From: Desulfuromusa kysingii
GTDB taxonomy: Bacteria > Desulfobacterota > Desulfuromonadia > Desulfuromonadales > Geopsychrobacteraceae
Length of the DNA: 64,000 nucleotides
Direction of reading: 5' to 3'
Assembly (NCBI RefSeq): GCF_900107645.1
Contig: NZ_FNQN01000001.1
Location: forward strand, 1-64,000
Shown: positions 1 to 64,000 of the stretch, piece after piece
Layout of the letters: the number at the start of each line of letters is the position of its first letter
How positions within the stretch are numbered: position 1 is the first letter of the stretch
Made by a program: the position numbers and the translations under genes
The notes under the pieces: model-generated
The model's database searches: none
What the model saw: the letters and a program-made list of their open reading frames with translations, nothing else
What the model was told of the DNA's origin: nothing

Positions 1-284
1 GCAAATCATGGCGGAACAACTGGGAACGAATTACACCGCTGTTTTCGTATCCACCGGATATCCGCAAGGCGATCTATACGACTAACGCCATTGAGTCGGT
101 CAATATGTCGCTGCGAAAGGTGACGAAGAATCGGGGCTCGTTTCCAAACGACGAGTCGATGATTAAACTGATGTATTTGGCTCTGCAGAATATATCCAAG
201 AAATGGACAATGCCGATCCGCAACTGGCGATCGGCACTGAATCAGTTTTCGATTATGTTTGAAGGGCGGATGCCGCTACTTTAA
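1..284 (+). pseudogene. IS256-family transposase, C-terminal part (cut by window edge)
   Basis: Reading from base 3 to the TAA at 282-284 gives about 93 residues with the pattern of the IS256/mutator transposase C-terminus: an IRKAIYTTNAIES stretch, then SLRKVTKNRGSFPNDES, then a KLMYLALQNISKKW stretch and a final FEGRMP. The glutamate in NAIES fits the last residue of the family's DDE catalytic triad. The start lies left of the window, so whether the gene is intact cannot be judged; it is listed here as partial. The element inserted beside a nuclease-like gene whose 5' part is missing. Confidence 0.88.
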
Positions 285-289
285 CCGGC

Positions 290-320
290 GGGCTATTTAC
301 ACAATTTACTTTACAGGCCC
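290..320 (+). repeat. Probable right terminal inverted repeat of the IS256-family element
   Basis: The 31 bases just after the transposase stop begin GGGCTATTTACACAA and end TTTACAGGCCC. IS256 elements normally end a few bases after the transposase stop in an inverted repeat that reads inward GGGCCTGTAAA, which matches the reverse complement here. The left end is outside the window, so the repeat pair and the target duplication could not be compared. Coding sense of the interrupted neighbouring gene resumes directly after base 320, which supports this as the boundary. Confidence 0.6.
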
Positions 321-835
321 ATTTTGACGGTTGCTCAGACATACCTCTAAATCAAATACAATCTGTCGATGGAGAGTCATTGTTGGCAAATGTTCCGGAA
401 GAGTTAATACAATCTTTGAATTTAAAGCTAACAAAGCGACCTGACATATTCTTGTATGCGAGTGAAGAAAAGTGCTTGCTCGTAGAGTTGAAAGAACCTA
501 ACGAAGACTTGTCTGATCATCTCAATCAGCTGACCAAATATTGTAATTTAATTGCTAATTATTCTGTCCAAAAAATCAGCAGTTTTCATTGTTGCTTAAT
601 TGGTGAGAACATTAACCCAATTACTGATCTTGATGGAGATTATTGAGAAACGGTAAATGGTGACTGGATTAGACCGAATATTTCCATTGTATCAATGGAT
701 GCTAGTAGAAATACCATTGCAAATGCACAAATAGAAATTATCAAACTATCGTCAATACATGCTCGCGCACATAGGCGTAATCAAAGTTTTGCAGAAAAGC
801 TGGGACTTCCTGGCCTCATACAAGAACAGGACTAA
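320..835 (+). pseudogene. Remnant of a PD-(D/E)XK nuclease-like protein gene, cut by the IS and by a stop codon
   Basis: One reading frame stays open from the IS end at 320, carries an in-frame TGA at 644-646, and continues with protein-like sequence to a TAA at 833-835. Residues RPDIFLY and, about ten residues later, LLVELKEP form the spacing of a PD-(D/E)XK nuclease core, followed by DLSDHLNQLTKY. After the stop the frame reads ETVNGDWIRPNISIVSMD and ends near LGLPGLIQEQD. The missing 5' end and the internal stop indicate a dead gene. The stretch 380-646 could be translated as an 88-residue fragment, but nothing suggests it is functional. The exact family is not recognised; the nuclease fold is inferred from the short motif only. 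Confidence 0.6.
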
Positions 836-853
836 GGTTGAAGGAATTGTCAT

Positions 854-1795
854 CTAATTCCAGATCTGATCAAGTGCCCAACCTGGATGGAATCCAATAG
901 AAGGTAAATATGGGACAACAGCTGGGTACTTTTGGATCAATCCCTGCAGACTGACTTTCATGTTCGCAGGAATGTCGATGTTTTTGCACATGATATGGAG
1001 TACTGCAAAAAACAAATAAATTCGATTTCGATTGCGGGGTTGATACCTCTGATCTAACATGCCAAAAACACCACCAGGTTGTCGATAGTTGCAGTTCCAG
1101 AGTCTGGAATGGTGTGCACATCTATTTCGAACATCCCGGATCAAAGTTAGCCAGCTGTTTAAAGTTCTAATGTTTCTGGCCCCAAATTCTTTTGAGAGAA
1201 TATCTAGTTTATTGAGATGGGGAGGATTGTTGAATTTATTTTTATCTATAGCCTTATAGAGGCTTAGAATTGTACCGAAAGTTGTAAGTTCGGCAGCGAT
1301 CCAGAAGGGGGGCAAGTGCTTGAATCCATCATTAGCTTCATTGAAGTATTTAGATTTAAAATTGTTGGTAAAGTCATCCCTTGAAAATTGAAAGCTAGTG
1401 CCAATTTTTGACGCAATAGAATTCATATTAAAATCATTCTCAAAAATAAAACTATTTAGATACCAAAATGGGTCATTTAAGTGTTCTGAAATTGTTTGAT
1501 CCAGTCTTGACCTGAGTTTTATTTCTAGCCTTCCAATTAATTTAAAGGTTAGGTCTCTTAATTCATCATCAAAGCGATAGAGCTCTAGGCCTTGTTCAAA
1601 AGTTGCCCCTTGTCGATAAGTATTGGTAGGTTGATCAAGAAAGGGTCTCAGGTATATTTTGAATCTATAGTAGTTTATTTTTTTAAGTATTTCTTGAGCC
1701 TTAGCTGTATCGGTTACAGTCAGATTTTTTGCTTGGAGGTGCTGCACAAGATCAACATAGGTTCTGTATGGTTTATTATATAAAGAATAGGCCAT
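854..1795 (-). CDS. Abi_2-family (AbiD/AbiF-like) abortive-infection protein with HEPN motif
   Basis: This 313-residue protein has the layout of the Abi_2 (AbiD/AbiF) family. The N-terminal YNKPYRTYVDLVQHLQ leads into an INYYRFKIYLRPF stretch. A central helical part follows, and the HEPN-type R-x4-H signature lies at about residues 223-228 (RNRCAHHSRLWN). HEPN proteins of this kind are typically RNases that block phage growth by damaging host or phage RNA; that activity is family knowledge and is not shown here. The start is an ATG with a GGAGAGGG ribosome site. The gene is noticeably more AT-rich than the core genes to the right and shares an island with an integrase and an IS, which fits acquired defence cargo. 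No antitoxin or partner gene is adjacent in the visible part. Confidence 0.85.
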   Translation of the reverse strand: MAYSLYNKPYRTYVDLVQHLQAKNLTVTDTAKAQEILKKINYYRFKIYLRPFLDQPTNTYRQGATFEQGLELYRFDDELRDLTFKLIGRLEIKLRSRLDQTISEHLNDPFWYLNSFIFENDFNMNSIASKIGTSFQFSRDDFTNNFKSKYFNEANDGFKHLPPFWIAAELTTFGTILSLYKAIDKNKFNNPPHLNKLDILSKEFGARNIRTLNSWLTLIRDVRNRCAHHSRLWNCNYRQPGGVFGMLDQRYQPRNRNRIYLFFAVLHIMCKNIDIPANMKVSLQGLIQKYPAVVPYLPSIGFHPGWALDQIWN

Positions 1796-1902
1796 GTCCC
1801 TCTCCCTTTGTGCCGTTTGAAGCTCTTTAAAAAATCAGAATATTAAATAAATAAAAAAGGTATCAAGGTTGAGCAATGGCTGTGAAGGACTTGGTTCTAT
1901 CT

Positions 1903-1947
1903 AAAAATAAAAAGCCCACTGACGTTCCTCGTAAGGAAGTAGCGGGC
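1903..1947 (-). terminator. Rho-independent terminator after the integrase gene
   Basis: On the minus strand a stem (GCCCGCTA paired with AGTGGGC, one mismatch, plus an inner TTCCT/AGGAA pairing around a CGTA-type loop) is followed by CTTTTTATTTTT. It lies 99 bases past the integrase stop and points the right way for that gene. It would also shield the Abi_2 gene from integrase read-through. Confidence 0.7.
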
Positions 1948-2045
1948 GTTGTTGGGGTGATTATCTCCTGAAATAGCACGATTGTCAATATCAAAAGACT
2001 AGTGTCATTTCATGCAGAAAAATACAATCAAGTGTTCGTCAGCCA

Positions 2046-3020
2046 CTATCCCAACTTAGCCGCAAGATTCTCGGCTTTAAGGTGGGTATATCTCTTAAGC
2101 ATCTGTAGTGTTTTATGTCCGGAAATACTAGCAACCTCCATGGGGTTCAGCCCCTTTTCAAATAATCTGGAGCATGCTTCGTGTCGCAGGTCATGCCAGT
2201 GTAAATTTTCAATTTTCAGTGTTTCACACGTCTCTCGAAACGTTCTACTGACGTGACCGCCAGTGACACCAAAGACTTTTCCATCTAGACGGCGAGGTAA
2301 TTTCTTTAAGACCAACACGGCATGAGACGAAAGCGGGATGTTTCTGGCTTCACCGTTTTTTGTTTCAGGTAGGTGGGCGACCTGGCGGGCCAAGTTTATA
2401 TATTTCCATTCCAGGGCTAGTAGTTCGCTCTGTCGTAAAGCTGTTTCAAGCGCCAGTTGGAATAGGGGCCTCAGTGTTATCCCAAGCGCGCCAAGCAGTT
2501 TTTCTTCTTCGCCCGGTTCTAAGCGTCTGTCGCGACCCGAGGGGAGTTTCGGGCGGGAGACCTTTGAAACCGGATTATCAATAGATTCCATGTCCCATTC
2601 ACGGTGAGCTACATTGAAGAGGCTGGACAGGAGGATAAGTTCATTGTTGACGGTATAAGGGCTCTTCCCTGCCTCTAGTCGCTGATCACGATATTTGGCA
2701 ATATCGGTGCTGCGGATAGTCGAAAGAAAGCGACTGGCGAGATTGGAGCGCTTGAAGAGATTAATGCGGTTCGTTTCTTGAGCGGCTCCTTTTTTATGAG
2801 GGGTTTTCTCGCGGAGATAGCGATCAAGGGCTTCGTCCAAGGTTGTTGTTTCGGCTTCTTTTCGTGAGACAAAAACGCCATCATCCATCTTTGATTCAAT
2901 CTTTCGAGCCCAGCGGGCAGCATCTTCATATGTTGCAAATGTTTTGGCTTGTTTGGGCCAGCCGCGACGTCTGATTTTGACCTGCCACTGATATGGTCCA
3001 CGTTTGTTGATCGATGCCAA
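2046..3020 (-). CDS. int: Tyrosine recombinase (phage-type integrase)
   Basis: The protein (324 residues from the chosen start) is a site-specific tyrosine recombinase. An N-terminal arm-binding region (KRGPYQWQVKIRRRGWPKQAKTF) is followed by a SAM-like core-binding domain. The catalytic domain shows R196 (ALRQSELLAL), K221, H276 and R279 (HDLRH), H302 (SGHKT) and Y311 (KRYTH), a complete set. The start is taken as TTG at 3020, with AGGGAGG five bases upstream. The frame opens further to a TTG at 3053, but that extension looks unlike the family N-terminus. The gene begins about 130 bases past the 3' end of tRNA-Sec and runs away from it, the usual geometry of an integrase beside its attachment site. 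It is therefore inferred to have inserted this island at selC. Confidence 0.92.
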   Translation of the reverse strand: MASINKRGPYQWQVKIRRRGWPKQAKTFATYEDAARWARKIESKMDDGVFVSRKEAETTTLDEALDRYLREKTPHKKGAAQETNRINLFKRSNLASRFLSTIRSTDIAKYRDQRLEAGKSPYTVNNELILLSSLFNVAHREWDMESIDNPVSKVSRPKLPSGRDRRLEPGEEEKLLGALGITLRPLFQLALETALRQSELLALEWKYINLARQVAHLPETKNGEARNIPLSSHAVLVLKKLPRRLDGKVFGVTGGHVSRTFRETCETLKIENLHWHDLRHEACSRLFEKGLNPMEVASISGHKTLQMLKRYTHLKAENLAAKLG

Positions 3021-3149
3021 AATCCCCTCCCTGGAAAACTGCGAGTGTCCCAAAATTGTCCCAATTATGTCATGGAAGGGTTTTTTGCACTAGTAGAAAA
3101 AGTAAAAGGCTATGGACTCAATGACCATAACCCTTTGATTTATATGGAT

Positions 3150-3245
3150 TGGCGGAGGTAGATGTGAATCGAACACACCAGGGACGGGGTACGCCCCCCA
3201 TCGGTTTTGAAGACCGTGCGCCGCACCAGCGAACGAACTACCTCC
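3150..3245 (-). tRNA. selC: tRNA-Sec (anticodon UCA)
   Basis: Read on the minus strand, the 96 bases start GGAGGTAG and end CTACCTCC-GCCA, giving an eight-pair acceptor stem with an encoded CCA. The anticodon loop CUUCAAA on an ACCG/CGGU stem has UCA as anticodon (plus-strand 3208-3210). A long variable arm (GGGGGGCGTACCCC) and a T loop with TTCGATTC complete the typical selenocysteine tRNA. It delivers selenocysteine at UGA codons with SelB, so the organism should make selenoproteins; none is evident in this window. The 3' end faces the integrase, which makes it the likely attachment site. Confidence 0.95.
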
Positions 3246-3261
3246 TGAACAAACTTTGGGG

Positions 3262-3290
3262 ATTCTACTTTTATTCACTATTTTCTTCAA
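3262..3290 (-). promoter_or_regulatory. Probable promoter of tRNA-Sec
   Basis: On the minus strand TTGAAG and TAGAAT are separated by 17 bases, close to the sigma-70 consensus. The -10 element ends 17 bases before the first base of the tRNA, so transcription would begin about 10 bases ahead of it. Confidence 0.55.
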
Positions 3291-3320
3291 TAGCTATTTA
3301 GTTGAATTCTATAGCTATTG
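3288..3320. repeat. Perfect 10-bp inverted repeat between uvrB and selC
   Basis: CAATAGCTAT and ATAGCTATTG pair perfectly around a 13-base loop. It follows the uvrB stop by about 80 bases on the minus strand and overlaps the selC -35 element. No strong T-tract follows, so it could be a weak terminator, a protein-binding site or chance. Confidence 0.4.
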
Positions 3321-3399
3321 AGGTCCAAAGAAAATGAAACGCAATATTCCATCGGTGACAAAACAATTTCGTCTGCTCCTGACATGCTCGATGGTTGAT

Positions 3400-5394
3400 T
3401 TAACGCAATGCCAGTTCTTGTTTTTCGTACAATAACATCTGATCGCGTATTTCTGCGGCCTTTTCAAAGTCAAGATCTGCGGCGGCAGCGAGCATCTCTT
3501 TCTTGAGTTCGATGATCTTCTTCTTAATCTCTTTGGGGGTGCGGTATTCTTCTCCCGATTCAGCAACGAGAGGGAGATCCATATAATCTTTAGCGGACAG
3601 GTCGCCAAGGGATGAACCCAGAGATTTTTTCACTGACTGGGGAGTGATCCCATGCTCTTGATTGTAGGCTATTTGCTTGGTGCGCCGCCGTTCAGTTTCA
3701 TCGATGCAAGCCTGCATTGATTTGGTAATTTTATCGCCGTACATAATAACCCGGCCATCGACGTTACGGGATGCTCGACCACAGGTTTGGATCAGCGAGC
3801 GGGTGGAACGGAGGAACCCTTCTTTGTCTGCATCAAGAATAGCGACCAGAGCCACTTCTGGGATGTCCAACCCTTCACGTAAAAGATTGATTCCTATCAG
3901 GACATCAAATTCTCCTTCGCGCAAAGCACGAATGATTTGCACGCGCTCAAGGGTGTCAATATCGGAGTGGAGGTAATTGACGCGGATGTTCAATTCTTGC
4001 AAATAGCTGGTTAAGTCTTCTGCCATCCGCTTGGTCAAGGTGGTGACCAGAACACGCGAACCTTTGGCCGTTGTCATGCGAATCTCATCAATAAGATCAT
4101 CAACCTGTTCTGTCGCCGGGCGAATATCTATAGGTGGGTCAAGCAGTCCGGTGGGACGAATCACCTGCTCAACGAAGACCCCTTGCGCTTTTTCCATCTC
4201 GTAATCGGCAGGGGTTGCAGAGACATAAACTGTTTGCGGTTGCTGTTGTTGAAACTCTTCAAACATCAGAGGCCGATTATCCAGGGCACTGGGGAGGCGG
4301 AAGCCGTATTTTGTCAGAGTCTCCTTGCGTGAGCGGTCACCCCGATACATTGCCCCAACTTGACTGACGCTGACATGGCTTTCATCGATAAACATCAGAG
4401 CGTCATCTGGCAGGTAGGAAAGGAGCGTCGCTGGAGGTTCCCCCACTTCACGACCATCCAAAAAACGGGAGTAATTTTCAATCCCTTGACAATAGCCCAT
4501 CTCTTCAATCATCTCGATGTCAAACAGGGTACGTTGCTCAATCCGTTGTGCTTCAAGCAGCATATTTCGTTCTTGAAAAAATTGAATTCGGAGTTGCAAT
4601 TCATCCTGAATTTCAGTAATAGCCCGTTTCAGGGTCGGCTTGGTGGCTACATAGTGACTGGCGGGGAAGATTGCTGTTCTGTCGAGGCGATCGATGACCG
4701 AACCGCGCAAGGGATCAATTTCGCTGATTGCGTCAATCTCGTCACCGAAAAACTCAATCCGCAGCGCCCGCTTTTCTTCGTAGGCAGGAAAGATCTCAAC
4801 ACTGTCTCCGCGCACCCGGAAGGTCCCCCGATGGAAATCAACATCGTTGCGTTGATATTGTATTTCTACTAGATTGTGGAGAAAATTGTTGCGGTCAAGC
4901 TCCATTCCTGTGCGCAGGTTCACCAACATGCCGTAATAGGCCTCAGGGGAGCCGAGACCGTAGATACAGCTGACCGATGCAACAATTAAAACATCACGAC
5001 GGGATAGCAGGGATCGGGTAGCGCTATGGCGTAGCTTATCAATTTCTTCATTGATGGAACTGTCTTTATCAATAAAGGTATCGGTGGAAGGGACGTAGGC
5101 TTCAGGCTGATAATAGTCATAATAGCTGACAAAGTATTCGACGGCATTGTCTGGAAACAACTCTTTGAATTCACTATAAAGTTGAGCGGCCAGGGTTTTA
5201 TTGTGTGCCAGCACCAAGGTTGGTCTTTGCAACTGGTTCACCATGTTGGCCATGGTGAATGTTTTGCCTGAGCCAGTAACCCCCAAGAGCACTTGATGCC
5301 GGTCGCCACGCTCAACCCCCTCGACCAGCTCTTTGATTGCATACGGCTGGTCGCCGCAGGGTCGGTACTCTGATTGCAATTTAAATTGGGCCAT
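3400..5394 (-). CDS. uvrB: UvrABC excision nuclease subunit B
   Basis: UvrB is the damage-verifying helicase-like subunit of nucleotide excision repair: it is loaded by UvrA, clamps the lesion strand and recruits UvrC. At 664 residues the protein has the normal length. The Walker A motif GVTGSGKT is at 38-45, and the beta-hairpin region that inserts between strands ([20 protein letters not shown]) is at about 91-110. The helicase motif FIDESH is near 340, with motifs V/VI (RVDG-type arginines in [12 protein letters not shown]) further on. A C-terminal UVR coiled coil ([24 protein letters not shown]) provides the UvrC contact. The ATG start gives the expected N-terminus. It stands alone between selC and a divergent YitT gene. 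Confidence 0.97.
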
Positions 5395-5437
5395 TTTTTT
5401 CCCTATAATATATATGGATTAAACTTGCTCATCTCGA

Positions 5438-5466
5438 TTGACATAGATCATCTCGAGGTTCAGAAT
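5438..5466 (+). promoter_or_regulatory. Sigma-70-type promoter of the yitT-like gene
   Basis: A perfect TTGACA at 5438-5443 and CAGAAT at 5461-5466 (four of six) are 17 bases apart. They lie about 60 bases upstream of the ATG at 5527 in the divergent gap with uvrB. Confidence 0.55.
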
Positions 5467-5526
5467 CCCGAGTTTTTGCTGTATTTGCAAAAACAATTAA
5501 GTGTCAGGATCATGGAAGGATAAGGT

Positions 5527-6390
5527 ATGGGCGACAATAAACGCAAATTTGTTTATTCGGTTTTTTGGAACTGCGGATTAATCGTTGTTGGTTCTTTGGT
5601 GCAAACAGTCGTACTTAAAGGGATTGCGGCTCCTCACCAATTTATTCCCGGTGGTCTCTTTGGGATTGCGGCATTGCTTCATTATCAGACCCATTGGTTG
5701 AATCCAGGGCTGCTCTATTTATGTCTTAATCTTCCGATGTTTATTCTCGGTTATCTGTTTGTCTCGCGCCGCTTTCTCTGGTACAGCGGGTTGTCGATGT
5801 TGGTTGTTTCCCTTTCGTATCAGTTTATCAACATTCAGATTCAGATTGATAACCAACTCTACGCAGCCATTGTCTTTGGTGCTGTCCTTGGTGTCGGCAG
5901 TGGCATTGTTTTGCGCTCACTTGGGTCAAATGGTGGTGCAGATGTTCTGGCAATCATCCTCTATCAGAAATATAACCTGGGTATCGGGAAGTTTTCGTTC
6001 TTTTTCAACCTGTTTCTTTATTTGATCTGCGCTTTTTCGATGCCGACTGATCTGGTTATTGCTTCAATGATCGCCGTCTTTATTACTGCACAGACCATGG
6101 ATTATACCATGTCGCTGTTCAGTCAGCGTAAATTGGTTTTTATTATCTCGCCCCAGGCTGAAAAAGTTGCCGACCAGGTGATGAGTCATTTGAAGATTGG
6201 GACAACTTTGGTCCCGGCGGTTGGAGCCTATCGCCGCGAAGCGAAAACAGTGTTGATGGTGGTGATTAATAATATTCAATTGAAGCGGTTGGAGGAGATT
6301 GTGTTTACGGTTGATGGCCACGCATTGTTTATTGTTGAGAATACTTTTAATGTCCTTGGGTCGACCTTTTCAAAGCGTAAGCTCTACTGA
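5527..6390 (+). CDS. YitT-family membrane protein (DUF161 plus DUF2179)
   Basis: This 287-residue protein has an N-terminal block of five to six hydrophobic helices (residues about 12-200) of the YitT/DUF161 type, including the conserved GGLFGIAALLHY and LRSLGSNGGADVLAIILYQKYN segments. A soluble C-terminal DUF2179 domain (about 205-287: KLVFIISPQAEKVADQVM, then RREAKTVLMVVINN) resembles a ligand-binding fold. Family members are often called transporters, but their substrate is not established. The gene has a good ribosome site (GGAAGGATAAGGT) and its own promoter, and it converges on the M23 peptidase gene 22 bases away. A second, more distant YitT-like gene lies at 48744. Confidence 0.85.
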   Translation: MGDNKRKFVYSVFWNCGLIVVGSLVQTVVLKGIAAPHQFIPGGLFGIAALLHYQTHWLNPGLLYLCLNLPMFILGYLFVSRRFLWYSGLSMLVVSLSYQFINIQIQIDNQLYAAIVFGAVLGVGSGIVLRSLGSNGGADVLAIILYQKYNLGIGKFSFFFNLFLYLICAFSMPTDLVIASMIAVFITAQTMDYTMSLFSQRKLVFIISPQAEKVADQVMSHLKIGTTLVPAVGAYRREAKTVLMVVINNIQLKRLEEIVFTVDGHALFIVENTFNVLGSTFSKRKLY

Positions 6391-6412
6391 TGTTTTCCTC
6401 TGGTGTGACCGG

Positions 6413-7255
6413 TTAATTTGCTGCGGAGATCGATTTCTGCGGCATGGGTGGGACCAATAACGCAGGGTCAAGACGTTGATCGAACCAGTTAATCCGCCAA
6501 TCCAGGTGGGGACCTGTTACCCGTCCTGTCGCCCCGACAGTCGCAATGGTTTGCCCTTGAGAGACTTTCTCCCCCTTCTGCACCAGAATTTTAGCCAGAT
6601 GGAGAAAGCTGGAGGAGAGACCATGGCCATGATCGATTATCAACGTCGCTCCTGAAAAAAACATCCCTTGATGGGCCAATGTGACAATCCCTCCGGCAGG
6701 GGCTTTAACTGGAGTTCCTGTCGGAGCGGCGATATCGATACCAAAGTGGGGACGGCGTGGTTCACCATTGAAAACCCTCTGGCTTCCATAAATACCACTG
6801 ATACGGCCGATTATTGGCCAGCTGAAGTTATCCTTGAAGTGCGGGAGGTCGCTGTCTTGCTGTCGGGCCTGTGCAACCAGGTTGGCTTCCTGTTGAATAC
6901 GGCGTAGATCTTCTGCATTTGGAGCCATCATCCGTGCGCTAATGCCGTTGATTCTCTGGATATTATATTGACGCTCTTTAAGCTCTATTTGATGTTGCTG
7001 CGTGATGCCATCAGGGGTGACCAGCGTGAGGGTTTGTTGCTGTGTGGCATCCCGACCAAAACCGAGGATAAAGTCACCATCCAGGGAAACTTTTAATTGT
7101 CGTTCACCATAAAAGATCTGAGTGCCCGGTTCGACATGCCCGTACAGTAGTCCACTTTGCGTGAACGATCCTTCAAGTTGCAGTCCGGCAGAGCTATTTA
7201 TCGGAGTGGCGATGAACAAGAAAACCATAAGTACTTTGAAAAAATGAAGTTTCAT
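6413..7255 (-). CDS. Secreted M23-family (LytM-like) peptidase with variant metal site
   Basis: A 280-residue protein with a signal peptide (about residues 1-24, hydrophobic VLMVFLFIATPI, cleavage near SSAG). A beta-rich linker region follows, and the M23/LytM domain spans about 148-268. The first zinc motif is normal (H170 and D174 in HFGIDIA) and H219 is present (SSFLHL). The usual HxH is replaced by GPHLDW (H250, D252), so the second histidine is an aspartate. That variant is seen in other proteobacterial M23 proteins as far as I recall; whether it cuts peptidoglycan or acts as an amidase activator like EnvC/NlpD is open. It follows the DUF748 gene by 16 bases on the same strand, so the two are probably co-transcribed in envelope maintenance. 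Confidence 0.88.
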   Translation of the reverse strand: MKLHFFKVLMVFLFIATPINSSAGLQLEGSFTQSGLLYGHVEPGTQIFYGERQLKVSLDGDFILGFGRDATQQQTLTLVTPDGITQQHQIELKERQYNIQRINGISARMMAPNAEDLRRIQQEANLVAQARQQDSDLPHFKDNFSWPIIGRISGIYGSQRVFNGEPRRPHFGIDIAAPTGTPVKAPAGGIVTLAHQGMFFSGATLIIDHGHGLSSSFLHLAKILVQKGEKVSQGQTIATVGATGRVTGPHLDWRINWFDQRLDPALLVPPMPQKSISAAN

Positions 7256-7271
7256 TCAACCCTCTGTTGCT

Positions 7272-10200
7272 CTATTTACTGCTGATGTTGAATTCTACCC
7301 GGCTGATAGGGCCATCTTTGGGAGCTTGGTAGATATCTTCTTTTTTGAGAAAAAGGCGTGGTTTGATCTCTTCGTTCGCGGCAACTAAAGCATCGCGAAC
7401 GACCATAGCACGCATCTTCGCCAGTTCTTCAAGCTGTTCTTCATCGACAATGATGTTTGCCAGTAGCAGTTTTTCCATTTCTGGAACCGGCAGCTTCTTT
7501 AACATCCCGATAAAGTTGCGGGGGCGCGGGAACTCAGCTGCTTCATAAACAGCCAGCAAAATGTCTGGATACTCTGCGTCACTGATGACGATTTCTTCCT
7601 GTGTGCCCAGAGTTGATCCCTCTTCGGCCAACTTCTGTTGTTTTGTCCTGACCAACATTTGTCGTAACTGTTCTTGACGATAGCCTTCAGGATCCAGCTT
7701 TTTATCGGCAAAGGCGCTGATCTCAAGAATTAATGCCGGCCGTTGGGCGAGCATATCAGCTAAGCTTTTAAGTTTTCCTTGTTGCTTGTCGTCAAGTGTG
7801 GCTATTCCCGGTGCAAAGCTGATGGCGGTAAAATCTTCATCCCCACCCAGAGTTGCGGCCAGAAGGGAGAAGGGGGACGTCGCTGCCTTGACCAGCAGGT
7901 TTCTGAGCACCGTAAAAATGACGCCACTGATACTGAAGTTTGGATCATTCATATCCCCAGAGACAGGGATGTCGAGGTGAATCTCACCGTTACTGTCTTT
8001 GAGTAGAGAGATGGCAAAGGCAACAGGGAGAGAGGTGGCTTTTTCACTTTGAACCGTGTCGCCAAATGTAAATTGATCAATCATGACCTTATTTGTCGCT
8101 GCGATCTTCTGATGTTCAATCTGGTAGTTCAGATCGAGGTAGAGTTTTCCTCTGTCGATCACGTAGCCCAGGTATGTTCCTGAGTAAGGAGTCATTGGAG
8201 TCAGATCAATCTCTTGAAAACTGAACGTCAGATCGGTGTACAGATCCCGGCTCAAGGGATTGATTTTCCCGCTGATGGTCAACGGCGAATGGTTCTCAAG
8301 TTGTCCACGCAGATCGACATCAGCTTGCATCTCTTCTGCTGAAGATAAACCCGTCACCCGTCCACCTAGTTTGTACATAGTTGTCGAAAAAGTTTCTGGC
8401 AGATGTCTGTCGATAAAAGAGACGGTGCCACCCTGTAAGGTCAGGGCGTCAATGCTGATGTCCGGCGGTGGTTCGGAGAGCCCTTTTTCCTCAATGGCAA
8501 CGGTTTCTGCCGAGCTGTTGTTGTCGGGCTCCTTTGTCGCGGTGGTCGTTTGGGCAGTCGTTAAGCTGCTCAAATTGACTTGACCCTCAGGAGTGATCTG
8601 AATATTGGCGAGATAATCATTCAAGACCACATCGGTCATGTGGAGAGAAAAGGGGGAAATTTCACCCTTGATCCCGGCAAAGGTAAGATTTTCCCAAGCA
8701 AGCAGCTCGCCGCTCCCTATCGGATCACGTAAATCAAAATCTTCAATATTTAATTTGCCGGAGAAACTGCCGCTTAATTTGTCTGGCTGTTGTTCTAGTT
8801 TGATTGCCAAAGTTGAGTAGAAGCGACCATCTTTAAGGCTGAGATTGAGGTTTTCTGGAACAAAATCGTTAAGAAGAACGAGCGGAAATGCGCTCATCGT
8901 GGTTTGTGCCTGAAGTTGCAGCGGGGTGTGAACGGCGGCGCCGGAAATTTGGATCTTACCTGCTTTGCCAACTTGTGCGGAGAGAGTGAAAGGGCTCTTT
9001 TCAGCAGCAGGATAGCTGAGATTTTCTGCATGGAAATTGAAGTCAGGAATATCAATGTGTGGTTGTTTAACCAAACTTTGATCAGTGAGCAATAGGTTGA
9101 ACTTTGTCAGATCAACACTTGCAACGTGAATATTCCAAGGGGCGCCAATTTCGTTGTCGGTGTCAACAGCTGCCTTTTTTTCAGGTTGCGCTCGTAATAG
9201 TTGTTGTGGTGACAAGCTGCCGTCGGCCAGTCGGGTTGCCTTGATCTCTCCCTGGTCTAACTCAATAGCACCAAGGTTGATGAGTTGTTGCTGCAGATCA
9301 AAAGAACTGTTGTTGATCCTGAAATTAGCCAGAGTGAACTGGTCTGTATCAGTGAAGGGGACCCGTAAATTGCGGAGATTGACATTTCCTTGTTGAACCT
9401 GGATGTTTCCGTCAGCGCTATAGAAAACCTGTCCAGTCAAACTGAAAGTGCCTTCAATGGGAGCGGTGAAGAGCTCTTCCAAGTAAGGATAATAAGGTTT
9501 CAGGGGGAGATTCTCTGCCCGTAGATCCATTGCCGCCATGACTGGATTGATGCCCAGATCACCACTGATCTCAGTGATGAAGTCCCGGCCTGTCTTGAAC
9601 TTGAGTGAGGTCGCAGTGAGTTGTCCCGCGTGGGTGGAGACGTGATCCAAATTTAGATTGATGGCACTGATCTCTTCGGCGAATCCTCCGGGAACGAAAG
9701 CGTCACGGTAATGAACCTTGGCATCAATTAAAGCCAGAGATTCAATCGTCAACAGTGGTAAGCTCTGAGCTTCTCCCTTTTTAGGCTCTTCTGCCACCAC
9801 GGCGTGTTGAGCCGGTATGATACGCTGAAAATTCCAACGCCCTGATTGATCACGGTCGATATAGAGTTCAGGATCAATAATGTCGAGAGAGACCAGATTG
9901 AAATCTTGAGTGAAGAGGTTTGCCCAGTCAAGATCGAGGATCATGGTTGGCATCCGGAACAGCTCCCGGCCATCCAGTTCACGCAGGTCAATATCAGAGA
10001 GGGCCAGCTCACCACCAAGCATCAATCGGGGTTGTTCCGCAGCGGAGATCTGGTAGGAGAGGTCAATTTCACCGTCGAGAATCCCTTGTTTCACCTCAAT
10101 CGGTAAAGGGACAGGGGAATGAAATGCGTAGAATGCCAAGTCAACATGATCAAGGGTCAAATAAAGTTTGGTCTCCAGCGAATCCTGAAACGGTTTCAGC

Positions 10201-10829
10201 TTCCCTTGAGCTTTGACTTCCGCCCCGTTTAAGAGCATCCGCAACATCGGTTCGACATAATCATCTGTCAGATAGGGGATGTTGCCGACAAAAGGCACTG
10301 TAACTGTGAGTTCGCGAATTTGATGTTGAGACTCTTTTTCTGTGGTTTTATCGGTAAAATCGATTTTGCCGTTGGTGAGAATAATATTATTGAAGGAGAA
10401 ATGGAGCGGTTCTTTTGGTTCGGTCGTGACCGGTTCAGGGTTATCGCTCCCCAGACGGGTGAAATCAGAGAAGTTGAATTCCTGTTTGCCGAGCAATTCG
10501 ACATTGATGAAAGGATTGTCAAGCTCAACCCGATCAAGAACAATCGCTTGCCGGAAGATCGATTGTAGGCTTCCAGAGAGCAGCAGCTTTGAAAAAGTGA
10601 CGAACGATTGCCCGCTGTTTTGTTCCGTCAGCTTTGTCCCGTTGATTTCAAGCGTCAGGGTGAAGGGGTTGAAGGAGACTTTTTCAATAACCAGGTTGCG
10701 AGAGGTATTTTCAGCTATCCAGCTTTGTCCTTGTTTCTTTACTTGCCAAGGAACAATGGCCATGGTTGAGAGCAGCAGGCCAAAAATAACTGCAACAGCG
10801 ATAAGGGTAATTTTTAACCAGCGTGACAT
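7272..10829 (-). CDS. DUF748 / AsmA-like envelope protein
   Basis: A 1185-residue protein with an N-terminal membrane anchor (WLKITLIAVAVIFGLLLSTMAIV) followed by a very long beta-rich periplasmic part with AsmA/DUF748-type repeats (for example LVIEKVSFNPFTLTLEINGTKL and FNFSDFTRL). Near the C-terminus comes an OmpA-like segment (FAPGIATLDDKQQGKLKSLADML). Proteins of this broad group are thought to form beta-groove bridges that move phospholipid or other lipids between the membranes; a role here is inference. The start is set at ATG 10829, with GAGGAG eight bases upstream; an in-frame opening 25 codons earlier lacks a ribosome site. The gene is divergent from the aminopeptidase gene and leads into the M23 gene. 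Confidence 0.87.
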   Translation of the reverse strand: MSRWLKITLIAVAVIFGLLLSTMAIVPWQVKKQGQSWIAENTSRNLVIEKVSFNPFTLTLEINGTKLTEQNSGQSFVTFSKLLLSGSLQSIFRQAIVLDRVELDNPFINVELLGKQEFNFSDFTRLGSDNPEPVTTEPKEPLHFSFNNIILTNGKIDFTDKTTEKESQHQIRELTVTVPFVGNIPYLTDDYVEPMLRMLLNGAEVKAQGKLKPFQDSLETKLYLTLDHVDLAFYAFHSPVPLPIEVKQGILDGEIDLSYQISAAEQPRLMLGGELALSDIDLRELDGRELFRMPTMILDLDWANLFTQDFNLVSLDIIDPELYIDRDQSGRWNFQRIIPAQHAVVAEEPKKGEAQSLPLLTIESLALIDAKVHYRDAFVPGGFAEEISAINLNLDHVSTHAGQLTATSLKFKTGRDFITEISGDLGINPVMAAMDLRAENLPLKPYYPYLEELFTAPIEGTFSLTGQVFYSADGNIQVQQGNVNLRNLRVPFTDTDQFTLANFRINNSSFDLQQQLINLGAIELDQGEIKATRLADGSLSPQQLLRAQPEKKAAVDTDNEIGAPWNIHVASVDLTKFNLLLTDQSLVKQPHIDIPDFNFHAENLSYPAAEKSPFTLSAQVGKAGKIQISGAAVHTPLQLQAQTTMSAFPLVLLNDFVPENLNLSLKDGRFYSTLAIKLEQQPDKLSGSFSGKLNIEDFDLRDPIGSGELLAWENLTFAGIKGEISPFSLHMTDVVLNDYLANIQITPEGQVNLSSLTTAQTTTATKEPDNNSSAETVAIEEKGLSEPPPDISIDALTLQGGTVSFIDRHLPETFSTTMYKLGGRVTGLSSAEEMQADVDLRGQLENHSPLTISGKINPLSRDLYTDLTFSFQEIDLTPMTPYSGTYLGYVIDRGKLYLDLNYQIEHQKIAATNKVMIDQFTFGDTVQSEKATSLPVAFAISLLKDSNGEIHLDIPVSGDMNDPNFSISGVIFTVLRNLLVKAATSPFSLLAATLGGDEDFTAISFAPGIATLDDKQQGKLKSLADMLAQRPALILEISAFADKKLDPEGYRQEQLRQMLVRTKQQKLAEEGSTLGTQEEIVISDAEYPDILLAVYEAAEFPRPRNFIGMLKKLPVPEMEKLLLANIIVDEEQLEELAKMRAMVVRDALVAANEEIKPRLFLKKEDIYQAPKDGPISRVEFNISSK

Positions 10830-10932
10830 AATTTTCTCCTCTACAATAACATTTACGAAGCCTATCATAAGGGAAAGTTCTGTCTGAGGGAAACACAACT
10901 TCAATTGTAACTCTTTTAAGTGAGGATATCTT

Positions 10933-12348
10933 ATGTTTGCAGCGGAAATTTATCGACAACGGCGACTGAACTTAGTGCGGCAACTTAAAGGCGGCATCGT
11001 TCTGTTGTTGGGAAATGTTGCTTCCCCTTTTAATGCGGCAGATAATTGTTACCGTTTTCGCCAGGATAGCAGTTTTCTCTATTTTTGTGGTCTGGATCAA
11101 CCGGGACTTGCCGTGATCCTTGATGTTGATTCCGGTAGAGAAACTCTCTTTGGTCGCCGGCAAAACCTTGATGATCTTATCTGGAGCGGCCCCCAAGTAA
11201 CATTACAGGAGCGGGCTGAAAAGGCGGGAATTGCTCGGAGTACCGAGCTCAGTGAGCTTTGTGAAATCCTTTCTACCGCCGTTGCGGGGAAAAGAGAAGT
11301 TCACTATCTTCCGAATTGTCGCGCTGAGAATAAAATTATCCTTGGTGATTTATTTGGCAGATCTCCAGATGTTATCAGTCAAGGAGTTTCGCCCGAACTG
11401 ATTAAGGCAACTGTCGCCTTGCGATCAATCAAAAGTGCTGAAGAACTTACGCAACTGGATGAGGCCGCTGACTTAGGTTATCAGCTGCACACAACAGCAA
11501 TGAGGATGGCGCAACCGGGACGGTACGAATGGGAGATTGCCGGTGAACTTGAAGCCGTGGCCGCGCGAGCTGGACGGATGCTCTCTTTCCCCCCGATTGT
11601 GACTGTCCACGGCGAGATTTTGCATAATCACGATCGCAACAGCCAACTGCAACAAGGTGATTTGCTGCTTGTTGATGCCGGCGTTGAAAGCACTCTCCAC
11701 TATGCCTCTGATCATACCCGAACCTCTCCTGTGGGTGGACGGTTCAGTCCAAGGCAAAAAGATATTTATCAGGTTGTTCTCGCAACCATGGAGTGTGCGC
11801 GCGAGTTGATCCGGCCCGGCATGACCTATCTGGATGTTCATCTCGCGGCGTGTCGGACTCTGGTCGAAGGGTTGCAATCTCTTGGGTTGATGCATGGAGA
11901 TGCGGAAAAGGCGGTTGTTGCAGGTGCCCACGCCTTATTCATGCCTCATGGGCTCGGTCATCAACTGGGGTTGGATGTCCATGATATGGAGTCGCTGGGC
12001 GAAGATTTTGTCGGTTACGATGATAATATCCGGCGATCTTCTCAATTTGGCCTCTCCAGTCTCCGTTTGGGGCGAGAGTTACAAAAAGGGTTTGTGCTGA
12101 CGGTAGAACCGGGAATTTATTTTATCCCGGCATTAATTGCCCAGTGGCAAGATGAAGGTCGACATGCCGATTATATAAATTATGCTAAACTGGAGAAGTA
12201 CTTAAATTTTGGAGGGATTCGTCTGGAAGACGATATTGTTGTCACCATCTCAGGCAACCGTTTACTGGGCCGCCCACTGCCGTTACAAATCGCTGCCGTT
12301 GAAAATACTCTGAATTTAGTTGATAAGAATGGTCAGGATTATTCTTGA
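10933..12348 (+). CDS. pepP: Xaa-Pro aminopeptidase (M24B family)
   Basis: This 471-residue enzyme removes an N-terminal residue from peptides with proline in second position. It has an N-terminal aminopeptidase-P domain (residues 1-140, starting MFAAEIYRQRRLNLVRQL) and a pita-bread catalytic domain. The two-metal ligand set is complete: D248 (LLVDAG), D260 (YASDHTRT), H343 (HGLGHQLGLDVHD), E392 (VEPGIY) and E432 (GGIRLEDD). The start has GAGG eight bases upstream. The next gene on the strand is the dipeptide-binding protein DppA, so import and cleavage of peptides, including X-Pro types, may be linked. The candidate dpp promoter overlaps the pepP stop. Confidence 0.95.
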   Translation: MFAAEIYRQRRLNLVRQLKGGIVLLLGNVASPFNAADNCYRFRQDSSFLYFCGLDQPGLAVILDVDSGRETLFGRRQNLDDLIWSGPQVTLQERAEKAGIARSTELSELCEILSTAVAGKREVHYLPNCRAENKIILGDLFGRSPDVISQGVSPELIKATVALRSIKSAEELTQLDEAADLGYQLHTTAMRMAQPGRYEWEIAGELEAVAARAGRMLSFPPIVTVHGEILHNHDRNSQLQQGDLLLVDAGVESTLHYASDHTRTSPVGGRFSPRQKDIYQVVLATMECARELIRPGMTYLDVHLAACRTLVEGLQSLGLMHGDAEKAVVAGAHALFMPHGLGHQLGLDVHDMESLGEDFVGYDDNIRRSSQFGLSSLRLGRELQKGFVLTVEPGIYFIPALIAQWQDEGRHADYINYAKLEKYLNFGGIRLEDDIVVTISGNRLLGRPLPLQIAAVENTLNLVDKNGQDYS

Positions 12349-12371
12349 CAACCCTGTGGACTCACTATAAA
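12345..12371 (+). promoter_or_regulatory. Candidate promoter of the dpp operon
   Basis: A perfect TTGACA at 12345-12350 overlaps the pepP stop codon, and TATAAA lies at 12366-12371. The 15-base spacer is short for sigma-70, so activity may be weak or factor-dependent. It is placed 86 bases ahead of the dppA start. Confidence 0.4.
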
Positions 12372-12392
12372 TTTTTGTGGACAAAAACATCG

Positions 12393-12411
12393 TGACGTTA
12401 TTGTAACGTCA
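12393..12411. promoter_or_regulatory. Perfect palindrome upstream of dppA (operator or hairpin)
   Basis: TGACGTTA-TTG-TAACGTCA is an 8-bp perfect inverted repeat with a 3-base centre, 46 bases before the dppA ATG. It would lie just downstream of the candidate promoter start point. The shape suits a dimeric regulator. It is followed by ATTTTAGTTTTG, so a weak terminator for pepP is the alternative reading. Confidence 0.5.
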
Positions 12412-12456
12412 TTTTAGTTTTGTCTTACCCTATGAAAACAAGAGGAGGTTTCAACA

Positions 12457-14049
12457 ATGCAAAAAATTTTAACGCGATTATTGCCAATCCTACTGCTATT
12501 GTTGTTTGTCGGTCAGGTGCAGGCCAAGACGCTGGTCTATTGTTCTGAAGGTAGCCCCGAAGGGTTTAATCCCATTTTTTACACGTCTGGGACAACTTTT
12601 GATGCGACTTCAAAAAATGTTTTTGAAGGGTTAACCCATTTTGTTCAAGGGACAACAAAACTTGAACCAGGTATGGCTGAAAGCTGGGAAGTTTCCGCTG
12701 ATGGCAAGGTCTACACTTTCAAGTTGCGTAAGGGGATCAAGTTTCATTCCGCCAAACATTTTCAACCAACCCGTGACATGAATGCTGATGACGTCATCTT
12801 CACTTTTGAGCGCCAGTGGAAGAAAGATCATCCCTTTTATGCCATCTCCGGTGGTAATTACGAATATTTCAATGGCATGTCAATGCCAGACCTTTTGAAT
12901 ACCATCGAAAAAGTCGATGATTATACCGTTAAATTTGTTCTCAATCGTCCCGAGGCACCAATGCTGGCAAACCTGGGGATGGACTTTGCGGTGATTCAAT
13001 CTGCCGAGTATGCCGATGCTATGATGAAAGCTGGAACACCTGAGAAGGTTGATCAGTGGCCAATCGGTACCGGTCCATTTGTTTTTCAGGGGTATAAGAA
13101 AGATGCGCAAATCCGCTATACCGCTTCTGCCGACTACTGGAAGGGTAAAACCCCAATCGACAAGCTGGTTTTTGCCATTACTCCTGATGCCTCTGTCCGT
13201 TATGCAAAGCTGAAGGCTGGTGAATGTCAACTGATGCCTTTTCCTAATCCCGCAGATATCGCTGCAATGAAAGCCGACCCGAACATCAACCTGATGCAGC
13301 AAGAAGGGTTGAACGTTGGTTACCTTGCCTACAACACCAAGGTTGCACCGTTTGATAATGTCAAGGTTCGTAAAGCACTCAACAAAGCGATGAACAAACA
13401 AGCTATTATTGACACTGTTTTTCAGGGCGCCGGTAAAATTGCCAAAAACCCGATTCCACCAACAATCTGGTCATACAACGAAGCAACGGTTGATGATACT
13501 TTTGATCCCGTTGCAGCGAAAAAACTGCTGGCAGATGCTGGCTATCCCGATGGCTTTGAAATGAAACTCTGGGCGATGCCAGTGCAGCGTCCTTACAACC
13601 CCAACGCACGGCGGATGGCTGAAGTAATTCAAGCTGACTGGGCCAAGGTTGGAGTGAAAGCTGAAATCGTCTCTTACGAGTGGGGCGAGTACCTGAAACG
13701 CTCTAAAGATGTTGACCGCGATGGTGCCGTTCTTCTTGGTTGGACCGGTGACAATGGTGATCCTGACAATTTTTTGGCCGTCCTGCTTGGATGTGATGGT
13801 ATCGGTGGTTCAAACCGTTCTCAATGGTGTTACAAGCCGTTTGAAGATCTGATTCAAAAAGCTAAAATTGTTGCTGACCCTGCTGAGCGAACCCGCTTGT
13901 ATGAGCAAGCTCAGATTGTTTTCAAGGAGCAAGCTCCTTGGGCAACAATCGCTCACTCCGTGGTCTTTAAGCCGATGAGCAAAGATGTTGTCAATTACAA
14001 AGTTGATCCTTTGGGTGGCCATATTTTTTATGGTGTAGATTTGAAATAA
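12457..14049 (+). CDS. dppA: Dipeptide ABC transporter, periplasmic binding protein
   Basis: A 530-residue family-5 solute-binding protein. A signal peptide (LPILLLLLFVGQVQA) is cut before KTLVYCSEGSPEGFNP, which is almost the same as the mature start of Escherichia coli DppA. The rest follows that protein's pattern (GTTFDATSKNVFEGL, WPIGTGPFVFQGYKK, LGWTGDNGDPDNFL). It should bind di- or short peptides in the periplasm and hand them to DppBC. An AGAGGAGG ribosome site seven to eight bases upstream predicts strong translation. It heads the dppABCDF operon, separated from dppB by a hairpin. Haem binding, known for E. coli DppA, cannot be judged. Confidence 0.95.
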   Translation: MQKILTRLLPILLLLLFVGQVQAKTLVYCSEGSPEGFNPIFYTSGTTFDATSKNVFEGLTHFVQGTTKLEPGMAESWEVSADGKVYTFKLRKGIKFHSAKHFQPTRDMNADDVIFTFERQWKKDHPFYAISGGNYEYFNGMSMPDLLNTIEKVDDYTVKFVLNRPEAPMLANLGMDFAVIQSAEYADAMMKAGTPEKVDQWPIGTGPFVFQGYKKDAQIRYTASADYWKGKTPIDKLVFAITPDASVRYAKLKAGECQLMPFPNPADIAAMKADPNINLMQQEGLNVGYLAYNTKVAPFDNVKVRKALNKAMNKQAIIDTVFQGAGKIAKNPIPPTIWSYNEATVDDTFDPVAAKKLLADAGYPDGFEMKLWAMPVQRPYNPNARRMAEVIQADWAKVGVKAEIVSYEWGEYLKRSKDVDRDGAVLLGWTGDNGDPDNFLAVLLGCDGIGGSNRSQWCYKPFEDLIQKAKIVADPAERTRLYEQAQIVFKEQAPWATIAHSVVFKPMSKDVVNYKVDPLGGHIFYGVDLK

Positions 14050-14071
14050 ATCTAAAGGAATGTTATTTTTC

Positions 14072-14105
14072 GCCGGGAGGGCAATGTCGCTTTCCCGGCT
14101 TTTTT
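14072..14105 (+). terminator. Hairpin between dppA and dppB (partial terminator)
   Basis: GCCGGGA and TCCCGGC pair around GGGCAATGTCGCTT-type sequence and are followed by TTTTTT. It lies 23 bases after the dppA stop and ends 19 bases before dppB. Such an internal terminator would keep binding-protein levels above the membrane and ATPase subunits while letting some read-through supply them. Confidence 0.75.
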
Positions 14106-14123
14106 GTGTGGTAGATATCCTTT

Positions 14124-15134
14124 ATGTTCAGCTTTCTTCTTAAACGTATTGGCGTTGTTATCCCGACTTTTATCGGTGTCACCTTGCTGACCTTTTCTCT
14201 GATCCGTCTGATTCCTGGAGATCCGGTAGAATTAATGGCAGGTGAACGTGGTGTTGATCCAGTCCGACATGCTGAACTCTTGGCACAAATGGGACTAGAT
14301 AAACCGTTGCTGCTGCAATACTGGCATTATCTAACCGGGATATTTCAGGGCGATCTGGGAACCTCAATCGTGACGCGTGAACCTGTTGTTCGGGAGTTTT
14401 TTACCCTCTTTCCGGCAACCTTGGAATTGAGCCTCTGTGCCATCATTATTGCCGTGGCGATAGGTCTTCCCGCGGGAATCATTGCGGCAGTCAAACGGGG
14501 CAAGTTGACCGATTACACGGTGATGGGGTTATCGCTGACAGGTTATTCAATGCCGATCTTCTGGTGGGGCTTGTTACTTATTCTCCTCTTTTCCGTGGGT
14601 TTGGGTTGGACACCGGTCTCAGGTCGAATTTCGGCGATGTTCTGGATTGATGAAGTGACCGGATTTATGGTGATCGATGCTTTTCTCTCCGGGGAGGAAG
14701 GGGCATTGGTTTCAGCGCTGAGTCATCTGATCTTGCCATCCATTGTTCTGGCCACGATCCCGTTGGCGGTGATTGCGCGGATGACACGGTCATCAATGTT
14801 GGAAGTTTTGCGCGAAGACTATGTTCAGGTGGCTCGGGCCAAAGGGTTGTCCATGCCGCTGGTTGTCTGTATCCACGCCTTGCGTAATGCCTTGATCCCG
14901 GTCATCACTGTCATTGGCTTACAGATTGGGGTGCTGATGGCGGGAGCAATTTTAACCGAGACAATTTTTTCCTGGCCAGGAGTTGGCAAATGGATGCTTG
15001 ATTCGATTTACCGCCGTGATTATCCTTCGGTCCAGGGGGGAATTCTGTTGATTGCCTGTCTGGTGATCATTGTCAATCTTACGGTTGATATTCTTTACGG
15101 TGTGGTGAATCCACGTATCCGTCATAATCGCTAA
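14124..15134 (+). CDS. dppB: Dipeptide ABC transporter permease DppB
   Basis: A 336-residue inner-membrane permease with six predicted helices, the first at about 8-30 (RIGVVIPTFIGVTLLTFSLIRLIPGDPV, typical of DppB/OppB). The cytoplasmic EAA-type loop is at about residues 230-260 (MLEVLREDYVQVARAKGLS then ALRNALIPVITVIGLQ); it docks the ATPases. It pairs with DppC to form the channel for peptides delivered by DppA. Its ribosome site is weak, consistent with lower expression than dppA. Confidence 0.94.
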   Translation: MFSFLLKRIGVVIPTFIGVTLLTFSLIRLIPGDPVELMAGERGVDPVRHAELLAQMGLDKPLLLQYWHYLTGIFQGDLGTSIVTREPVVREFFTLFPATLELSLCAIIIAVAIGLPAGIIAAVKRGKLTDYTVMGLSLTGYSMPIFWWGLLLILLFSVGLGWTPVSGRISAMFWIDEVTGFMVIDAFLSGEEGALVSALSHLILPSIVLATIPLAVIARMTRSSMLEVLREDYVQVARAKGLSMPLVVCIHALRNALIPVITVIGLQIGVLMAGAILTETIFSWPGVGKWMLDSIYRRDYPSVQGGILLIACLVIIVNLTVDILYGVVNPRIRHNR

Positions 15135-15150
15135 GGAAGGGGATGAAAGA

Positions 15151-16053
15151 ATGAATAGTCAAGCCCAGACAGCGGTTGTCGATGAGTTGGTTCCTCCCGG
15201 TCCGTTTCGAGAATTCTGGAATTATTTCAGTAGTAATCGCGGCGCATTGATTGGTTTTGTTTTAATTGTTGTGGTTTTGCTGGCCGCTCTATTTGCTAAT
15301 TTCCTCACCCCGCATTCGCCTTATGAGCAATATCGTGATTATGTTTTAACTCCTCCGGCATGGCAGGAAGGCGGCCTCTGGCAGTTTCCTCTTGGCACCG
15401 ATGAAGTTGGCCGAGACATCCTCACCCGGTTGATTTATGGGGGAAGGTTGTCACTGTTTATTGGTATGATGGTGGTTTCCCTGTCGTTGATGCTTGGAAC
15501 CTTGATTGGTCTGGTCTCTGGTTATGCCCGAGGGATAACCGACACCCTGATCATGCGTGCTATGGATATTATTATGGCGCTGCCAAGCCTGTTGTTGGCT
15601 TTGGCAATTGTCACGATCCTGGGCCCTGGCTTGATTAATGCCTCGATTGCCATTGCGGTCACATATTTGCCTCATTATGTCCGCATTACCCGTGCTTCGG
15701 TGATTGCAGAAACCTCCAAGGACTATGTCATTGCTTCTAAAGTCAGTGGTGCAGGGGTTTTTCGCCTGGTTTTTATTACGATTTTACCTAACTGTCTGGC
15801 ACCGTTGATCGTTCAAGCATCACTTGGTTTTTCAAATGCAATCCTTGACGCTGCAGCGCTTGGGTTTATCGGTCTGGGAGCACAACCACCGAGCCCTGAA
15901 TGGGGATCAATGTTGGCCAATGCCTTGGAGTTTATCCAACGCGCCTGGTGGGTCGTGACTTTTCCTGGGTTGATGATTTTATTAACAGTTTTAGCTTTTA
16001 ATCTGATGGGTGATGGTTTGCGTGATGCGCTTGATCCGAAAATGAAACTGTAG
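15151..16053 (+). CDS. dppC: Dipeptide ABC transporter permease DppC
   Basis: A 300-residue permease with an N-terminal cytosolic extension and six helices, the first at about 30-52. It contains the OppC/DppC-type FPLGTDEVGRDILTRLIYGGR segment and an EAA loop (ETSKDYVIASKVSGAG then FITILPNCLAPLIVQASLG). It starts 16 bases after dppB with GGAAGGGG upstream. A 154-base gap without a gene follows before dppD; that gap holds only a small CAGAC/GTCTG hairpin. Confidence 0.94.
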   Translation: MNSQAQTAVVDELVPPGPFREFWNYFSSNRGALIGFVLIVVVLLAALFANFLTPHSPYEQYRDYVLTPPAWQEGGLWQFPLGTDEVGRDILTRLIYGGRLSLFIGMMVVSLSLMLGTLIGLVSGYARGITDTLIMRAMDIIMALPSLLLALAIVTILGPGLINASIAIAVTYLPHYVRITRASVIAETSKDYVIASKVSGAGVFRLVFITILPNCLAPLIVQASLGFSNAILDAAALGFIGLGAQPPSPEWGSMLANALEFIQRAWWVVTFPGLMILLTVLAFNLMGDGLRDALDPKMKL

Positions 16054-16207
16054 TGGTGGTATAAATTATCCCCTGCAGTATGACTGGTCTCTGCAGATTT
16101 TTGCCAGACGTTATGTCTGCCTTCGGTTCTGAAAAACGCCAAGCCCCACAGGGTTGAAATACGATGTTATCTTGTGATTTGTCCCGGAAACTGAGAGAAG
16201 ATCTTTA

Positions 16208-17191
16208 ATGGCATTATTACAAATAAAAAATTTGACGGTTGAATTTGGCAGCGAAAAAAAACCATTCAGAGCTGTTGATCAAGTTTGTCTGGAGATCGAA
16301 AAAGGAGAAGTTCTCGGGATTGTCGGTGAGTCGGGCTCGGGGAAATCCGTGACGGCCAAGGCGTTGATGGGGCTGATTGATTGGCCAGGGCGGGTTGTCG
16401 CTGAAAAGCTGGAATTTGACGGACAAGATTTGCAGGAGATGTCAGATAAGCAGCGTAGAAAAATTACCGGGCGTGATATTGCGATGATTTTTCAGGAGCC
16501 GATGACCAGTTTAAACCCATGCTTTACCACCGGTTTTCAGATCGCAGAGGCGCTTAAAATTCACGAGGGAGGCAGCCGTTCAGAGCGTCGTATGCGCTCC
16601 TTGGAGTTGTTGGAGCAAGTTGGTATCCCTGATCCAAGCGCACGACTTAAAGCTTTTCCACATCAATTGTCTGGAGGGATGAGTCAGCGGATCATGATCG
16701 CTATGGCAATTGCATGCAATCCTCGTTTGTTAATTGCTGATGAACCGACAACCGCACTCGATGTCACCATCCAGGCGCAGATTATCGACCTGTTGCTTAA
16801 TCTGCAAAAACAACGGCAGATGGCTTTAATTTTGATTACTCATGATCTGGCATTGGTTGCTGAAGCCGCGCATCGGATCGTGGTTATGTATGCTGGACAG
16901 GTTGTCGAAACTGGACCTGTTCCTGAAATTTTTGAAACACCACGGCACCCCTATACCGCTGCTTTACTTGAAGCGCTACCGGAACGTTCCATTGGTGCAA
17001 CCCGTCTAAAGACGATCCCTGGAGTTGTCCCTGGCCAGTTTGACCGCCCCACCGGGTGCTTGTTGAATCCACGTTGTGAATTTGCAACGGAGCGTTGCCG
17101 ACGTGATATTCCGTTACTTCAAACTGATGCCGACGGTCGTCAGGTCCGTTGCCATACGCCGCTGGATAGAGAAGGAAAACCACAACCATGA
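16208..17191 (+). CDS. dppD: Dipeptide ABC transporter ATP-binding protein DppD
   Basis: A 327-residue ATPase. Walker A is GESGSGKS (about 39-46), the Q-loop is [10 protein letters not shown], the signature is LSGGMSQR, Walker B is [12 protein letters not shown] and the switch histidine is in LITHD. The C-terminal oligopeptide-transporter extension carries [19 protein letters not shown], whose cysteines bind an iron-sulfur cluster in related proteins. It forms the heterodimeric motor with DppF. It overlaps dppF by four bases (ATGA), so the two are translationally coupled. Confidence 0.94.
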
Positions 17192-18177
17192 GTTCTCAGG
17201 ATCTGATTCTTGAAGCCCGGGATCTAACCCGCTATTACACGGTCTCTCAGGGCCCCTTCAAACCTGCAGCAACGGTTAAAGCCCTTGATGGAGTCAGCTT
17301 TGAAGTTGAGGCAGGAAAAACCCTTGCGGTTGTTGGCGAGTCGGGTTGTGGTAAGTCAACTCTGGCACGACAGTTAACCATGATAGAGCGACCGACCAGT
17401 GGTGAGTTGAAATTTGATGGCTTTGATCTGGTCAACGATTCAGATTATCAGCTGAAGTTGGCACGGCAGCGGGTTCAGATGATTTTTCAGAACCCTTATG
17501 GCTCTCTGAATCCCCGGAAAAAAATCGGCACCATCATTGGTGAACCACTGGTTATCAATCGTCATCTGGCAAAAATGGAAGTCGAAGAGCGGGTTCGCAG
17601 TATCATGACCAAAGTGGGGCTACGCCCGGAGCATTATGACCGCTATCCACATATGTTTTCAGGCGGACAAAGACAGCGGATTGCCATTGCTAGAGCATTG
17701 ATGTTGGAACCCAAGCTGGTGGTGGCAGATGAACCTGTTTCCGCCTTGGACGTATCGGTTCAGGCCCAGGTATTGAATCTCCTCAAGGATTTGCAACAGG
17801 AGATGACCCTGGCGTTTGTCTTCATTGCTCATGATCTGTCGGTGGTCCGCTATATCGCTGACAAGATTATGGTGATGTATTTAGGTCAGATTGCTGAATA
17901 TGGTCAATCGGAGCAAATTTTTTCCCGCCCTCGCCATCCCTACACTCAAGCTTTGTTGGCTTCAACGCCACACTTGAAAGTGCAGAACCGGAAACAGCGG
18001 GTGATTCTTTCTGGTGAACTCCCTTCACCACTCTCCCCCCCTTCCGGTTGTGTTTTTCATACTCGCTGCCCTTTTGCAACATCGCAGTGCGCTGAACAAG
18101 TTCCTGAAATTGTAGAATTTGATGGTCGTTTGACGTCCTGTTTAAGGGCGGCTGAGATTGCTGCAGAACAGGATTGA
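17188..18177 (+). CDS. dppF: Dipeptide ABC transporter ATP-binding protein DppF
   Basis: A 329-residue ATPase, partner of DppD. Walker A is GESGCGKS, the Q-loop [13 protein letters not shown], the signature FSGGQRQR, Walker [13 protein letters not shown] and the H-loop IAHD. The C-terminal extension again has a cysteine set ([20 protein letters not shown]). The N-terminal [23 protein letters not shown] is typical of DppF/OppF. It is the last gene of the operon; no clear terminator is seen in the 100 bases after it. Confidence 0.94.
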
Positions 18178-18279
18178 GAGCTGGTTAGAACATTGCCTTC
18201 TGAGGACTCTTAACCGTTCTTTGTTGCCTGTTTTGTCCCTAATGGAGCCCGTGTCTCACCGAGGCCCTTCATCTAAACC

Positions 18280-18855
18280 CTATTCGCGTCCACCGTTCAC
18301 CCACCACTCCTGATCGTCATCGAACCACCATTTGGACGAGTCTGTCTCCCAGATGGTGTCGACCAGTTGTTTGGCAATTTCCGTTTTTATCCGTAATTTG
18401 GAAAATGGATACCATTCATCTGCATTGCGATTCCCCAGATCTTTACGTTCTTTGAGCGAGAGCACCATTTCGATCTGATCGGCGTCCTGTGCTAATTGCG
18501 ATTCAAGAGATTCTTTCGCATTATATTCGTGGAGAGTGTCACGATAATCATCCCCAAAGGGTAACTGTCTGGCTAAGTCTTCCACCGCTTTATCTTCGTT
18601 GGCGATCACATATTTTTTGTTGACGTAATTCAGATCCCCCATCCGAGCTTCGGGGAGGTCATGAAATAAGCATAACTGCAATACCCGGCCAACATCTGCA
18701 TGGCCATCCATCTGGGCCAATGTATAACCAATCATGGCGGCGCGAAAGCTGTGCTCAGCGACAGATTCAGCTCCAGATCCGAGAAACTGAAAACCTGTTC
18801 TCGGTGTCCGTTTCAGCATTCCAACTTCAAACAAAAAATTAGCGATGTTTTTCAT
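18280..18855 (-). CDS. HD-domain phosphohydrolase (YfbR-like)
   Basis: A 191-residue HD-superfamily hydrolase. The metal-binding residues are visible as H35 (VAEHSFRAA), H65-D66 (CLFHDLPEA) and a later aspartate near 126 (AQDADQIEMVL). This pattern matches the YfbR/5'-nucleotidase-type HD proteins that dephosphorylate deoxynucleoside monophosphates; the actual substrate is not proven. The start is placed at ATG 18855, with GGAGAG six bases upstream. An earlier in-frame ATG at 18903 would overlap the EamA gene end and has no ribosome site. It lies 22 bases after the EamA gene on the same strand, probably co-transcribed. Confidence 0.85.
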   Translation of the reverse strand: MKNIANFLFEVGMLKRTPRTGFQFLGSGAESVAEHSFRAAMIGYTLAQMDGHADVGRVLQLCLFHDLPEARMGDLNYVNKKYVIANEDKAVEDLARQLPFGDDYRDTLHEYNAKESLESQLAQDADQIEMVLSLKERKDLGNRNADEWYPFSKLRIKTEIAKQLVDTIWETDSSKWWFDDDQEWWVNGGRE

Positions 18856-18877
18856 TTTGTCTCTCCAAAAATATGAG

Positions 18878-19750
18878 TTATCCATGCCAGATAAATATGA
18901 CACCTAGCAGTATCAATCCGCTGGATAGTAAACGAATTCGACCAAAAGGTTCCCGAAGAAAAAATAGACCAATCAAAACCCCTATCAGCAAGCTGACTTG
19001 TCTTACCGGAACGGCGTAACTGACCGGTGAGAGCTGTAAACCAAAACGAAACGAAAGAAACGATGCCAGCATGACAGGCCCCGACCAGAGGATTAACCCA
19101 CGACTTTGGTGTAGCTCTTTTAAGACTCGCCCACGGTAACAGGGGCGCAGAAGGTTGAGGGACATGAAGCTGAGCATGAAAAATACCAACACATAGGTAA
19201 AATGAAGAGCTGAGTAATTGTCGACCCCGGTCTTGTCGAGCACAGCTCCGATGGAATAGACAAATCCGGCCAGCAGGGCAGCCTGAACGGAGTGGTTCTT
19301 CAGTTGTGAAAACGGGCGGAGGAGTTCAGTTGAAGATAGCCGTCTGAGCTGGATACAATAGGTCCCCATGATAATCAATAGAATTCCCAGTCCACCAGCA
19401 ATAGTTAAACTCTCTCCCAGTAAGACAATTCCCCAGAGCGGCACATATAACATGGCCGTTTGTGCCAATGGGTAGGTCATCGACAGATCCCCTTCGCGGT
19501 AGGCGATCCCTGTGAACCAGTGGTAGAGGACAAAGCAAACGGCAGCAGCGGCAGCCAGAGATAATGAGCGCACTGAGAGGGCGGGGAGGCCGATCCCTGC
19601 CCCAAACATAAAAGCACTCATCAAGGTCCAGGAACAGAGGAACATCCACCAGATAAAGATGGTCTTGTCGTGGCTCTGTTTGACCAGCAGATTCCAGGAG
19701 GCGTGCATGAGTGCAGAAAAAACAATAAGTATGAGAGCTAGATTAGTCAT
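18878..19750 (-). CDS. EamA/DMT-family membrane transporter
   Basis: A 290-residue protein with about ten hydrophobic helices in two repeated EamA halves, as expected for drug/metabolite transporters (for example HASWNLLVKQSHDKT in helix 1-2, and the second-half FLREPFGRIRLLSSGLILLGV). The family exports or imports metabolites such as amino acids; the substrate here is unknown. It is divergent from fumC with a 112-base gap and followed by the HD gene. Confidence 0.85.
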   Translation of the reverse strand: MTNLALILIVFSALMHASWNLLVKQSHDKTIFIWWMFLCSWTLMSAFMFGAGIGLPALSVRSLSLAAAAAVCFVLYHWFTGIAYREGDLSMTYPLAQTAMLYVPLWGIVLLGESLTIAGGLGILLIIMGTYCIQLRRLSSTELLRPFSQLKNHSVQAALLAGFVYSIGAVLDKTGVDNYSALHFTYVLVFFMLSFMSLNLLRPCYRGRVLKELHQSRGLILWSGPVMLASFLSFRFGLQLSPVSYAVPVRQVSLLIGVLIGLFFLREPFGRIRLLSSGLILLGVIFIWHG

Positions 19751-19862
19751 GGTGGGTATCGCAGCTGAAAGTCATTGGAGAAAAAGCTCTTTACAGTCTT
19801 CGGGAACACGCTATCATTGAGATAGAGGTAAGATCAACCTTTAGACAAAAAAGGATTTAGAT

Positions 19863-21251
19863 ATGGATGATTTTCGCATTGAAAAAGATTCTCTGGGGAC
19901 GATGCAAGTCCCTGTTGATGCCCTTTATGGGGCACAGACGGCCAGAGCTATTGATAATTTTCCAATTTCAGGGATTTCACTCCCAAGGCCGATGTTAAGG
20001 GCGCTTGGATTGATCAAAAAGAATGCGGCGCAGACGAATCAAGGTCTGGGACTTCTCTCCGCAGAGGTCGCCAGTGCGATTGTCCAAGCTGCGGAAGAGG
20101 TCATCGCTGGCAAGCAGGATGAGCAATTTCCGGTGGACATTTTTCAAACGGGATCAGGGACCAGCAGCAATATGAACAGCAATGAGGTCATTGCCAACCT
20201 TGCCGCTCAATTACTCGGACAGTCGCTGGGGAGTAAGGCTGTCCACCCCAATGATCACGTCAACCTTGGGCAGTCAAGCAATGATGTCTTTCCAAGCGCA
20301 ATCCACATTGCCTGTGCTGAACAACTGCACCAGAATCTTTTGCCTGCATTAGAGCAATTATTGCAACGGTTGGACAAAAAAACTGATGAGTTTAAAGATG
20401 TCCTGAAAATTGGCCGCACCCATTTGCAGGATGCGACTCCAATTAAACTTGGTCAGGTGTTTTCGGGGTATAGCCGACAAGTTGAACTTAGCCACGAACA
20501 AATTGCCAATAATATGAACCGACTGTTTGAGCTTGCCCTTGGCGGTACGGCGGTTGGTACCGGAATTAACACCCATCCCGACTTTGCTGCGAAAACCATT
20601 GCCGGCATTGCCAATGAGACGGGCCTCCCTTTTCGGGAAGCGAACAACCATTTTGAAGCACAGGGGGCAAAAGACGGTCTTATCGCTGTTAGCAGCAGCT
20701 TGAAATGTTGTGCTATCAGTCTGTTCAAGATAGCCAATGATATCCGTTTTCTCGGCAGTGGCCCACGTTGTGGTATCGGTGAGTTGATCATCCCTGCAGT
20801 ACAACCGGGGAGCTCTATTATGCCAGGGAAGATCAATCCGGTTATGGCTGAGTCCTTGATGCAGGTCTGTGCTCAGGTTATTGGTAACGACGCCACCGTC
20901 TCCCTCAGTGGCCTGTCGGGTAACTTTGAACTCAACGTGATGATGCCGGTGATGGCTTACAACGTCTTGCAGAGTATCGAACTCCTTAGCCAGGGGATAA
21001 CAGCATTTGCACAAAAGTGCCTTGATGGTCTTCAAGCTAACGAAAAACGTTGCGGAGATCTATTGGAACAAAGCCTCGCTCTGGTCACCGCACTGGTGCC
21101 GGAGATTGGTTATGATCGGGCGGCAGATTTAGCCAAACAAGCACATAAGACAGGAAAAACCTTGCGGGAATTGGCGTTGGCAGATGGCGTTGCCGCAGAA
21201 ACGTTGGATACGCTTCTTGATCCCGCTACGATGACAGAACCGAAGAGGTAG
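19863..21251 (+). CDS. fumC: Class II fumarate hydratase
   Basis: A 462-residue, oxygen-stable fumarase interconverting fumarate and malate in the citric acid cycle. The family signatures are clear: TGSGTSSNMNSNEV at 97-110, the active-site THLQDATP (H187), and the mobile SS-loop signature GSSIMPGKINPV at 316-327. Length and N-terminus (FRIEKDSLGTMQVP) match FumC rather than aspartase. It is a single gene between the EamA gene and an MgtC-like gene. Confidence 0.95.
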   Translation: MDDFRIEKDSLGTMQVPVDALYGAQTARAIDNFPISGISLPRPMLRALGLIKKNAAQTNQGLGLLSAEVASAIVQAAEEVIAGKQDEQFPVDIFQTGSGTSSNMNSNEVIANLAAQLLGQSLGSKAVHPNDHVNLGQSSNDVFPSAIHIACAEQLHQNLLPALEQLLQRLDKKTDEFKDVLKIGRTHLQDATPIKLGQVFSGYSRQVELSHEQIANNMNRLFELALGGTAVGTGINTHPDFAAKTIAGIANETGLPFREANNHFEAQGAKDGLIAVSSSLKCCAISLFKIANDIRFLGSGPRCGIGELIIPAVQPGSSIMPGKINPVMAESLMQVCAQVIGNDATVSLSGLSGNFELNVMMPVMAYNVLQSIELLSQGITAFAQKCLDGLQANEKRCGDLLEQSLALVTALVPEIGYDRAADLAKQAHKTGKTLRELALADGVAAETLDTLLDPATMTEPKR

Positions 21252-21269
21252 GATGATAATAGACTAAGG

Positions 21270-21298
21270 ACTGCGGCATGGAACATTTGCTCCGCAGT
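21270..21298 (+). terminator. Possible terminator hairpin after fumC
   Basis: ACTGCGG and CCGCAGT pair perfectly around a 15-base loop and are followed by GTTTGTTGTTG. The stem is only seven pairs and the T-tract is interrupted, so termination strength is uncertain. Confidence 0.45.
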
Positions 21299-21370
21299 GT
21301 TTGTTGTTGTGGTATCCTTAAAAATCAAACTAAATGAAAATGAACCTTTTTTGACTGCAGGTGAGAAGCT

Positions 21371-22072
21371 ATGTTTTTTAGTACAACTTTATTCGGCAGC
21401 TACGAACTGGACATATTCGTAAAAATTTTTCTAGCTGTTGTTGCCGGTGCAGTGATCGGACTTGAACGGGAGAAACATGGTCGTCCTGCAGGACTGCGAA
21501 CTCACTTATTGGTTTCAGCAGGGTCCTGTTTGATGATGATTGTCTCTGAGGCATTTTTCCTCAAATATGGTGATCTCCCCGGTACCGGTGTTGTCCGTAT
21601 CGATCCGGGGAGGGCCGCAGCGCAAATTATTACCGGTATTGGTTTTCTTGGTGCCGGTGTCATTATCAAGGAGGGCTTTGTTGTCCGTGGCCTCACCACC
21701 GCTGCCTGCTTATGGATGGTTGCCGGTATCGGTATGGCTTTTGGGATGGGCTTAATAAGCGGTGGAATTATTGGCACCTTGGTGGCCCTATTTTCTCTGA
21801 TAGCGCTAAAGAAACTGGAACCCATCATAAAAAAAGACCGTTATCTCCATATTTATGTCACCGCAAAGGCAGAACCGGACATTTATCCACAACTAGAAGA
21901 TATTTTTGCTGATAATGGTTTGCGTCTGTCAAATATCGAAGCAGACTGGAATCTCCATGACGGTCGTGTTTCCTACCGCCTTGTTCTCACCCAGCATAAA
22001 GTGAGAATTGGTCGAGAAATAAGCCGACTTATTAGTCAGATTGAAGGGGTGCAGAAAATCAGTTATAAGTAG
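21371..22072 (+). CDS. MgtC/SapB-family membrane protein
   Basis: A 233-residue protein with four to five helices in the first 150 residues. The MgtC family pattern is present: GAVIGLEREKHGRPAGLRTHLLVSAGSCLMM, RAAAQIITGIGFLGAGVII and GLTTAACLWM. An ACT-like C-terminal domain covers about 155-233. Members are linked to magnesium limitation and survival in acid or hosts, and some act on the ATP synthase; no specific role can be assigned. It converges on rnd with 33 bases between the stops. Confidence 0.88.
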   Translation: MFFSTTLFGSYELDIFVKIFLAVVAGAVIGLEREKHGRPAGLRTHLLVSAGSCLMMIVSEAFFLKYGDLPGTGVVRIDPGRAAAQIITGIGFLGAGVIIKEGFVVRGLTTAACLWMVAGIGMAFGMGLISGGIIGTLVALFSLIALKKLEPIIKKDRYLHIYVTAKAEPDIYPQLEDIFADNGLRLSNIEADWNLHDGRVSYRLVLTQHKVRIGREISRLISQIEGVQKISYK

Positions 22073-22105
22073 TGACTCCTCGGAGGACAATCTGCTTCGC
22101 TGTCT

Positions 22106-23227
22106 TTAGCTCAAACTCTGAAGAATCCCTTCGCCAAGAACTTGCCGTTGCCAGTTTTTCAACAACACAATTTCGGCCAATTCGTCTTGGTCGCGTGGTT
22201 GTTTGCGGGCGATTTCATCCAGTAAGGCGTTGTTGATCAACACCCCTGGATCGAGCTGCAATTCTGTGGCGACCTGTTTACGCCAATCTTTAAGCCGATT
22301 CATCCGCTTTTCAATCTGGGGGTCTTTGAGGCGCCGTTCTCCACGAGGATAAGTTGGCAGATCCTCTTCGGCAATTTCATTGGCCATTGTGATCTGCTGT
22401 AGAAGTGCGTTGCCGTAGCGTTCGATCAAACGTGGCGACAGCCCCTCCACCTTCTGCATGCTGCTTTGATTCTCTGGAGAGAGTTTTGCCAGCTGTAATA
22501 AGGTTTTGTTGCCAATGACCTTGTAGAGTGGAGTATCGCGCCGCTTGGCTTCTGTATCGCGCCACTGCAACAGGTTTTCAAGGACTGCCAACTGCCGACG
22601 ATTCAGAGTCCCAGCCCCTTTAAAGCGGAGGAAAAGTGGACCTTCATGGACCATGAAACGTACCTTTTCCATCAGCATGAACTCTTCTTTCACCCATTCA
22701 AGGCGGCCTTTGGCAATTAATTGTCCTTCAAGATTCTCAACCAGCTGATGCAGGTAGCTGGTATCTCCAGCGGCATAACGGATCATGGCTTCAGAGAGTG
22801 GCCGCTTTGACCAATCGGCACGTTGATACTGTTTGTCCAGTTCAACGGCGAAATATTTACGCAACACATCAGCCAGACCGAAGCGTTCTTCCCCCAAAAA
22901 TTGACTTGAAATCATGGTATCGAACAAACCATTAATTTCAATATCAAAATCACGCGCCAGACAGCGAATATCATAATCGGCAGCATGGAAAATTTTGCGA
23001 ATCCGGGGATTTGCCAGGACTGGTTTGAGGGCGGCTAAATCAGCACCCTGAAGCGGGTCAATCAACACTGTGGTTTGGGGTGTGGAAAACTGTAACAGAC
23101 ACACTTTTTCCTGATAATTATGCATCGAATCTGCTTCCAGATCGACGGCAATGACCTGGTGTTTTTCCAACTCAGTGGCAAATTCAGTGATTTCATCTGT
23201 GGTTGTTAAAATTGGGGGTAAAGACAT
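22106..23227 (-). CDS. rnd: Ribonuclease D
   Basis: A 373-residue 3'-5' exoribonuclease that trims tRNA and other stable RNA precursors. The DEDDy catalytic set is visible: D and E in VIAVDLEADS (Exo I), D in IFHAADYDIRCLA (Exo II), and Y/D in RYAAGDTSYLHQL (Exo III). An HRDC domain follows at about 208-290 (LLQWRDTEAKRRDTPLYKVIGNKTLL) and a second helical domain ends the protein. Its ATG directly follows the mutY stop codon, so it is the last gene of the mqn-hisC-mutY-rnd run. Confidence 0.94.
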   Translation of the reverse strand: MSLPPILTTTDEITEFATELEKHQVIAVDLEADSMHNYQEKVCLLQFSTPQTTVLIDPLQGADLAALKPVLANPRIRKIFHAADYDIRCLARDFDIEINGLFDTMISSQFLGEERFGLADVLRKYFAVELDKQYQRADWSKRPLSEAMIRYAAGDTSYLHQLVENLEGQLIAKGRLEWVKEEFMLMEKVRFMVHEGPLFLRFKGAGTLNRRQLAVLENLLQWRDTEAKRRDTPLYKVIGNKTLLQLAKLSPENQSSMQKVEGLSPRLIERYGNALLQQITMANEIAEEDLPTYPRGERRLKDPQIEKRMNRLKDWRKQVATELQLDPGVLINNALLDEIARKQPRDQDELAEIVLLKNWQRQVLGEGILQSLS

Positions 23228-24307
23228 TTAATCTCCATGTTGTAACCGCTTGGCAAGGATCTTTTTATGCGCCCCATGCAAAGCTATCGTAGGTAATTCA
23301 TGCAGTGGAAACCAACAATTTTCCCCCTCAGACAAGTGGGAAAAATTGTCAATTTTTATGTGATAAGCATCTGAATGTAGCCGGAAATGGCTATAAACGT
23401 GCTCAATGCTACCTAACTTTGTGGCTGCACCAGTCAGAGCAAAGTCAGATAAAAGTAACTGTAATTTTTTTTCGGGGTCTTCCTCGGCAGTCATGCTCAG
23501 GGTTGGAAACTCCCACATTCCGCCCAGAAAACCGGTGATGATTCGGCGTCTGAGCAGATATCGGTCTTGATGGTTAATCAATAAAGCAATTTCGTAACGT
23601 GTCGGGATTTTTTTGCTCGCCCCTTTCAATGGCAGACTCTGTGCCAACTCCAATTTATGCGCCTGGCAGATTCCAACTGCGGGGCATTGGTGACAAAGAG
23701 GGTTACGTGGAACACAGATCATCGCCCCCAGGTCCATTATTGCTTGGGTATAGTCATGGACTTGTTCGGCAGGGGTCAATTGTTCTGACCAACGCCAAAG
23801 TTGTTTTTCTGCTTGGCTTGAACGGGGTGGCTCTTGCAAGGCAAACAGACGACAAAGAACTCGCCGGACATTGCCATCTAGAATCGCTGCTCTCTGGTCA
23901 AAGGCCAATGCTGAGATGGCTCCAGCGGTTGAGCGTCCCACACCGGGGAGTTGTTGCAGGGATTCAACGTCCTCAGGAAAGCGTCCGTGAAACTGTTCGA
24001 CGACCATCTTTGCTGCGGTGTGAAGATTTCTAGCCCGAGAGTAATAACCCAACCCCGCCCAAAGGTCGATGACATGTTCCAGAGAGGTCGCGGCAAGAGT
24101 TTCTACCGTTGGAAATTTTTCCAGAAAGCGTTGGTAATAATCAATCACTGCCGATACCGTGGTTTGTTGTAGCATGATCTCTGACAGCCAGATCCGGTAA
24201 GGGTCGCGGGTATTTCTCCAAGGCAGATTGCGTCCTGATTGACCGTACCAGGCCAATAATTGCTGAGAGAAATCAGTCGGTCGAAAAGGGAGCTCAGTCG
24301 AGTTCAC
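23228..24307 (-). CDS. mutY: A/G-specific adenine glycosylase
   Basis: A 359-residue enzyme that removes adenine mispaired with 8-oxoguanine. The catalytic E43 lies in LSEIMLQQT, the helix-hairpin-helix in [15 protein letters not shown] (118-131), and the key aspartate D144 in ILDGNV. The [4Fe-4S] ligands are C198, C205, C208 and C214 (C-x6-C-x2-C-x5-C). A NUDIX-like C-terminal domain reads the 8-oxoguanine strand. The start is taken as GTG 24307, which gives the normal MutY N-terminus and overlaps the hisC end by 14 bases. The frame stays open to 24553, but that stretch is antisense-like noise inside hisC in another frame and has no family resemblance. Confidence 0.93.
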
Positions 24308-25343
24308 TGAGAACCGCCAAGGTTTTTTCCATCTCTTCACGAGTGCCCATAGAGATGCGCGTCCCCGATGCGAGGAGAGGGTCGGAAAAGTAGCGGACGA
24401 GAATTTTGTGAGCAAACAAGGTGTCGTAAATCCGTTTGCCGTCGCCGTCTGGAGCTTCGGCAAAAATATAATTTGTCTGTGAAGGGTGGACGTGATAACC
24501 CCGTTGGCGCAATTCAGCGCTGAACCAATCGCGGGTGGCACAAATTTTAGCAACGGTGGAACGCAGGTAGGGTTGATCTTTTAGCGCCGCCGCAGCTGCA
24601 ACTAAAGCCAATCGATCGAGATGGTAATGATCGCGGATTTTGTCCAGAGCGGCAATGACTTCGGGTCGTGCAACGGCCAGTCCCAGACGCATTCCCGCGA
24701 GTGAATAACTTTTTGAGAAGGTTCTGGTCACGACAATATTTTCATGTTTTTTGACCAGCTCCATGGCCGAAGTATTGGTGAAATCGACATAGGCTTCATC
24801 GACCACTAGAACGCCCCTACAGCGGTCCGCCAGTTCCGAGATATAGGTGTTATCGAAACCCAGTCCTAGTGGTGCATTAGGGCTGGTGAGAAAGAAGACT
24901 TTGCCTCTGTAGCTGTCGGGAAAATCTGCAATTTTAGTGTCAGCAGTTAAACCGAAAGTGACGACTTTTGCCCCTTGAATATGAGCAAGGGTGGAATAGT
25001 AGGAATATGATGGGTGGACGAAACCAACTTCATCGCCAGCATCGGCAAACGCGCGAATCAAATTGTTGAGGAGTTCATCCGAACCATTCGCCATAATCAC
25101 CCAGGATGGGTCGACCCCATACAACTCGGCAGCGACGCGGCGAGCTTCTTTACTCCCAGCATCTGGATATTTACGCAGGTTCTCTCCACCGTTGACCAGC
25201 TCTGCTTGAATTGCCTCAACAACTTTTGGTGACGGTGGATAGGGGTTTTCGTTGGTGTTCAGTTTAATCCAGCCCGTTTCTTCCGGTTGAAACCCCGGCA
25301 CATAACGATCCATCGCAGCGATATTTTTACGTAAAGTGATCAT
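24294..25343 (-). CDS. hisC: Histidinol-phosphate aminotransferase
   Basis: A 349-residue class-I/II PLP aminotransferase of the HisC type, converting imidazole-acetol phosphate to histidinol phosphate. The [13 protein letters not shown] start is the HisC hallmark, and the PLP lysine is K211 in [14 protein letters not shown]. The C-terminal arginine is in [13 protein letters not shown]. It overlaps the mqnC stop by four bases (ATGA) and overlaps mutY downstream. Its place in a menaquinone operon, away from other his genes, is odd. A related amino acid such as tyrosine or phenylalanine as alternative substrate cannot be excluded. Confidence 0.9.
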
Positions 25344-26416
25344 GATGAGTATTCCTTTAACACTTGATATTCGGTTGTCCTTCTGGCGGGGGTGAAGCCG
25401 GCACCAAGGACCAGTTCAACAATTTCATCCTGCGACATCCGAAAGGAACAACCGGCGGCGGCAACAACGTTCTCTTCCAGCATCGTTCCACCTAGGTCAT
25501 TGCCACCGAAAAACAGAGCGACTTGCGCCATTCGTGCCCCTTGAGTGACCCAACTCGCTTGAATGTTTTCAATATTATCAAGGACAATCCGCGACACGGC
25601 CAGAACCTTCAGGTATTCAATTCCACTGGCTGATTCACCGCCCAGTTCTGTATTGTCCGGTTGATATGACCAGGGGATGAAGGCTGTAAAGCCGCCACTG
25701 CGCTGCTGAATTTCACGAATACGGAACAGATGTTCGATGATGTCTTCGGCTGTCTCTTTGCTGCCAAACATCATCGTAGCAGTGGTTCGCATGCCAAGCC
25801 GATGAGCTTCCTCCATGACCCAGGCCCATTGTTTCCAGCCGATTTTATTGGGGGAGATCATTTGTCGTACTTCATCCACCAGAATCTCTGCGCCGCCACC
25901 AGGAACCGAAGCCAACCCAGACGCTTGTAAGCGTCTTAAGCACTCCTCCATGGTTAAGCCAGAGAGCTTGGCAATATGGATCACTTCTGCCGGGGAGAGA
26001 GAATGAATCTGTACTTGTGGAAAACGTTCTTTTAATTGCCGAAACAGATTTTCAAACCACTCGATTTTCAGGGTCGGATGGAGTCCCCCTTGCATCAATA
26101 GCTGTGTGCCATCGTTTTCAACCAACTCTTGTACCTTGGCGAAGATGGTCTCGTTGTCCAGAAGGTAGGCATCATGATCATCAATAGAGCGGTAAAAAGC
26201 ACAGAATTTACATTGTGATTCGCAGATATTAGAATAGTTCACGTTGCGGTCAACAACAAATGTCACCCGGTTTTCGGGATGCTTTTTTTGCCGGATGGCG
26301 TCTGCCAGTTGACCAACTTGAAGTAGGTCCCCTTCGGTCAGTAACCAGAGCGCCTGAGCGCGGTCGATACTCTGCCCATGAGCAATAGTGGTCGCGATGT
26401 TTTTATAAATATCCAT
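25340..26416 (-). CDS. mqnC: Cyclic dehypoxanthinyl futalosine synthase (radical SAM)
   Basis: A 358-residue radical-SAM enzyme of the futalosine menaquinone pathway, cyclising dehypoxanthine futalosine. The cluster motif C-x3-C-x2-C is at 65-72 ([12 protein letters not shown]), followed by [23 protein letters not shown] and [14 protein letters not shown]. The C-terminal [19 protein letters not shown] distinguishes MqnC from its paralogue MqnE upstream. ATG 26416 is chosen; an in-frame TTG three codons earlier touches the mqnE stop. The product feeds 1,4-dihydroxy-6-naphthoate formation. Confidence 0.92.
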
Positions 26417-26425
26417 AATATCCAA

Positions 26426-27505
26426 CTAATAAACGGTTAACTCGTTATACAGGGTATCACGCTCCACCGGCGTTTTTCCGGCCTTGCGAATCAGGCTGAT
26501 AATCCGATCCTTGGCAATCACCTGCGGAGAATCGGCACCGGCGTCATGACCAATTTGTTCTTCAATCACGGTTCCATCCAGATCGTTGACCCCGAAGCAG
26601 AGGGCCGTCTGGGCAATTTTCATCCCCAGCATCACCCAATAGGCTTTGACATGCTGAAAATTGTCCAGATAGATCCGACTGATCGCCAGTGTCTTTAACG
26701 CATCCACGCCGCCAACCCCTTTTGCGCCGGGGACCCGGGTGTTGTCCGGTTGGAAAGCGAGGGGAATAAAACTTTGAAAACCGCCGGTACGATCCTGAAG
26801 TTCACGCAGGCGGCGCATATGGTCAACTCGGTCAGCGTGGTTTTCCAGATGGCCAAATAACATCGTCGCATTACTTTTCAAGCCGGCATTATGGACCTGC
26901 TCGATCACCTCAAGCCAACGTTCTCCCGATATTTTTTCCGGACAGATTTTATCCCGAACCTCTTTTGCCAATATTTCGGCTCCACCTCCGGGCATCGAAC
27001 CCAGTCCCGCTTGTTGCAACGCCTCGATAACTTCGGTAACGGATGTCTTGCTGATCTTGGAGAAGTAGTCGATTTCTACCGCAGTAAATGCTTTGATGTG
27101 AAGTTGTGGGGAAACTGATTTGATGGTGCGCAACATATCAAGGTAGAAGTTAAACGGTAATCGGGGGTGGAGCCCACCAACAGAGTGGATTTCCGTCGCC
27201 CCCGCAGCAACAGCCTCTTTTGCCTTTGTGCGGATATCATTTAACGCCAGAGTATAACCCTCTTCGTCCTTCTCCAACTTGGAGAAGGCACAAAAAATAC
27301 ACTGGTTGACGCAAATGTTGGTGTAATTAATATGTCGATTGACATTGAAGTAAACCTTGTCAGCGTTCTTTTTCTGATTCACTGCTGCCGCTAGTGATCC
27401 GATTGTCAGTAGATCATTTGATGCAAATAATGCCAGAGCATCAGCATCACTGATACGCTGATTGTTCCGTATCTTATCTTGTATTTGTTGCAACGGATCA
27501 GTCAT
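26426..27505 (-). CDS. mqnE: Aminofutalosine synthase (radical SAM)
   Basis: A 359-residue radical-SAM enzyme that joins a chorismate-derived enolpyruvyl benzoate with SAM to give aminofutalosine, an early step of the futalosine pathway. The cluster motif is at 65-72 (NICVNQCIFCAF); [26 protein letters not shown] and the IGHDAGADSP stretch near 320 are MqnE features. It is about the same length as MqnC, to which it is paralogous. It has GGGA seven bases before its ATG and lies 17 bases after the ubiX-like gene. mqnA, mqnB and mqnD are not in this window. Confidence 0.92.
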   Translation of the reverse strand: MTDPLQQIQDKIRNNQRISDADALALFASNDLLTIGSLAAAVNQKKNADKVYFNVNRHINYTNICVNQCIFCAFSKLEKDEEGYTLALNDIRTKAKEAVAAGATEIHSVGGLHPRLPFNFYLDMLRTIKSVSPQLHIKAFTAVEIDYFSKISKTSVTEVIEALQQAGLGSMPGGGAEILAKEVRDKICPEKISGERWLEVIEQVHNAGLKSNATMLFGHLENHADRVDHMRRLRELQDRTGGFQSFIPLAFQPDNTRVPGAKGVGGVDALKTLAISRIYLDNFQHVKAYWVMLGMKIAQTALCFGVNDLDGTVIEEQIGHDAGADSPQVIAKDRIISLIRKAGKTPVERDTLYNELTVY

Positions 27506-27522
27506 GTTTGTCCCTGTCTTTT

Positions 27523-28125
27523 TTATTTATCTGTTCCCCAGCGCTTGAAAAGCTGGTGTTCCACATCAAGGCTATCCAAAATTTTTCCAACGACGAAATT
27601 GATCAGATCGGCAACCGTCTCTGGCTGTTGATAGAATCCCGGCATCGCTGGCAGGATGTGTGCTCCCACTTTGGACAACCGTAGCAGGTTTTCCAGGTGA
27701 ATCTGATTGAACGGGGTCTCACGGGGGACCAATAGTAATTTCTTACCTTCTTTCAGCGCAACATCGGCGGCCCGTTCCAATAAATTATCAGACAAGCCAG
27801 CGGCAATGCGTCCCACTGTTCCCATTGAACAGGGGCAGATAACAACGGCTTCCGCCGGGTTTGATCCACTGGCTGTCGGAGCAAAAAAATCATTCAGTGC
27901 ATAATAGTTTAAGTTGTCAGTGGCTCCAAAGTATTGCATCAGCTGCTGATGGCACTCTTGGACGTCCTCTGCCAGATTGAGACCGGTTTCAAAACCAAGC
28001 ACCTGACGACCGGCATCGGTCACTAGAACGGTGACCTGCATTTCTGCATGCAACAGTTCTTCAATCAAGCGTAAGCCATAAATAGAACCTGAAGCTCCGG
28101 TTATGCCAACAACGATTTTTTTCAT
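27523..28125 (-). CDS. ubiX: UbiX-like flavin prenyltransferase
   Basis: A 200-residue flavoprotein of the UbiX/Pad1 family that makes prenylated FMN for UbiD-type decarboxylases. The FMN-binding start GITGASGSIYGLRLIEEL (5-22) and the VICPCSMGTVGRIAAGLSDNLLERAADVALKE stretch with the RETPFNQIHLENL segment are classic. Between the prenyltransferase gene and mqnE, it is likely to serve the late decarboxylation of menaquinone synthesis (the role sometimes called MqnM). The UbiD partner is not in this window. Confidence 0.92.
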   Translation of the reverse strand: MKKIVVGITGASGSIYGLRLIEELLHAEMQVTVLVTDAGRQVLGFETGLNLAEDVQECHQQLMQYFGATDNLNYYALNDFFAPTASGSNPAEAVVICPCSMGTVGRIAAGLSDNLLERAADVALKEGKKLLLVPRETPFNQIHLENLLRLSKVGAHILPAMPGFYQQPETVADLINFVVGKILDSLDVEHQLFKRWGTDK

Positions 28126-28204
28126 AACGACTCACTTAAAATCAAAAGATTGCTCTGCGCACTCTCCGTTCTTAGCATCTCTTTGTAAAAAACTTTTCCG
28201 ATTC

Positions 28205-29080
28205 TCAGGTTAACGCATCGACCAGGGTAAATGCAAAAATCGCGACACTGATATAACCGTTCATATTGAAAAAAGCGGCATCCAATCTGGAAAGATCATC
28301 TGGTTTAACTAACAGGTGTTCATACACCAGCAGCCCGGCTACGACCACGACCCCGGAGAAATAGATCCAGCCCAGACCGCTTCCCGGCAAAACCAACAAC
28401 AGAAAGATCAGCATCAACCCGTGGAATATCCGAACCAGAAAAAATGATTTCTGCTTACCGAGCTTTGATGGGATAGAGTGTAAACCATTGGCGATATCAT
28501 AGTCATAATCCTGCAGGGCATAAAAGATATCAAAGCCGGAAACCCAGAAAAGAACTGCAATCCCCAAAGAGATGACCGACCAGCCCAGATCGCCACGTAA
28601 AGCGACCCATGCCCCGATCGGTGCAGCGGCAAGACAGAGTCCGAGAACCACATGGGCAAAGTGGGTGAAGCGTTTACAGTAAGCATAGAGGATAAACAAT
28701 CCAACCACGGCGGGCGCGAGTTTCAAGCAGAGTGGATTCAACATCCAGGCGGAGAAAAAGAAAATGACCAACGCGACGAGGATAAACAGGCTCGCCTCGA
28801 ACATGGAGACTTTCCCGGCGGGGATGTGACGATCGGCAGTGCGTGGATTACTCGCATCGATTTTAGCATCAATGAGTCGATTCAGGCCCATTGCAGCTGT
28901 TCGCGCTCCCACCATAGCGATGCAAATCCAGAAAACCTGACTGACCCCGGGAGCCTTTCCGCTTGCTAGTGCTGCCAGCACCACCCCCATCAGGGCAAAA
29001 GGAAAAGCAAATATCGTATGGGAGAATTTGATCATCTCCAGCAGAGTTTTAATCTTATCGAAAATTTGTTTCTTATCCAT
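28205..29080 (-). CDS. UbiA-family prenyltransferase (MqnP-like)
   Basis: A 291-residue membrane prenyltransferase with eight to nine predicted helices. The two aspartate-rich metal/diphosphate motifs are NRLIDAKIDASNPRT (about 66-80) and DYDYDIANGLHSIPSKLG (about 188-205). Such enzymes attach the polyprenyl tail to an aromatic acceptor. Next to mqnE/mqnC the acceptor is probably the futalosine-derived naphthoate rather than 4-hydroxybenzoate. ATG 29080 is used; a GTG codon directly before it is the only alternative. It is the first gene of the run that ends with rnd and is divergent from the YqaA-like gene. Confidence 0.9.
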   Translation of the reverse strand: MDKKQIFDKIKTLLEMIKFSHTIFAFPFALMGVVLAALASGKAPGVSQVFWICIAMVGARTAAMGLNRLIDAKIDASNPRTADRHIPAGKVSMFEASLFILVALVIFFFSAWMLNPLCLKLAPAVVGLFILYAYCKRFTHFAHVVLGLCLAAAPIGAWVALRGDLGWSVISLGIAVLFWVSGFDIFYALQDYDYDIANGLHSIPSKLGKQKSFFLVRIFHGLMLIFLLLVLPGSGLGWIYFSGVVVVAGLLVYEHLLVKPDDLSRLDAAFFNMNGYISVAIFAFTLVDALT

Positions 29081-29163
29081 CACGCCTGCTCTCTTGTCTT
29101 GGAAAATAACGAAGCGGACAATTTACACCCTGCGAAGTCGAGCGACAAGCCATTTTCAGCCAT

Positions 29164-29191
29164 TTGTTTCTCACTGTAGCTCTGTTATGAT
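29164..29191 (+). promoter_or_regulatory. Candidate promoter of the yqaA-like gene
   Basis: TTGTTT and TATGAT are 16 bases apart. The -10 ends eight bases before the ATG at 29199, so the transcript would be leaderless or nearly so, and this is part of why the 29187 ATG (inside the -10) is not chosen. Confidence 0.4.
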
Positions 29192-29198
29192 CCTCAGC

Positions 29199-29654
29199 AT
29201 GATGGAACTCGTGAATGAATACGGTTTGTTGTCGCTTTTTCTCCTCAGTTTTTGTGCCTCAACTCTGTTGCCGCTAGGGTCGGAGTGGTTTTTGGTTGTG
29301 CTGCTTTTGCAAGGAACCAGTCCGGTTACAGCGATTGTCGTTGCGACCATCGGCAATTCACTTGGGTCGGCAACCAATTATCTGATTGGCTTTTATGGTG
29401 GGGATTGGTTTGTTGCAAAAGTGTTGCGAATCGACAAAAAAAGGCAGCAGCGGGCTGAGTCATGGTTTCGTCGTTATGGCAGTTGGTCTCTGCTTTTGGC
29501 TTGGCTCCCAGTGATCGGTGATCCATTATGTCTGGCCAGTGGGATGTTGAAAACCCCGGTCTGGCGTTTTGTGCTGCTGGTCACGTCCGGTAAAGGGTTG
29601 CGCTATTCTTGCTTGGCTCTGGTCACCCTTCAAGGGGCGACGATGCTCAGGTGA
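29199..29654 (+). CDS. YqaA/DedA-family membrane protein
   Basis: A 151-residue inner-membrane protein with four hydrophobic segments. It matches the YqaA branch of the VTT/DedA superfamily: SFCASTLLPLGSEWFLVVLL, ATIGNSLGSATNYLIGFYGG, and SWSLLLAWLPVIGDPLCLASGML. DedA relatives flip lipids or carry envelope functions; the role of YqaA itself is not established. ATG codons at 29199 and 29202 are both possible, and no good ribosome site is seen. It converges on the cysteine-cluster gene 49 bases away. Confidence 0.82.
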   Translation: MMELVNEYGLLSLFLLSFCASTLLPLGSEWFLVVLLLQGTSPVTAIVVATIGNSLGSATNYLIGFYGGDWFVAKVLRIDKKRQQRAESWFRRYGSWSLLLAWLPVIGDPLCLASGMLKTPVWRFVLLVTSGKGLRYSCLALVTLQGATMLR

Positions 29655-29703
29655 ACAGGATTTTTTATCCTTTTGTGCTGGTCACCGTCTACTGTTTTAG
29701 GAT

Positions 29704-30141
29704 TCAATCTAGAGATAACTCGCTGACCTTAACCTTGAGGTCCTCTTTGTGGGCTGTCAGCAGTTCCAGGGTTTTTTTTGTGTACTCCTGAGTATTGACT
29801 TCATTGGCAATATATTTTTGTAACAACTCCAACCATTGGTCATGAATTGCACAATGGTCCTGTGTCTTATCATCACATAATGGGCAGTCTAAGCAGCGAT
29901 GATTTGAGGCTTCTGCCGCGATAATTTTTTTATTCCACCGATCCCGATAACCCCTTGCATACTGCTCAATCCATTGCAGTGCACGTTTCCCCCGTTCTTC
30001 CGGTTGGTATTGAGCGATGTGCGCTCTTATCTCTTCCAGTTGTTTTTTACAGAACTCATCATCGTGAGAAGATAGTTCTTGGGTAAAGCCGGCAAAGCGT
30101 AAAAAGAGCGAAAAACAAGAGTCATCAATTTTTGGGCTCAT
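29704..30141 (-). CDS. Unknown protein with a four-cysteine cluster
   Basis: This 145-residue soluble protein is not recognised. It is helix-rich, charged, and has a central C83-x2-C86-x2-C89-x7-C97 group (HRCLDCPLCDDKTQDHCAIH) that could bind zinc or an iron-sulfur cluster. There is no signal peptide from the chosen ATG at 30141, which has GAGG nine bases upstream; an in-frame opening to 30189 overlaps xthA and lacks a ribosome site. It follows xthA by 34 bases on the same strand, so it may be co-expressed with a DNA-repair enzyme, but that does not prove a shared role. Confidence 0.75.
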   Translation of the reverse strand: MSPKIDDSCFSLFLRFAGFTQELSSHDDEFCKKQLEEIRAHIAQYQPEERGKRALQWIEQYARGYRDRWNKKIIAAEASNHRCLDCPLCDDKTQDHCAIHDQWLELLQKYIANEVNTQEYTKKTLELLTAHKEDLKVKVSELSLD

Positions 30142-30175
30142 AATCAGATCCTCAGTTGAAGAAAAGAAAACAAGG

Positions 30176-30994
30176 TCAAGACAGTGCAAACTCCGCCCAG
30201 ATGGGACAATGATCTGAGGGTTTCTCCATGGCGCGTAATTGATAATCGATCCCTGTCCCGGTGCATACTTGATTCAGTGCCTGAGTCGCAAGGATCAAAT
30301 CAATCCGCAAGCCCCGCTTTGGATCCTGATCAAAGCCGCGAGAGCGGTAATCGAACCAACTGAACTGATCATCTACCTCAGGATTGGCCAGACGATAAGT
30401 ATCAACCAGTCCCCACCCCTTAATCTTATCAAGCCATTGCCGTTCTTCAGGTAAAAAACAACATTTTCCGGTCCGTAACCAGCGTTTTTCATTGTTCGGC
30501 CCGATGCCAACGTCACTGTCTTCTGGGGCAATATTCATATCACCCAGAACAATCAGATGTTCCGTTGGCGTTGCCTCCTGTTCCAGCCACAGTTGCAAGT
30601 TGGCATAAAAGTCTTTTTTATTTGGGAACTTGATCGGGTGGTCACGACTCTCCCCCTGGGGAAAATAGCCGTTAACAACCCGCAGTAACTTTCCATCAGC
30701 CAATGGATAGCCGGTAATCAGCAAGCGTCTTTGATGGTCAGGATCTTCTCCGGGATAACCTTTATGCACTTCAACTGGTGCGACTCTGGAAAAGGTCGCA
30801 ACCCCATAATGCCCCTTTTGACCATGATGGATCATGTGATAGCCCAGATCAGCCAGGTCGGCATGGGGAAATTCACTGTCGTGAACCTTGATCTCCTGCA
30901 GAGCAATAATGTCTGGGTTGTGCTGCTCCACCAGAGCTTGCAGCTGATGAATTCTTGCCCGTAAACCATTAACATTGAACGATACTATTTTCAT
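30176..30994 (-). CDS. xthA: Exodeoxyribonuclease III
   Basis: A 272-residue enzyme of the exonuclease III / AP endonuclease family acting in base excision repair. Family motifs: [15 protein letters not shown] at the start, ALQEIK with the metal-binding glutamate near 34, [13 protein letters not shown] with the catalytic aspartate and asparagine near 150, [25 protein letters not shown], and the terminal [10 protein letters not shown]. It is of normal length. It is placed just beyond the end of the flagellar cluster and has its own upstream region. Confidence 0.95.
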
Positions 30995-31049
30995 AAAAGA
31001 GACCTTTTAACGGATTTGTCCGTACTCAAGAGTTGCAGAATGTCTGGTG

Positions 31050-31079
31050 ATTATAAGGGAATTATGGGCGGAAATAAAC
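31050..31079 (-). promoter_or_regulatory. Possible xthA promoter
   Basis: The 180-base gap between flgJ and xthA contains, on the minus strand, a perfect TATAAT (31050-31055) preceded by a weak GTTTAT-like -35. It lies about 55 bases before the xthA ATG. Nothing else is evident in the gap. Confidence 0.4.
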
Positions 31080-31174
31080 GGTATCAGGCGCATTTAAATT
31101 GTGGCCTAAAAAAGTGGTCGATGTTGGGTGGATTCCGGGGGTAGGTAACGAGTACTTATCCCCAAATAATCCCG

Positions 31175-31474
31175 TTATTGTTGCTTCGCTAACTGCTCCA
31201 TCATCAGGTCAGCCAGACCAATCCCCCCTTGTTGAGCGGCAATTTTAGCGGCTTCCATGTCTTGCATCTGAGTATAGACATCATCGGCATTGCCACGTTG
31301 GATGAGACCATCGTTGGGGATGGATTTACGCATCTCCTTGTACATCTGCTGGATGAAGATGGCCTCGAACTGTTGGGCCACTTCCCTTAGTTCTTCGGGC
31401 TTCTGGCTTTTCGGCGCTTTGACTGGTTGTGAGGTCTGGCTGAGTAACTGGGCCGGATCAATTCGCGATTCCAT
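31175..31474 (-). CDS. flgJ: Rod-binding protein FlgJ, N-terminal domain only
   Basis: A 99-residue protein matching only the rod-binding (cap) domain of FlgJ: LREVAQQFEAIFIQQMYKEMRKS followed by KIAAQQGGIGLADLMMEQL. The muramidase domain present in enterobacterial FlgJ is absent, which is common outside Gammaproteobacteria, so a separate enzyme must open the peptidoglycan. The ATG overlaps the flgI stop by one base (TAATG). It is the last gene of the flagellar run; flgM, flgN, flgK and flgL do not follow. Confidence 0.88.
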   Translation of the reverse strand: MESRIDPAQLLSQTSQPVKAPKSQKPEELREVAQQFEAIFIQQMYKEMRKSIPNDGLIQRGNADDVYTQMQDMEAAKIAAQQGGIGLADLMMEQLAKQQ

Positions 31475-32583
31475 TATAATACCACCAGGTCAGCATATAG
31501 GGCACCGGCTGCTTTGATTGCCTGGAAGATGGCGATCAGATCCCGTGGTGTCGCTCCGATGGCATTTAATGCGGTGGCTACGTCACCGATACTGACACCT
31601 TGGTTGAGAACCACCAGATTTCCAGCTTCTTCGACAACACCAATATCGGTCTCTGGTGTTGCGACCGTTTCTCCTTCGGCAAAAGCGTTAGGTTGTGAGA
31701 CGTTAGTTCTTTCGCTGATTACCAGATTAAGGTTGCCGTGAGAAACAGCGACGGTTGAGATGCGGACCCCTTCGCCCATGACGATTGTCCCGGTTTTTTC
31801 GTTGACGACAATTCGGGCCAGAGTGTCGGGAGTCACTTCTAAGCGTTCCAACTCGGAAACAAAAGCGACGACTTGATCCTGATAGGTTTTCGGAATTGTG
31901 ACTTGCATTTGGCCAGCATCAAGCGCTTGGGCAACCTGACTGCCAAAATGGGCATTGACGGCCTGGCTCATGCGCGAAACGGTTGTGAAGTCAGAATCCT
32001 TAAGGCGATAGTTGAGTTGATTATGTTCGCCGAATACGAAGGGGACTTCCCGTTCGACTAGCGCTCCGTCAGGGATTCGTCCTGAAGTCGGGTGGTTTTT
32101 TTGTACTTTTGCGGCTTTACCGCCGAAGGCTAAAGAGCCGACCACCATAGAGCCTTGTGCGACGGCGTAGTATTTGCCATCAGCACCTTTGAGTGGTGTC
32201 ATCAACAAGGTGCCACCGGCGAGGTTTTCGGCATCTCCAACCGAAGAGACCGAGACATCAATGGTGTTTCCAGCGCGGGCAAAAGCGGGAAGCTCTGCCG
32301 TAACAACGACGGCAGCGACGTTATCGACTTTGACCGTATCAGGGTCAACGGTGACCCCCAAGCGTTCCATCATGCTCACCAGAGATTGCACCGTAAATTG
32401 AGTGCTGGAGCTGTCTCCTGTGCCATTGAGACCAACAACGAGACCATAACCGATCAGTTGATTCGAGCGTACCCCTTCTATCTGAGCCAACTCTTTAATC
32501 CGAGAGGCTTCAGCCGTAGACAGGAAAACTGTTCCACAGAGAAGCAGAAGAACAATGATCATTTTATGGGTAAAATGTTTCAT
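31474..32583 (-). CDS. flgI: Flagellar P-ring protein
   Basis: A 369-residue periplasmic protein that assembles the P ring around the rod in the peptidoglycan layer. A signal peptide (MIIVLLLLCGTVFLSTAEA) is cut before SRIKELAQIEGVRSNQLIGYGLVVGLNGTGD, the strongly conserved mature start. The end VGVVEEAGNLVVLNQGVSIGDVATALNAIGATPRDLIAIFQAIKAAGAL is also diagnostic. Twelve bases after flgH, same operon. Confidence 0.96.
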   Translation of the reverse strand: MKHFTHKMIIVLLLLCGTVFLSTAEASRIKELAQIEGVRSNQLIGYGLVVGLNGTGDSSSTQFTVQSLVSMMERLGVTVDPDTVKVDNVAAVVVTAELPAFARAGNTIDVSVSSVGDAENLAGGTLLMTPLKGADGKYYAVAQGSMVVGSLAFGGKAAKVQKNHPTSGRIPDGALVEREVPFVFGEHNQLNYRLKDSDFTTVSRMSQAVNAHFGSQVAQALDAGQMQVTIPKTYQDQVVAFVSELERLEVTPDTLARIVVNEKTGTIVMGEGVRISTVAVSHGNLNLVISERTNVSQPNAFAEGETVATPETDIGVVEEAGNLVVLNQGVSIGDVATALNAIGATPRDLIAIFQAIKAAGALYADLVVL

Positions 32584-32594
32584 TTTAAACCTCT

Positions 32595-33287
32595 TTAAAA
32601 TGGCCAGACTTGGTCGAGTGCCCTGACGAGCCAGCCTTGTTGTTGTTTGTCGCTGATGACACCTTCACCAATATAGGCGATCCGGGCGTTGAGGATATTT
32701 TTCGAATCGACAATGTTTTGTGGTGAGACATCCGCTGAGCGGATAATCCCTGTCAACTTGACAATTTGCATCTCATTATTGACGGTGACGGTCTTATTGC
32801 CTTCAATCTTGAAATTATCATTGGGTAAAACCTCAACGATTTGGGTGGTTAATGTTGCAACCAGATTTTCTGACCGTTCAGTTTTCCCACCGCCGCTGAA
32901 ATCGTTGGTCGCCGTGGCATTGACCAGTGCCGAAGGGTCTATAGAGCTGTTGCCCAATTCCCCAATATATTTTTCCAACCCAAAGATATTGCTGATTCCG
33001 GCTGACATGGAACTGGTTCTATCCGTTTCAGTTGTCGCCTCTTTGCTTGCGCTGGCGCTCTCAATAATGACGACTGTGATGATATCGCCTACAGTTTTCC
33101 CCTTCATATCGACAAACAGCCCACCGCGGCTTTCAGTCCACAGCGATCCGGCGGTTTGTGGTGGAGCTGGGCCGGTGACTACCGGCACAATGGGTTCAAC
33201 ATCATTTAAATCAACTCGTGAGGCTGGCCCCGCACATGCACTGAGTAGCAGAGCGATCAGAATGAACCAGAAATAGTTTTTTAACAT
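32595..33287 (-). CDS. flgH: Flagellar L-ring lipoprotein
   Basis: A 230-residue outer-membrane lipoprotein forming the L ring. The signal ends in a lipobox LLSAC (cysteine 18). The conserved GSLWTESRGGLFVDMKGKTVGDIITVVI and a later NFKIEGNKTVTVNNEMQ..LTGIIRSADVS confirm FlgH. It starts one base after the flgA stop, fully in the flgFGAHIJ order. Confidence 0.96.
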   Translation of the reverse strand: MLKNYFWFILIALLLSACAGPASRVDLNDVEPIVPVVTGPAPPQTAGSLWTESRGGLFVDMKGKTVGDIITVVIIESASASKEATTETDRTSSMSAGISNIFGLEKYIGELGNSSIDPSALVNATATNDFSGGGKTERSENLVATLTTQIVEVLPNDNFKIEGNKTVTVNNEMQIVKLTGIIRSADVSPQNIVDSKNILNARIAYIGEGVISDKQQQGWLVRALDQVWPF

Positions 33288-33288
33288 T

Positions 33289-34011
33289 TTATAACTCCAC
33301 TTTCACAAGTCCGGGAGCGACAACTTGACATAAGATTTCTTTATGAGAGTTACTGTTCATAACCCGGATGGCTTCGCCGGTACTGCCATCTTGTTTTGCT
33401 TCACCGGCAGCAGACAACATCAGTCCCATGCTCTGAACCTGAATAGTCACTCTTTCACCGCGCTTGATCACCGGTGGAAATTCAACCTGATTTATTTGTA
33501 GAGGTTCCCCCAGACGAATGGATCTCTTCAACCGTTTGCCAATGATATCCTCAGCTGCAAAGATAGGGTCTTTTAGCTTGGAGATATCCTGATATTGCAG
33601 CTCGAAATTGCCGGCATCAAGAATTTCACCACGCCTGAGTGAGCTTGTCGCAATGGCAACCTCAGCCATGGCTTCCAATTCAACTCTGATAGACTGATTG
33701 CTGATGATTTGCCCGTCAACACGGGTCATCAATGTGACCCGACGGCTGCCGATCATCCCCGGTTTTGCTGGGATCACTTCGTGGGAAATGCGTCCTGCCG
33801 GAACCCGATAAGGTTCTGGGAGCTTCACGGATTTAAAGTGTAGATCGACTTGTGGCAACGACAGTGACTGCTCTGCCAGATAGTCGTTAAGAATCTGTTT
33901 CATCTCCTGCTGATTGATCAACGGACCGGTGGTGGCCGTCGATTGTCCTGTCGCCGCAAACACGGTCAATGGCAGAGCTAAAATCAGAAAAAGAGATAAC
34001 AGGTATTTCAT
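33289..34011 (-). CDS. flgA: P-ring assembly chaperone FlgA
   Basis: A 240-residue periplasmic chaperone for FlgI. It has a signal peptide (LLSLFLILALPLTVFA) and an SAF-type domain (RRGEILDAGNFELQYQDISK) in the second half. The C-terminal ChapFlgA signature is present (VIKRGERVTIQVQSMGLMLSAAGEAKQDGSTGEAIRVMN). Lies 11 bases after flgG. Confidence 0.94.
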   Translation of the reverse strand: MKYLLSLFLILALPLTVFAATGQSTATTGPLINQQEMKQILNDYLAEQSLSLPQVDLHFKSVKLPEPYRVPAGRISHEVIPAKPGMIGSRRVTLMTRVDGQIISNQSIRVELEAMAEVAIATSSLRRGEILDAGNFELQYQDISKLKDPIFAAEDIIGKRLKRSIRLGEPLQINQVEFPPVIKRGERVTIQVQSMGLMLSAAGEAKQDGSTGEAIRVMNSNSHKEILCQVVAPGLVKVEL

Positions 34012-34022
34012 TGGTTTATCCT

Positions 34023-34808
34023 TTACCGGACGAGCCCGGAGGTCATTTGTAGCATTTCATCGGCAGTCGTTATGGCCTTGGAATTAACTTCATAAGCCCT
34101 TTGTCCCGCGATCATGTTGACCATCTCTTCCATGATGTTGACGTTGGAACCTTCCAGAAAGCCTTGAGATAAAGTGCCAAAACCTTCTTCTCCTGGAGTT
34201 CCTATTTGTGGATCACCCGTCGTCGCCGTTTCTGCATAAAGGTTACGTCCGAGGCTGCTGAGTCCCGCAGGATTTGCAAAGCGAGTCAGTTCAATAGTGC
34301 CGACTTCAGTGGCGGTGCTTTCGCCGTCAATGAGAACGTCAACGGTCCCGCTACCATCGATAGCGATGGCGGTGGCCCCTTCTGGGATGACAATCTCCGG
34401 GATGATTGGATAGCCATCAGAGGTGACCAGTCGACCGGTGCTGTCCTGCTTTAAGGCTCCTGAACGGGTGTAGGCTTCCGTTCCGTCAGGCAGTTCAACC
34501 TGGAAAAATCCTGAACCCTCAATAGCGAGATCAAGTTCATTTTCCGTCTGTTGAAAATCACCGGTGGTGAATACTTTTTGTACGGCGGCAACACGGGAAC
34601 CCAGACCAACCTGTATTCCGGTGGGAACTTCATTGCCATCCCCACCTGTCCCGGCGGCTTTCGATGTCTGATAAAGGATATCTTGAAAATCTGCCCGGCT
34701 CTTTTTAAACCCGGAACTGTTGACGTTGGCCAGATTATTGGCAATGACATCCATATTGACCTGTTGTGACTGCATCCCACTTGCTGCGGTCCAAAGTGCT
34801 CTAATCAT
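34023..34808 (-). CDS. flgG: Distal rod protein FlgG
   Basis: A 261-residue distal rod subunit. The N-terminal heptad region [41 protein letters not shown] and C-terminal [28 protein letters not shown] are the conserved coiled-coil ends of rod/hook proteins, and the length is exactly typical of FlgG. Exported by the type III apparatus without a cleaved signal. Begins 38 bases after flgF. Confidence 0.96.
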
Positions 34809-34846
34809 CTATGTAACTCCTTTATTCTGGCGTAATGTTTAAATAT

Positions 34847-35575
34847 TTATTGAACCAGACCAATATCTGCGGCCTTGGAACCCATATCGCTATAGATCTG
34901 CAATGCTTTCTGAGTTGCTTCAAATGCCCGTAAATTCGAGGTCATTTGGATCATGCTCTTCATCATATCGACGTTTGATGACTCGAGATTTTGTTGTGAC
35001 ATCTGTGGGTTAGGATGGGCCTCTGGCTGCGTGTCGTCGCTCGGAACAAACATGTCTCCTCCAGCCCGTTTTAACACTGCGGTGTCAGCAAAGCGAAATA
35101 ACGCTACCTGACCGATGCGAGTATCACTATCCCAGATAGTGCCATCGGTTAGAATGCTTACGTTAGGGCCCGGCAAAGTGATATTCCCACCTTCCGTTCC
35201 CATCACTGGATAGCCATTGGTGTCAATCAATTGTCCTTCGGCATTGAGTCCAAAGTCACCTTTGCGAGCATAACCAAAGGTGCCGTCAGGGCGTTGAATC
35301 TGAAAGAAGCCATCACCATTGATTGCCAGATCAAGCGGATCGCCGCTGTATTCTATATGACCCGGAGTAAAGTCGATTTCCGGTTGTGACAGGCGGGTAA
35401 AGTTGGTTCCTTTAGTGGCCATCCCGGATTTTGCCTCTCCCAGTCTTGCCTCAAAGGTGACCATCTCTTTTTTGTATCCGGGAACTTTTACCGCAGCAAG
35501 GCGCTCACTGATGTTTTCCAGCATCTGCATGCGTGCAACTGCTCCTGATATCGCTCCGTACTTACCACTTGACAT
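34847..35575 (-). CDS. flgF: Proximal rod protein FlgF
   Basis: A 242-residue rod protein of the FlgE/F/G family. The N-terminal YGAISGAVARMQMLENISERLAAVKVPGYKKEMVTF departs somewhat from FlgG. The central DLAINGDGFFQIQRPDG and the C-terminal LESSNVDMMKSMIQMTSNLRAFEATQKALQ are typical. Order before flgG supports FlgF. It starts 55 bases after the DUF2802-type gene. Confidence 0.92.
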   Translation of the reverse strand: MSSGKYGAISGAVARMQMLENISERLAAVKVPGYKKEMVTFEARLGEAKSGMATKGTNFTRLSQPEIDFTPGHIEYSGDPLDLAINGDGFFQIQRPDGTFGYARKGDFGLNAEGQLIDTNGYPVMGTEGGNITLPGPNVSILTDGTIWDSDTRIGQVALFRFADTAVLKRAGGDMFVPSDDTQPEAHPNPQMSQQNLESSNVDMMKSMIQMTSNLRAFEATQKALQIYSDMGSKAADIGLVQ

Positions 35576-35630
35576 CTTTTGTCTCCAATTTTAAATCCTG
35601 TACGCTTGTCGACCTTATCCCGGTAAATCT

Positions 35631-35999
35631 TTAACCTTCGGTCTGATGCTTTAACTGTGACAGTTTTAATAGCTGTTCCACCTCGACTGGAGCCATTTGT
35701 AGCGCGACTGCAATTCCCTGTGCGTCAAAACCTTGAGCCGCCAGTGACGCAACATAACGATATTTTTCAGAATGACTGCGAGGCGGGGTGATCCCTTTTT
35801 GTTCGTGCTCGACCTGATCGAGACTCTTGGAAAAACTCGCTTTCTGTTCCGATCTGGTTTGAGAGGCTAAAAGTTCCTGACGGAGCGTATCCAGTTCGCG
35901 GCGCAACATCGCTGAGACCCGCAACTGCCAGAAGCCAAGCAACAGGGCGAACAGGGCAATAGCGCCAGTGAGGCAGAGATATAACGACTCCATCGCCAT
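35631..35999 (-). CDS. DUF2802-type membrane-anchored protein
   Basis: A 122-residue protein with one N-terminal membrane helix (LYLCLTGAIALFALLLGFWQL), then a coiled coil (LRRELDTLRQELLASQTRSEQ). Its C-terminal helix-turn-helix-like unit (YRYVASLAAQGFDAQGIAVALQMAPVEVEQLLKL) fits the DUF2802/DUF6115 group often found beside motility genes. Function is unknown. The start ATG 35999 overlaps the fliA stop (TGATG) with GAGG seven bases upstream, so it is translationally coupled to fliA. Confidence 0.7.
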   Translation of the reverse strand: MAMESLYLCLTGAIALFALLLGFWQLRVSAMLRRELDTLRQELLASQTRSEQKASFSKSLDQVEHEQKGITPPRSHSEKYRYVASLAAQGFDAQGIAVALQMAPVEVEQLLKLSQLKHQTEG

Positions 36000-36757
36000 C
36001 ACCGATCCTCAGTATGGAGCGCGTTGATGCTGCGTTTCATTTTAATTTTTAATTTTCCCAGAGCTTGGCTGTGGAGTTGGGAGATGCGTCCTTCCGACAG
36101 TTCCAATACTTCTGAAATCTCTTTTTGGGACAGTTCTTCGTAATAAATCAGGGCCACGACCAGGCGCTCTTTTTCTGAGAGCTGTTCCAGGTAGCCTGCC
36201 AGTTCTCCAGTCAGTTCATTGGCTTCCATCCGCTCCTGAACGCTGGCCTGCTGAGTGTCTTCAAGATTGTCAATAAAGGTTTTTCCGGAATCGTCATCAT
36301 CGACACTTTCATGTAGGCTGATGGTCCCTAATTGGCTCACTTGAAGTTGGAGTTCACGAAAATCATCCAGAGTCATGTCTAGTTCTTCAGCTACTTCAGT
36401 GTCTTCAGGGATGCGGCCCAGTTGCTTGCCTAAACTGTCTGTGACTTTGGATAAGCGTGATTGTTTTTCGCGCAAGGTTCTGGAGAACCAATCCATCCGC
36501 CGGACTTCATCAAAGACCGCACCACGGATTCTCCGCTCAGCAAAGGTTTTAAACAACACGCCGCGGCGTGGATCGAAGCGGTTTGAGGCATCCATAAGGC
36601 CCATCAGGGCAGCACTACGGATATCGTCTCGACTGACAAAAGCAGGGACCTGGGTCATCATCCGGTCAACCAGAAAATCAACCAGTGAGAGGTGTGATTC
36701 GATCATTTTTTCTCGTTCCGCCGCTCCTGGCGGACCATAGCCGTTACTGAAAGTCAT
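35999..36757 (-). CDS. fliA: Flagellar sigma factor FliA (sigma-28)
   Basis: A 252-residue sigma factor for late flagellar genes. Region 2 reads SHLSLVDFLVDRMM, then GLMDASNRFDPRRGVLFKTFAERRIRGAVFDEVRRMDWFSRTLREKQ. Region 4 reads SEKERLVVALIYYEELSQKEISEVLELSEGRISQLHSQAL. Its anti-sigma factor FlgM is not in this window. The gene overlaps flhG by one base and sits inside the operon led by motA. Confidence 0.96.
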   Translation of the reverse strand: MTFSNGYGPPGAAEREKMIESHLSLVDFLVDRMMTQVPAFVSRDDIRSAALMGLMDASNRFDPRRGVLFKTFAERRIRGAVFDEVRRMDWFSRTLREKQSRLSKVTDSLGKQLGRIPEDTEVAEELDMTLDDFRELQLQVSQLGTISLHESVDDDDSGKTFIDNLEDTQQASVQERMEANELTGELAGYLEQLSEKERLVVALIYYEELSQKEISEVLELSEGRISQLHSQALGKLKIKMKRSINALHTEDR

Positions 36758-37656
36758 CAGTTCGCCTCCGTATCAACTCCGAGAAACTGCTTCCAGAAAA
36801 ATTGCAGGGTTCCTTGTGCTTGGTTATCGACCTGGGCATCAATCAGGTTCTCTGCCAAAGTGGTAAAAGCCTTGGCGACTTTATTATCTGGATAGAGATC
36901 CACCATCACTTGCTGCTGACGGACGGATTCGTGCATTTTCCGGTCAAAAGGGATACAACCGAGGTAATCAAGGAAGATATCGAGATAGCGACCTGAAACC
37001 ATAGTCAACTTTTCAAAGACGTCCAACCCCTCATCGGCGCTGCGAACCGAGTTTACCGCCAACAAGAAACGTTTCTGATGGTATTGGGTCGAAAGCAGCT
37101 TCATCAGCGCGTAGGCATCGGTAATTGCTGTCGGTTCCGGGGTGGTCACCACCAGAATGTCCTGAGCGGCGACATTGAAGTAGGTCACGTTGTCCGAAAT
37201 CCCCGCTTCTGTATCGATCAACACGACATCGAAATGTTCTTCGAGGGCGTCGAGGGAATCAATCAGGCGCATTTTTAATTGCGAGTCAAGGCGGGTGTAC
37301 TGTTGCACGCCAGATCCAGCGGGCAGAATTTTCAGACCGTGCGGACCTTCAACCATCACCTCTTCCAGGGTCCGTTCGCCGCTGAAGAAGTGGTTGAGGT
37401 TGTATTCAGGAGACAATCCAAGGACCACATCAATATTGGCCAAGCCAAGATCGGCATCAATGACCAGAACTTTCTTTCCCTGTTTGGCAAAGGTCACGGC
37501 AACGTTTGAAACGACGGCGGTTTTACCAACGCCACCTTTGCCACTGGTGATGGATAAAACCCGTGTTGCAGGCATTTGTAGTTCCGTTGCTGGTGTGTCC
37601 AGCTGGCTCTGCATATTTCTCAGGGTTCCAGCCTGATCGGTTGCACCGCTCATCAT
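36757..37656 (-). CDS. flhG: MinD-like ATPase FlhG (FleN)
   Basis: A 299-residue ParA/MinD-type ATPase limiting flagellar number with FlhF. The deviant Walker A GKGGVGKT is at 39-46, the VLVIDADLGLANIDVVLGL switch follows, and Walker B/A' is VLIDTEAGISDNV. The N-terminal stretch before the Walker box includes a DQAGTLR motif (7-13), which in other FlhG proteins activates FlhF GTPase. A C-terminal helix (FTTLAENLIDAQ) fits membrane binding. Overlaps flhF by four bases. Confidence 0.95.
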   Translation of the reverse strand: MMSGATDQAGTLRNMQSQLDTPATELQMPATRVLSITSGKGGVGKTAVVSNVAVTFAKQGKKVLVIDADLGLANIDVVLGLSPEYNLNHFFSGERTLEEVMVEGPHGLKILPAGSGVQQYTRLDSQLKMRLIDSLDALEEHFDVVLIDTEAGISDNVTYFNVAAQDILVVTTPEPTAITDAYALMKLLSTQYHQKRFLLAVNSVRSADEGLDVFEKLTMVSGRYLDIFLDYLGCIPFDRKMHESVRQQQVMVDLYPDNKVAKAFTTLAENLIDAQVDNQAQGTLQFFWKQFLGVDTEAN

Positions 37657-39017
37657 ACTGCCATCCTCCGTGGTTCATCCGTTGTTCCCATAACGATTTC
37701 AGCGACCATCCTAGGTTCGGCGCAGAGCAGGTCTTCTGGCACTTGCTGACCATTGGTCAGGTAGGCCAAAGGCAGGTTGCTGCGAATCGGTAAGTTTATC
37801 ATTGAGCCACAATGATCCGCTTCATCCAGTTTTGTGAATATCAATCGGGAAAGTGGTATGGGGCTGAATGCTTCCAGAGTTTTCTGCTGTAACCGTTCTG
37901 CTGTAGGGGCGGCCAGGACCAAGCAGTTTTCAACCGTTGAATCCTGTCCAAGGAACTGGTTCAGTTCATCGATCTGCATCTGATCACGAGGACTCCGTCC
38001 AGCGGTGTCGATCAGAATAAGGTCTTTATCCTGGTGACGACGGAACGCTTCTTGTAACTGTTCTGGAGAGAGGACGACTTCAACCGGCAAGCCCATAATT
38101 TCGCCATAAACTTTGAGCTGTTCAACAGCTGCAATCCGGTAGGTGTCAATGGTGACCAGGGCAACGCGTGCCCCGCTCTGGGAGATTGCTTCTGCTGCTA
38201 ATTTGGCAATTGTTGTTGTCTTTCCAACTCCTGTTGCCCCAATCAGGGAAATCCGTTTCTGTTGCTCACCCGGCGACCAGAGGGGACCCGTTGTCTGCAC
38301 TAAGCTGGCAATTGTCGTGGTCAGAAAATCGCGACATTGAGCAACGTCCCGACGTTGTCGGTCATTCATCTGCGGGGCGGCAAAGCGGGCAATGGTTGCT
38401 GCAGCTTCATGGTCAATTCCCCGCTCTACCATGAGATCAAGCAGATCTGCCAGAGGTTGCTGAGAGGATTGTTGTACGTGAGGCAGCGGCCGTTGAGGCT
38501 TCACTTCTTGAGGTTGTGGTGCTTGCGGTAGTATCGGCTTTTCCGGGATATCGATGCGACTCTGTTGTTGCGCCTGAGCCAGCTGTTGCATCAGCTCTTT
38601 TAACTCATTCAGCTCCTTCTGCAACTGGTTGACATTTTGTGCTTCCAGTTGTGAGCGCAATTGACGGACTTCATCTTCCAGAGGGTTGCTTTGAACCGCG
38701 GTCTTTTGACTTATGGCTGTCTTCGATAAAGAGACCTGCTCATCTTCAAGGGTCTCGACGCGTTGGCTGAAATCTCTGTAGGTTTTCCCCAGAGTGGTGG
38801 GCTGCGGATCTTCATTGGGGACCGCCTTACGGAAACCATTCCTCATGGCTGGAGATTCGATCGCTGCAGTCACTTCGATGATCTGCTTGCCGAGGACGCC
38901 GAGCCCTTTTTTGCCTAAAGTTCGGGTCGAGAGGATCAGCGCTTCAGAGCCGAGGGTTTGTTTTACTTGTTGGAGTGCAGCCGCCATATTGTCTGCTTCA
39001 AATTTTCTAACTAACAT
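37653..39017 (-). CDS. flhF: SRP-type GTPase FlhF
   Basis: A 454-residue GTPase placing the flagellum at the pole. N-terminal MLVRKFEADNMAAALQQVKQTLGSEALILSTR is the FlhF B-domain start. A glutamine-rich coiled-coil linker covers about 110-185. The NG domain has GATGVGKT at 260-267, VALVTIDTYRIAAVEQLKVYGEIMGLP, LILIDTAGRSPRD and FTKLDEADHCG. Its frame overlaps the flhA end by 11 bases. Confidence 0.95.
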   Translation of the reverse strand: MLVRKFEADNMAAALQQVKQTLGSEALILSTRTLGKKGLGVLGKQIIEVTAAIESPAMRNGFRKAVPNEDPQPTTLGKTYRDFSQRVETLEDEQVSLSKTAISQKTAVQSNPLEDEVRQLRSQLEAQNVNQLQKELNELKELMQQLAQAQQQSRIDIPEKPILPQAPQPQEVKPQRPLPHVQQSSQQPLADLLDLMVERGIDHEAAATIARFAAPQMNDRQRRDVAQCRDFLTTTIASLVQTTGPLWSPGEQQKRISLIGATGVGKTTTIAKLAAEAISQSGARVALVTIDTYRIAAVEQLKVYGEIMGLPVEVVLSPEQLQEAFRRHQDKDLILIDTAGRSPRDQMQIDELNQFLGQDSTVENCLVLAAPTAERLQQKTLEAFSPIPLSRLIFTKLDEADHCGSMINLPIRSNLPLAYLTNGQQVPEDLLCAEPRMVAEIVMGTTDEPRRMAV

Positions 39018-41097
39018 CGACAGTCACCGTTCCTATTGATCGCACTTTCAGATTCGGCGCGATTTCGTTGTGAGAGATAATTGCCAAACTGGGGAGGTAC
39101 CGTTCAGTCAACCTTTTGACATGGAGTCGAATTGTTGGCGTACAAAGTAGTACCGGATTTGACCCTGCAGCCTTCTGTAATGTTTTGGTCAAAGCATTGA
39201 TCAGAGACTGGGCAAAGCCAGGCTCCAAAGCCAGGTAGGCCCCTTGTTCTGTGGTGTGCAGCGCTTCCTGGATCTTTGTCTCAACGTTTCGATCAAAGGT
39301 CATCACTTCTAATACCTGCCCATCATTGCTGTAGCTGTTACTGATTGAACGGGCCAGAATGGCACGTACATGTTCAGTCAGTTGATCTGGGTCTTGCACA
39401 ACTGGTGCCCAATCTGCCAAAGTTTCTAAAATAGTTCTCAGATCGCGGATTGAGACCCCTTCTCGAAGTAAGTTCTGCAATACCCGCATCACGGTTCCAA
39501 GGTTCAAAAGAGCAGGGACTAATTCTTCGATCAGCTTGGGATATTCCTGTCCCAGATTGTCTAAGAGGTTCTGAGTCTCTTGGCGACCAAGGAGCTCGTG
39601 ACCGTGGGTTTTAATCAATTCACTGAGATGGGTTGCAACAACGGTAGTGTTGTCAACGACGGTGTAGCCAGAAATCTGAGCCCGCTCTTTTTTATCTTCA
39701 GAGATCCAGACAGCCGGGAGCTTAAAGGCAGGTTCAATCGTTTCAACCCCTTTGATGACCTCTGTTGCGGTACCGGGGTTCATGGCCAGATAATGACCGG
39801 GGAGTAGCTCTCCGCCACCAATCTTCACCCCTTTGAGAATAATCGCATATTCGTTCGGTTTCAGTTGTAAGTTGTCCTTGATATGGACAGGGGGAACAAT
39901 GAAGCCCATATCGAGGGTGAACTGTCTGCGGATTGACTTGATCCGTGGCAACAGCTCACCATTTTGAGCCGTATCAACCAGAGGGATTATGCCGTAACCA
40001 ACTTCCATCTCCAACATGTCGACGGAGAGCATTTGTTCGTAATTCTCTTCTTCGAGCAATTTGGGTGTTGGAGCTGCTTCAAGTTCACGCTGCTCGCTTG
40101 TTTGATCCTGAGTCTTCTGTACCCGCCAAGCGATCCCGGCGATCATGATTGCGAGGAGGAGGAAGGGGAGCTGTGGTAATCCCGGAATCATAGCGAAACC
40201 TAAGAGAATCCCTGAAACCACCCAGAGTGCTCTGGGATGGATGGTGAACTGGTGCTTCATCTCGGCGCCGAAGTCACCATTGCCGGTTGTCCGGGTGACC
40301 ATGATGCCAGCACCGGTGGAGATGATCAGTGCCGGGATCTGCCCAACCAGACCATCACCAACAGTAAGGATAGTGTAGTTTGCCGCCGCTTCTGCCATGG
40401 GCATCCCTTTTTGCATAACCCCAATGACAAAACCGGCGCCGATATTGATCAAGGTGATAATGATCCCGGCAATCGCGTCCCCTTTGACGAACTTACTAGC
40501 ACCATCCATCGCCCCATAGAAATCGGACTCAGAAGCCACCTCTTTCCGCCTTGTCCGAGCCTCGGCGTCGTTGATGAGTCCGGCATTCAAGTCAGCGTCA
40601 ATGGCCATTTGTTTGCCTGGCATGGCGTCCAGGGTGAATCGTGCGGCAACCTCAGCAACCCGGCCAGCACCTTTGGTGATAACCATAAAGTTGATCAATA
40701 CCAGGATGATAAAAATAACCACACCAACAACGTAGTTACCACCGACAACGAACTGTCCAAACGATTGAATCACACTCCCCGCCGCAGATGGTCCTTCATC
40801 TCCGTGCAGGAGGATCAAGCGGGTTGAGGCCACGTTGAGGGAGAGACGAAACAGAGTTGTGATCAGAAGCACGCTGGGGAATACGGCAAAATCCAGGGCT
40901 CTGGTCGTATACAGGGTAATAATAAGAATCAGGAGACCGATGGTGATATTCAATGACAAAAATATATCCAGCAGCATCGGTGGTACGGGCAGAATCATCA
41001 ACATCAGAATCATGACTAAACCCGCGGCAACCAAGACGTCACTCCGGAACAGTGATTCTCGCCAGCGATTGTTGATAATTCCATCTATTGTTGCCAT
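39007..41097 (-). CDS. flhA: Flagellar export gate protein FlhA
   Basis: A 696-residue export-gate protein with about eight helices in the first 330 residues. The conserved FHIPEP-region equivalents are VFPSVLLITTLFRLSLNVASTRLIL, GAGRVAEVAARFTLDAMPGKQMAIDADLNAGLINDAEAR and GASKFVKGDAIAGIIITLINI. The large cytosolic domain (from about 335) binds chaperone-substrate complexes. It is preceded by a 110-base gap after flhB, unusual within this tight operon. Confidence 0.97.
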   Translation of the reverse strand: MATIDGIINNRWRESLFRSDVLVAAGLVMILMLMILPVPPMLLDIFLSLNITIGLLILIITLYTTRALDFAVFPSVLLITTLFRLSLNVASTRLILLHGDEGPSAAGSVIQSFGQFVVGGNYVVGVVIFIILVLINFMVITKGAGRVAEVAARFTLDAMPGKQMAIDADLNAGLINDAEARTRRKEVASESDFYGAMDGASKFVKGDAIAGIIITLINIGAGFVIGVMQKGMPMAEAAANYTILTVGDGLVGQIPALIISTGAGIMVTRTTGNGDFGAEMKHQFTIHPRALWVVSGILLGFAMIPGLPQLPFLLLAIMIAGIAWRVQKTQDQTSEQRELEAAPTPKLLEEENYEQMLSVDMLEMEVGYGIIPLVDTAQNGELLPRIKSIRRQFTLDMGFIVPPVHIKDNLQLKPNEYAIILKGVKIGGGELLPGHYLAMNPGTATEVIKGVETIEPAFKLPAVWISEDKKERAQISGYTVVDNTTVVATHLSELIKTHGHELLGRQETQNLLDNLGQEYPKLIEELVPALLNLGTVMRVLQNLLREGVSIRDLRTILETLADWAPVVQDPDQLTEHVRAILARSISNSYSNDGQVLEVMTFDRNVETKIQEALHTTEQGAYLALEPGFAQSLINALTKTLQKAAGSNPVLLCTPTIRLHVKRLTERYLPSLAIISHNEIAPNLKVRSIGTVTVDVS

Positions 41098-41207
41098 GTT
41101 TTCTCCATCAAGACTGAATTCTGACAGGGTAAGTCAAGCTTTTGGCTTTGAAAAAAAACCGGTCAGATATAGTTTAAACGATCAATAAGTACATATTTAT
41201 TAACGGT

Positions 41208-42266
41208 TTAGCGCTTTTTTAGACTGTAAACATAGGCAAGAAGTTCAGCCACAGCAGTAAACATTTCTTCGGGAACTTCATCGCCAATCTCTTGCTTGTA
41301 CAAGGCCCGTGCCACCGGCTTGTTTTCAATGATGGGAACTTTATGTTCGCGGGCAATTTCACGGATTCTGAAGGCCAGGTGATCGGCCCCTTTAGCAACA
41401 ATTTTTGGGGCACTCATTTCACTTCTCTGGTAAGAGATAGCGACGGACAAATGGGTCGGGTTGGTGATAATGACATCAGCTTTGGGGACCTCAGCCATCA
41501 TCCGTTTGCGTGCCATCTGCTGTTGCATTGACCGGACCTTAGCTTTGAGCTGCGGATCACCTTCGGTCTCTTTGAATTCCTCTTTAATCTCCTGCTTGGT
41601 CATCTTCATCTTTTGGTCCATCTCATAACGAGAAAAGGCAAAATCAATGACTGCCAGCAGGATAATAATCCCGCAGGTTTTCCCTAGAACCAAGGCCGCG
41701 ACCTGAGCAAGAAAGACTAACGACTGGTTGAGTTCCAGCATAGGTAAGGTCAGAGCAGTCTCAAACTCATTGGCAACGGTTTGGTAGGCGACAAAACCAA
41801 TCAAGGAGATTTTCGCCATAGATTTGATCAACTCGACGGCTGAACGTTTTGAAACAAACTTAGCCATCCCCTTAATCGGGTTAAACTTGCTTAGCTCGGG
41901 TTGGAAGACTTTGGTCGAGAAGAGCGGGCCGACTTGAAGAAAGGAGGCAAAGAAGCCGACGACGAGAGTCAGAAGGAAGACCGGCCAGAGGAGCTTTGCC
42001 ATCACCAACCCCATCTCCCAGAACAGATTCACCACGGCTATTGGGGTTGCTTGGAACTGCGCCATCATTTTCAGCAGGCTGATATAAAGGCTGAGCAACT
42101 CGGACCAGAACTGACGAGCATAAAAGATCCATAACAATAAAGACATGGCCAATAGTGCCGCAGTTGCAACCTCTTTACTTTGTGCGACTTGACCCTTCTC
42201 GCGAAAGTCCTGACGCCGTTTTGCTGTTGCGTCTTCTGTGCGTTCTTGACCGGAATCTTCAGCCAT
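41208..42266 (-). CDS. flhB: Export switch protein FlhB
   Basis: A 352-residue membrane protein controlling the rod/hook to filament substrate switch. Four helices lie in the first 215 residues. The self-cleaving NPTH motif is intact at about 269-272 (VIITNPTHLSVAI), and the cytosolic tail has ADHLAFRIREIAREHKVPIIENKPVARALY. The start is ATG 42266 with GGAGAG nine bases upstream; an in-frame TTG six codons before is less likely. A gap of 132 bases separates it from fliR, with no gene seen. Confidence 0.96.
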   Translation of the reverse strand: MAEDSGQERTEDATAKRRQDFREKGQVAQSKEVATAALLAMSLLLWIFYARQFWSELLSLYISLLKMMAQFQATPIAVVNLFWEMGLVMAKLLWPVFLLTLVVGFFASFLQVGPLFSTKVFQPELSKFNPIKGMAKFVSKRSAVELIKSMAKISLIGFVAYQTVANEFETALTLPMLELNQSLVFLAQVAALVLGKTCGIIILLAVIDFAFSRYEMDQKMKMTKQEIKEEFKETEGDPQLKAKVRSMQQQMARKRMMAEVPKADVIITNPTHLSVAISYQRSEMSAPKIVAKGADHLAFRIREIAREHKVPIIENKPVARALYKQEIGDEVPEEMFTAVAELLAYVYSLKKR

Positions 42267-42398
42267 GTCTTTGGTCTCTCCCAAGATTGAACCCGACGAA
42301 CTCAGCGGACGCCGCTACAATCTATTTTTGTTCATCGCCAGAGGTCCTTATGGACTCCTACCGATTCGCAATAGCTGTCGGATTTTTGGCTAATGGGG

Positions 42399-43184
42399 CT
42401 AAAAAAACGACATTAAGCTGAAGAGATTCAAGAATCGTTCCGGAAGTGAAAAAAATTCGTCACGAAGGAGATTGGCGACGATACCAAGGGTTAATCCCAT
42501 GACGATAAAGGAGATGCCGATATTCAGGGGGAAGGAGATCATGAACACATTTAACTGGGGGAAAACCCGCGACATAATCCCCAGTGTCAAAGTGGACAGA
42601 GTCAGAAGAACGAGGATAGGTGCAACCAGTCGGATGCTTAAAACCAGGGAATGGTTCGCCACCTCGACAATCATCGGGATAGCACCACCTGACAGGGTCA
42701 GGCTTCCCGGCGGCAACATCTCGAAGGAGGCGACAATGGCTTCAAGGAAAAGATGGTGGATGTTCAAAGAGAGGAACAGCAGAATCGCAAAAATTCCCTG
42801 GAACCGGGAGATGAGGGCAACCTGTGACTGGGTGCTGGGATCGAAGATGTTGGCCGCAGCGAACCCCATCTGATAACCGATCACTGAACCCGCGAATTCT
42901 GCCGCCATAAACGCCAGCTGCGCTAAAAATCCGACCAATAGCCCAAGGATCACCTCGGCAGAAATCAGCAACCCTAGATCGAGAGGAGTCAAGCTTCCGG
43001 CGGGGATATAGTCTTGGACAATCGGATAGGTCAACATGGCAAACAGAACAGCAACAGCCAATCGTAACTGTGGGGGGATTTGGCCTCCGCTGAAGACTGG
43101 TATCGCTGCAAACATCGCCGCGACCCGCGCCAAGCAGATGAGAAATCCCTGGATCAAAGATAATGAAAATACGGGTAAGTCCAT
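42399..43184 (-). CDS. fliR: Export gate protein FliR
   Basis: A 261-residue membrane protein with six hydrophobic stretches, part of the FliPQR export gate. Typical segments are RVAAMFAAIPVFSGGQIPPQLRLAVAVLFAMLTYP, ELILGLLVGF-like EVILGLLVGFLAQLAFMAAEFAGSVIGYQMGFA, and MISFPLNIGISFIVMGLTLG. Lies 16 bases after fliQ. Confidence 0.95.
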   Translation of the reverse strand: MDLPVFSLSLIQGFLICLARVAAMFAAIPVFSGGQIPPQLRLAVAVLFAMLTYPIVQDYIPAGSLTPLDLGLLISAEVILGLLVGFLAQLAFMAAEFAGSVIGYQMGFAAANIFDPSTQSQVALISRFQGIFAILLFLSLNIHHLFLEAIVASFEMLPPGSLTLSGGAIPMIVEVANHSLVLSIRLVAPILVLLTLSTLTLGIMSRVFPQLNVFMISFPLNIGISFIVMGLTLGIVANLLRDEFFSLPERFLNLFSLMSFF

Positions 43185-43200
43185 TTGCTTTGATCCCGAA

Positions 43201-43470
43201 TTATGGGGTGATGGTTGGGAGTTGGTTAAATATAGAAATTAGAAATCCGGTCGCTTTTTGTAATATCCAGGGGGCAAAAATCAACAGTGTTACAAAGACA
43301 CCGATGATTTTGGGGATAAAGGTCATCGTTTGTTCGTTAATCTGGGTCGCCGCTTGAAAAATACTGATGATCAAACCGATTCCCAATGCTGCAATTAACA
43401 TGGGGGCAGAACACATCAAAGTGGTTTCAATCGCTTGTCGACCAATAGTGACGACGTATTCAGGAGTCAT
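43201..43470 (-). CDS. fliQ: Export gate protein FliQ
   Basis: An 89-residue two-helix protein of the FliPQR gate: MTPEYVVTIGRQAIETTLMCSAPMLIAALGIGLIISIFQAATQINEQTMTFIPKIIG is fully characteristic. Lies eight bases after fliP. Confidence 0.96.
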   Translation of the reverse strand: MTPEYVVTIGRQAIETTLMCSAPMLIAALGIGLIISIFQAATQINEQTMTFIPKIIGVFVTLLIFAPWILQKATGFLISIFNQLPTITP

Positions 43471-43478
43471 AAATCACC

Positions 43479-44216
43479 TCACTCGAAACTCTGGACGAGA
43501 GAGCCGATAACTAGCGACCAGCCGTCCACTAAGACAAAAAGAAGGATCTTGAACGGCAATGAAACGATGATTGGTGGCAGCATCATCATCCCCATTGACA
43601 TCAGGATCGAAGCGACGATCATATCAACCATCAGAAAAGGGATGAAAAGGAGAAATCCCATCTGAAATGCCCGTTTTAGTTCTGAGAGCATAAAGGACGG
43701 AATCAAAGTCATCATGGATATATCATCCTGATTTTCCGGTTGTGGTGATTTGGAGATATCGACGAGCAGCTGTAGGTCTTTTTCGCCGACCTGTGAAAAC
43801 ATGAACTGGCGCATCGGCTGCAGAGCCAGATCCAGCGCTTGTTCCTGACTGATCTGTTGATCCAGATAGGGTTTAAGAGCTTGCTCATTGATCTGGTTAA
43901 AGACCGGGGCCATAATGAAAAAGGTCAGAAACAGGGCCAACCCGACAATAATTTGATTGGACGGTGCTGATTGGGTCCCCATGGCTTGGCGTACGAACGA
44001 TAAAACAATCACAATTCGGGTGAACCCTGTGGTCATCAACAGGATGGCCGGAGCAACGGAAAGAATTGTCAGGACAACCAGAATCTGTAAAGCCGTCGAG
44101 ACCTCACCCGGATCAGTGGCTTCTCCGATTCCAAGGGTGATTGTTGGTAACCCTGCAGCATAAACACCCACAGGAAGCGACAACATCAATATCAAGAACG
44201 CTAGTTTCAATCTCAT
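43479..44216 (-). CDS. fliP: Export gate protein FliP
   Basis: A 245-residue protein with a cleavable signal (LAFLILMLSLPVGVYA) and four mature helices. The FliP signature is clear: RIVIVLSFVRQAMGTQSAPSNQIIVGLALFLTFFIM and the end LLPPIIVSLPFKILLFVLVDGW-like MMMLPPIIVSLPFKILLFVLVDGWSLVIGSLVQSF. Overlaps fliO by four bases. Confidence 0.96.
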   Translation of the reverse strand: MRLKLAFLILMLSLPVGVYAAGLPTITLGIGEATDPGEVSTALQILVVLTILSVAPAILLMTTGFTRIVIVLSFVRQAMGTQSAPSNQIIVGLALFLTFFIMAPVFNQINEQALKPYLDQQISQEQALDLALQPMRQFMFSQVGEKDLQLLVDISKSPQPENQDDISMMTLIPSFMLSELKRAFQMGFLLFIPFLMVDMIVASILMSMGMMMLPPIIVSLPFKILLFVLVDGWSLVIGSLVQSFE

Positions 44217-44584
44217 GATTGGTCCTCTTCAACTTGCTGGAGTGTCTCAGCAAATTTAGCGTCTGCTGTGAGCTTGCTCAGGCATTCAATGCGATCATTG
44301 CTCAAGCCAAGGAGCATCTCCTGTCCACGGACTTTTACCACGCAAAGGAATTTTCTCCCTCCGAGCGGACGGGTCTCCAGGACTTCAATCAGGCCATTTC
44401 TTTTATGTGGCAAGATACCAAAGCCTTTACGGCTAGCGGCATATATCAGCAACAGCAGTCCGATCACGACACCTAGCGCTGCGACCATCTTCAGTGATGA
44501 TCCCAGCAAACTTGGTTCTGCGGCGTTGGTCGCGGCGAAAACCGGCTGAGCTATGAATATAAAGGTGATGAAAAACCAGCGCAT
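44213..44584 (-). CDS. fliO: Flagellar export accessory protein FliO
   Basis: A 123-residue protein with a signal-like start, one membrane helix (LKMVAALGVVIGLLLLIYAASR) and a small cytosolic domain (LIEVLETRPLGGRKFLCVVKVRGQEMLLGLSNDRIECLSKL) typical of FliO. FliO helps FliP oligomerise. Sits between fliN and fliP as usual. Confidence 0.92.
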   Translation of the reverse strand: MRWFFITFIFIAQPVFAATNAAEPSLLGSSLKMVAALGVVIGLLLLIYAASRKGFGILPHKRNGLIEVLETRPLGGRKFLCVVKVRGQEMLLGLSNDRIECLSKLTADAKFAETLQQVEEDQS

Positions 44585-44587
44585 AGA

Positions 44588-44914
44588 TTAGCCTAAATGC
44601 TCAATCCGCTCAGAGGGACTGACAACGTCCGTCAAGCGCAGGCCGAACTTTTCATTGACAACAACCGCTTCACCTCGGGCGATCAGGCGAGAGTTCACAT
44701 AGAGATCCAACGGTTCTCCCGCTAACTTATCGAGTTCGACTAATGAACCTTCCTGGAGTTGTAACAGGTCTCGAACCAAAATCCGCGAGCGACCCACCTC
44801 GACTGAAACTTCGAGAGGAATATCCAGCAACAGGTCGATCCCACGATCGTCAAATTTGTCTTTGTTAGCTGCCGCTTCTACTGCTTGCCCATTTTCCAGA
44901 TTTTCAGTGCTCAT
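44588..44914 (-). CDS. fliN: Flagellar switch protein FliN
   Basis: A 108-residue C-ring protein with one SpoA domain: LLLDIPLEVSVEVGRSRILVRDLLQLQEGSLVELDKLAGEPLDLYVNSRLIARGEAVVVNEKFGLRLTDV. With FliM it forms the lower C ring and the docking site for export substrates. The ATG overlaps the fliM stop by one base. Confidence 0.96.
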   Translation of the reverse strand: MSTENLENGQAVEAAANKDKFDDRGIDLLLDIPLEVSVEVGRSRILVRDLLQLQEGSLVELDKLAGEPLDLYVNSRLIARGEAVVVNEKFGLRLTDVVSPSERIEHLG

Positions 44915-45921
44915 TATCTATCCTCCATGGGGATCCGCCCCTTGATACGAATTGCTTTTTTCCCGCCTTGAACGCCTGCCATAGCGAGGAACTTCGGCCG
45001 GTTTTCTACCATCACTTTGAGTGGTATGTCCGGTTTGCAGCCCAGGTCAATGACGTCTCCGACCTGAAAGTTAAGGATGTCCCGGACCCGCAGCGATAAG
45101 GTTGCCAGAGTTGCCTCTATTTCGACATCCATATGGTCCAGTTCATTGAATACTAATGATTGCCATTTGCTGTTTTGCCCTGCGCTGGTTGGTACTGCTT
45201 TTACGCGCTGTTTCTTTTGCAGCGGCTCTAATGCTGTATGGGGAAGGACGAGAGTGATGTCTCCTTCAAGGATGTCGATGGAAACTTTGAAACGGGCGGC
45301 AACCACCCCCACTTCCGGATTGACAAAATTGAGCAGGCGTAGATTGCTGACGACCTCAACCAAAGAGGCTTTAATTTCCTGTAGTTGTAAAAAACCTTTA
45401 TTGAGTTCAGGACATCCTGAGTTGATGACATCACGAATCACATTCAGTTCAATGGCGCTCATGCTCCGGCTTGGAATCAGTGGCTGGTTGTCCGATGTCC
45501 CGCCGAGCACCATCTCGACCAGAGAGAAGGAGAGTTGTTCGTCAAAAATCAGTAATGCTCCCCCCGTCAGCGGTTCCATCTGCAACACCCCAATAGCCCC
45601 GTGTCCGGATAAACGCTGCAATAATGCGGCAAAGGTCATCGACTCCAGAGCTTCCAGTTTGATCTGTGCTGAACGTTGAAACCGGGTTGAGAGGGAGAGG
45701 GCATAATTGCGGGCAAAACTATCGAGGATGAGGTCGTAGTTTTTGAGTTTCCACCCTTCTGGCCCGTCAGCTTTGAACAGGTTGCAGAGTTCTGCCGATG
45801 CAGATCTTTTGGCTTGGGACGCAGGTCCGGTCTCAGAGCCAACGGATTCTATATCGACATCCCCGTGTCTGACTGCTGACAGGAGATCGGCGATCTCCTC
45901 TTTGCTGAGTATTTTTTCCAC
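44914..45921 (-). CDS. fliM: Flagellar switch protein FliM
   Basis: A 335-residue switch protein. The N-terminal KILSKEEIADLLSAV is a variant of the EIDALL motif that leads the CheY-P-binding region. The middle domain (LSLSTRFQRSAQIKLEALESMTFAALLQRLSGHGAIGVLQMEPLTGGALLIFD) binds FliG; SpoA forms the C-terminus. The start codon is GTG. Lies 11 bases after fliL. Confidence 0.95.
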   Translation of the reverse strand: MEKILSKEEIADLLSAVRHGDVDIESVGSETGPASQAKRSASAELCNLFKADGPEGWKLKNYDLILDSFARNYALSLSTRFQRSAQIKLEALESMTFAALLQRLSGHGAIGVLQMEPLTGGALLIFDEQLSFSLVEMVLGGTSDNQPLIPSRSMSAIELNVIRDVINSGCPELNKGFLQLQEIKASLVEVVSNLRLLNFVNPEVGVVAARFKVSIDILEGDITLVLPHTALEPLQKKQRVKAVPTSAGQNSKWQSLVFNELDHMDVEIEATLATLSLRVRDILNFQVGDVIDLGCKPDIPLKVMVENRPKFLAMAGVQGGKKAIRIKGRIPMEDR

Positions 45922-45932
45922 GCCAGAGCCCT

Positions 45933-46424
45933 TTACTGGACGACAAAATCGGTGAAATAGATGCGCTTGACTTTGCCTTTAAGCAGAATGCTATTCACTT
46001 TGTTAATCAGCTCTGCCCGAAGTTGAATCTTCCCTTGTAGATCATTTAATTCCCCAAAAGTTTTATTCCCGATCAACAAGAGGATGGCATCTTTAAGCTG
46101 TGGCATCCTTGCGTTGATCTCCATGGCGGCCTCTTCCGTGTCAACTTCAAGAGTAATGGCGGCTTTCAGGTAACGACTTTCCTGATCATCGAGAATATTG
46201 ATGATGAAACTGTCAATATTAACCATCGGCCCCACGGACTTAGCTTGCATTGCTAATTGGGCTTGTTCTTCTTCGGGAGACATTTTTTCTTCTTTTTCTC
46301 CCCCTAGAAACAAAAATGCTCCGATCCCTGCACCGATCAGGAGAACCAAAACGGCAACAATGATAATCAATGTCTTCTTTGATCCACCACTTTTTTCAGT
46401 ATCTGCGGCCTCTTTTTTTGCCAT
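45933..46424 (-). CDS. fliL: Flagellar basal-body protein FliL
   Basis: A 163-residue protein with a single N-terminal membrane helix (LIIIVAVLVLLIGAGIGAFLFLGG) and a periplasmic domain (VNIDSFIINILDDQESRYLKAAITLEVDTEEAAMEINARMPQLKDAILLLIGNKTFGELNDLQGKIQLRAELI) of the stomatin-like FliL fold that surrounds the stator. Lies 55 bases after motB. Confidence 0.95.
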   Translation of the reverse strand: MAKKEAADTEKSGGSKKTLIIIVAVLVLLIGAGIGAFLFLGGEKEEKMSPEEEQAQLAMQAKSVGPMVNIDSFIINILDDQESRYLKAAITLEVDTEEAAMEINARMPQLKDAILLLIGNKTFGELNDLQGKIQLRAELINKVNSILLKGKVKRIYFTDFVVQ

Positions 46425-46479
46425 GATTCTTCCCTTCTCTATCTGTTTCTGATTCTATTTTCTGTAGCGACTGATGTTG

Positions 46480-47211
46480 CTAAAATGGTGCCTGATCTTT
46501 TGCGTCCATCAGGTAGGGGAGCTCCTGATCTGGGTCGCCCTGACTTTCCAAAACAAATTCTACTCGGCGATTTAGTGCCCGTTCACGCTCACTGGTGTTG
46601 GGGAAAAGCGGTTTTTGAGAACCATATCCCGTAGCAGATATGCGGTTCAGTGGGACAAGCTGGTTCGTCGCTAGAAACCGGAGAACGACGACAGCACGAT
46701 TGACAGAGAGGTCCCAATTTTTCATCTCATCGCCAATGTCATCCGTGTGTCCTTCAATTTTCAGGTTCATAGGTAATGGTCGGATCAGTTCAGCGACTTT
46801 TTGTAGGATTGGTTCTGCTTCCGGTTGCAAGTACCTTTGTCCTGATTTGAACAGTACGGCTTCATCGATTCTGAGAACAACCGCGCCGCGATCTTTCACC
46901 AGTTTAATTTTTTTATTTAATTTCAGTTCGCGCAACTTAGTTTTTAAGCGCCGGTAGACTTGTGAGGTAAAATCATCGTTAACAGGTGAAAAAGTCACCA
47001 CTTTCGGGGAGGTCACTTCGGTTTTATCACTACTACCAAGGACTCCGAATGCGCCTGCAAGAGAGTCGCTGGCCTGGTTGAATTTGACTTGATCCATATT
47101 GGCCATTGACAACAACAGGACAAAGAATGTCAGTAGCAGCGTGACCAGGTCACTGAAGGTTACCATCCACATGGGCGCCCCGGCAGCGGGACATTTTATT
47201 TTTTTTGCCAT
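46480..47211 (-). CDS. motB: Stator protein MotB
   Basis: A 243-residue stator subunit. The membrane helix MVTFSDLVTLLLTFFVLLLS carries D21, the likely ion-binding aspartate equivalent to E. coli MotB D32. The plug/linker follows, and the OmpA-like peptidoglycan-binding domain has LKIEGHTDDIG and ISATGYGSQKPLFPNTSERERALNRRVEFVL. Ion choice (H+ or Na+) cannot be told. Starts 12 bases after motA. Confidence 0.95.
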   Translation of the reverse strand: MAKKIKCPAAGAPMWMVTFSDLVTLLLTFFVLLLSMANMDQVKFNQASDSLAGAFGVLGSSDKTEVTSPKVVTFSPVNDDFTSQVYRRLKTKLRELKLNKKIKLVKDRGAVVLRIDEAVLFKSGQRYLQPEAEPILQKVAELIRPLPMNLKIEGHTDDIGDEMKNWDLSVNRAVVVLRFLATNQLVPLNRISATGYGSQKPLFPNTSERERALNRRVEFVLESQGDPDQELPYLMDAKDQAPF

Positions 47212-47223
47212 GCTTGAATTCCC

Positions 47224-47988
47224 TTAGCCGAAGTTACTCTGACGTTCTTTAGGAGAGACAAAGGCGTGCAGACGTTGTTCCATCAGTCGAGGGTTTTCTC
47301 CTTCCAGAATGGCTTTCATCCCTTCTGTCACCAAGGTTTTATCCAGCACTTCACTGGCAGAACGGAGCTTGAGCTTTCCAGCTATGGGGTTGGCCACAAT
47401 ATTGGCAATAACTGCCCCATAAAAGGTCGTCAACAGCGCAACTGCCATTGCCGGACCGATAGACGAAGGGTCGTTCATATTTTGCAGCATCTGCACCAGA
47501 CCAATCAGGGTTCCGATCATCCCCATGGCGGGGGAATAGGCGGCGATTGTGGCGAAGATATCGGCCCCTTTGTCGTGACGTTCAATGACATATTCAATTT
47601 CTTTTTCGAGCATATCTTTCAGCGCCTCAGGCTCTTGACCATCAACCGCCATCTGCAACCCTTTCAAAAAGAAATCATCATCAATTTCACCCATCACTGA
47701 TTGCAGGGATAATATCCCCTCTTTACGTGCCTTCCCGGCATAAGTGATCAGCTTTTCAATAGTATCAATAGGCGATTTGGCCTTATGAAAAAAAGCTTTG
47801 CGGGCGACATTAAAAGCGCCGAGAATATCACCGAGAGGAAAATGTACGAGAACGGTGCCGATGGTTCCACCGATAACGATGAGTAACGAAGCAATATCGA
47901 TAAACATCATCAGGGAACCACCTTGCAGAATGGCAGAGAGCATCAACCCAAAGGCTGCAAGTAAACCGATAATTGTTGCGATATCCAT
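47224..47988 (-). CDS. motA: Stator protein MotA
   Basis: A 254-residue stator subunit of the MotA/PomA family with four helices. Typical features are IGLLAAFGLMLSAILQGGSLMMFIDIASLLIVIGGTIGTVLVHFP, IERHDKGADIFATIAAYSPAMGMIGTLIGLVQML and LLTTFYGAVIANIVANPIAGKL. It is the first gene of the downstream flagellar operon, with a strong sigma-54-type promoter upstream. Confidence 0.95.
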   Translation of the reverse strand: MDIATIIGLLAAFGLMLSAILQGGSLMMFIDIASLLIVIGGTIGTVLVHFPLGDILGAFNVARKAFFHKAKSPIDTIEKLITYAGKARKEGILSLQSVMGEIDDDFFLKGLQMAVDGQEPEALKDMLEKEIEYVIERHDKGADIFATIAAYSPAMGMIGTLIGLVQMLQNMNDPSSIGPAMAVALLTTFYGAVIANIVANPIAGKLKLRSASEVLDKTLVTEGMKAILEGENPRLMEQRLHAFVSPKERQSNFG

Positions 47989-48113
47989 AACCGTCCTCTA
48001 TCCCGTTTCGATTCAGTCGTAAAAAATGTTTGGTCTATAACCCAAAAATCAAGCTGGAAATATCCAAAGGTATGACCATAAAGATCATAAGATTCAATGC
48101 TGGCTAACTGTAA

Positions 48114-48130
48114 AGCAGGTTGCGTGCCAC
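48114..48130 (-). promoter_or_regulatory. Sigma-54-type promoter of the motA operon
   Basis: On the minus strand TGGCACGCAACCTGCT matches the RpoN consensus (TGGCACG-N4-TTGCW) with one mismatch, and the invariant GG-N10-GC spacing is exact. It predicts a start about 115 bases before the motA ATG. In related bacteria RpoN with an enhancer-binding protein drives flagellar operons. Confidence 0.72.
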
Positions 48131-48189
48131 ATTAAAGAAATATTTTTATAAAAATAAAACTGTTTAAAAACAAATAGTTAGTCTTGTTG

Positions 48190-48232
48190 AAAAGGGTGTC
48201 GTTCTGTGCTTGCAGTGACGGCACCCTTTTTG
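48190..48232. terminator. Strong bidirectional terminator upstream of motA
   Basis: AAAAGGGTGTCGT pairs with ACGGCACCCTTTT (13 pairs, one wobble) around a 15-base loop, with T runs on both strands. It lies 60 bases upstream of the sigma-54 element, so it would stop leftward read-through from the flgE side and rightward transcription toward the yitT-like gene. The remaining 500 bases (48233-48743) show no convincing gene or RNA. Confidence 0.68.
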
Positions 48233-48743
48233 TGTCATGATTTTGACCTAGCGTCGTTATCTTCCTTGATATCGTTGTTTATAGGCCACTCATATCCTTG
48301 GTGAAGTCTAAAACCGTATCATTTTATCAACATGCCCCTAAGTGCAAAATGACGGAGTGAGAGTTGGCATGCAAGTTGAGCAAGTATAAAATCGGACGCT
48401 ATTGTCTTCACTTCGACTGAACTCTGAGATTTGTTTAACTTTTATTTTTAATCAGTTTTTTTTAGCGGAGGTCAACATTCTTTTGACAACCATGAAAACT
48501 CGTGTCAATACAACGGTCGATAGTTTCAAGCTGAATTCATCAGCGGGATTTTGTCGCTCTGTTTGGCGTCACAGAGGTTGCTCTGGATGAGGGTTATTCT
48601 TTGATTTGAAGGAAATGAATGGATATGTTTATATGTTGATGTAAAAGGGGCAATGAAACTTAATAATATATCCGGTGGACATATTATTCTGCCAGTTATC
48701 ATCATGTTCTGCAATGAACTCCTAGAAGGGAATCAAACTCTCT

Positions 48744-49625
48744 ATGCACCGACGATTACAAGATTACCTGTCTGTCTTTGCCGCAGGTGCGCTCTATGCC
48801 ATCGCTCTGAAGTATTTTGTGCTGCCATCAAAGATCATCCTTACTGGGACCGAAGGTATTGCCGCTGCGCTGTCCTATTATTTTGACAGTTACAAGCTGT
48901 TCATCATTCTTTACGTGATATTTCAAACGGTCTTGTTGTTGTTTGCCTTTGCGAAGGTGGGCCGGGTTTTTGCTGCTCGCTCACTGATTACCGTCGCGAT
49001 GGTCATTCTCTCTCTGGCATTGCTCCCAGAGTTTCAGTTTGCTCAGCCAGAGCCACAAAATGAGCGCATTATTCTGGTGTTGTTTGGCGGTATTCTGGCC
49101 GGGGTCGCAAAGGCACTTGCCTTCAGAAGTCGAGGATCTACCGGCGACGAAGATGTACTGGGGGCCTACTTCGCGATGAAATACCTCAAACCGGTTGGCT
49201 ATATCGCCGTCATCGCGGCGGTTGGATCGACGGTCTTTGGTCTGGTTATGGAATATTTGAAGAATTATGACTTTGCAGTTGTCGTCAACACCCTCATGTA
49301 TACGTGTATCTACATTTTCTCTTCTTCAGCAACCCTGAACAGCTTGTACCGAAAGTTTCAGCTAACGATGGTAACCGTCATCACCCACGAATCCCAAAAG
49401 CTCGGCAAGGCGATCACTACAGCATTTGATCATCGAACCTACACGGTGCAGGAGGGGGTCGGCGGTCGGAGTGGCGATTCGTTTTCAATGGTTCGAACCA
49501 TGATTACCAAAGAAGAACTTCCGGGGTTGGTTGATGCTATTCGGAAGGTTGATCCTGATTGCTTCTACTATTTTCACGCTATCGATGGAGTCTCTCGCCG
49601 CTATTACATCACGCCCATGGGTTGA
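48744..49625 (+). CDS. Second YitT-family membrane protein
   Basis: A 293-residue protein with five to six helices (VFAAGALYAIALKYFVLPSKIILTGTEGIAAAL..., TVLLLFAFAKVGRVFAARSLI) and a C-terminal DUF2179-like domain (LTMVTVITHESQKLGKAIT ... DRTYTVQEGVGG). It is like the 5527 protein in layout but clearly diverged. It keeps GTEGIAAALSYYF in place of GGLFGIAALLHY and RGSTGDEDVLGAYFAMKY in place of the SNGGADVL segment. It lies between two flagellar operons, on the other strand. Role unknown; link to motility unproven. Ribosome site AAGGGA. Confidence 0.8.
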   Translation: MHRRLQDYLSVFAAGALYAIALKYFVLPSKIILTGTEGIAAALSYYFDSYKLFIILYVIFQTVLLLFAFAKVGRVFAARSLITVAMVILSLALLPEFQFAQPEPQNERIILVLFGGILAGVAKALAFRSRGSTGDEDVLGAYFAMKYLKPVGYIAVIAAVGSTVFGLVMEYLKNYDFAVVVNTLMYTCIYIFSSSATLNSLYRKFQLTMVTVITHESQKLGKAITTAFDHRTYTVQEGVGGRSGDSFSMVRTMITKEELPGLVDAIRKVDPDCFYYFHAIDGVSRRYYITPMG

Positions 49626-49717
49626 TCTGTGTCGTCAGATTATTGAAAGGGGGCGAGTATTGTTAACGGCGGGGCGAAGAGTTTAGATGCATTGAATCAG
49701 GCGCTGCAACCAGTAAA

Positions 49718-49741
49718 CCCCTAAGTCTGATGACTTAGGGG
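49718..49741. terminator. Hairpin terminator between the convergent yitT-like gene and flgE
   Basis: CCCCTAAG and CTTAGGGG form a perfect 8-bp stem with an 8-base loop, 92 bases past the yitT-like stop and 32 bases past the flgE stop. T-runs are weak close to the stem (GTTTACTGG leftward, a TTTTTT ten bases to the right), so it may act in both directions with moderate strength. Confidence 0.55.
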
Positions 49742-49772
49742 CAACTAGTAGTTTTTTGTCACTAGAGGTTAT

Positions 49773-51104
49773 CTACCGTTTCAGGTTGATAACTTCTGCC
49801 AACATTTCATCGGTCGTGGTGATTGTTTTGGAGTTGGCTGAGAAACCCCGCTGGGTCGTGATCATTTTGACAAATTCCTGAGCCATATCAACATTGGACA
49901 ATTCCAGCGAATTTGTAAAAATACTCCCAACACCAGAGCCAATGGTTCCGACAACCGGGACGCCAGAAGAGGTGCTCTGAGCATACATATTGCTGCCAAT
50001 TTTCGTCAGGGCGCTAGGATTGGTGAATTTTGCTAACGGGATGCGCATCAATTCGCGTGGGGTTCCGTTAGAAAAATTGCCGATAACATTCCCTAACTCA
50101 TCAACGCTCAATTTTACCAGAGTTCCCGTGCCGTAACCATCTTGCTCTTGCGAAACAACCACTGAGGGGCTGGCATATTGACTGGTTTGCATGTCAATGG
50201 AAACCTGTTGGTCTTGAGATGCGCCATTGACCCAATCCAGGTCGCCAAGATTTGTTGTTGCGGTGGGCCGTGGATAAACCGGATCACTGCTGGTATCACC
50301 TGAGATAGAGTAGAGGTCATTTCCGTCGATGGTAATTAAATCACCACTGGAATCAAATCCCAGAGTCCCCGAGCCCACAACCTCTAGCTCTCCAGAAGTT
50401 CCGCCAGTCACTTCACCGCCATCGACAACGGTGTTCCACTCCCATGTCTGGTCAGCGGTCTTGGTGAAGTAAGTTGTCATCAGGTGGGTACTGCCCAGGC
50501 TATCAAATACCTGAATTGAGGTTGCAGTATTTGAAGTTGTGACTGGATCTGTAGAGTCAAAGCCGGTCGCGATTGTCACCGAATCAGAATCAAGGTTGGT
50601 GTTGAGGTCGATATTTGCTGTGGGTTCTGCCGGGGTAAAGGACTCGGTGTTGGCCCAGATGGGAGTCAGGTCGCCGACAGCGTTACCGTCTGCGTCCAGC
50701 TCATATCCCATGACATTGTACCCTTCAGGATTGACAAGGAAACCATCGGCATCAAAACGGAAGGACCCGGCTCGGGTATAGTTGTTGGAAGCATTGCCGG
50801 TGGAAGGATCACTGACAATGAAGAAACCTGCCCCTTCAACGGCAAGATCCGTATTGGTCTCGGTATTTTCAAAGGTTCCTTGACTGAAGACTGTATCAAT
50901 GGTTGAGAGGCCGACACCGCGACCAACTTGCGAGGTCCCGCCAGAGCCAGACACGGAACTGGATAGCAGATCACCGAAAATCGTCCGGCTCGATTTAAAA
51001 CCAACGGTGTTGGCGTTGGCAAGGTTATCACCCAGAACGCTCATCGCGTTTGCATTGGCGTTAAGTCCACTGACTCCACTATAAAGGGCACTAGATACTC
51101 CCAT
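49773..51104 (-). CDS. flgE: Flagellar hook protein FlgE
   Basis: A 443-residue hook subunit. The N-terminal SSALYSGVSGLNANANAMSVLGDNLANANTVGFKSSRTIFGDLLSSSVSG and C-terminal LELSNVDMAQEFVKMITTQRGFSANSKTITTTDEMLAEVINL ends are conserved coiled coils; the centre is the variable hook surface domain. Begins with AGGAGA seven bases upstream and follows a small hairpin that may stabilise its message. Last gene of the upstream flagellar operon. Confidence 0.96.
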   Translation of the reverse strand: MGVSSALYSGVSGLNANANAMSVLGDNLANANTVGFKSSRTIFGDLLSSSVSGSGGTSQVGRGVGLSTIDTVFSQGTFENTETNTDLAVEGAGFFIVSDPSTGNASNNYTRAGSFRFDADGFLVNPEGYNVMGYELDADGNAVGDLTPIWANTESFTPAEPTANIDLNTNLDSDSVTIATGFDSTDPVTTSNTATSIQVFDSLGSTHLMTTYFTKTADQTWEWNTVVDGGEVTGGTSGELEVVGSGTLGFDSSGDLITIDGNDLYSISGDTSSDPVYPRPTATTNLGDLDWVNGASQDQQVSIDMQTSQYASPSVVVSQEQDGYGTGTLVKLSVDELGNVIGNFSNGTPRELMRIPLAKFTNPSALTKIGSNMYAQSTSSGVPVVGTIGSGVGSIFTNSLELSNVDMAQEFVKMITTQRGFSANSKTITTTDEMLAEVINLKR

Positions 51105-51151
51105 TGTGTTTCTCCTTGTTTGAAAGCCGCGTCAATCAGTCGGCGACTTAC

Positions 51152-51176
51152 GAACCTCCTCAGAGAGGACCGGTTC
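51152..51176 (-). other. Intercistronic hairpin before flgE
   Basis: GAACC...GGTTC with an inner TCCT/AGGA pairing lies between the TIGR02530-type gene and flgE. No T-tract follows. It could protect the 5' end of a processed flgE message, which must be made in large amounts. Confidence 0.35.
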
Positions 51177-51178
51177 GG

Positions 51179-51568
51179 TTAGGCAATCACTGCACTGTCA
51201 ATATTGGTAAAGACGTTGTTCTTAAGTTGTTCCTTATCGACTACCGTGACGACGGTATCGTTTTTGACACTCACGACCAGAGCGGTATTATCAAGCATGA
51301 CCAAGGACTCGCGGCCCCCTTTGGCGCTGACTTGAGAGACAGCTGATTCCAGGCGCTGCATCTGGTTGGAGCTAAAGTTGATGCCACGACTCTGCATCCG
51401 ATCGGTGGCGTGTTTGGAAAATTTGACACCTCCTTGCGCAATCTTGTTTTGTAGTAACTGATCAAAGCGACCAACGTCCTTGGTTGTTGTGGTCTGGTTG
51501 TTCCGAGCGATGTTTTGCGGTCGCGTCGGGGCTATTGGTTGCGGCATGATCGTTATGCGATCGGTCAT
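51179..51568 (-). CDS. TIGR02530-type flagellar operon protein
   Basis: A 129-residue protein of the small conserved group found between flgD and flgE in many bacteria. The conserved part is GGVKFSKHATDRMQSRGINFSSNQMQRLESAVSQVSAKGGRESLVMLDNTALVVSVKNDTVVTVVDKEQLKNNVFTNIDSAVIA; the N-terminus is proline-rich. Biochemical role not established; position suggests hook assembly. Overlaps flgD by four bases. Confidence 0.82.
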   Translation of the reverse strand: MTDRITIMPQPIAPTRPQNIARNNQTTTTKDVGRFDQLLQNKIAQGGVKFSKHATDRMQSRGINFSSNQMQRLESAVSQVSAKGGRESLVMLDNTALVVSVKNDTVVTVVDKEQLKNNVFTNIDSAVIA

Positions 51569-52227
51569 AGCGCGACTCCGGCTTTTTCGATCTTACTCAT
51601 GGCGAAAGTCCCGGCGTCGGTTTCCAGCTGAGTTGCCGTACCAGTCATGTCAACCGCTTCCACGCGACTTTTAATCAAGCTGTCGGATGACACAATGTTG
51701 TCATCGTCATCAACTGCTCTGATGACCAAGGAGTAGTCACCTGGATCCAAGGGCATACCGAGATCGCCAAGGCCATCCCAGTCGACAAAGTGTTCACCCA
51801 CCCCTGTTTCCTGTGCCGAAACTGTGGCAACCGTGGATCCGGTCTGATTCAGGACATATAGTTTGACATTATCTGCCTGATTGTCGAGGCGATAGCCCAG
51901 TTGCACCGGATCGCCACTGAAATGGAATTTCTCTGTTTGGGCAACAATATCCTGTCCGATTAAACCGAACGCTGACATCCGCTCCATTTCGCCACTCATC
52001 GAAGCCAGTTCTTCCAGACTCTTGTTGGCGTTTTCCAATTGTTCCAGAGAGCTGAATTGGGCCAACTGAGAAGTGAACTCTGTGGCATCTTCTGGGTTCA
52101 TCGGGTCTTGATTTTCCAATTGAGCAACGAGTAATAAAAGAAAATCATTTTTACCCATAGAGACACTGTCTGAAGTTGTTGATATCGCGCTCGTGTAACT
52201 TGTATCAATTCCGCTAATTGCTGACAT
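51565..52227 (-). CDS. flgD: Hook-capping protein FlgD
   Basis: A 220-residue scaffold for hook polymerisation. The N-terminal GKNDFLLLLVAQLENQDPMNPEDATEFTSQLAQFSSLEQLENANKSL is the FlgD signature; Tudor/FnIII-like domains follow (LGYRLDNQADNVKLYVLNQTGSTVATVS, FVDWDGLGDLGMPLDPGDYSLVIRA). Follows fliK by 27 bases. Confidence 0.95.
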   Translation of the reverse strand: MSAISGIDTSYTSAISTTSDSVSMGKNDFLLLLVAQLENQDPMNPEDATEFTSQLAQFSSLEQLENANKSLEELASMSGEMERMSAFGLIGQDIVAQTEKFHFSGDPVQLGYRLDNQADNVKLYVLNQTGSTVATVSAQETGVGEHFVDWDGLGDLGMPLDPGDYSLVIRAVDDDDNIVSSDSLIKSRVEAVDMTGTATQLETDAGTFAMSKIEKAGVAL

Positions 52228-52254
52228 CTTGTTTAAACCTCCTTTCTTTTTATT

Positions 52255-53733
52255 CTATACGTGGAGATTGATGCCTCCACCAGCATTCTGCATCAGCTGG
52301 GCGAGAGGGATATTCAGTTCTTCTGAGTCAAGGGGCTGCTGCCATCCCTTTTGTCCTTCGGAACCATTATTTTGTTGCTGTTGAGACAGGTTCTCAAATT
52401 GTCCATCTTGTTGCTGTTGATCAACATTGACTTGAAATTGATCAATCTTCAGGCCTTGTTCTGCCAACGCGTTGCGCAATTGCGGCAAGTTCCGTTCCAG
52501 CACTTCCTGGACCTGATGGGTCTGGGCATGAAGATTGGCTTTGATTCGATCACCTTCGACGATCAACTCAAGTTTCAATGATCCAAGTTCCGCGGGTTGT
52601 AAACGGAGAACCATGCGTCCGGTATCACCATTAACGCTGCCAGAGAGATGGGTCACCACCTGATCAATAACCTGACTCTCAGGGACTTGTTGACCACTTG
52701 CCAACTGTACTACTGGAGTTTGTGGCATCAACTTGTTGGTTTCCAGACCTTGAACTTGAGACTGGCCTTGGGCATTGAAGTTCTGTTGGGACTGTTGCAC
52801 TAAATTTTCCAGAGACAAATTGTTCCCCGATGCAAGTTGAGCAGTGCCAACGTCGAGAGCGGTTTTGGTCTCGGTAGTCACAGCTTCAGCAGACTGTAAC
52901 TTAAACGGTTGATTCTCTTGTTTCGATGACAGATGCTCCTGTGCTGATCGAAGCAGCTGAACGGTTTGATCTGCCCGTGGTTTGACCAGGCCTGCAAAGC
53001 GAGGATCAACCGTATCGGCCGTTGCACCAGGCAGTGTTGCGATTGCCTCTTCAGTGCTATTTTCACTCACAACGGGTTGCGGTGAAATGACGCTATCAAA
53101 GGCTTTTTGTAATGCTTGTCTCACTTGAGCATGATTCTCCACAATAACCGGAGTCTGATTCTGTGGTGTTGCCGCGACCATCTCGGTAAGCAGTCCGACG
53201 GTGTTTTCTCCTTGCCGTTGATTGCTCAGTTGTTCCTGTACTTGCACAACGAATTGTGTCAAGAACTCATCACGATCGACATCACTGTTCAACGTTTCTA
53301 GCTGCTCTGTAACATGAGACAGGTCAATCCCTGCAACGACCTGTTGTTCTAGGTCTTCAGTCGATTCAAGTTGTTGTAGAAGATTGGTTAACAATGTTTC
53401 AACGGCGTCGGTATCCTCGGCATTGGCTGTCTCTTCTTCGGAGAGAACCGCTATCAAATCGGTGATAGTGCTTTGAATTCCTGTCTCCTGCGTAGAGGTT
53501 GCGGCCTCTTCAGGTTGTGGATCCGTTTTCGTTGCAACTTCATTTGACTTGCTTTCTGGGTTGATAACATCCGGCGATGCTTCTGGTTTGTTATCAGAAC
53601 TTGCAATTGGTTTATCTTGTTGGATCTGTTGTTTTTGCTCCAAAACACGATTAAATGATTGTTCGCTGTTGCTGTTTGCTTTTATGGGAGCAACAGTTTG
53701 TGGTCCGCTGTCGATAATTGATAATGCATCCAT
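52255..53733 (-). CDS. fliK: Hook-length control protein FliK
   Basis: A 492-residue ruler protein. The long middle is rich in Gln, Glu, Thr and Ser and poorly conserved. The C-terminal Flg_hook domain (MVLRLQPAELGSLKLELIVEGDRIKANLHAQTHQVQEVLERNLPQLRNALAEQGLKIDQFQVNV) contacts FlhB to switch export. ATG 53733 has GGAGG eight bases upstream; an in-frame GTG three codons earlier is less likely. Confidence 0.92.
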   Translation of the reverse strand: MDALSIIDSGPQTVAPIKANSNSEQSFNRVLEQKQQIQQDKPIASSDNKPEASPDVINPESKSNEVATKTDPQPEEAATSTQETGIQSTITDLIAVLSEEETANAEDTDAVETLLTNLLQQLESTEDLEQQVVAGIDLSHVTEQLETLNSDVDRDEFLTQFVVQVQEQLSNQRQGENTVGLLTEMVAATPQNQTPVIVENHAQVRQALQKAFDSVISPQPVVSENSTEEAIATLPGATADTVDPRFAGLVKPRADQTVQLLRSAQEHLSSKQENQPFKLQSAEAVTTETKTALDVGTAQLASGNNLSLENLVQQSQQNFNAQGQSQVQGLETNKLMPQTPVVQLASGQQVPESQVIDQVVTHLSGSVNGDTGRMVLRLQPAELGSLKLELIVEGDRIKANLHAQTHQVQEVLERNLPQLRNALAEQGLKIDQFQVNVDQQQQDGQFENLSQQQQNNGSEGQKGWQQPLDSEELNIPLAQLMQNAGGGINLHV

Positions 53734-53770
53734 ATGTGTCACCTCCTTCCTTGTTTATTTTCTCTTCGGG

Positions 53771-54283
53771 CTAAGTTCCCGAATTATTCTTCACCGGTAT
53801 TTCGGTAAAAGCTTTACTTAGTTCTGTTGCGGTTTCGGCATCAAGGTTGTCTAGAATTTTTCCTGCCGTTTTCTTTTTGATACCAAGGAGCAGATCGACC
53901 GCTAACTGATCATCAAGTTCTTTGATTAATGTGGCCGCTTTTTGCGGGTTCATCTTTTCGTAGATCTTACTGAGCTCTGCGATTCGCTCCCCTTCAGTTT
54001 CTTCTTTACGGTCAAGCAATATGACCAGTTCATTTCTGAGCTGTTGCATAGCCGCAATTTTCTTATCGACCTCTGCCTCTAAGGTCTTTAGCTGCATTTC
54101 TCGAGTCTTTATTTTACTTTCCTGGACATCTAGTTTTGCGTATTCATCTTCGATTGAGACTAAAATCCGACGTTCCTCTACAGAGGAGATATTCTTGTCA
54201 GTGAGCAATCCGGGTTCTGCCGCGTAGAGATTTCCGACACAGAAAAGCACCATTATTGGCAGAGATAGTGTTCTCAATATCAT
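53771..54283 (-). CDS. MotE-like periplasmic coiled-coil protein
   Basis: A 170-residue protein with a signal peptide (MVLFCVGNLYA). A long coiled coil (about 40-105: DEYAKLDVQESKIKTREMQLKTLEAEVDKKIAAMQQLRNELVILLDRKEETEGERIAELSKIY) is followed by an MgtE-N-like C-terminal part (EKMNPQKAATLIKELDDQLAVDLLLGIKKKTAGKILDNLDAETATELSKAF). This matches MotE, a periplasmic chaperone for MotC/flagellar function in some bacteria. Placement between fliJ and fliK fits. Start overlaps fliJ by four bases. Confidence 0.8.
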   Translation of the reverse strand: MILRTLSLPIMVLFCVGNLYAAEPGLLTDKNISSVEERRILVSIEDEYAKLDVQESKIKTREMQLKTLEAEVDKKIAAMQQLRNELVILLDRKEETEGERIAELSKIYEKMNPQKAATLIKELDDQLAVDLLLGIKKKTAGKILDNLDAETATELSKAFTEIPVKNNSGT

Positions 54284-54720
54284 GGGTTATATCCTTTATT
54301 CCGTAAGCTGATTTCATCCAACAGTTCCCGTTCTTTGCGTGACAGCTGTTGTTGATATTCAGCTTCCTGCTTATCTTTCAACTTTTCCATAACCTGACGG
54401 TCTCGCGCCGCATTGAGGAGTTCATTTCTTTCAGAGAGGATCTGCTCTTCTAAGCGTTGGATTTGTTTTAGCAGCGTTTCCATTTGCGCCCGGCAATGTT
54501 GAATCTGTGATTCATACAAGATCAATTCGGCAACTGCTAAACCGTCGACCTGGCGAATTTTTAGTTCCCGGTCATAGCACTGTAATTGCTGTTGCTGTTC
54601 TTGCAACCGGGCTTTTAACTCCGCTTGTTTCTGCAAGCTGGTCGTCAGTAACTGTTGGGCCTGATCTTCCAAAGATTGCCGATAATTGAGCACCACCTGT
54701 AATTTAAACTTCGCAGCCAT
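54280..54720 (-). CDS. fliJ: Export chaperone-escort protein FliJ
   Basis: A 146-residue coiled-coil protein that links the FliI ATPase ring to FlhA. Nearly the whole length is heptad-rich, starting FKLQVVLNYRQSLEDQAQQLL and continuing QRLEEQILSERNELLNAARDRQVMEKLKDKQEAEYQQQLSRKERELLDEISLR. Position after fliI confirms it. Confidence 0.92.
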   Translation of the reverse strand: MAAKFKLQVVLNYRQSLEDQAQQLLTTSLQKQAELKARLQEQQQQLQCYDRELKIRQVDGLAVAELILYESQIQHCRAQMETLLKQIQRLEEQILSERNELLNAARDRQVMEKLKDKQEAEYQQQLSRKERELLDEISLRNKGYNP

Positions 54721-54723
54721 GAT

Positions 54724-56046
54724 CTAACGTCCCCCCTGACGGCGATCCTGTAGCAGTGCTGTCAACTCTTTCTGTGTCGTCTCCAAATCGACAGCTTCGT
54801 TCATCCCTTGTTGCAGGAATGCGGTAATGGCTTCAATCTGGGAAATAGCGTAGTCGATTTTGCCATTGCTCCCTTCGATATAGGCACCGATATTGATAAG
54901 GTCTTCAGCCTCTTTATAGGTCGCCAGAATCTCCCGAACACGGCCACCTAACTGCATATGTTCAGGGCTGACAATGTCACGCATCACCCGGCTGGCAGAG
55001 GTGAGGATATCAATGGAAGGGTAGTGGTTGCGTGCTGCCAGATCGCGTGAAAGGACGATGTGCCCATCAAGAATGGACCTGACGGCATCAGCAATCGGTT
55101 CATTCATGTCGTCACCTTCGACGAGGACGGTATAAAGTCCGGTGATGCTCCCTTTTCCCTTGAAGCTCCCTGCCCGTTCCAACAGTTTTGGCAGGGTGGC
55201 AAAGACCGATGGTGTATAACCTTTGGTTGTTGGTGGTTCGCCGATGGCCAGACCGACCTCACGCATTGCCATGGCAAAACGGGTGACGGAATCCATCAAC
55301 AACAGAACATTTTTTCCCTGTGCGCAGAAGTGCTCCGCTATTGTGGTTGCGACGAACGCTCCTCGCATCCGTAACAAAGGAGATTGATCTGACGTTGCGG
55401 TGATAACGACGGAACGGGCGAGCCCTTCGGGGCCCAGATCGCGTTCAATAAATTCACGTACTTCTCGTCCCCGCTCACCAATCAGGGCGATGACGTTGAC
55501 ATCAGCCTGAGTATGTTTGGCCATCATCCCCAGCAGAACACTTTTGCCTACGCCTGAACCTGCCATGATTCCCATCCGTTGTCCCGAACCGCAGGTCAGA
55601 AGACTATTGATTGCCCGTACCCCTAGGTCAAGAGGATCGACAATGGGTTTACGTGCCATCGGGCTTGCCGGAAGGGCATAGAGAGGACATTCATGATCGC
55701 AGGATTGTAGCGGACGTTCATCGAGAGGTTGTCCTAAGGCATCAAGGACCCGACCCAGAAGATGATCACCAACCGGGATTGACGCGCTGTCGCGAACAAC
55801 TTGAATCAGACTGCCAGGGCCCAGTCCGCGAAGTTCACCTAGAGGCATCAATAATGCACGGGAATCGCGGAAACCAACCACCTCAGCGGGGACCGGTTCA
55901 CCGCTGCCTTGCGGGATCAATTGACAGAGAGTTCCGACCGTGGCATTGGGGCAGTAACCTTCGACCACCAGACCGACAATCTGAATGACTTTGCCACTGA
56001 CTTTGAGCGGATTGACCGCTTTAACGCGCTCGACGAGGCTTTTCAT
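54724..56046 (-). CDS. fliI: Flagellum-specific ATPase FliI
   Basis: A 440-residue ATPase of the export apparatus, related to the F1 beta subunit. Walker A GSGVGKS is at 163-169, with ALIGERGREVREFIERDLGPEGLARSVVITATSDQSPLLR and LLLMDSVTRFAMAMREVGLAIGEPPTTKGYTPSVFATLPKLLERAG following. Overlaps the fliH end by four bases. Confidence 0.97.
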   Translation of the reverse strand: MKSLVERVKAVNPLKVSGKVIQIVGLVVEGYCPNATVGTLCQLIPQGSGEPVPAEVVGFRDSRALLMPLGELRGLGPGSLIQVVRDSASIPVGDHLLGRVLDALGQPLDERPLQSCDHECPLYALPASPMARKPIVDPLDLGVRAINSLLTCGSGQRMGIMAGSGVGKSVLLGMMAKHTQADVNVIALIGERGREVREFIERDLGPEGLARSVVITATSDQSPLLRMRGAFVATTIAEHFCAQGKNVLLLMDSVTRFAMAMREVGLAIGEPPTTKGYTPSVFATLPKLLERAGSFKGKGSITGLYTVLVEGDDMNEPIADAVRSILDGHIVLSRDLAARNHYPSIDILTSASRVMRDIVSPEHMQLGGRVREILATYKEAEDLINIGAYIEGSNGKIDYAISQIEAITAFLQQGMNEAVDLETTQKELTALLQDRRQGGR

Positions 56047-56708
56047 CCCACATCCGATATCGCTTCACTTAACGATTGGCGAATGGTTTCAAGCTGGGTT
56101 TCAAGCGTAGCATCAACATCGCCAAGATCAGAATCGACCCGGCAACCTCCAGGTGAAATGTCAGGGTCGGCTTCGATGTTCAAATTTTTTAAACCACTGA
56201 TACTGGCAAGAAAAAGGGGTTTTTGTTGGGTGACACTCTCGAGATCCGCCGGATTGATGTGGATGCGATATTGGTCGGTGCGCACCGATGATTGCAGGGC
56301 ATTTTCAATAATGCTCAAAAGAATCTTGGGGTCTGCTGCGACCTCTCTGCGGATAACCTGCTCGGCAATGGCCATGACTAATCGCAACATGTCCTGACCG
56401 CTGTTTTTGGCGACAGAGTCACGCAACCGGTTTATTTCTGCGCTTGCGGTCGCAAGGGCTTGTGCCGCTGCTTCCAGGTTGTTCTCGGCATTTTCCAGCG
56501 CTTCCTTATGGCCACGGTTATAGGCGGCTTTAATTTCTTTGGCTGCGTTGCCAGCAGATTGAGATGGTACAACCGTTGTTGAACTTTTAGCCGTTCCGTT
56601 GTCCTGAGAAGGAGGGCTTGACTCCGCTTCACCGAATGACCGGAACTGAAACTCTTTAAGGCCATTGGCTTCGGACCCTCGGTAAATTTTAGACAAGCTC
56701 ATCGCCAC
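56043..56708 (-). CDS. fliH: Flagellar export regulator FliH
   Basis: A 221-residue stator-like partner of FliI. A variable, Ser-rich N-terminus precedes a coiled coil (EIKAAYNRGHKEALENAENNLEAAAQALATASAEINRLRDS) and the conserved C-terminal domain (LRLVMAIAEQVIRREVAADPKILLSIIENALQS). The start may be GTG 56708 (GAGG five bases upstream) or ATG 56702. The frame overlaps the fliG end by 20 bases. Confidence 0.92.
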   Translation of the reverse strand: MAMSLSKIYRGSEANGLKEFQFRSFGEAESSPPSQDNGTAKSSTTVVPSQSAGNAAKEIKAAYNRGHKEALENAENNLEAAAQALATASAEINRLRDSVAKNSGQDMLRLVMAIAEQVIRREVAADPKILLSIIENALQSSVRTDQYRIHINPADLESVTQQKPLFLASISGLKNLNIEADPDISPGGCRVDSDLGDVDATLETQLETIRQSLSEAISDVG

Positions 56709-57702
56709 CGCCGCCTCTCCCTGGGATCACAACAGATCCTTCTTCTTCGAGTTTAAGAGCAACTTTGACCACTTCCATCTGCATTGTTTCAACTTCAGAG
56801 AGCTTACGTGGCCCCATGGCCTCAAGATCTTCTGCAATCATGTCGGCAGCTCGTTGGGAAATGTTGCTGAAAATTTTCTCTTTAATCGGATCACTGGCGG
56901 TTTTCAATGCCAGCGTCAGCATGTCGGTACTGACCTCTCGAAGGATCGCCTGCATGCCACGACCATCGAGGGCCACGAGGTCTTCAAAGGTGAACATTCT
57001 CCTGCGGATCTCTTCAGCCAGGTCGGGGTCGGTCGCTTCGATACTGGTCAAAATAACCTGATCACTCCCTTTGTCCATTTTTCCTAGAATCTCAACCACC
57101 TTATCGATCCCGCCGACCTGTTTGCGGTCTTTGCCGACAACAACGCCGACTTCACGCTGCAAGGCTTCTTCAATCTGATTGATCACCTCAGGAGAGACGT
57201 TGTCAATTTTGGCAATGCGGTACATCACATCTGCACGCATTTCTTCCGGGAGTTCTGCCAGAATCCGACTGGTATGATCTTCTTTCTGGGTCGATAGGAT
57301 CAGTGCTACAGTTTGTGGGTGCTCATTTTCCAACAAACCTGAAACCATCCGTGGATGCATTTTCGAGATAGTCTCCAGTGGCCGACCTTCAATCCCGGCA
57401 GAAACCTGATCCAGCAGATGCTGGGCACGAACATTATCGGCACCTCCGAGGATGGCGTGCTTAGCAAACTCGTCGCCGCGGATATAGACACCGACATCTC
57501 CCCCACGGATTTCTTTGAATTCTTCCAGAATCTCCCGTGCGAGAGCTGGGTCGACATGATCAATCTCCATCATGCAACGACTAATCTCCCGAACCTCTGC
57601 ATCGTCGAGGGTTTCAAATATCTTTGCGGTCGCTTGTTCACCCAGGCACAGTAGTAACAGCGCTGCTTTTTTGGCTCCGGGTAAATGTTTTGCTTTTTTC
57701 AC
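56689..57702 (-). CDS. fliG: Flagellar motor switch protein FliG
   Basis: A 337-residue rotor protein of standard length. The N-terminal domain (GAKKAALLLLCLGEQATAKIFETLDDAEVREISRCM) binds FliF. The middle EHPQTVALILSTQ carries the conserved EHPQ motif. The C-terminal FTFEDLVALDGRGMQAILREVSTDMLTLALKTASDPIKEKIFSNISQRAADMIAEDLEAMGP contacts MotA. The start is GTG with GGAGT five bases upstream. Eleven bases after fliF. Confidence 0.97.
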   Translation of the reverse strand: MKKAKHLPGAKKAALLLLCLGEQATAKIFETLDDAEVREISRCMMEIDHVDPALAREILEEFKEIRGGDVGVYIRGDEFAKHAILGGADNVRAQHLLDQVSAGIEGRPLETISKMHPRMVSGLLENEHPQTVALILSTQKEDHTSRILAELPEEMRADVMYRIAKIDNVSPEVINQIEEALQREVGVVVGKDRKQVGGIDKVVEILGKMDKGSDQVILTSIEATDPDLAEEIRRRMFTFEDLVALDGRGMQAILREVSTDMLTLALKTASDPIKEKIFSNISQRAADMIAEDLEAMGPRKLSEVETMQMEVVKVALKLEEEGSVVIPGRGGGGDELV

Positions 57703-57713
57703 AAATTACTCCA

Positions 57714-59309
57714 TTAAGATTCAGCAGGTTCTTCACGTAACCAGTTTTTCACGACCTGTACCGGCATCATGTCTCCGCCTAAGACTTCTTGACGGATCTG
57801 GGCCAGCGGATCATTGGGTCCACCGAGCAGAGGGGTGTCCGTCTCTCCGCGCATTTCAGCTTCTAACTCCTGTACCGTTTTCATTGGTTGGGTCTCGTCG
57901 GAGGCCCCACGCAAGGTGCGCATCAATGGTTTGAGGAATAGCAGGTAGACAAACAGGGATGCTAGTGCTAACAGGCCATACTTGATGATTGGCATGAAGG
58001 GGTAAATCTTGTTGATGACCGATGGTTGTGGCATCGGTTCATCAATAAAACCGCTTTCAAACGGCATCGAGACCACGGAAATCAAGTCGCCTCGGGTGTC
58101 GTTGATCCCCAGTGCAGAACGGACCATCTGCTCGATCTCCGCAATGTCTTCGGCGCTGCGAGGGGTGCTCGTTGGTTTGGTCCCTTCAACTCCCGGGGAG
58201 ACGCGGTCAGCAACCAGAACCGAAACCGATAGAGTTTTTAGCGTACCAACAGATTGAACCGTTTTGCTGACAACTTTGCTTAATTCATAGTTGATTGTTT
58301 CATCAGCCCGGGTCGCTGGGGTTGCAGCGGTTGTGGTGACCGGACTCTCGTTGAGGTTGGAGGCCACTCCGGGGACGCCACGGGAGGCTTCGACACCACC
58401 CTCTTCGGTACTGCTCTGTTCACTGACAATCACTGCACCTTTGGGGTCGAGGGCCTCTTCCACTTTTTCGCGCTGGTCAAAGTCCACTTCGGCATTCACC
58501 CGAACCAGAGAATTTCCGGCTCCAAGGGCGCGATCCAACAGCGATTGTGCACGGATTTCCAGACGCCGTTCCATGGTTTGTTGATAGTTCAACATCCCTG
58601 GGGTCATTGGCCCTGCCAATTCATCGGAGTTGCTTTTGGATAAAACTTTTCCGCTGGAATCGACGACAGTGACGTTTTCGGACTCCAGCCCTTCAACACT
58701 GCCGGCAACCAGATGGACGATCCCTTGGAGCTGGGATTCTTTCAGTGATCGCCCCGTGGCAAGTTTGACAATGACGGAAGCGGTGGCTTGTTGTTGTTGT
58801 TCTCGGAACAAGCGCTTTTCTGGCAGGGCCAAATGGATGCGTGCCGATTCAACCGGAGCCAATGAGGTGATGGTCCGCATCAATTCCCCTTGCAGGGCAC
58901 GGCGATAATTAACCTTCTGGGTGAAGTCGGTCATTCCGAAGTTTTGTTGATCAAAAATTTCAAAGCCCACTCCACTTTCAGACAAGCCGGTACCAGCCAG
59001 CTCAATTCGAGTTTCGTAGACTTTGTCGGCTGGAATCATGATGTCCCGACCACCATCTTCAAGACGATAAGGTATTTTTTGCCCCTTCAGCCATTCAATT
59101 ACTGATGATGCATCGCGGTTCGGTAGATTGGCAAAAAGGAGGCTGTAATCGGCCACCTGCGATTGCATAATGATTAACGAGAAGAGAACAGCGCAGACGA
59201 CGGAGGCGCCGATTAAACTCAGCTTACGAGCCAGTGACCATTCCATGATCACATCGAGCATGTTCTTCTTCGCTATCGCTTGTTGTTTTTCTTCTTCTTG
59301 TCCTGCCAT
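57714..59309 (-). CDS. fliF: MS-ring protein FliF
   Basis: A 531-residue protein forming the MS ring, the base of the flagellum. Membrane helices lie at about 31-50 (LSLIGASVVCAVLFSLIIM) and 442-463 (YGLLALASLFVYLLFLKPL). Between them are ring-building motifs, including IPYRLEDGGRDIMIPADKVYETRIELAGTGL and RALQGELMRTITSLAPVESARIHLALPEKRLF. The C-terminal tail (MMPVQVVKNWLRE) binds FliG. Confidence 0.96.
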   Translation of the reverse strand: MAGQEEEKQQAIAKKNMLDVIMEWSLARKLSLIGASVVCAVLFSLIIMQSQVADYSLLFANLPNRDASSVIEWLKGQKIPYRLEDGGRDIMIPADKVYETRIELAGTGLSESGVGFEIFDQQNFGMTDFTQKVNYRRALQGELMRTITSLAPVESARIHLALPEKRLFREQQQQATASVIVKLATGRSLKESQLQGIVHLVAGSVEGLESENVTVVDSSGKVLSKSNSDELAGPMTPGMLNYQQTMERRLEIRAQSLLDRALGAGNSLVRVNAEVDFDQREKVEEALDPKGAVIVSEQSSTEEGGVEASRGVPGVASNLNESPVTTTAATPATRADETINYELSKVVSKTVQSVGTLKTLSVSVLVADRVSPGVEGTKPTSTPRSAEDIAEIEQMVRSALGINDTRGDLISVVSMPFESGFIDEPMPQPSVINKIYPFMPIIKYGLLALASLFVYLLFLKPLMRTLRGASDETQPMKTVQELEAEMRGETDTPLLGGPNDPLAQIRQEVLGGDMMPVQVVKNWLREEPAES

Positions 59310-59385
59310 CGAAATTTACCTCCGGGATCGATTGCGTAAGCCTTTAACCCATAAAATTGATAAAGTTTAAGTCGCTTGCAGGGGG

Positions 59386-59691
59386 TTAAACCTGCATACT
59401 TATAATTTCTTGATAAGCCTCGACCGCCTTGTTCCGTATCTGCACCATCAACCGCAGGGAGATGTCAGCTTCTTCCAGTTTGATCATCGCACCATGCAGG
59501 TTTTTGGTTTCTCCGGCAGCTATCTGTTCGGCTGCGCGGTCAGCACTGACCTGAGCTTGATTCACTTCAGCAATCGAGGTTTTTAACATTTCGCTAAAGT
59601 TGCTCCCCATCTGCTGAACTGGATTCGGTTTAGGCTGGGAGAGCCCTTGGAGATGGGCTGTCATTGTCATGTCGGCAACATTATTTATCAT
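59386..59691 (-). CDS. fliE: MS ring-rod adaptor FliE
   Basis: A 101-residue junction protein joining the MS ring to the rod. The C-terminal NLHGAMIKLEEADISLRLMVQIRNKAVEAYQEIISMQV is diagnostic. Twelve bases after flgC and 76 before fliF. Confidence 0.94.
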   Translation of the reverse strand: MINNVADMTMTAHLQGLSQPKPNPVQQMGSNFSEMLKTSIAEVNQAQVSADRAAEQIAAGETKNLHGAMIKLEEADISLRLMVQIRNKAVEAYQEIISMQV

Positions 59692-59703
59692 TTATTGATT
59701 CTC

Positions 59704-60135
59704 CTATTTTCCAATTTCCAACGCTTTTAAAGCCATCCGTTTTGCTGACTTTACAACGGTTACGTTTGTCTCGTAGGCGCGGGATGCAGACATCATGTCG
59801 GCGGTCTCTTCCACGAGGCTGATATTTGGCATGGCGACCTGGCCATTTTCATCAGCGTCGGGGTGAGATGGGTCATAGACCATTCGCGGTGGCAAGGTAC
59901 TGGCTTGAACCTGGGCAACTTTGACTCCTTGCACGGCGTCATGCATCTGGTTGTCGAGGGCTCTGGCAAAACCATCGGTGCTACTTTGAAATACCACTTC
60001 ACGCTTACGGTAAGGGCCTCCATCTGGAGTCCTGGTGGTTTCGATGTTCGCTAGGTTGGAACTGATGGCATTCATGCGGACCCGTTGTGCTTTAAGGGCT
60101 GAAGCACTGATCTTCATGGTTGTAAAAATATCCAT
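59704..60135 (-). CDS. flgC: Proximal rod protein FlgC
   Basis: A 143-residue rod subunit: the N-terminal MKISASALKAQRVRMNAISSNLANIETTRTPDGGPYRKREVVF and C-terminal PNISLVEETADMMSASRAYETNVTVVKSAKRMALKALEIGK are conserved. Eight bases after flgB. Confidence 0.96.
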   Translation of the reverse strand: MDIFTTMKISASALKAQRVRMNAISSNLANIETTRTPDGGPYRKREVVFQSSTDGFARALDNQMHDAVQGVKVAQVQASTLPPRMVYDPSHPDADENGQVAMPNISLVEETADMMSASRAYETNVTVVKSAKRMALKALEIGK

Positions 60136-60143
60136 AAAACCTC

Positions 60144-60557
60144 CTAACTGCCGTTACTGGCAGCAAATTTAAGCATCGAAAATTTCTTCTTCAACATTTG
60201 ACTGCCAGCTTCATAGAGCAATTGATTCTCGGCCAGATCAAACATCTCATCATCAACCGAAACCGTATTGCCATCACCTTGTGTGCTATTGCTGGTTTCT
60301 AGGGTCAGCGTCCCCTGAACTCTGGATATGCCGCCGCCTCCAATAGGGAAATGTTTCGGATTGGTCTTTCGTCCCGCCATCTCCGGGGTGTTGATGGCTT
60401 TGCGTAAATTATCTTCAAAATCAAGTTTCCGAGCGGAGTAGCCAGGGGTGTCTGCATTGGCAACATTTCCAGCTATCACTTGTTGTTTCTGCGCCCGCAA
60501 ATCAAGACTCTTTTGCAGTACGGCAATGGTTTGATCGGCTATTCTGATGTCTGCCAT
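60144..60557 (-). CDS. flgB: Proximal rod protein FlgB
   Basis: A 137-residue rod subunit. The start is ATG 60557 with AGGAG nine bases upstream; the open frame 20 codons further lacks a ribosome site and overlaps the TPR gene. The LDLRAQKQQVIAGNVANADTPGYSARKLDFE and NQLLYEAGSQMLKKKFSMLKFAASNGS ends are typical of FlgB. Confidence 0.95.
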   Translation of the reverse strand: MADIRIADQTIAVLQKSLDLRAQKQQVIAGNVANADTPGYSARKLDFEDNLRKAINTPEMAGRKTNPKHFPIGGGGISRVQGTLTLETSNSTQGDGNTVSVDDEMFDLAENQLLYEAGSQMLKKKFSMLKFAASNGS

Positions 60558-60600
60558 AAGATTTACTCCTGCCAGTTTACTGACTTTAGAATTGTCACTC

Positions 60601-63009
60601 TCAACGTTTCTCTTCAATTAGCAAGTCCTGCGCCAACTTTCCCCAGGGACTGCTTCCATCCGCATCGACCACTTGTTGAAGAAGGTTAAGGGCCGCCGTC
60701 CGTTGCTGCTGCCGAAGCAGGATTTGTGCTGTGCGATAGCGCGCTTGGGTGCCGAATTGAGGGTCATTAACGAGTTGGTTATAAATTTTGACCGCGGCGT
60801 TATTTTGGTTTGTCTGGTAGTAGCCCTCACCCTGTAGTGCCATTTCTTTGACTTGCAAGGTCTCTCCAGAACGGGTAATCGTCTCCAGACTATTGACCAG
60901 GTCTTGCCATCTCCCCAGTTGCCCATAGATGTTGGCAGCGCGGATTTCCAGAGCGGTACTGCTGGGGCGGTCTTTTCGGTCTAACCAGGCAAGCAATTGG
61001 TCTTGATCTCCTTCACGCTCAAAAGCATCCAGTAAGATTCCAAATAATGCCCCGCTATCTTCGCCGTGAGGGAATTTTTCAAGGTAGCGCCGGGCATATC
61101 GTCCCGCCTCTTGGTACTCTTTCCGCTTTGAGTACGATTGCGCCAGGGGCAGGTAAATAAATTCATGATCCGGCTGTCCAGAGCTGCGATCAAAGAGGTA
61201 GAGGAGGACCCGTGTAGACCTCTCATAGAGGCCTAACCGGTTGAAGGCAGTTGCCAGGTCGCGAAGAAAGCCTTTGTCAAAACCACTTCTTAATAGGAGT
61301 TTGCGGTTCTTCTCTGCCAAGACTACGGCTTGCAAGTCATTTTGGTTTTCAATCAATTGGCGCACCACCGTGGGAAGTTGCTGCAGAATCAGTAGGTTAG
61401 CCTCGCGGACGAGGGGGGAACTGCCGTAATTGCGCTGAAAATACAGCAGTGATTCGATGCTCTCTTGATGTGCTCCCAGCAGGTAGAGGGTCAAAGCATA
61501 TTTGAGCTGACTCTCTTCGCGCACGATCCGGAAGTGTGACGTTTCGGCCAACTGCGCATAGGCGGTAGCGCTCTGTTCTCGCTCAAGTTCTCCACCATTG
61601 ATCCACTTTTTATCAATCAATCGCAGCGTTGCCCGGTCACCACCTTCAGTATCAGGGCGGTCCAGAGTTGCCCGCTGGAGGCCAATCATACCCCAACCCC
61701 GGTCACCGGCTTCATCTGCTGAGAGGCCAGCGGCAAAGAGGAGGAGGTCATCCCCCGGCCCCTCAATCAAAGGATCAATGAGCTTTCGGTAGAGATGATT
61801 TGCAAAGCGATAGTCTTCGGCTTTAAAAGCGCTGAATGCCGCGCGATTGAGAGAACATCTGTAAACATCAAAAAGTCCCGGCTCTTCCGCCAGGTCCCGA
61901 TAGGCGTTCAGTGCCAGATCGAGATTACCAAGACCAGAATTGGCATCGGCAGTTCTCAGCTGCAATGGGATCTGGAGGGTTTTGGGCCAGTTGATCTCTG
62001 GGGTTTGTAACTGCTCTAGCGCCACTTGATTTTGGTCTGAATCCAGCGCTGTCTCTGCAAACAAGAAATGGACAAGAGGGAGCAGGGGGTGATTTTCATC
62101 GAGTTTTGGCAGCAGCTGTTGCAAGGTCAGTTGGGCGACGAAGGGTTGACCTTGGAGGGCTTGTCCGTACGCTGTCAAATATTCGACACGCAATTGTTCC
62201 GCTCCTTTTTGACGACGTAACGCATCGATTCTGGTGATGCCACTTTCGATTGCACCGGTGCGCAGTTGTGCTTCAGCCATGAAGAGATCACGTATGTAGC
62301 GTTGTTGCTGGTCCAACTCGCTCAACCCGGTTGCCGTCTGGAGCAAACTGAGGAACATGTTGTTGTCAGCATGTTGCTGCAACGGCCAGAGAGGGCTGCC
62401 GTCGTCGGTAATGAGTTTCGGGAGTTGTGGAAAGGTAAAGCTCAGCGGTAATTTCAACTGCCATAAGGTGCGATAATCACGGAAAAAATCATCCCAACGG
62501 CCTTTCCATGGGGACTCTTGCTGAAATTTTGCCGCTCTCTTTCCTGCCTTTCGCGGGGGCATATCGGTAATCTGAAAAGCGATCGCGGGGCGACTGGATG
62601 CGTTGGTTTCCCAGTCAATGTTGATGGTGATCTGTGCCGGTTGTTGCTTTGATTCGATGATGATGTTCTCAGGAGATCGCCGCAAGACAATGGATATGAG
62701 TAACTCTTCCTTCTTCTGAGCGAACAAGAACTTAACGATTTTTTCATCTTCCGGAAGGCTGCGCAGGTCCGGGGCGAGCTGGACATTCCCTAGTAACAGA
62801 TCGAATCGCTGACCGGACTTAGCCGTTGTGAACTTGGGTAAAGCGGAGAGTTCCAGTGTAATCTGCGTACTTCTGGGGGTTTTCTGTTTTGTCATCTTGA
62901 GTAGAGAGACTGGCTCAGCTGCTTTGGCAGACATGGTCATACTCATGATAAACAATAATATTAGCAGTAATAAGCCAATAATTTTTACAGCATGTATAGG
63001 ATGTCGCAT
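60601..63009 (-). CDS. Large periplasmic TPR protein heading the flagellar operon
   Basis: An 802-residue protein of no family I can name. A signal peptide (IIGLLLLILLFIMSMTMSAKA) is followed by a beta-rich segment (about 35-140: STQITLELSALPKFTTAKSGQRFDLLLGNVQL) that resembles an AMIN-type peptidoglycan-binding domain. The rest is a long array of helical TPR-like repeats, for example YLTAYGQALQGQPFVAQLTLQQLLP, LALNAYRDLAEEPGLFDVYRCSLNRAAFSAFKAEDYRFANHLYRKLI and AVKIYNQLVNDPQFGTQARYRTAQILL. ATG 63009 is chosen, with GGAGG five bases upstream. It is 43 bases ahead of flgB under its own sigma-54-type promoter, so it is co-expressed with basal-body genes. A role in placing or stabilising the motor in the wall is inference. 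Confidence 0.8.
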   Translation of the reverse strand: MRHPIHAVKIIGLLLLILLFIMSMTMSAKAAEPVSLLKMTKQKTPRSTQITLELSALPKFTTAKSGQRFDLLLGNVQLAPDLRSLPEDEKIVKFLFAQKKEELLISIVLRRSPENIIIESKQQPAQITINIDWETNASSRPAIAFQITDMPPRKAGKRAAKFQQESPWKGRWDDFFRDYRTLWQLKLPLSFTFPQLPKLITDDGSPLWPLQQHADNNMFLSLLQTATGLSELDQQQRYIRDLFMAEAQLRTGAIESGITRIDALRRQKGAEQLRVEYLTAYGQALQGQPFVAQLTLQQLLPKLDENHPLLPLVHFLFAETALDSDQNQVALEQLQTPEINWPKTLQIPLQLRTADANSGLGNLDLALNAYRDLAEEPGLFDVYRCSLNRAAFSAFKAEDYRFANHLYRKLIDPLIEGPGDDLLLFAAGLSADEAGDRGWGMIGLQRATLDRPDTEGGDRATLRLIDKKWINGGELEREQSATAYAQLAETSHFRIVREESQLKYALTLYLLGAHQESIESLLYFQRNYGSSPLVREANLLILQQLPTVVRQLIENQNDLQAVVLAEKNRKLLLRSGFDKGFLRDLATAFNRLGLYERSTRVLLYLFDRSSGQPDHEFIYLPLAQSYSKRKEYQEAGRYARRYLEKFPHGEDSGALFGILLDAFEREGDQDQLLAWLDRKDRPSSTALEIRAANIYGQLGRWQDLVNSLETITRSGETLQVKEMALQGEGYYQTNQNNAAVKIYNQLVNDPQFGTQARYRTAQILLRQQQRTAALNLLQQVVDADGSSPWGKLAQDLLIEEKR

Positions 63010-63049
63010 CCACACCTCCGGCGGTTTAGTTATTCCCGGAAAGGTTATA

Positions 63050-63066
63050 CGCGATAATCATGCCAA
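63050..63066 (-). promoter_or_regulatory. Sigma-54-type promoter of the TPR-flgB operon
   Basis: On the minus strand TTGGCATGATTATCGCG has the invariant GG-N10-GC and matches TGGCACG-N4-TTGC with two mismatches. It lies about 40 bases before the TPR gene start, giving a short leader. The rest of the gap to the M23 gene (63067-63216) shows nothing else. Confidence 0.6.
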
Positions 63067-63216
63067 AACTGTTTGATATGGCTTAACTTGCTGAAAATAA
63101 ACAAAGTTTAAGCGGAGTTTTTGGCTCTCGGTCGAGCGGTGATGCTTGAACTGGAGGGAGGAGGCATGATTTTGACAAGCTGGTTGGACTTTGTGGTGCG
63201 GGAGGAACGGTCAGAC

Positions 63217-64000
63217 TCAGATGCCGACGAGATCGAAACGGGGTTGTTCCATCAGAGATATGAGTTCTGCAGCTTTTTGTTGGAACTCTTGGAATTTCTC
63301 TTTGGGGATCGATGCCGCCATCGGAATTTTCGCTTTAAGAGGGTTAACCGCCTTTCCTTTGACATGCAATTCGTAATGGAGATGTGGGCCGGTTGACCGC
63401 CCGGTATTCCCCGACAGCGCAATTCTCTCACCGCGTTGCACTTTTTGTCCGCGCTTAACTGTGATCCGGCTCAGATGCAAATAACGGGTTAAGTAACGCC
63501 CATCATGCTGAATTTCAACATACTTGCCAGCATAGCGATGATTCTTGACCCGAGTGACGACCCCATCACCCGTAGAATAAATAGGTGTTCCTACAGGCAT
63601 AGCAAAGTCGACCCCTTTGTGGGGTGAAATCCGTTTGGTGATTGGATGGCGACGGGCGAGATTAAAGTTTGAGCTGACACGATGGTGCCCTTTGAATGGA
63701 TAACGTTGAAAAGCGCGACCAAGGCTTTCACCCCGGTCATCATAATAATTACCATCTTCGTAGAGAAAGGCAGTGTAGTGTTGGTTGCGGGAAAAAATCC
63801 TCACCGCTTCTATATGACTCTGTCCCGTCAGTTTTCCATCAATAAGTTGTAGATTGCGGACGACTTGGAAATGGTCGCCTGCTCTGATATCACGACTGAA
63901 ATTGACCTTATTTTTGAACAGATCGGTAATATTTCCTGTCTCTTGTTCGCTCAACCCGATTGAGAGTGCCGATTGGTAGAAACTCCCTTCAATTTCACCA
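63217..64000 (-). CDS. M23-family peptidase, C-terminal part (continues past the window end)
   Basis: The visible 260 residues are the end of an OapA/LytM-like murein peptidase. The frame is open to base 64000 and reads GEIEGSFYQSALSIGLSEQE before NKVNFSRDIRAGDHFQVV, a linker domain seen in membrane-anchored M23 enzymes. The peptidase domain has a canonical metal site: HKGVDFA and GPHLHYELHV, with RYLHLSRI between. Unlike the 6413 gene, both histidines of HxH are kept. It probably cuts peptide cross-links in the wall. It lies just upstream of the flagellar operon on the same strand, 207 bases away; whether it helps insert the flagellar rod is only a possibility. Confidence 0.9.
   Translation of the reverse strand, partial: GEIEGSFYQSALSIGLSEQETGNITDLFKNKVNFSRDIRAGDHFQVVRNLQLIDGKLTGQSHIEAVRIFSRNQHYTAFLYEDGNYYDDRGESLGRAFQRYPFKGHHRVSSNFNLARRHPITKRISPHKGVDFAMPVGTPIYSTGDGVVTRVKNHRYAGKYVEIQHDGRYLTRYLHLSRITVKRGQKVQRGERIALSGNTGRSTGPHLHYELHVKGKAVNPLKAKIPMAASIPKEKFQEFQQKAAELISLMEQPRFDLVGI

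Follow-up and report, generated by a model that had tools for sequence, protein, structure and literature searches.

The window, i.e., the whole analyzed stretch of 64,000 nucleotides from Desulfuromusa kysingii, contains on its minus strand an open reading frame (63015..60601) that encodes 804 aa when read from a GTG codon. An ATG codon is located at position 63009, six bases inside the GTG-started frame, and direct reading shows GGAGG with a spacing of 5 nt on its 5' side. ATG 63009 was chosen as the best start, GTG 63015 being the beginning of the mechanically defined ORF; the gene (60601..63009, minus strand) encodes an 802 aa TPR protein, putatively a PflA-like periplasmic one. A sequence-only reading of this DNA had described an exported protein of 802 residues, and this description is retained: the frame and the ATG are read directly, and the signal peptide region (62929..63009, minus strand) comprises a predicted helix at residues 6–27 (804-aa numbering) followed by AKAAEP, as seen in the AlphaFold2 model and in the alignment. 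No further membrane helix is apparent in this model. Judging from the signal peptide, the protein is predicted to be periplasmic.

Gene order and the promoter region

According to the ORF list and Pfam, flgB (60144..60557, minus strand) starts with ATG 60557, 43 nt 3' of the TPR gene, and is followed on the same strand by flgC, fliE, fliF, fliG, fliH, fliI, fliJ, a FlgY-like gene, fliK, flgD, and flgE (49773). The same-strand order thus agrees with the earlier proposal that the TPR gene heads the flgB–flgE run. The product of the gene in the fliJ–fliK interval (53771..54283, minus strand) is an exported FlgY/MotE-like E-ring protein with an MgtE_N/ARM-like C-terminal domain that exceeds the Pfam cut-off for PF03448 (MgtE_N), and it is a probable partner of the TPR protein. 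The first bases of the window (3–284, plus strand) contain what was recognized by eye as the C-terminal part of a transposase-like frame.

The closest named homologues belong to Desulfuromusa MAGs, Malonomonas rubra, Pelovirga terrestris, and Geopsychrobacter. The sequence-only reading had made its proposal depend on a conserved link to flgB, and the TPR gene was found directly 5' of flgB at each full-length locus that could be read among the relatives. The same operon was also observed in a contig labelled “Chloroflexi bacterium” (L053), at 56% protein identity to the window; this contig is probably mis-binned. In addition, the genome G000 contains two FlgK-like genes (C16:147079-148591 and C16:382447-383987), each followed by a flagellin-domain gene that is probably FlgL, despite a single copy of FliF.

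The upstream neighbour of the TPR gene varies: an M23 peptidase gene occupies this place in the window and at one further locus (L002) only, while at most other loci of the Desulfuromusa group it is taken by a DMT transporter gene on the opposite strand. This variation places the operon boundary 5' of the TPR gene, and the M23 peptidase was rejected as a partner because it is not conserved at that position. The same neighbourhood bears on the possibility that the protein is not a resident motor part but assists the assembly of the rod or the P/L rings (as a periplasmic chaperone or organizer of wall opening) during flgB–flgC export. Such a role would fit the location directly 5' of flgB and flgC, the M23 peptidase just upstream in the window, and the fact that AMIN domains of AmiC guide wall enzymes. 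It is nevertheless improbable given the restricted occurrence of the peptidase, the absence of a catalytic domain from the TPR protein and its relatives in Pfam and NCBIfam searches, the best fold match with a resident scaffold protein (9hmf_K), and the co-occurrence with the E-ring protein, the last two of which are described below.

As for the promoter, the sequence-only reading had proposed one of its own for the gene on the basis of GG-N10-GC. This bare motif has 439 matches in the 64-kb window and was rejected as uninformative. What stands is the site TTGGCATGATTATCGC (63051..63066, minus strand), which is one of only three occurrences of TTGGCAYR-N6-GC on both strands of the 64 kb. Within the family, about 20 relatives have a TGGCAYR-N4-(TCGC or TGGC)-type site approximately 35–67 nt 5' of the coding start, and several further families of the same order contain related sites. 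The scan used a scoring matrix written from general knowledge and was uninformative at L033, L034, and L036, where the start is over-extended. The -12 element of the site before the TPR gene is TCGC or TGGC, compared with TTGC in the TGGCAC-N5-TTGC-like consensus. Position 63066-63051 is described as a candidate sigma-54-type -24/-12 promoter, conserved in place. It agrees with the assignment of the flgB operon of Geobacter sulfurreducens to the predicted RpoN regulon (PMC2725144), and, together with the location before flgB, suggests that the TPR gene belongs with the early class of basal-body genes.

Domain structure and fold similarities

By sequence, the repeats of the window protein are marginal: in Pfam, ANAPC3 reaches 29.4 bits, TPR_6 and TPR_14 are just below the cut-off, and Pfam and NCBIfam give no family beyond TPR families. 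In the relatives they are clear, TPR_19 being matched by 19 of 25 family members, and about 35 helices are modelled, so that the long TPR array noted earlier is upheld. Searches of the PDB by sequence, using either the protein alone or a 25-row profile, gave nothing beyond generic TPR chains, for the profile within the 60 matches listed. Magnetosome MamA, PrsT, and SctY were rejected as matches that are far below the cut-off and driven by the repeats.

The PDB sequence searches also matched chains of BamD, LapB, and CpoB, weakly and via their TPRs, which would accord with a general envelope TPR protein that merely lies beside flagellar genes. This explanation is highly improbable, since the linkage to flgB is invariant and the protein is gone where flagella are gone, including in 14 genomes that are at least 95% complete.

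The N-terminal domain of the window protein matches no Pfam family up to E 1, and AMIN (PF11741) is not among its matches; among the relatives, 6 of 26 match AMIN weakly (best E 0.019). A similarity with FAD_binding_9 (11 of 26, best 7e-5) was rejected, the domain being a predicted periplasmic beta-sandwich whose matches in the fold search are of the AMIN and small-heat-shock type.

The AlphaFold2 model, built on 26 sequences (mean pLDDT 87, pTM 0.64), shows helix 6–27, nine strands in residues 36–134, a linker extending to approximately residue 209, and about 35 helices in residues 210–803. The predicted beta-sandwich (residues 36–136; 62608..62910, minus strand) has a pLDDT of 90.7. According to Pfam and the model, residues 210–803 (60607..62388, minus strand) form a TPR-like alpha-solenoid of approximately 16–17 helical hairpins. 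In the linker (residues 137–209; 62389..62607, minus strand), the part 137–157 is predicted to be disordered (pLDDT 34–45 at residues ~140–160), yet it is conserved like the folded parts (0.74 compared with 0.69 for the solenoid in the A3 alignment), which suggests that the linker may have a binding partner.

The fold search, for which the model served as a query, found the best match among 350,542 PDB chains to be 9hmf_K (E 9.4e-16 over 825 columns; next match 3.6e-10). The entry 9HMF is the periplasmic motor scaffold of Campylobacter jejuni, and chain K, with 773 residues, equals PflA 16–788, so that from the length of mature PflA it appears to be PflA; 9hmf_L, probably PflB, ranks 37th. The TM-score to 9hmf_K is only 0.40 with a large rmsd; such a low value is expected because long flexible solenoids bend. 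The solenoid is a common fold, and this limits the weight of the match.

Taken alone, the N-terminal domain matches the AMIN domains of PilQ and AmiC and the PilQ of 3JC8 (TMq 0.62–0.74), as well as the solved N-terminal domain of PflA (9LEQ_A, prob 0.96); all these matches have E above 0.001 (0.005–0.12), and small heat-shock proteins score alike. An AMIN-like beta-sandwich is thus predicted with moderate confidence, and the domain is best called AMIN-like on account of its fold, without being assigned to PF11741. The earlier suggestion of a wall-binding domain stands as far as an AMIN-like fold is concerned; binding to the wall would follow from the fold only, and the counterpart in C. jejuni binds PflB (PMC12222027). 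Structure prediction, proposed earlier as a check, recovered the domain order of PflA, and the fold search gave the C. jejuni scaffold chain as the top PDB match.

Co-occurrence with flagella and FlgY

Among 60 sampled relatives, a strong full-length match to the TPR protein was found in all 38 genomes bearing FliF, and the FlgY-type E-ring protein is present in exactly the same 38 genomes. In the other 22 genomes, which have no FliF, neither protein was detected at full length. This pattern is not due to incomplete assembly, since 14 of these 22 are at least 95% complete; the 60 relatives are not independent points, given their shared ancestry and the clustering of the TPR, FliF, and FlgY genes. 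One genome without FliF (G010, 78% complete) contains only a fragment of the TPR gene (82 residues with two stops, C62:3434-3676), which may have decayed once flagella were lost or may be an artefact of the contig. The presence of the protein in every sampled flagellated relative indicates that it is probably a core scaffold part of the motor in this bacterial group and not an oddity.

A wider sample of the phylum comprised 197 genomes. Weak TPR matches in 183 of the 197 genomes were set aside as mostly unrelated TPR proteins, and only flagellar-adjacent ones were used. Of the best 25 profile matches, 19 share the strand of fliF and are located no more than 9 kb upstream of it. Two same-locus TPR proteins from more distant genomes match Pfam AMIN (1.5e-5 and 1.1e-3), and some have no evident AMIN domain (L107, L114). 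In several distant genomes, a histidine-kinase-like gene and then a sigma-54-type regulator-like gene separate the TPR gene from flgB. At L102, L107, L112, and L113, a block of structural and regulatory genes of this kind consists of a secreted TPR protein gene, a histidine-kinase-like gene, and a response-regulator/sigma-54-activator-like gene before flgB, the kinase- and regulator-like genes having been identified by eye from their N-terminal sequences.

Putative role in the motor and comparison with known systems

Taken together, the domain order of PflA, the top PDB match, the consistent position directly before flgB, and the distribution shared with FliF and FlgY support the earlier suggestion of a periplasmic motor scaffold: the protein is very probably a PflA-type spoke of the Desulfuromonadales flagellar motor. 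In C. jejuni, according to PMC11870540 and PMC12222027, FlgY dimers encircle the MS-ring, PflA spokes extend outward from FlgY, and the sandwich and linker of PflA bind PflB, which positions the stators. In this genome, no TPR gene that could be a PflB candidate was found near the flagellar gene sets checked. By analogy, the exported protein would reside in the periplasm as a spoke joining the E-ring to the stator ring or the wall, without an obvious PflB. Its AMIN-like domain and conserved linker would face outward and attach to the stator ring, to the wall, or to another component of the rim. By keeping the stator units at a fixed radius, the protein would enable the motor to turn or to gain torque, as with PflA and MotK. 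The location in the motor, the partners, and the effect on torque are all suggested by this analogy; no motor image or mutant for this bacterial group was found in the literature. It is conceivable, though only as a tentative proposal, that Desulfuromonadales and many other members of the phylum have a spoke without a rim, i.e., a single flgB-linked PflA-type protein and no PflB, whose AMIN-like domain and conserved disordered linker would provide a direct connection of the E-ring with the stators or the wall; this could be a simpler, possibly older form of the Campylobacter scaffold.

E-ring/spoke scaffolds have recently been proposed as ancient parts of the flagellar motor. PflA-type proteins are difficult to recognize in sequence searches, and the literature yielded no study of one from this group; the fixed place before flgB offers a gene-order criterion by which they can be traced throughout the phylum. 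Owing to the distribution shared with FliF and FlgY, the proposal is directly testable in cultured relatives, e.g., Malonomonas or Pelovirga.

The closest known system is PflA of C. jejuni and Helicobacter pylori (788 and 801 aa, compared with 802 aa here). The C. jejuni protein consists of a beta-sandwich, an unstructured linker, and 16 TPRs (PMC12222027), and that of H. pylori of a sandwich at 21–146 and a solenoid at 195–801 (PMC11392913). The signal peptide, the AMIN-like N-terminal sandwich, the disordered linker, the solenoid of 13–17 TPRs, and the presence of FlgY are shared with the window protein, whose best PDB match is probably PflA, whereas the position of the gene before flgB and the family-specific linker sequence differ.

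The same architecture could also have arisen independently of PflA, by convergent joining of AMIN and TPR modules into a stator-facing scaffold. These modules are common, the same-locus proteins L107 and L114 of distant genomes have no evident AMIN domain, and PflA sequence is not conserved between taxa, as reported in the survey by Feng et al. (PMC11870540). This origin is rather unlikely in view of the PflA-like domain order, linker, and solenoid length, the FlgY partner in both systems, and the first rank among 350,542 chains; it concerns descent and not mechanism, so its probability overlaps with that of a PflA-type spoke.

With regard to a PflA-type spoke, this survey reports PflA-type TPR proteins near flagellar genes in ~52% of flagellated species, proposes single-copy TPR proteins near flagellar genes as PflA-like, and finds mostly one such protein per surveyed genome (PMC11870540); this lineage may already be listed there. 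The statement of the sequence-only reading that the protein is not a standard flagellar part thus holds in comparison with Escherichia coli only. MotK of Cereibacter sphaeroides and CC_2058 of Caulobacter are large periplasmic proteins with a predicted AMIN-like N-terminus and helical repeats, are partners of MotE (=FlgY), and are required for rotation (PMC10954123, PMC13023049), but are encoded with motE/motA/fliL and not before flgB. MotC of Sinorhizobium meliloti and FlcB of Borrelia burgdorferi are likewise periplasmic, TPR-rich, and paired with a FlgY-type protein, but have other gene neighbourhoods, and AMIN is noted as absent in MotC (PMC13023049). The Bdellovibrio protein WP_011165745.1 is a TPR protein of a flagellar operon that was proposed to be PflA-like (PMC5758724), but contains ~1000 residues of TPR and a transmembrane helix. 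A 2026 review places PflA, MotK, MotC, and FlcB in one group (PMC13023049), and it is well supported that the window protein joins this grouping and is not categorically new; this analysis contributes the strict linkage to flgB, a presence pattern that coincides with those of FliF and FlgY, the AMIN-like fold, and the conservation of the linker.
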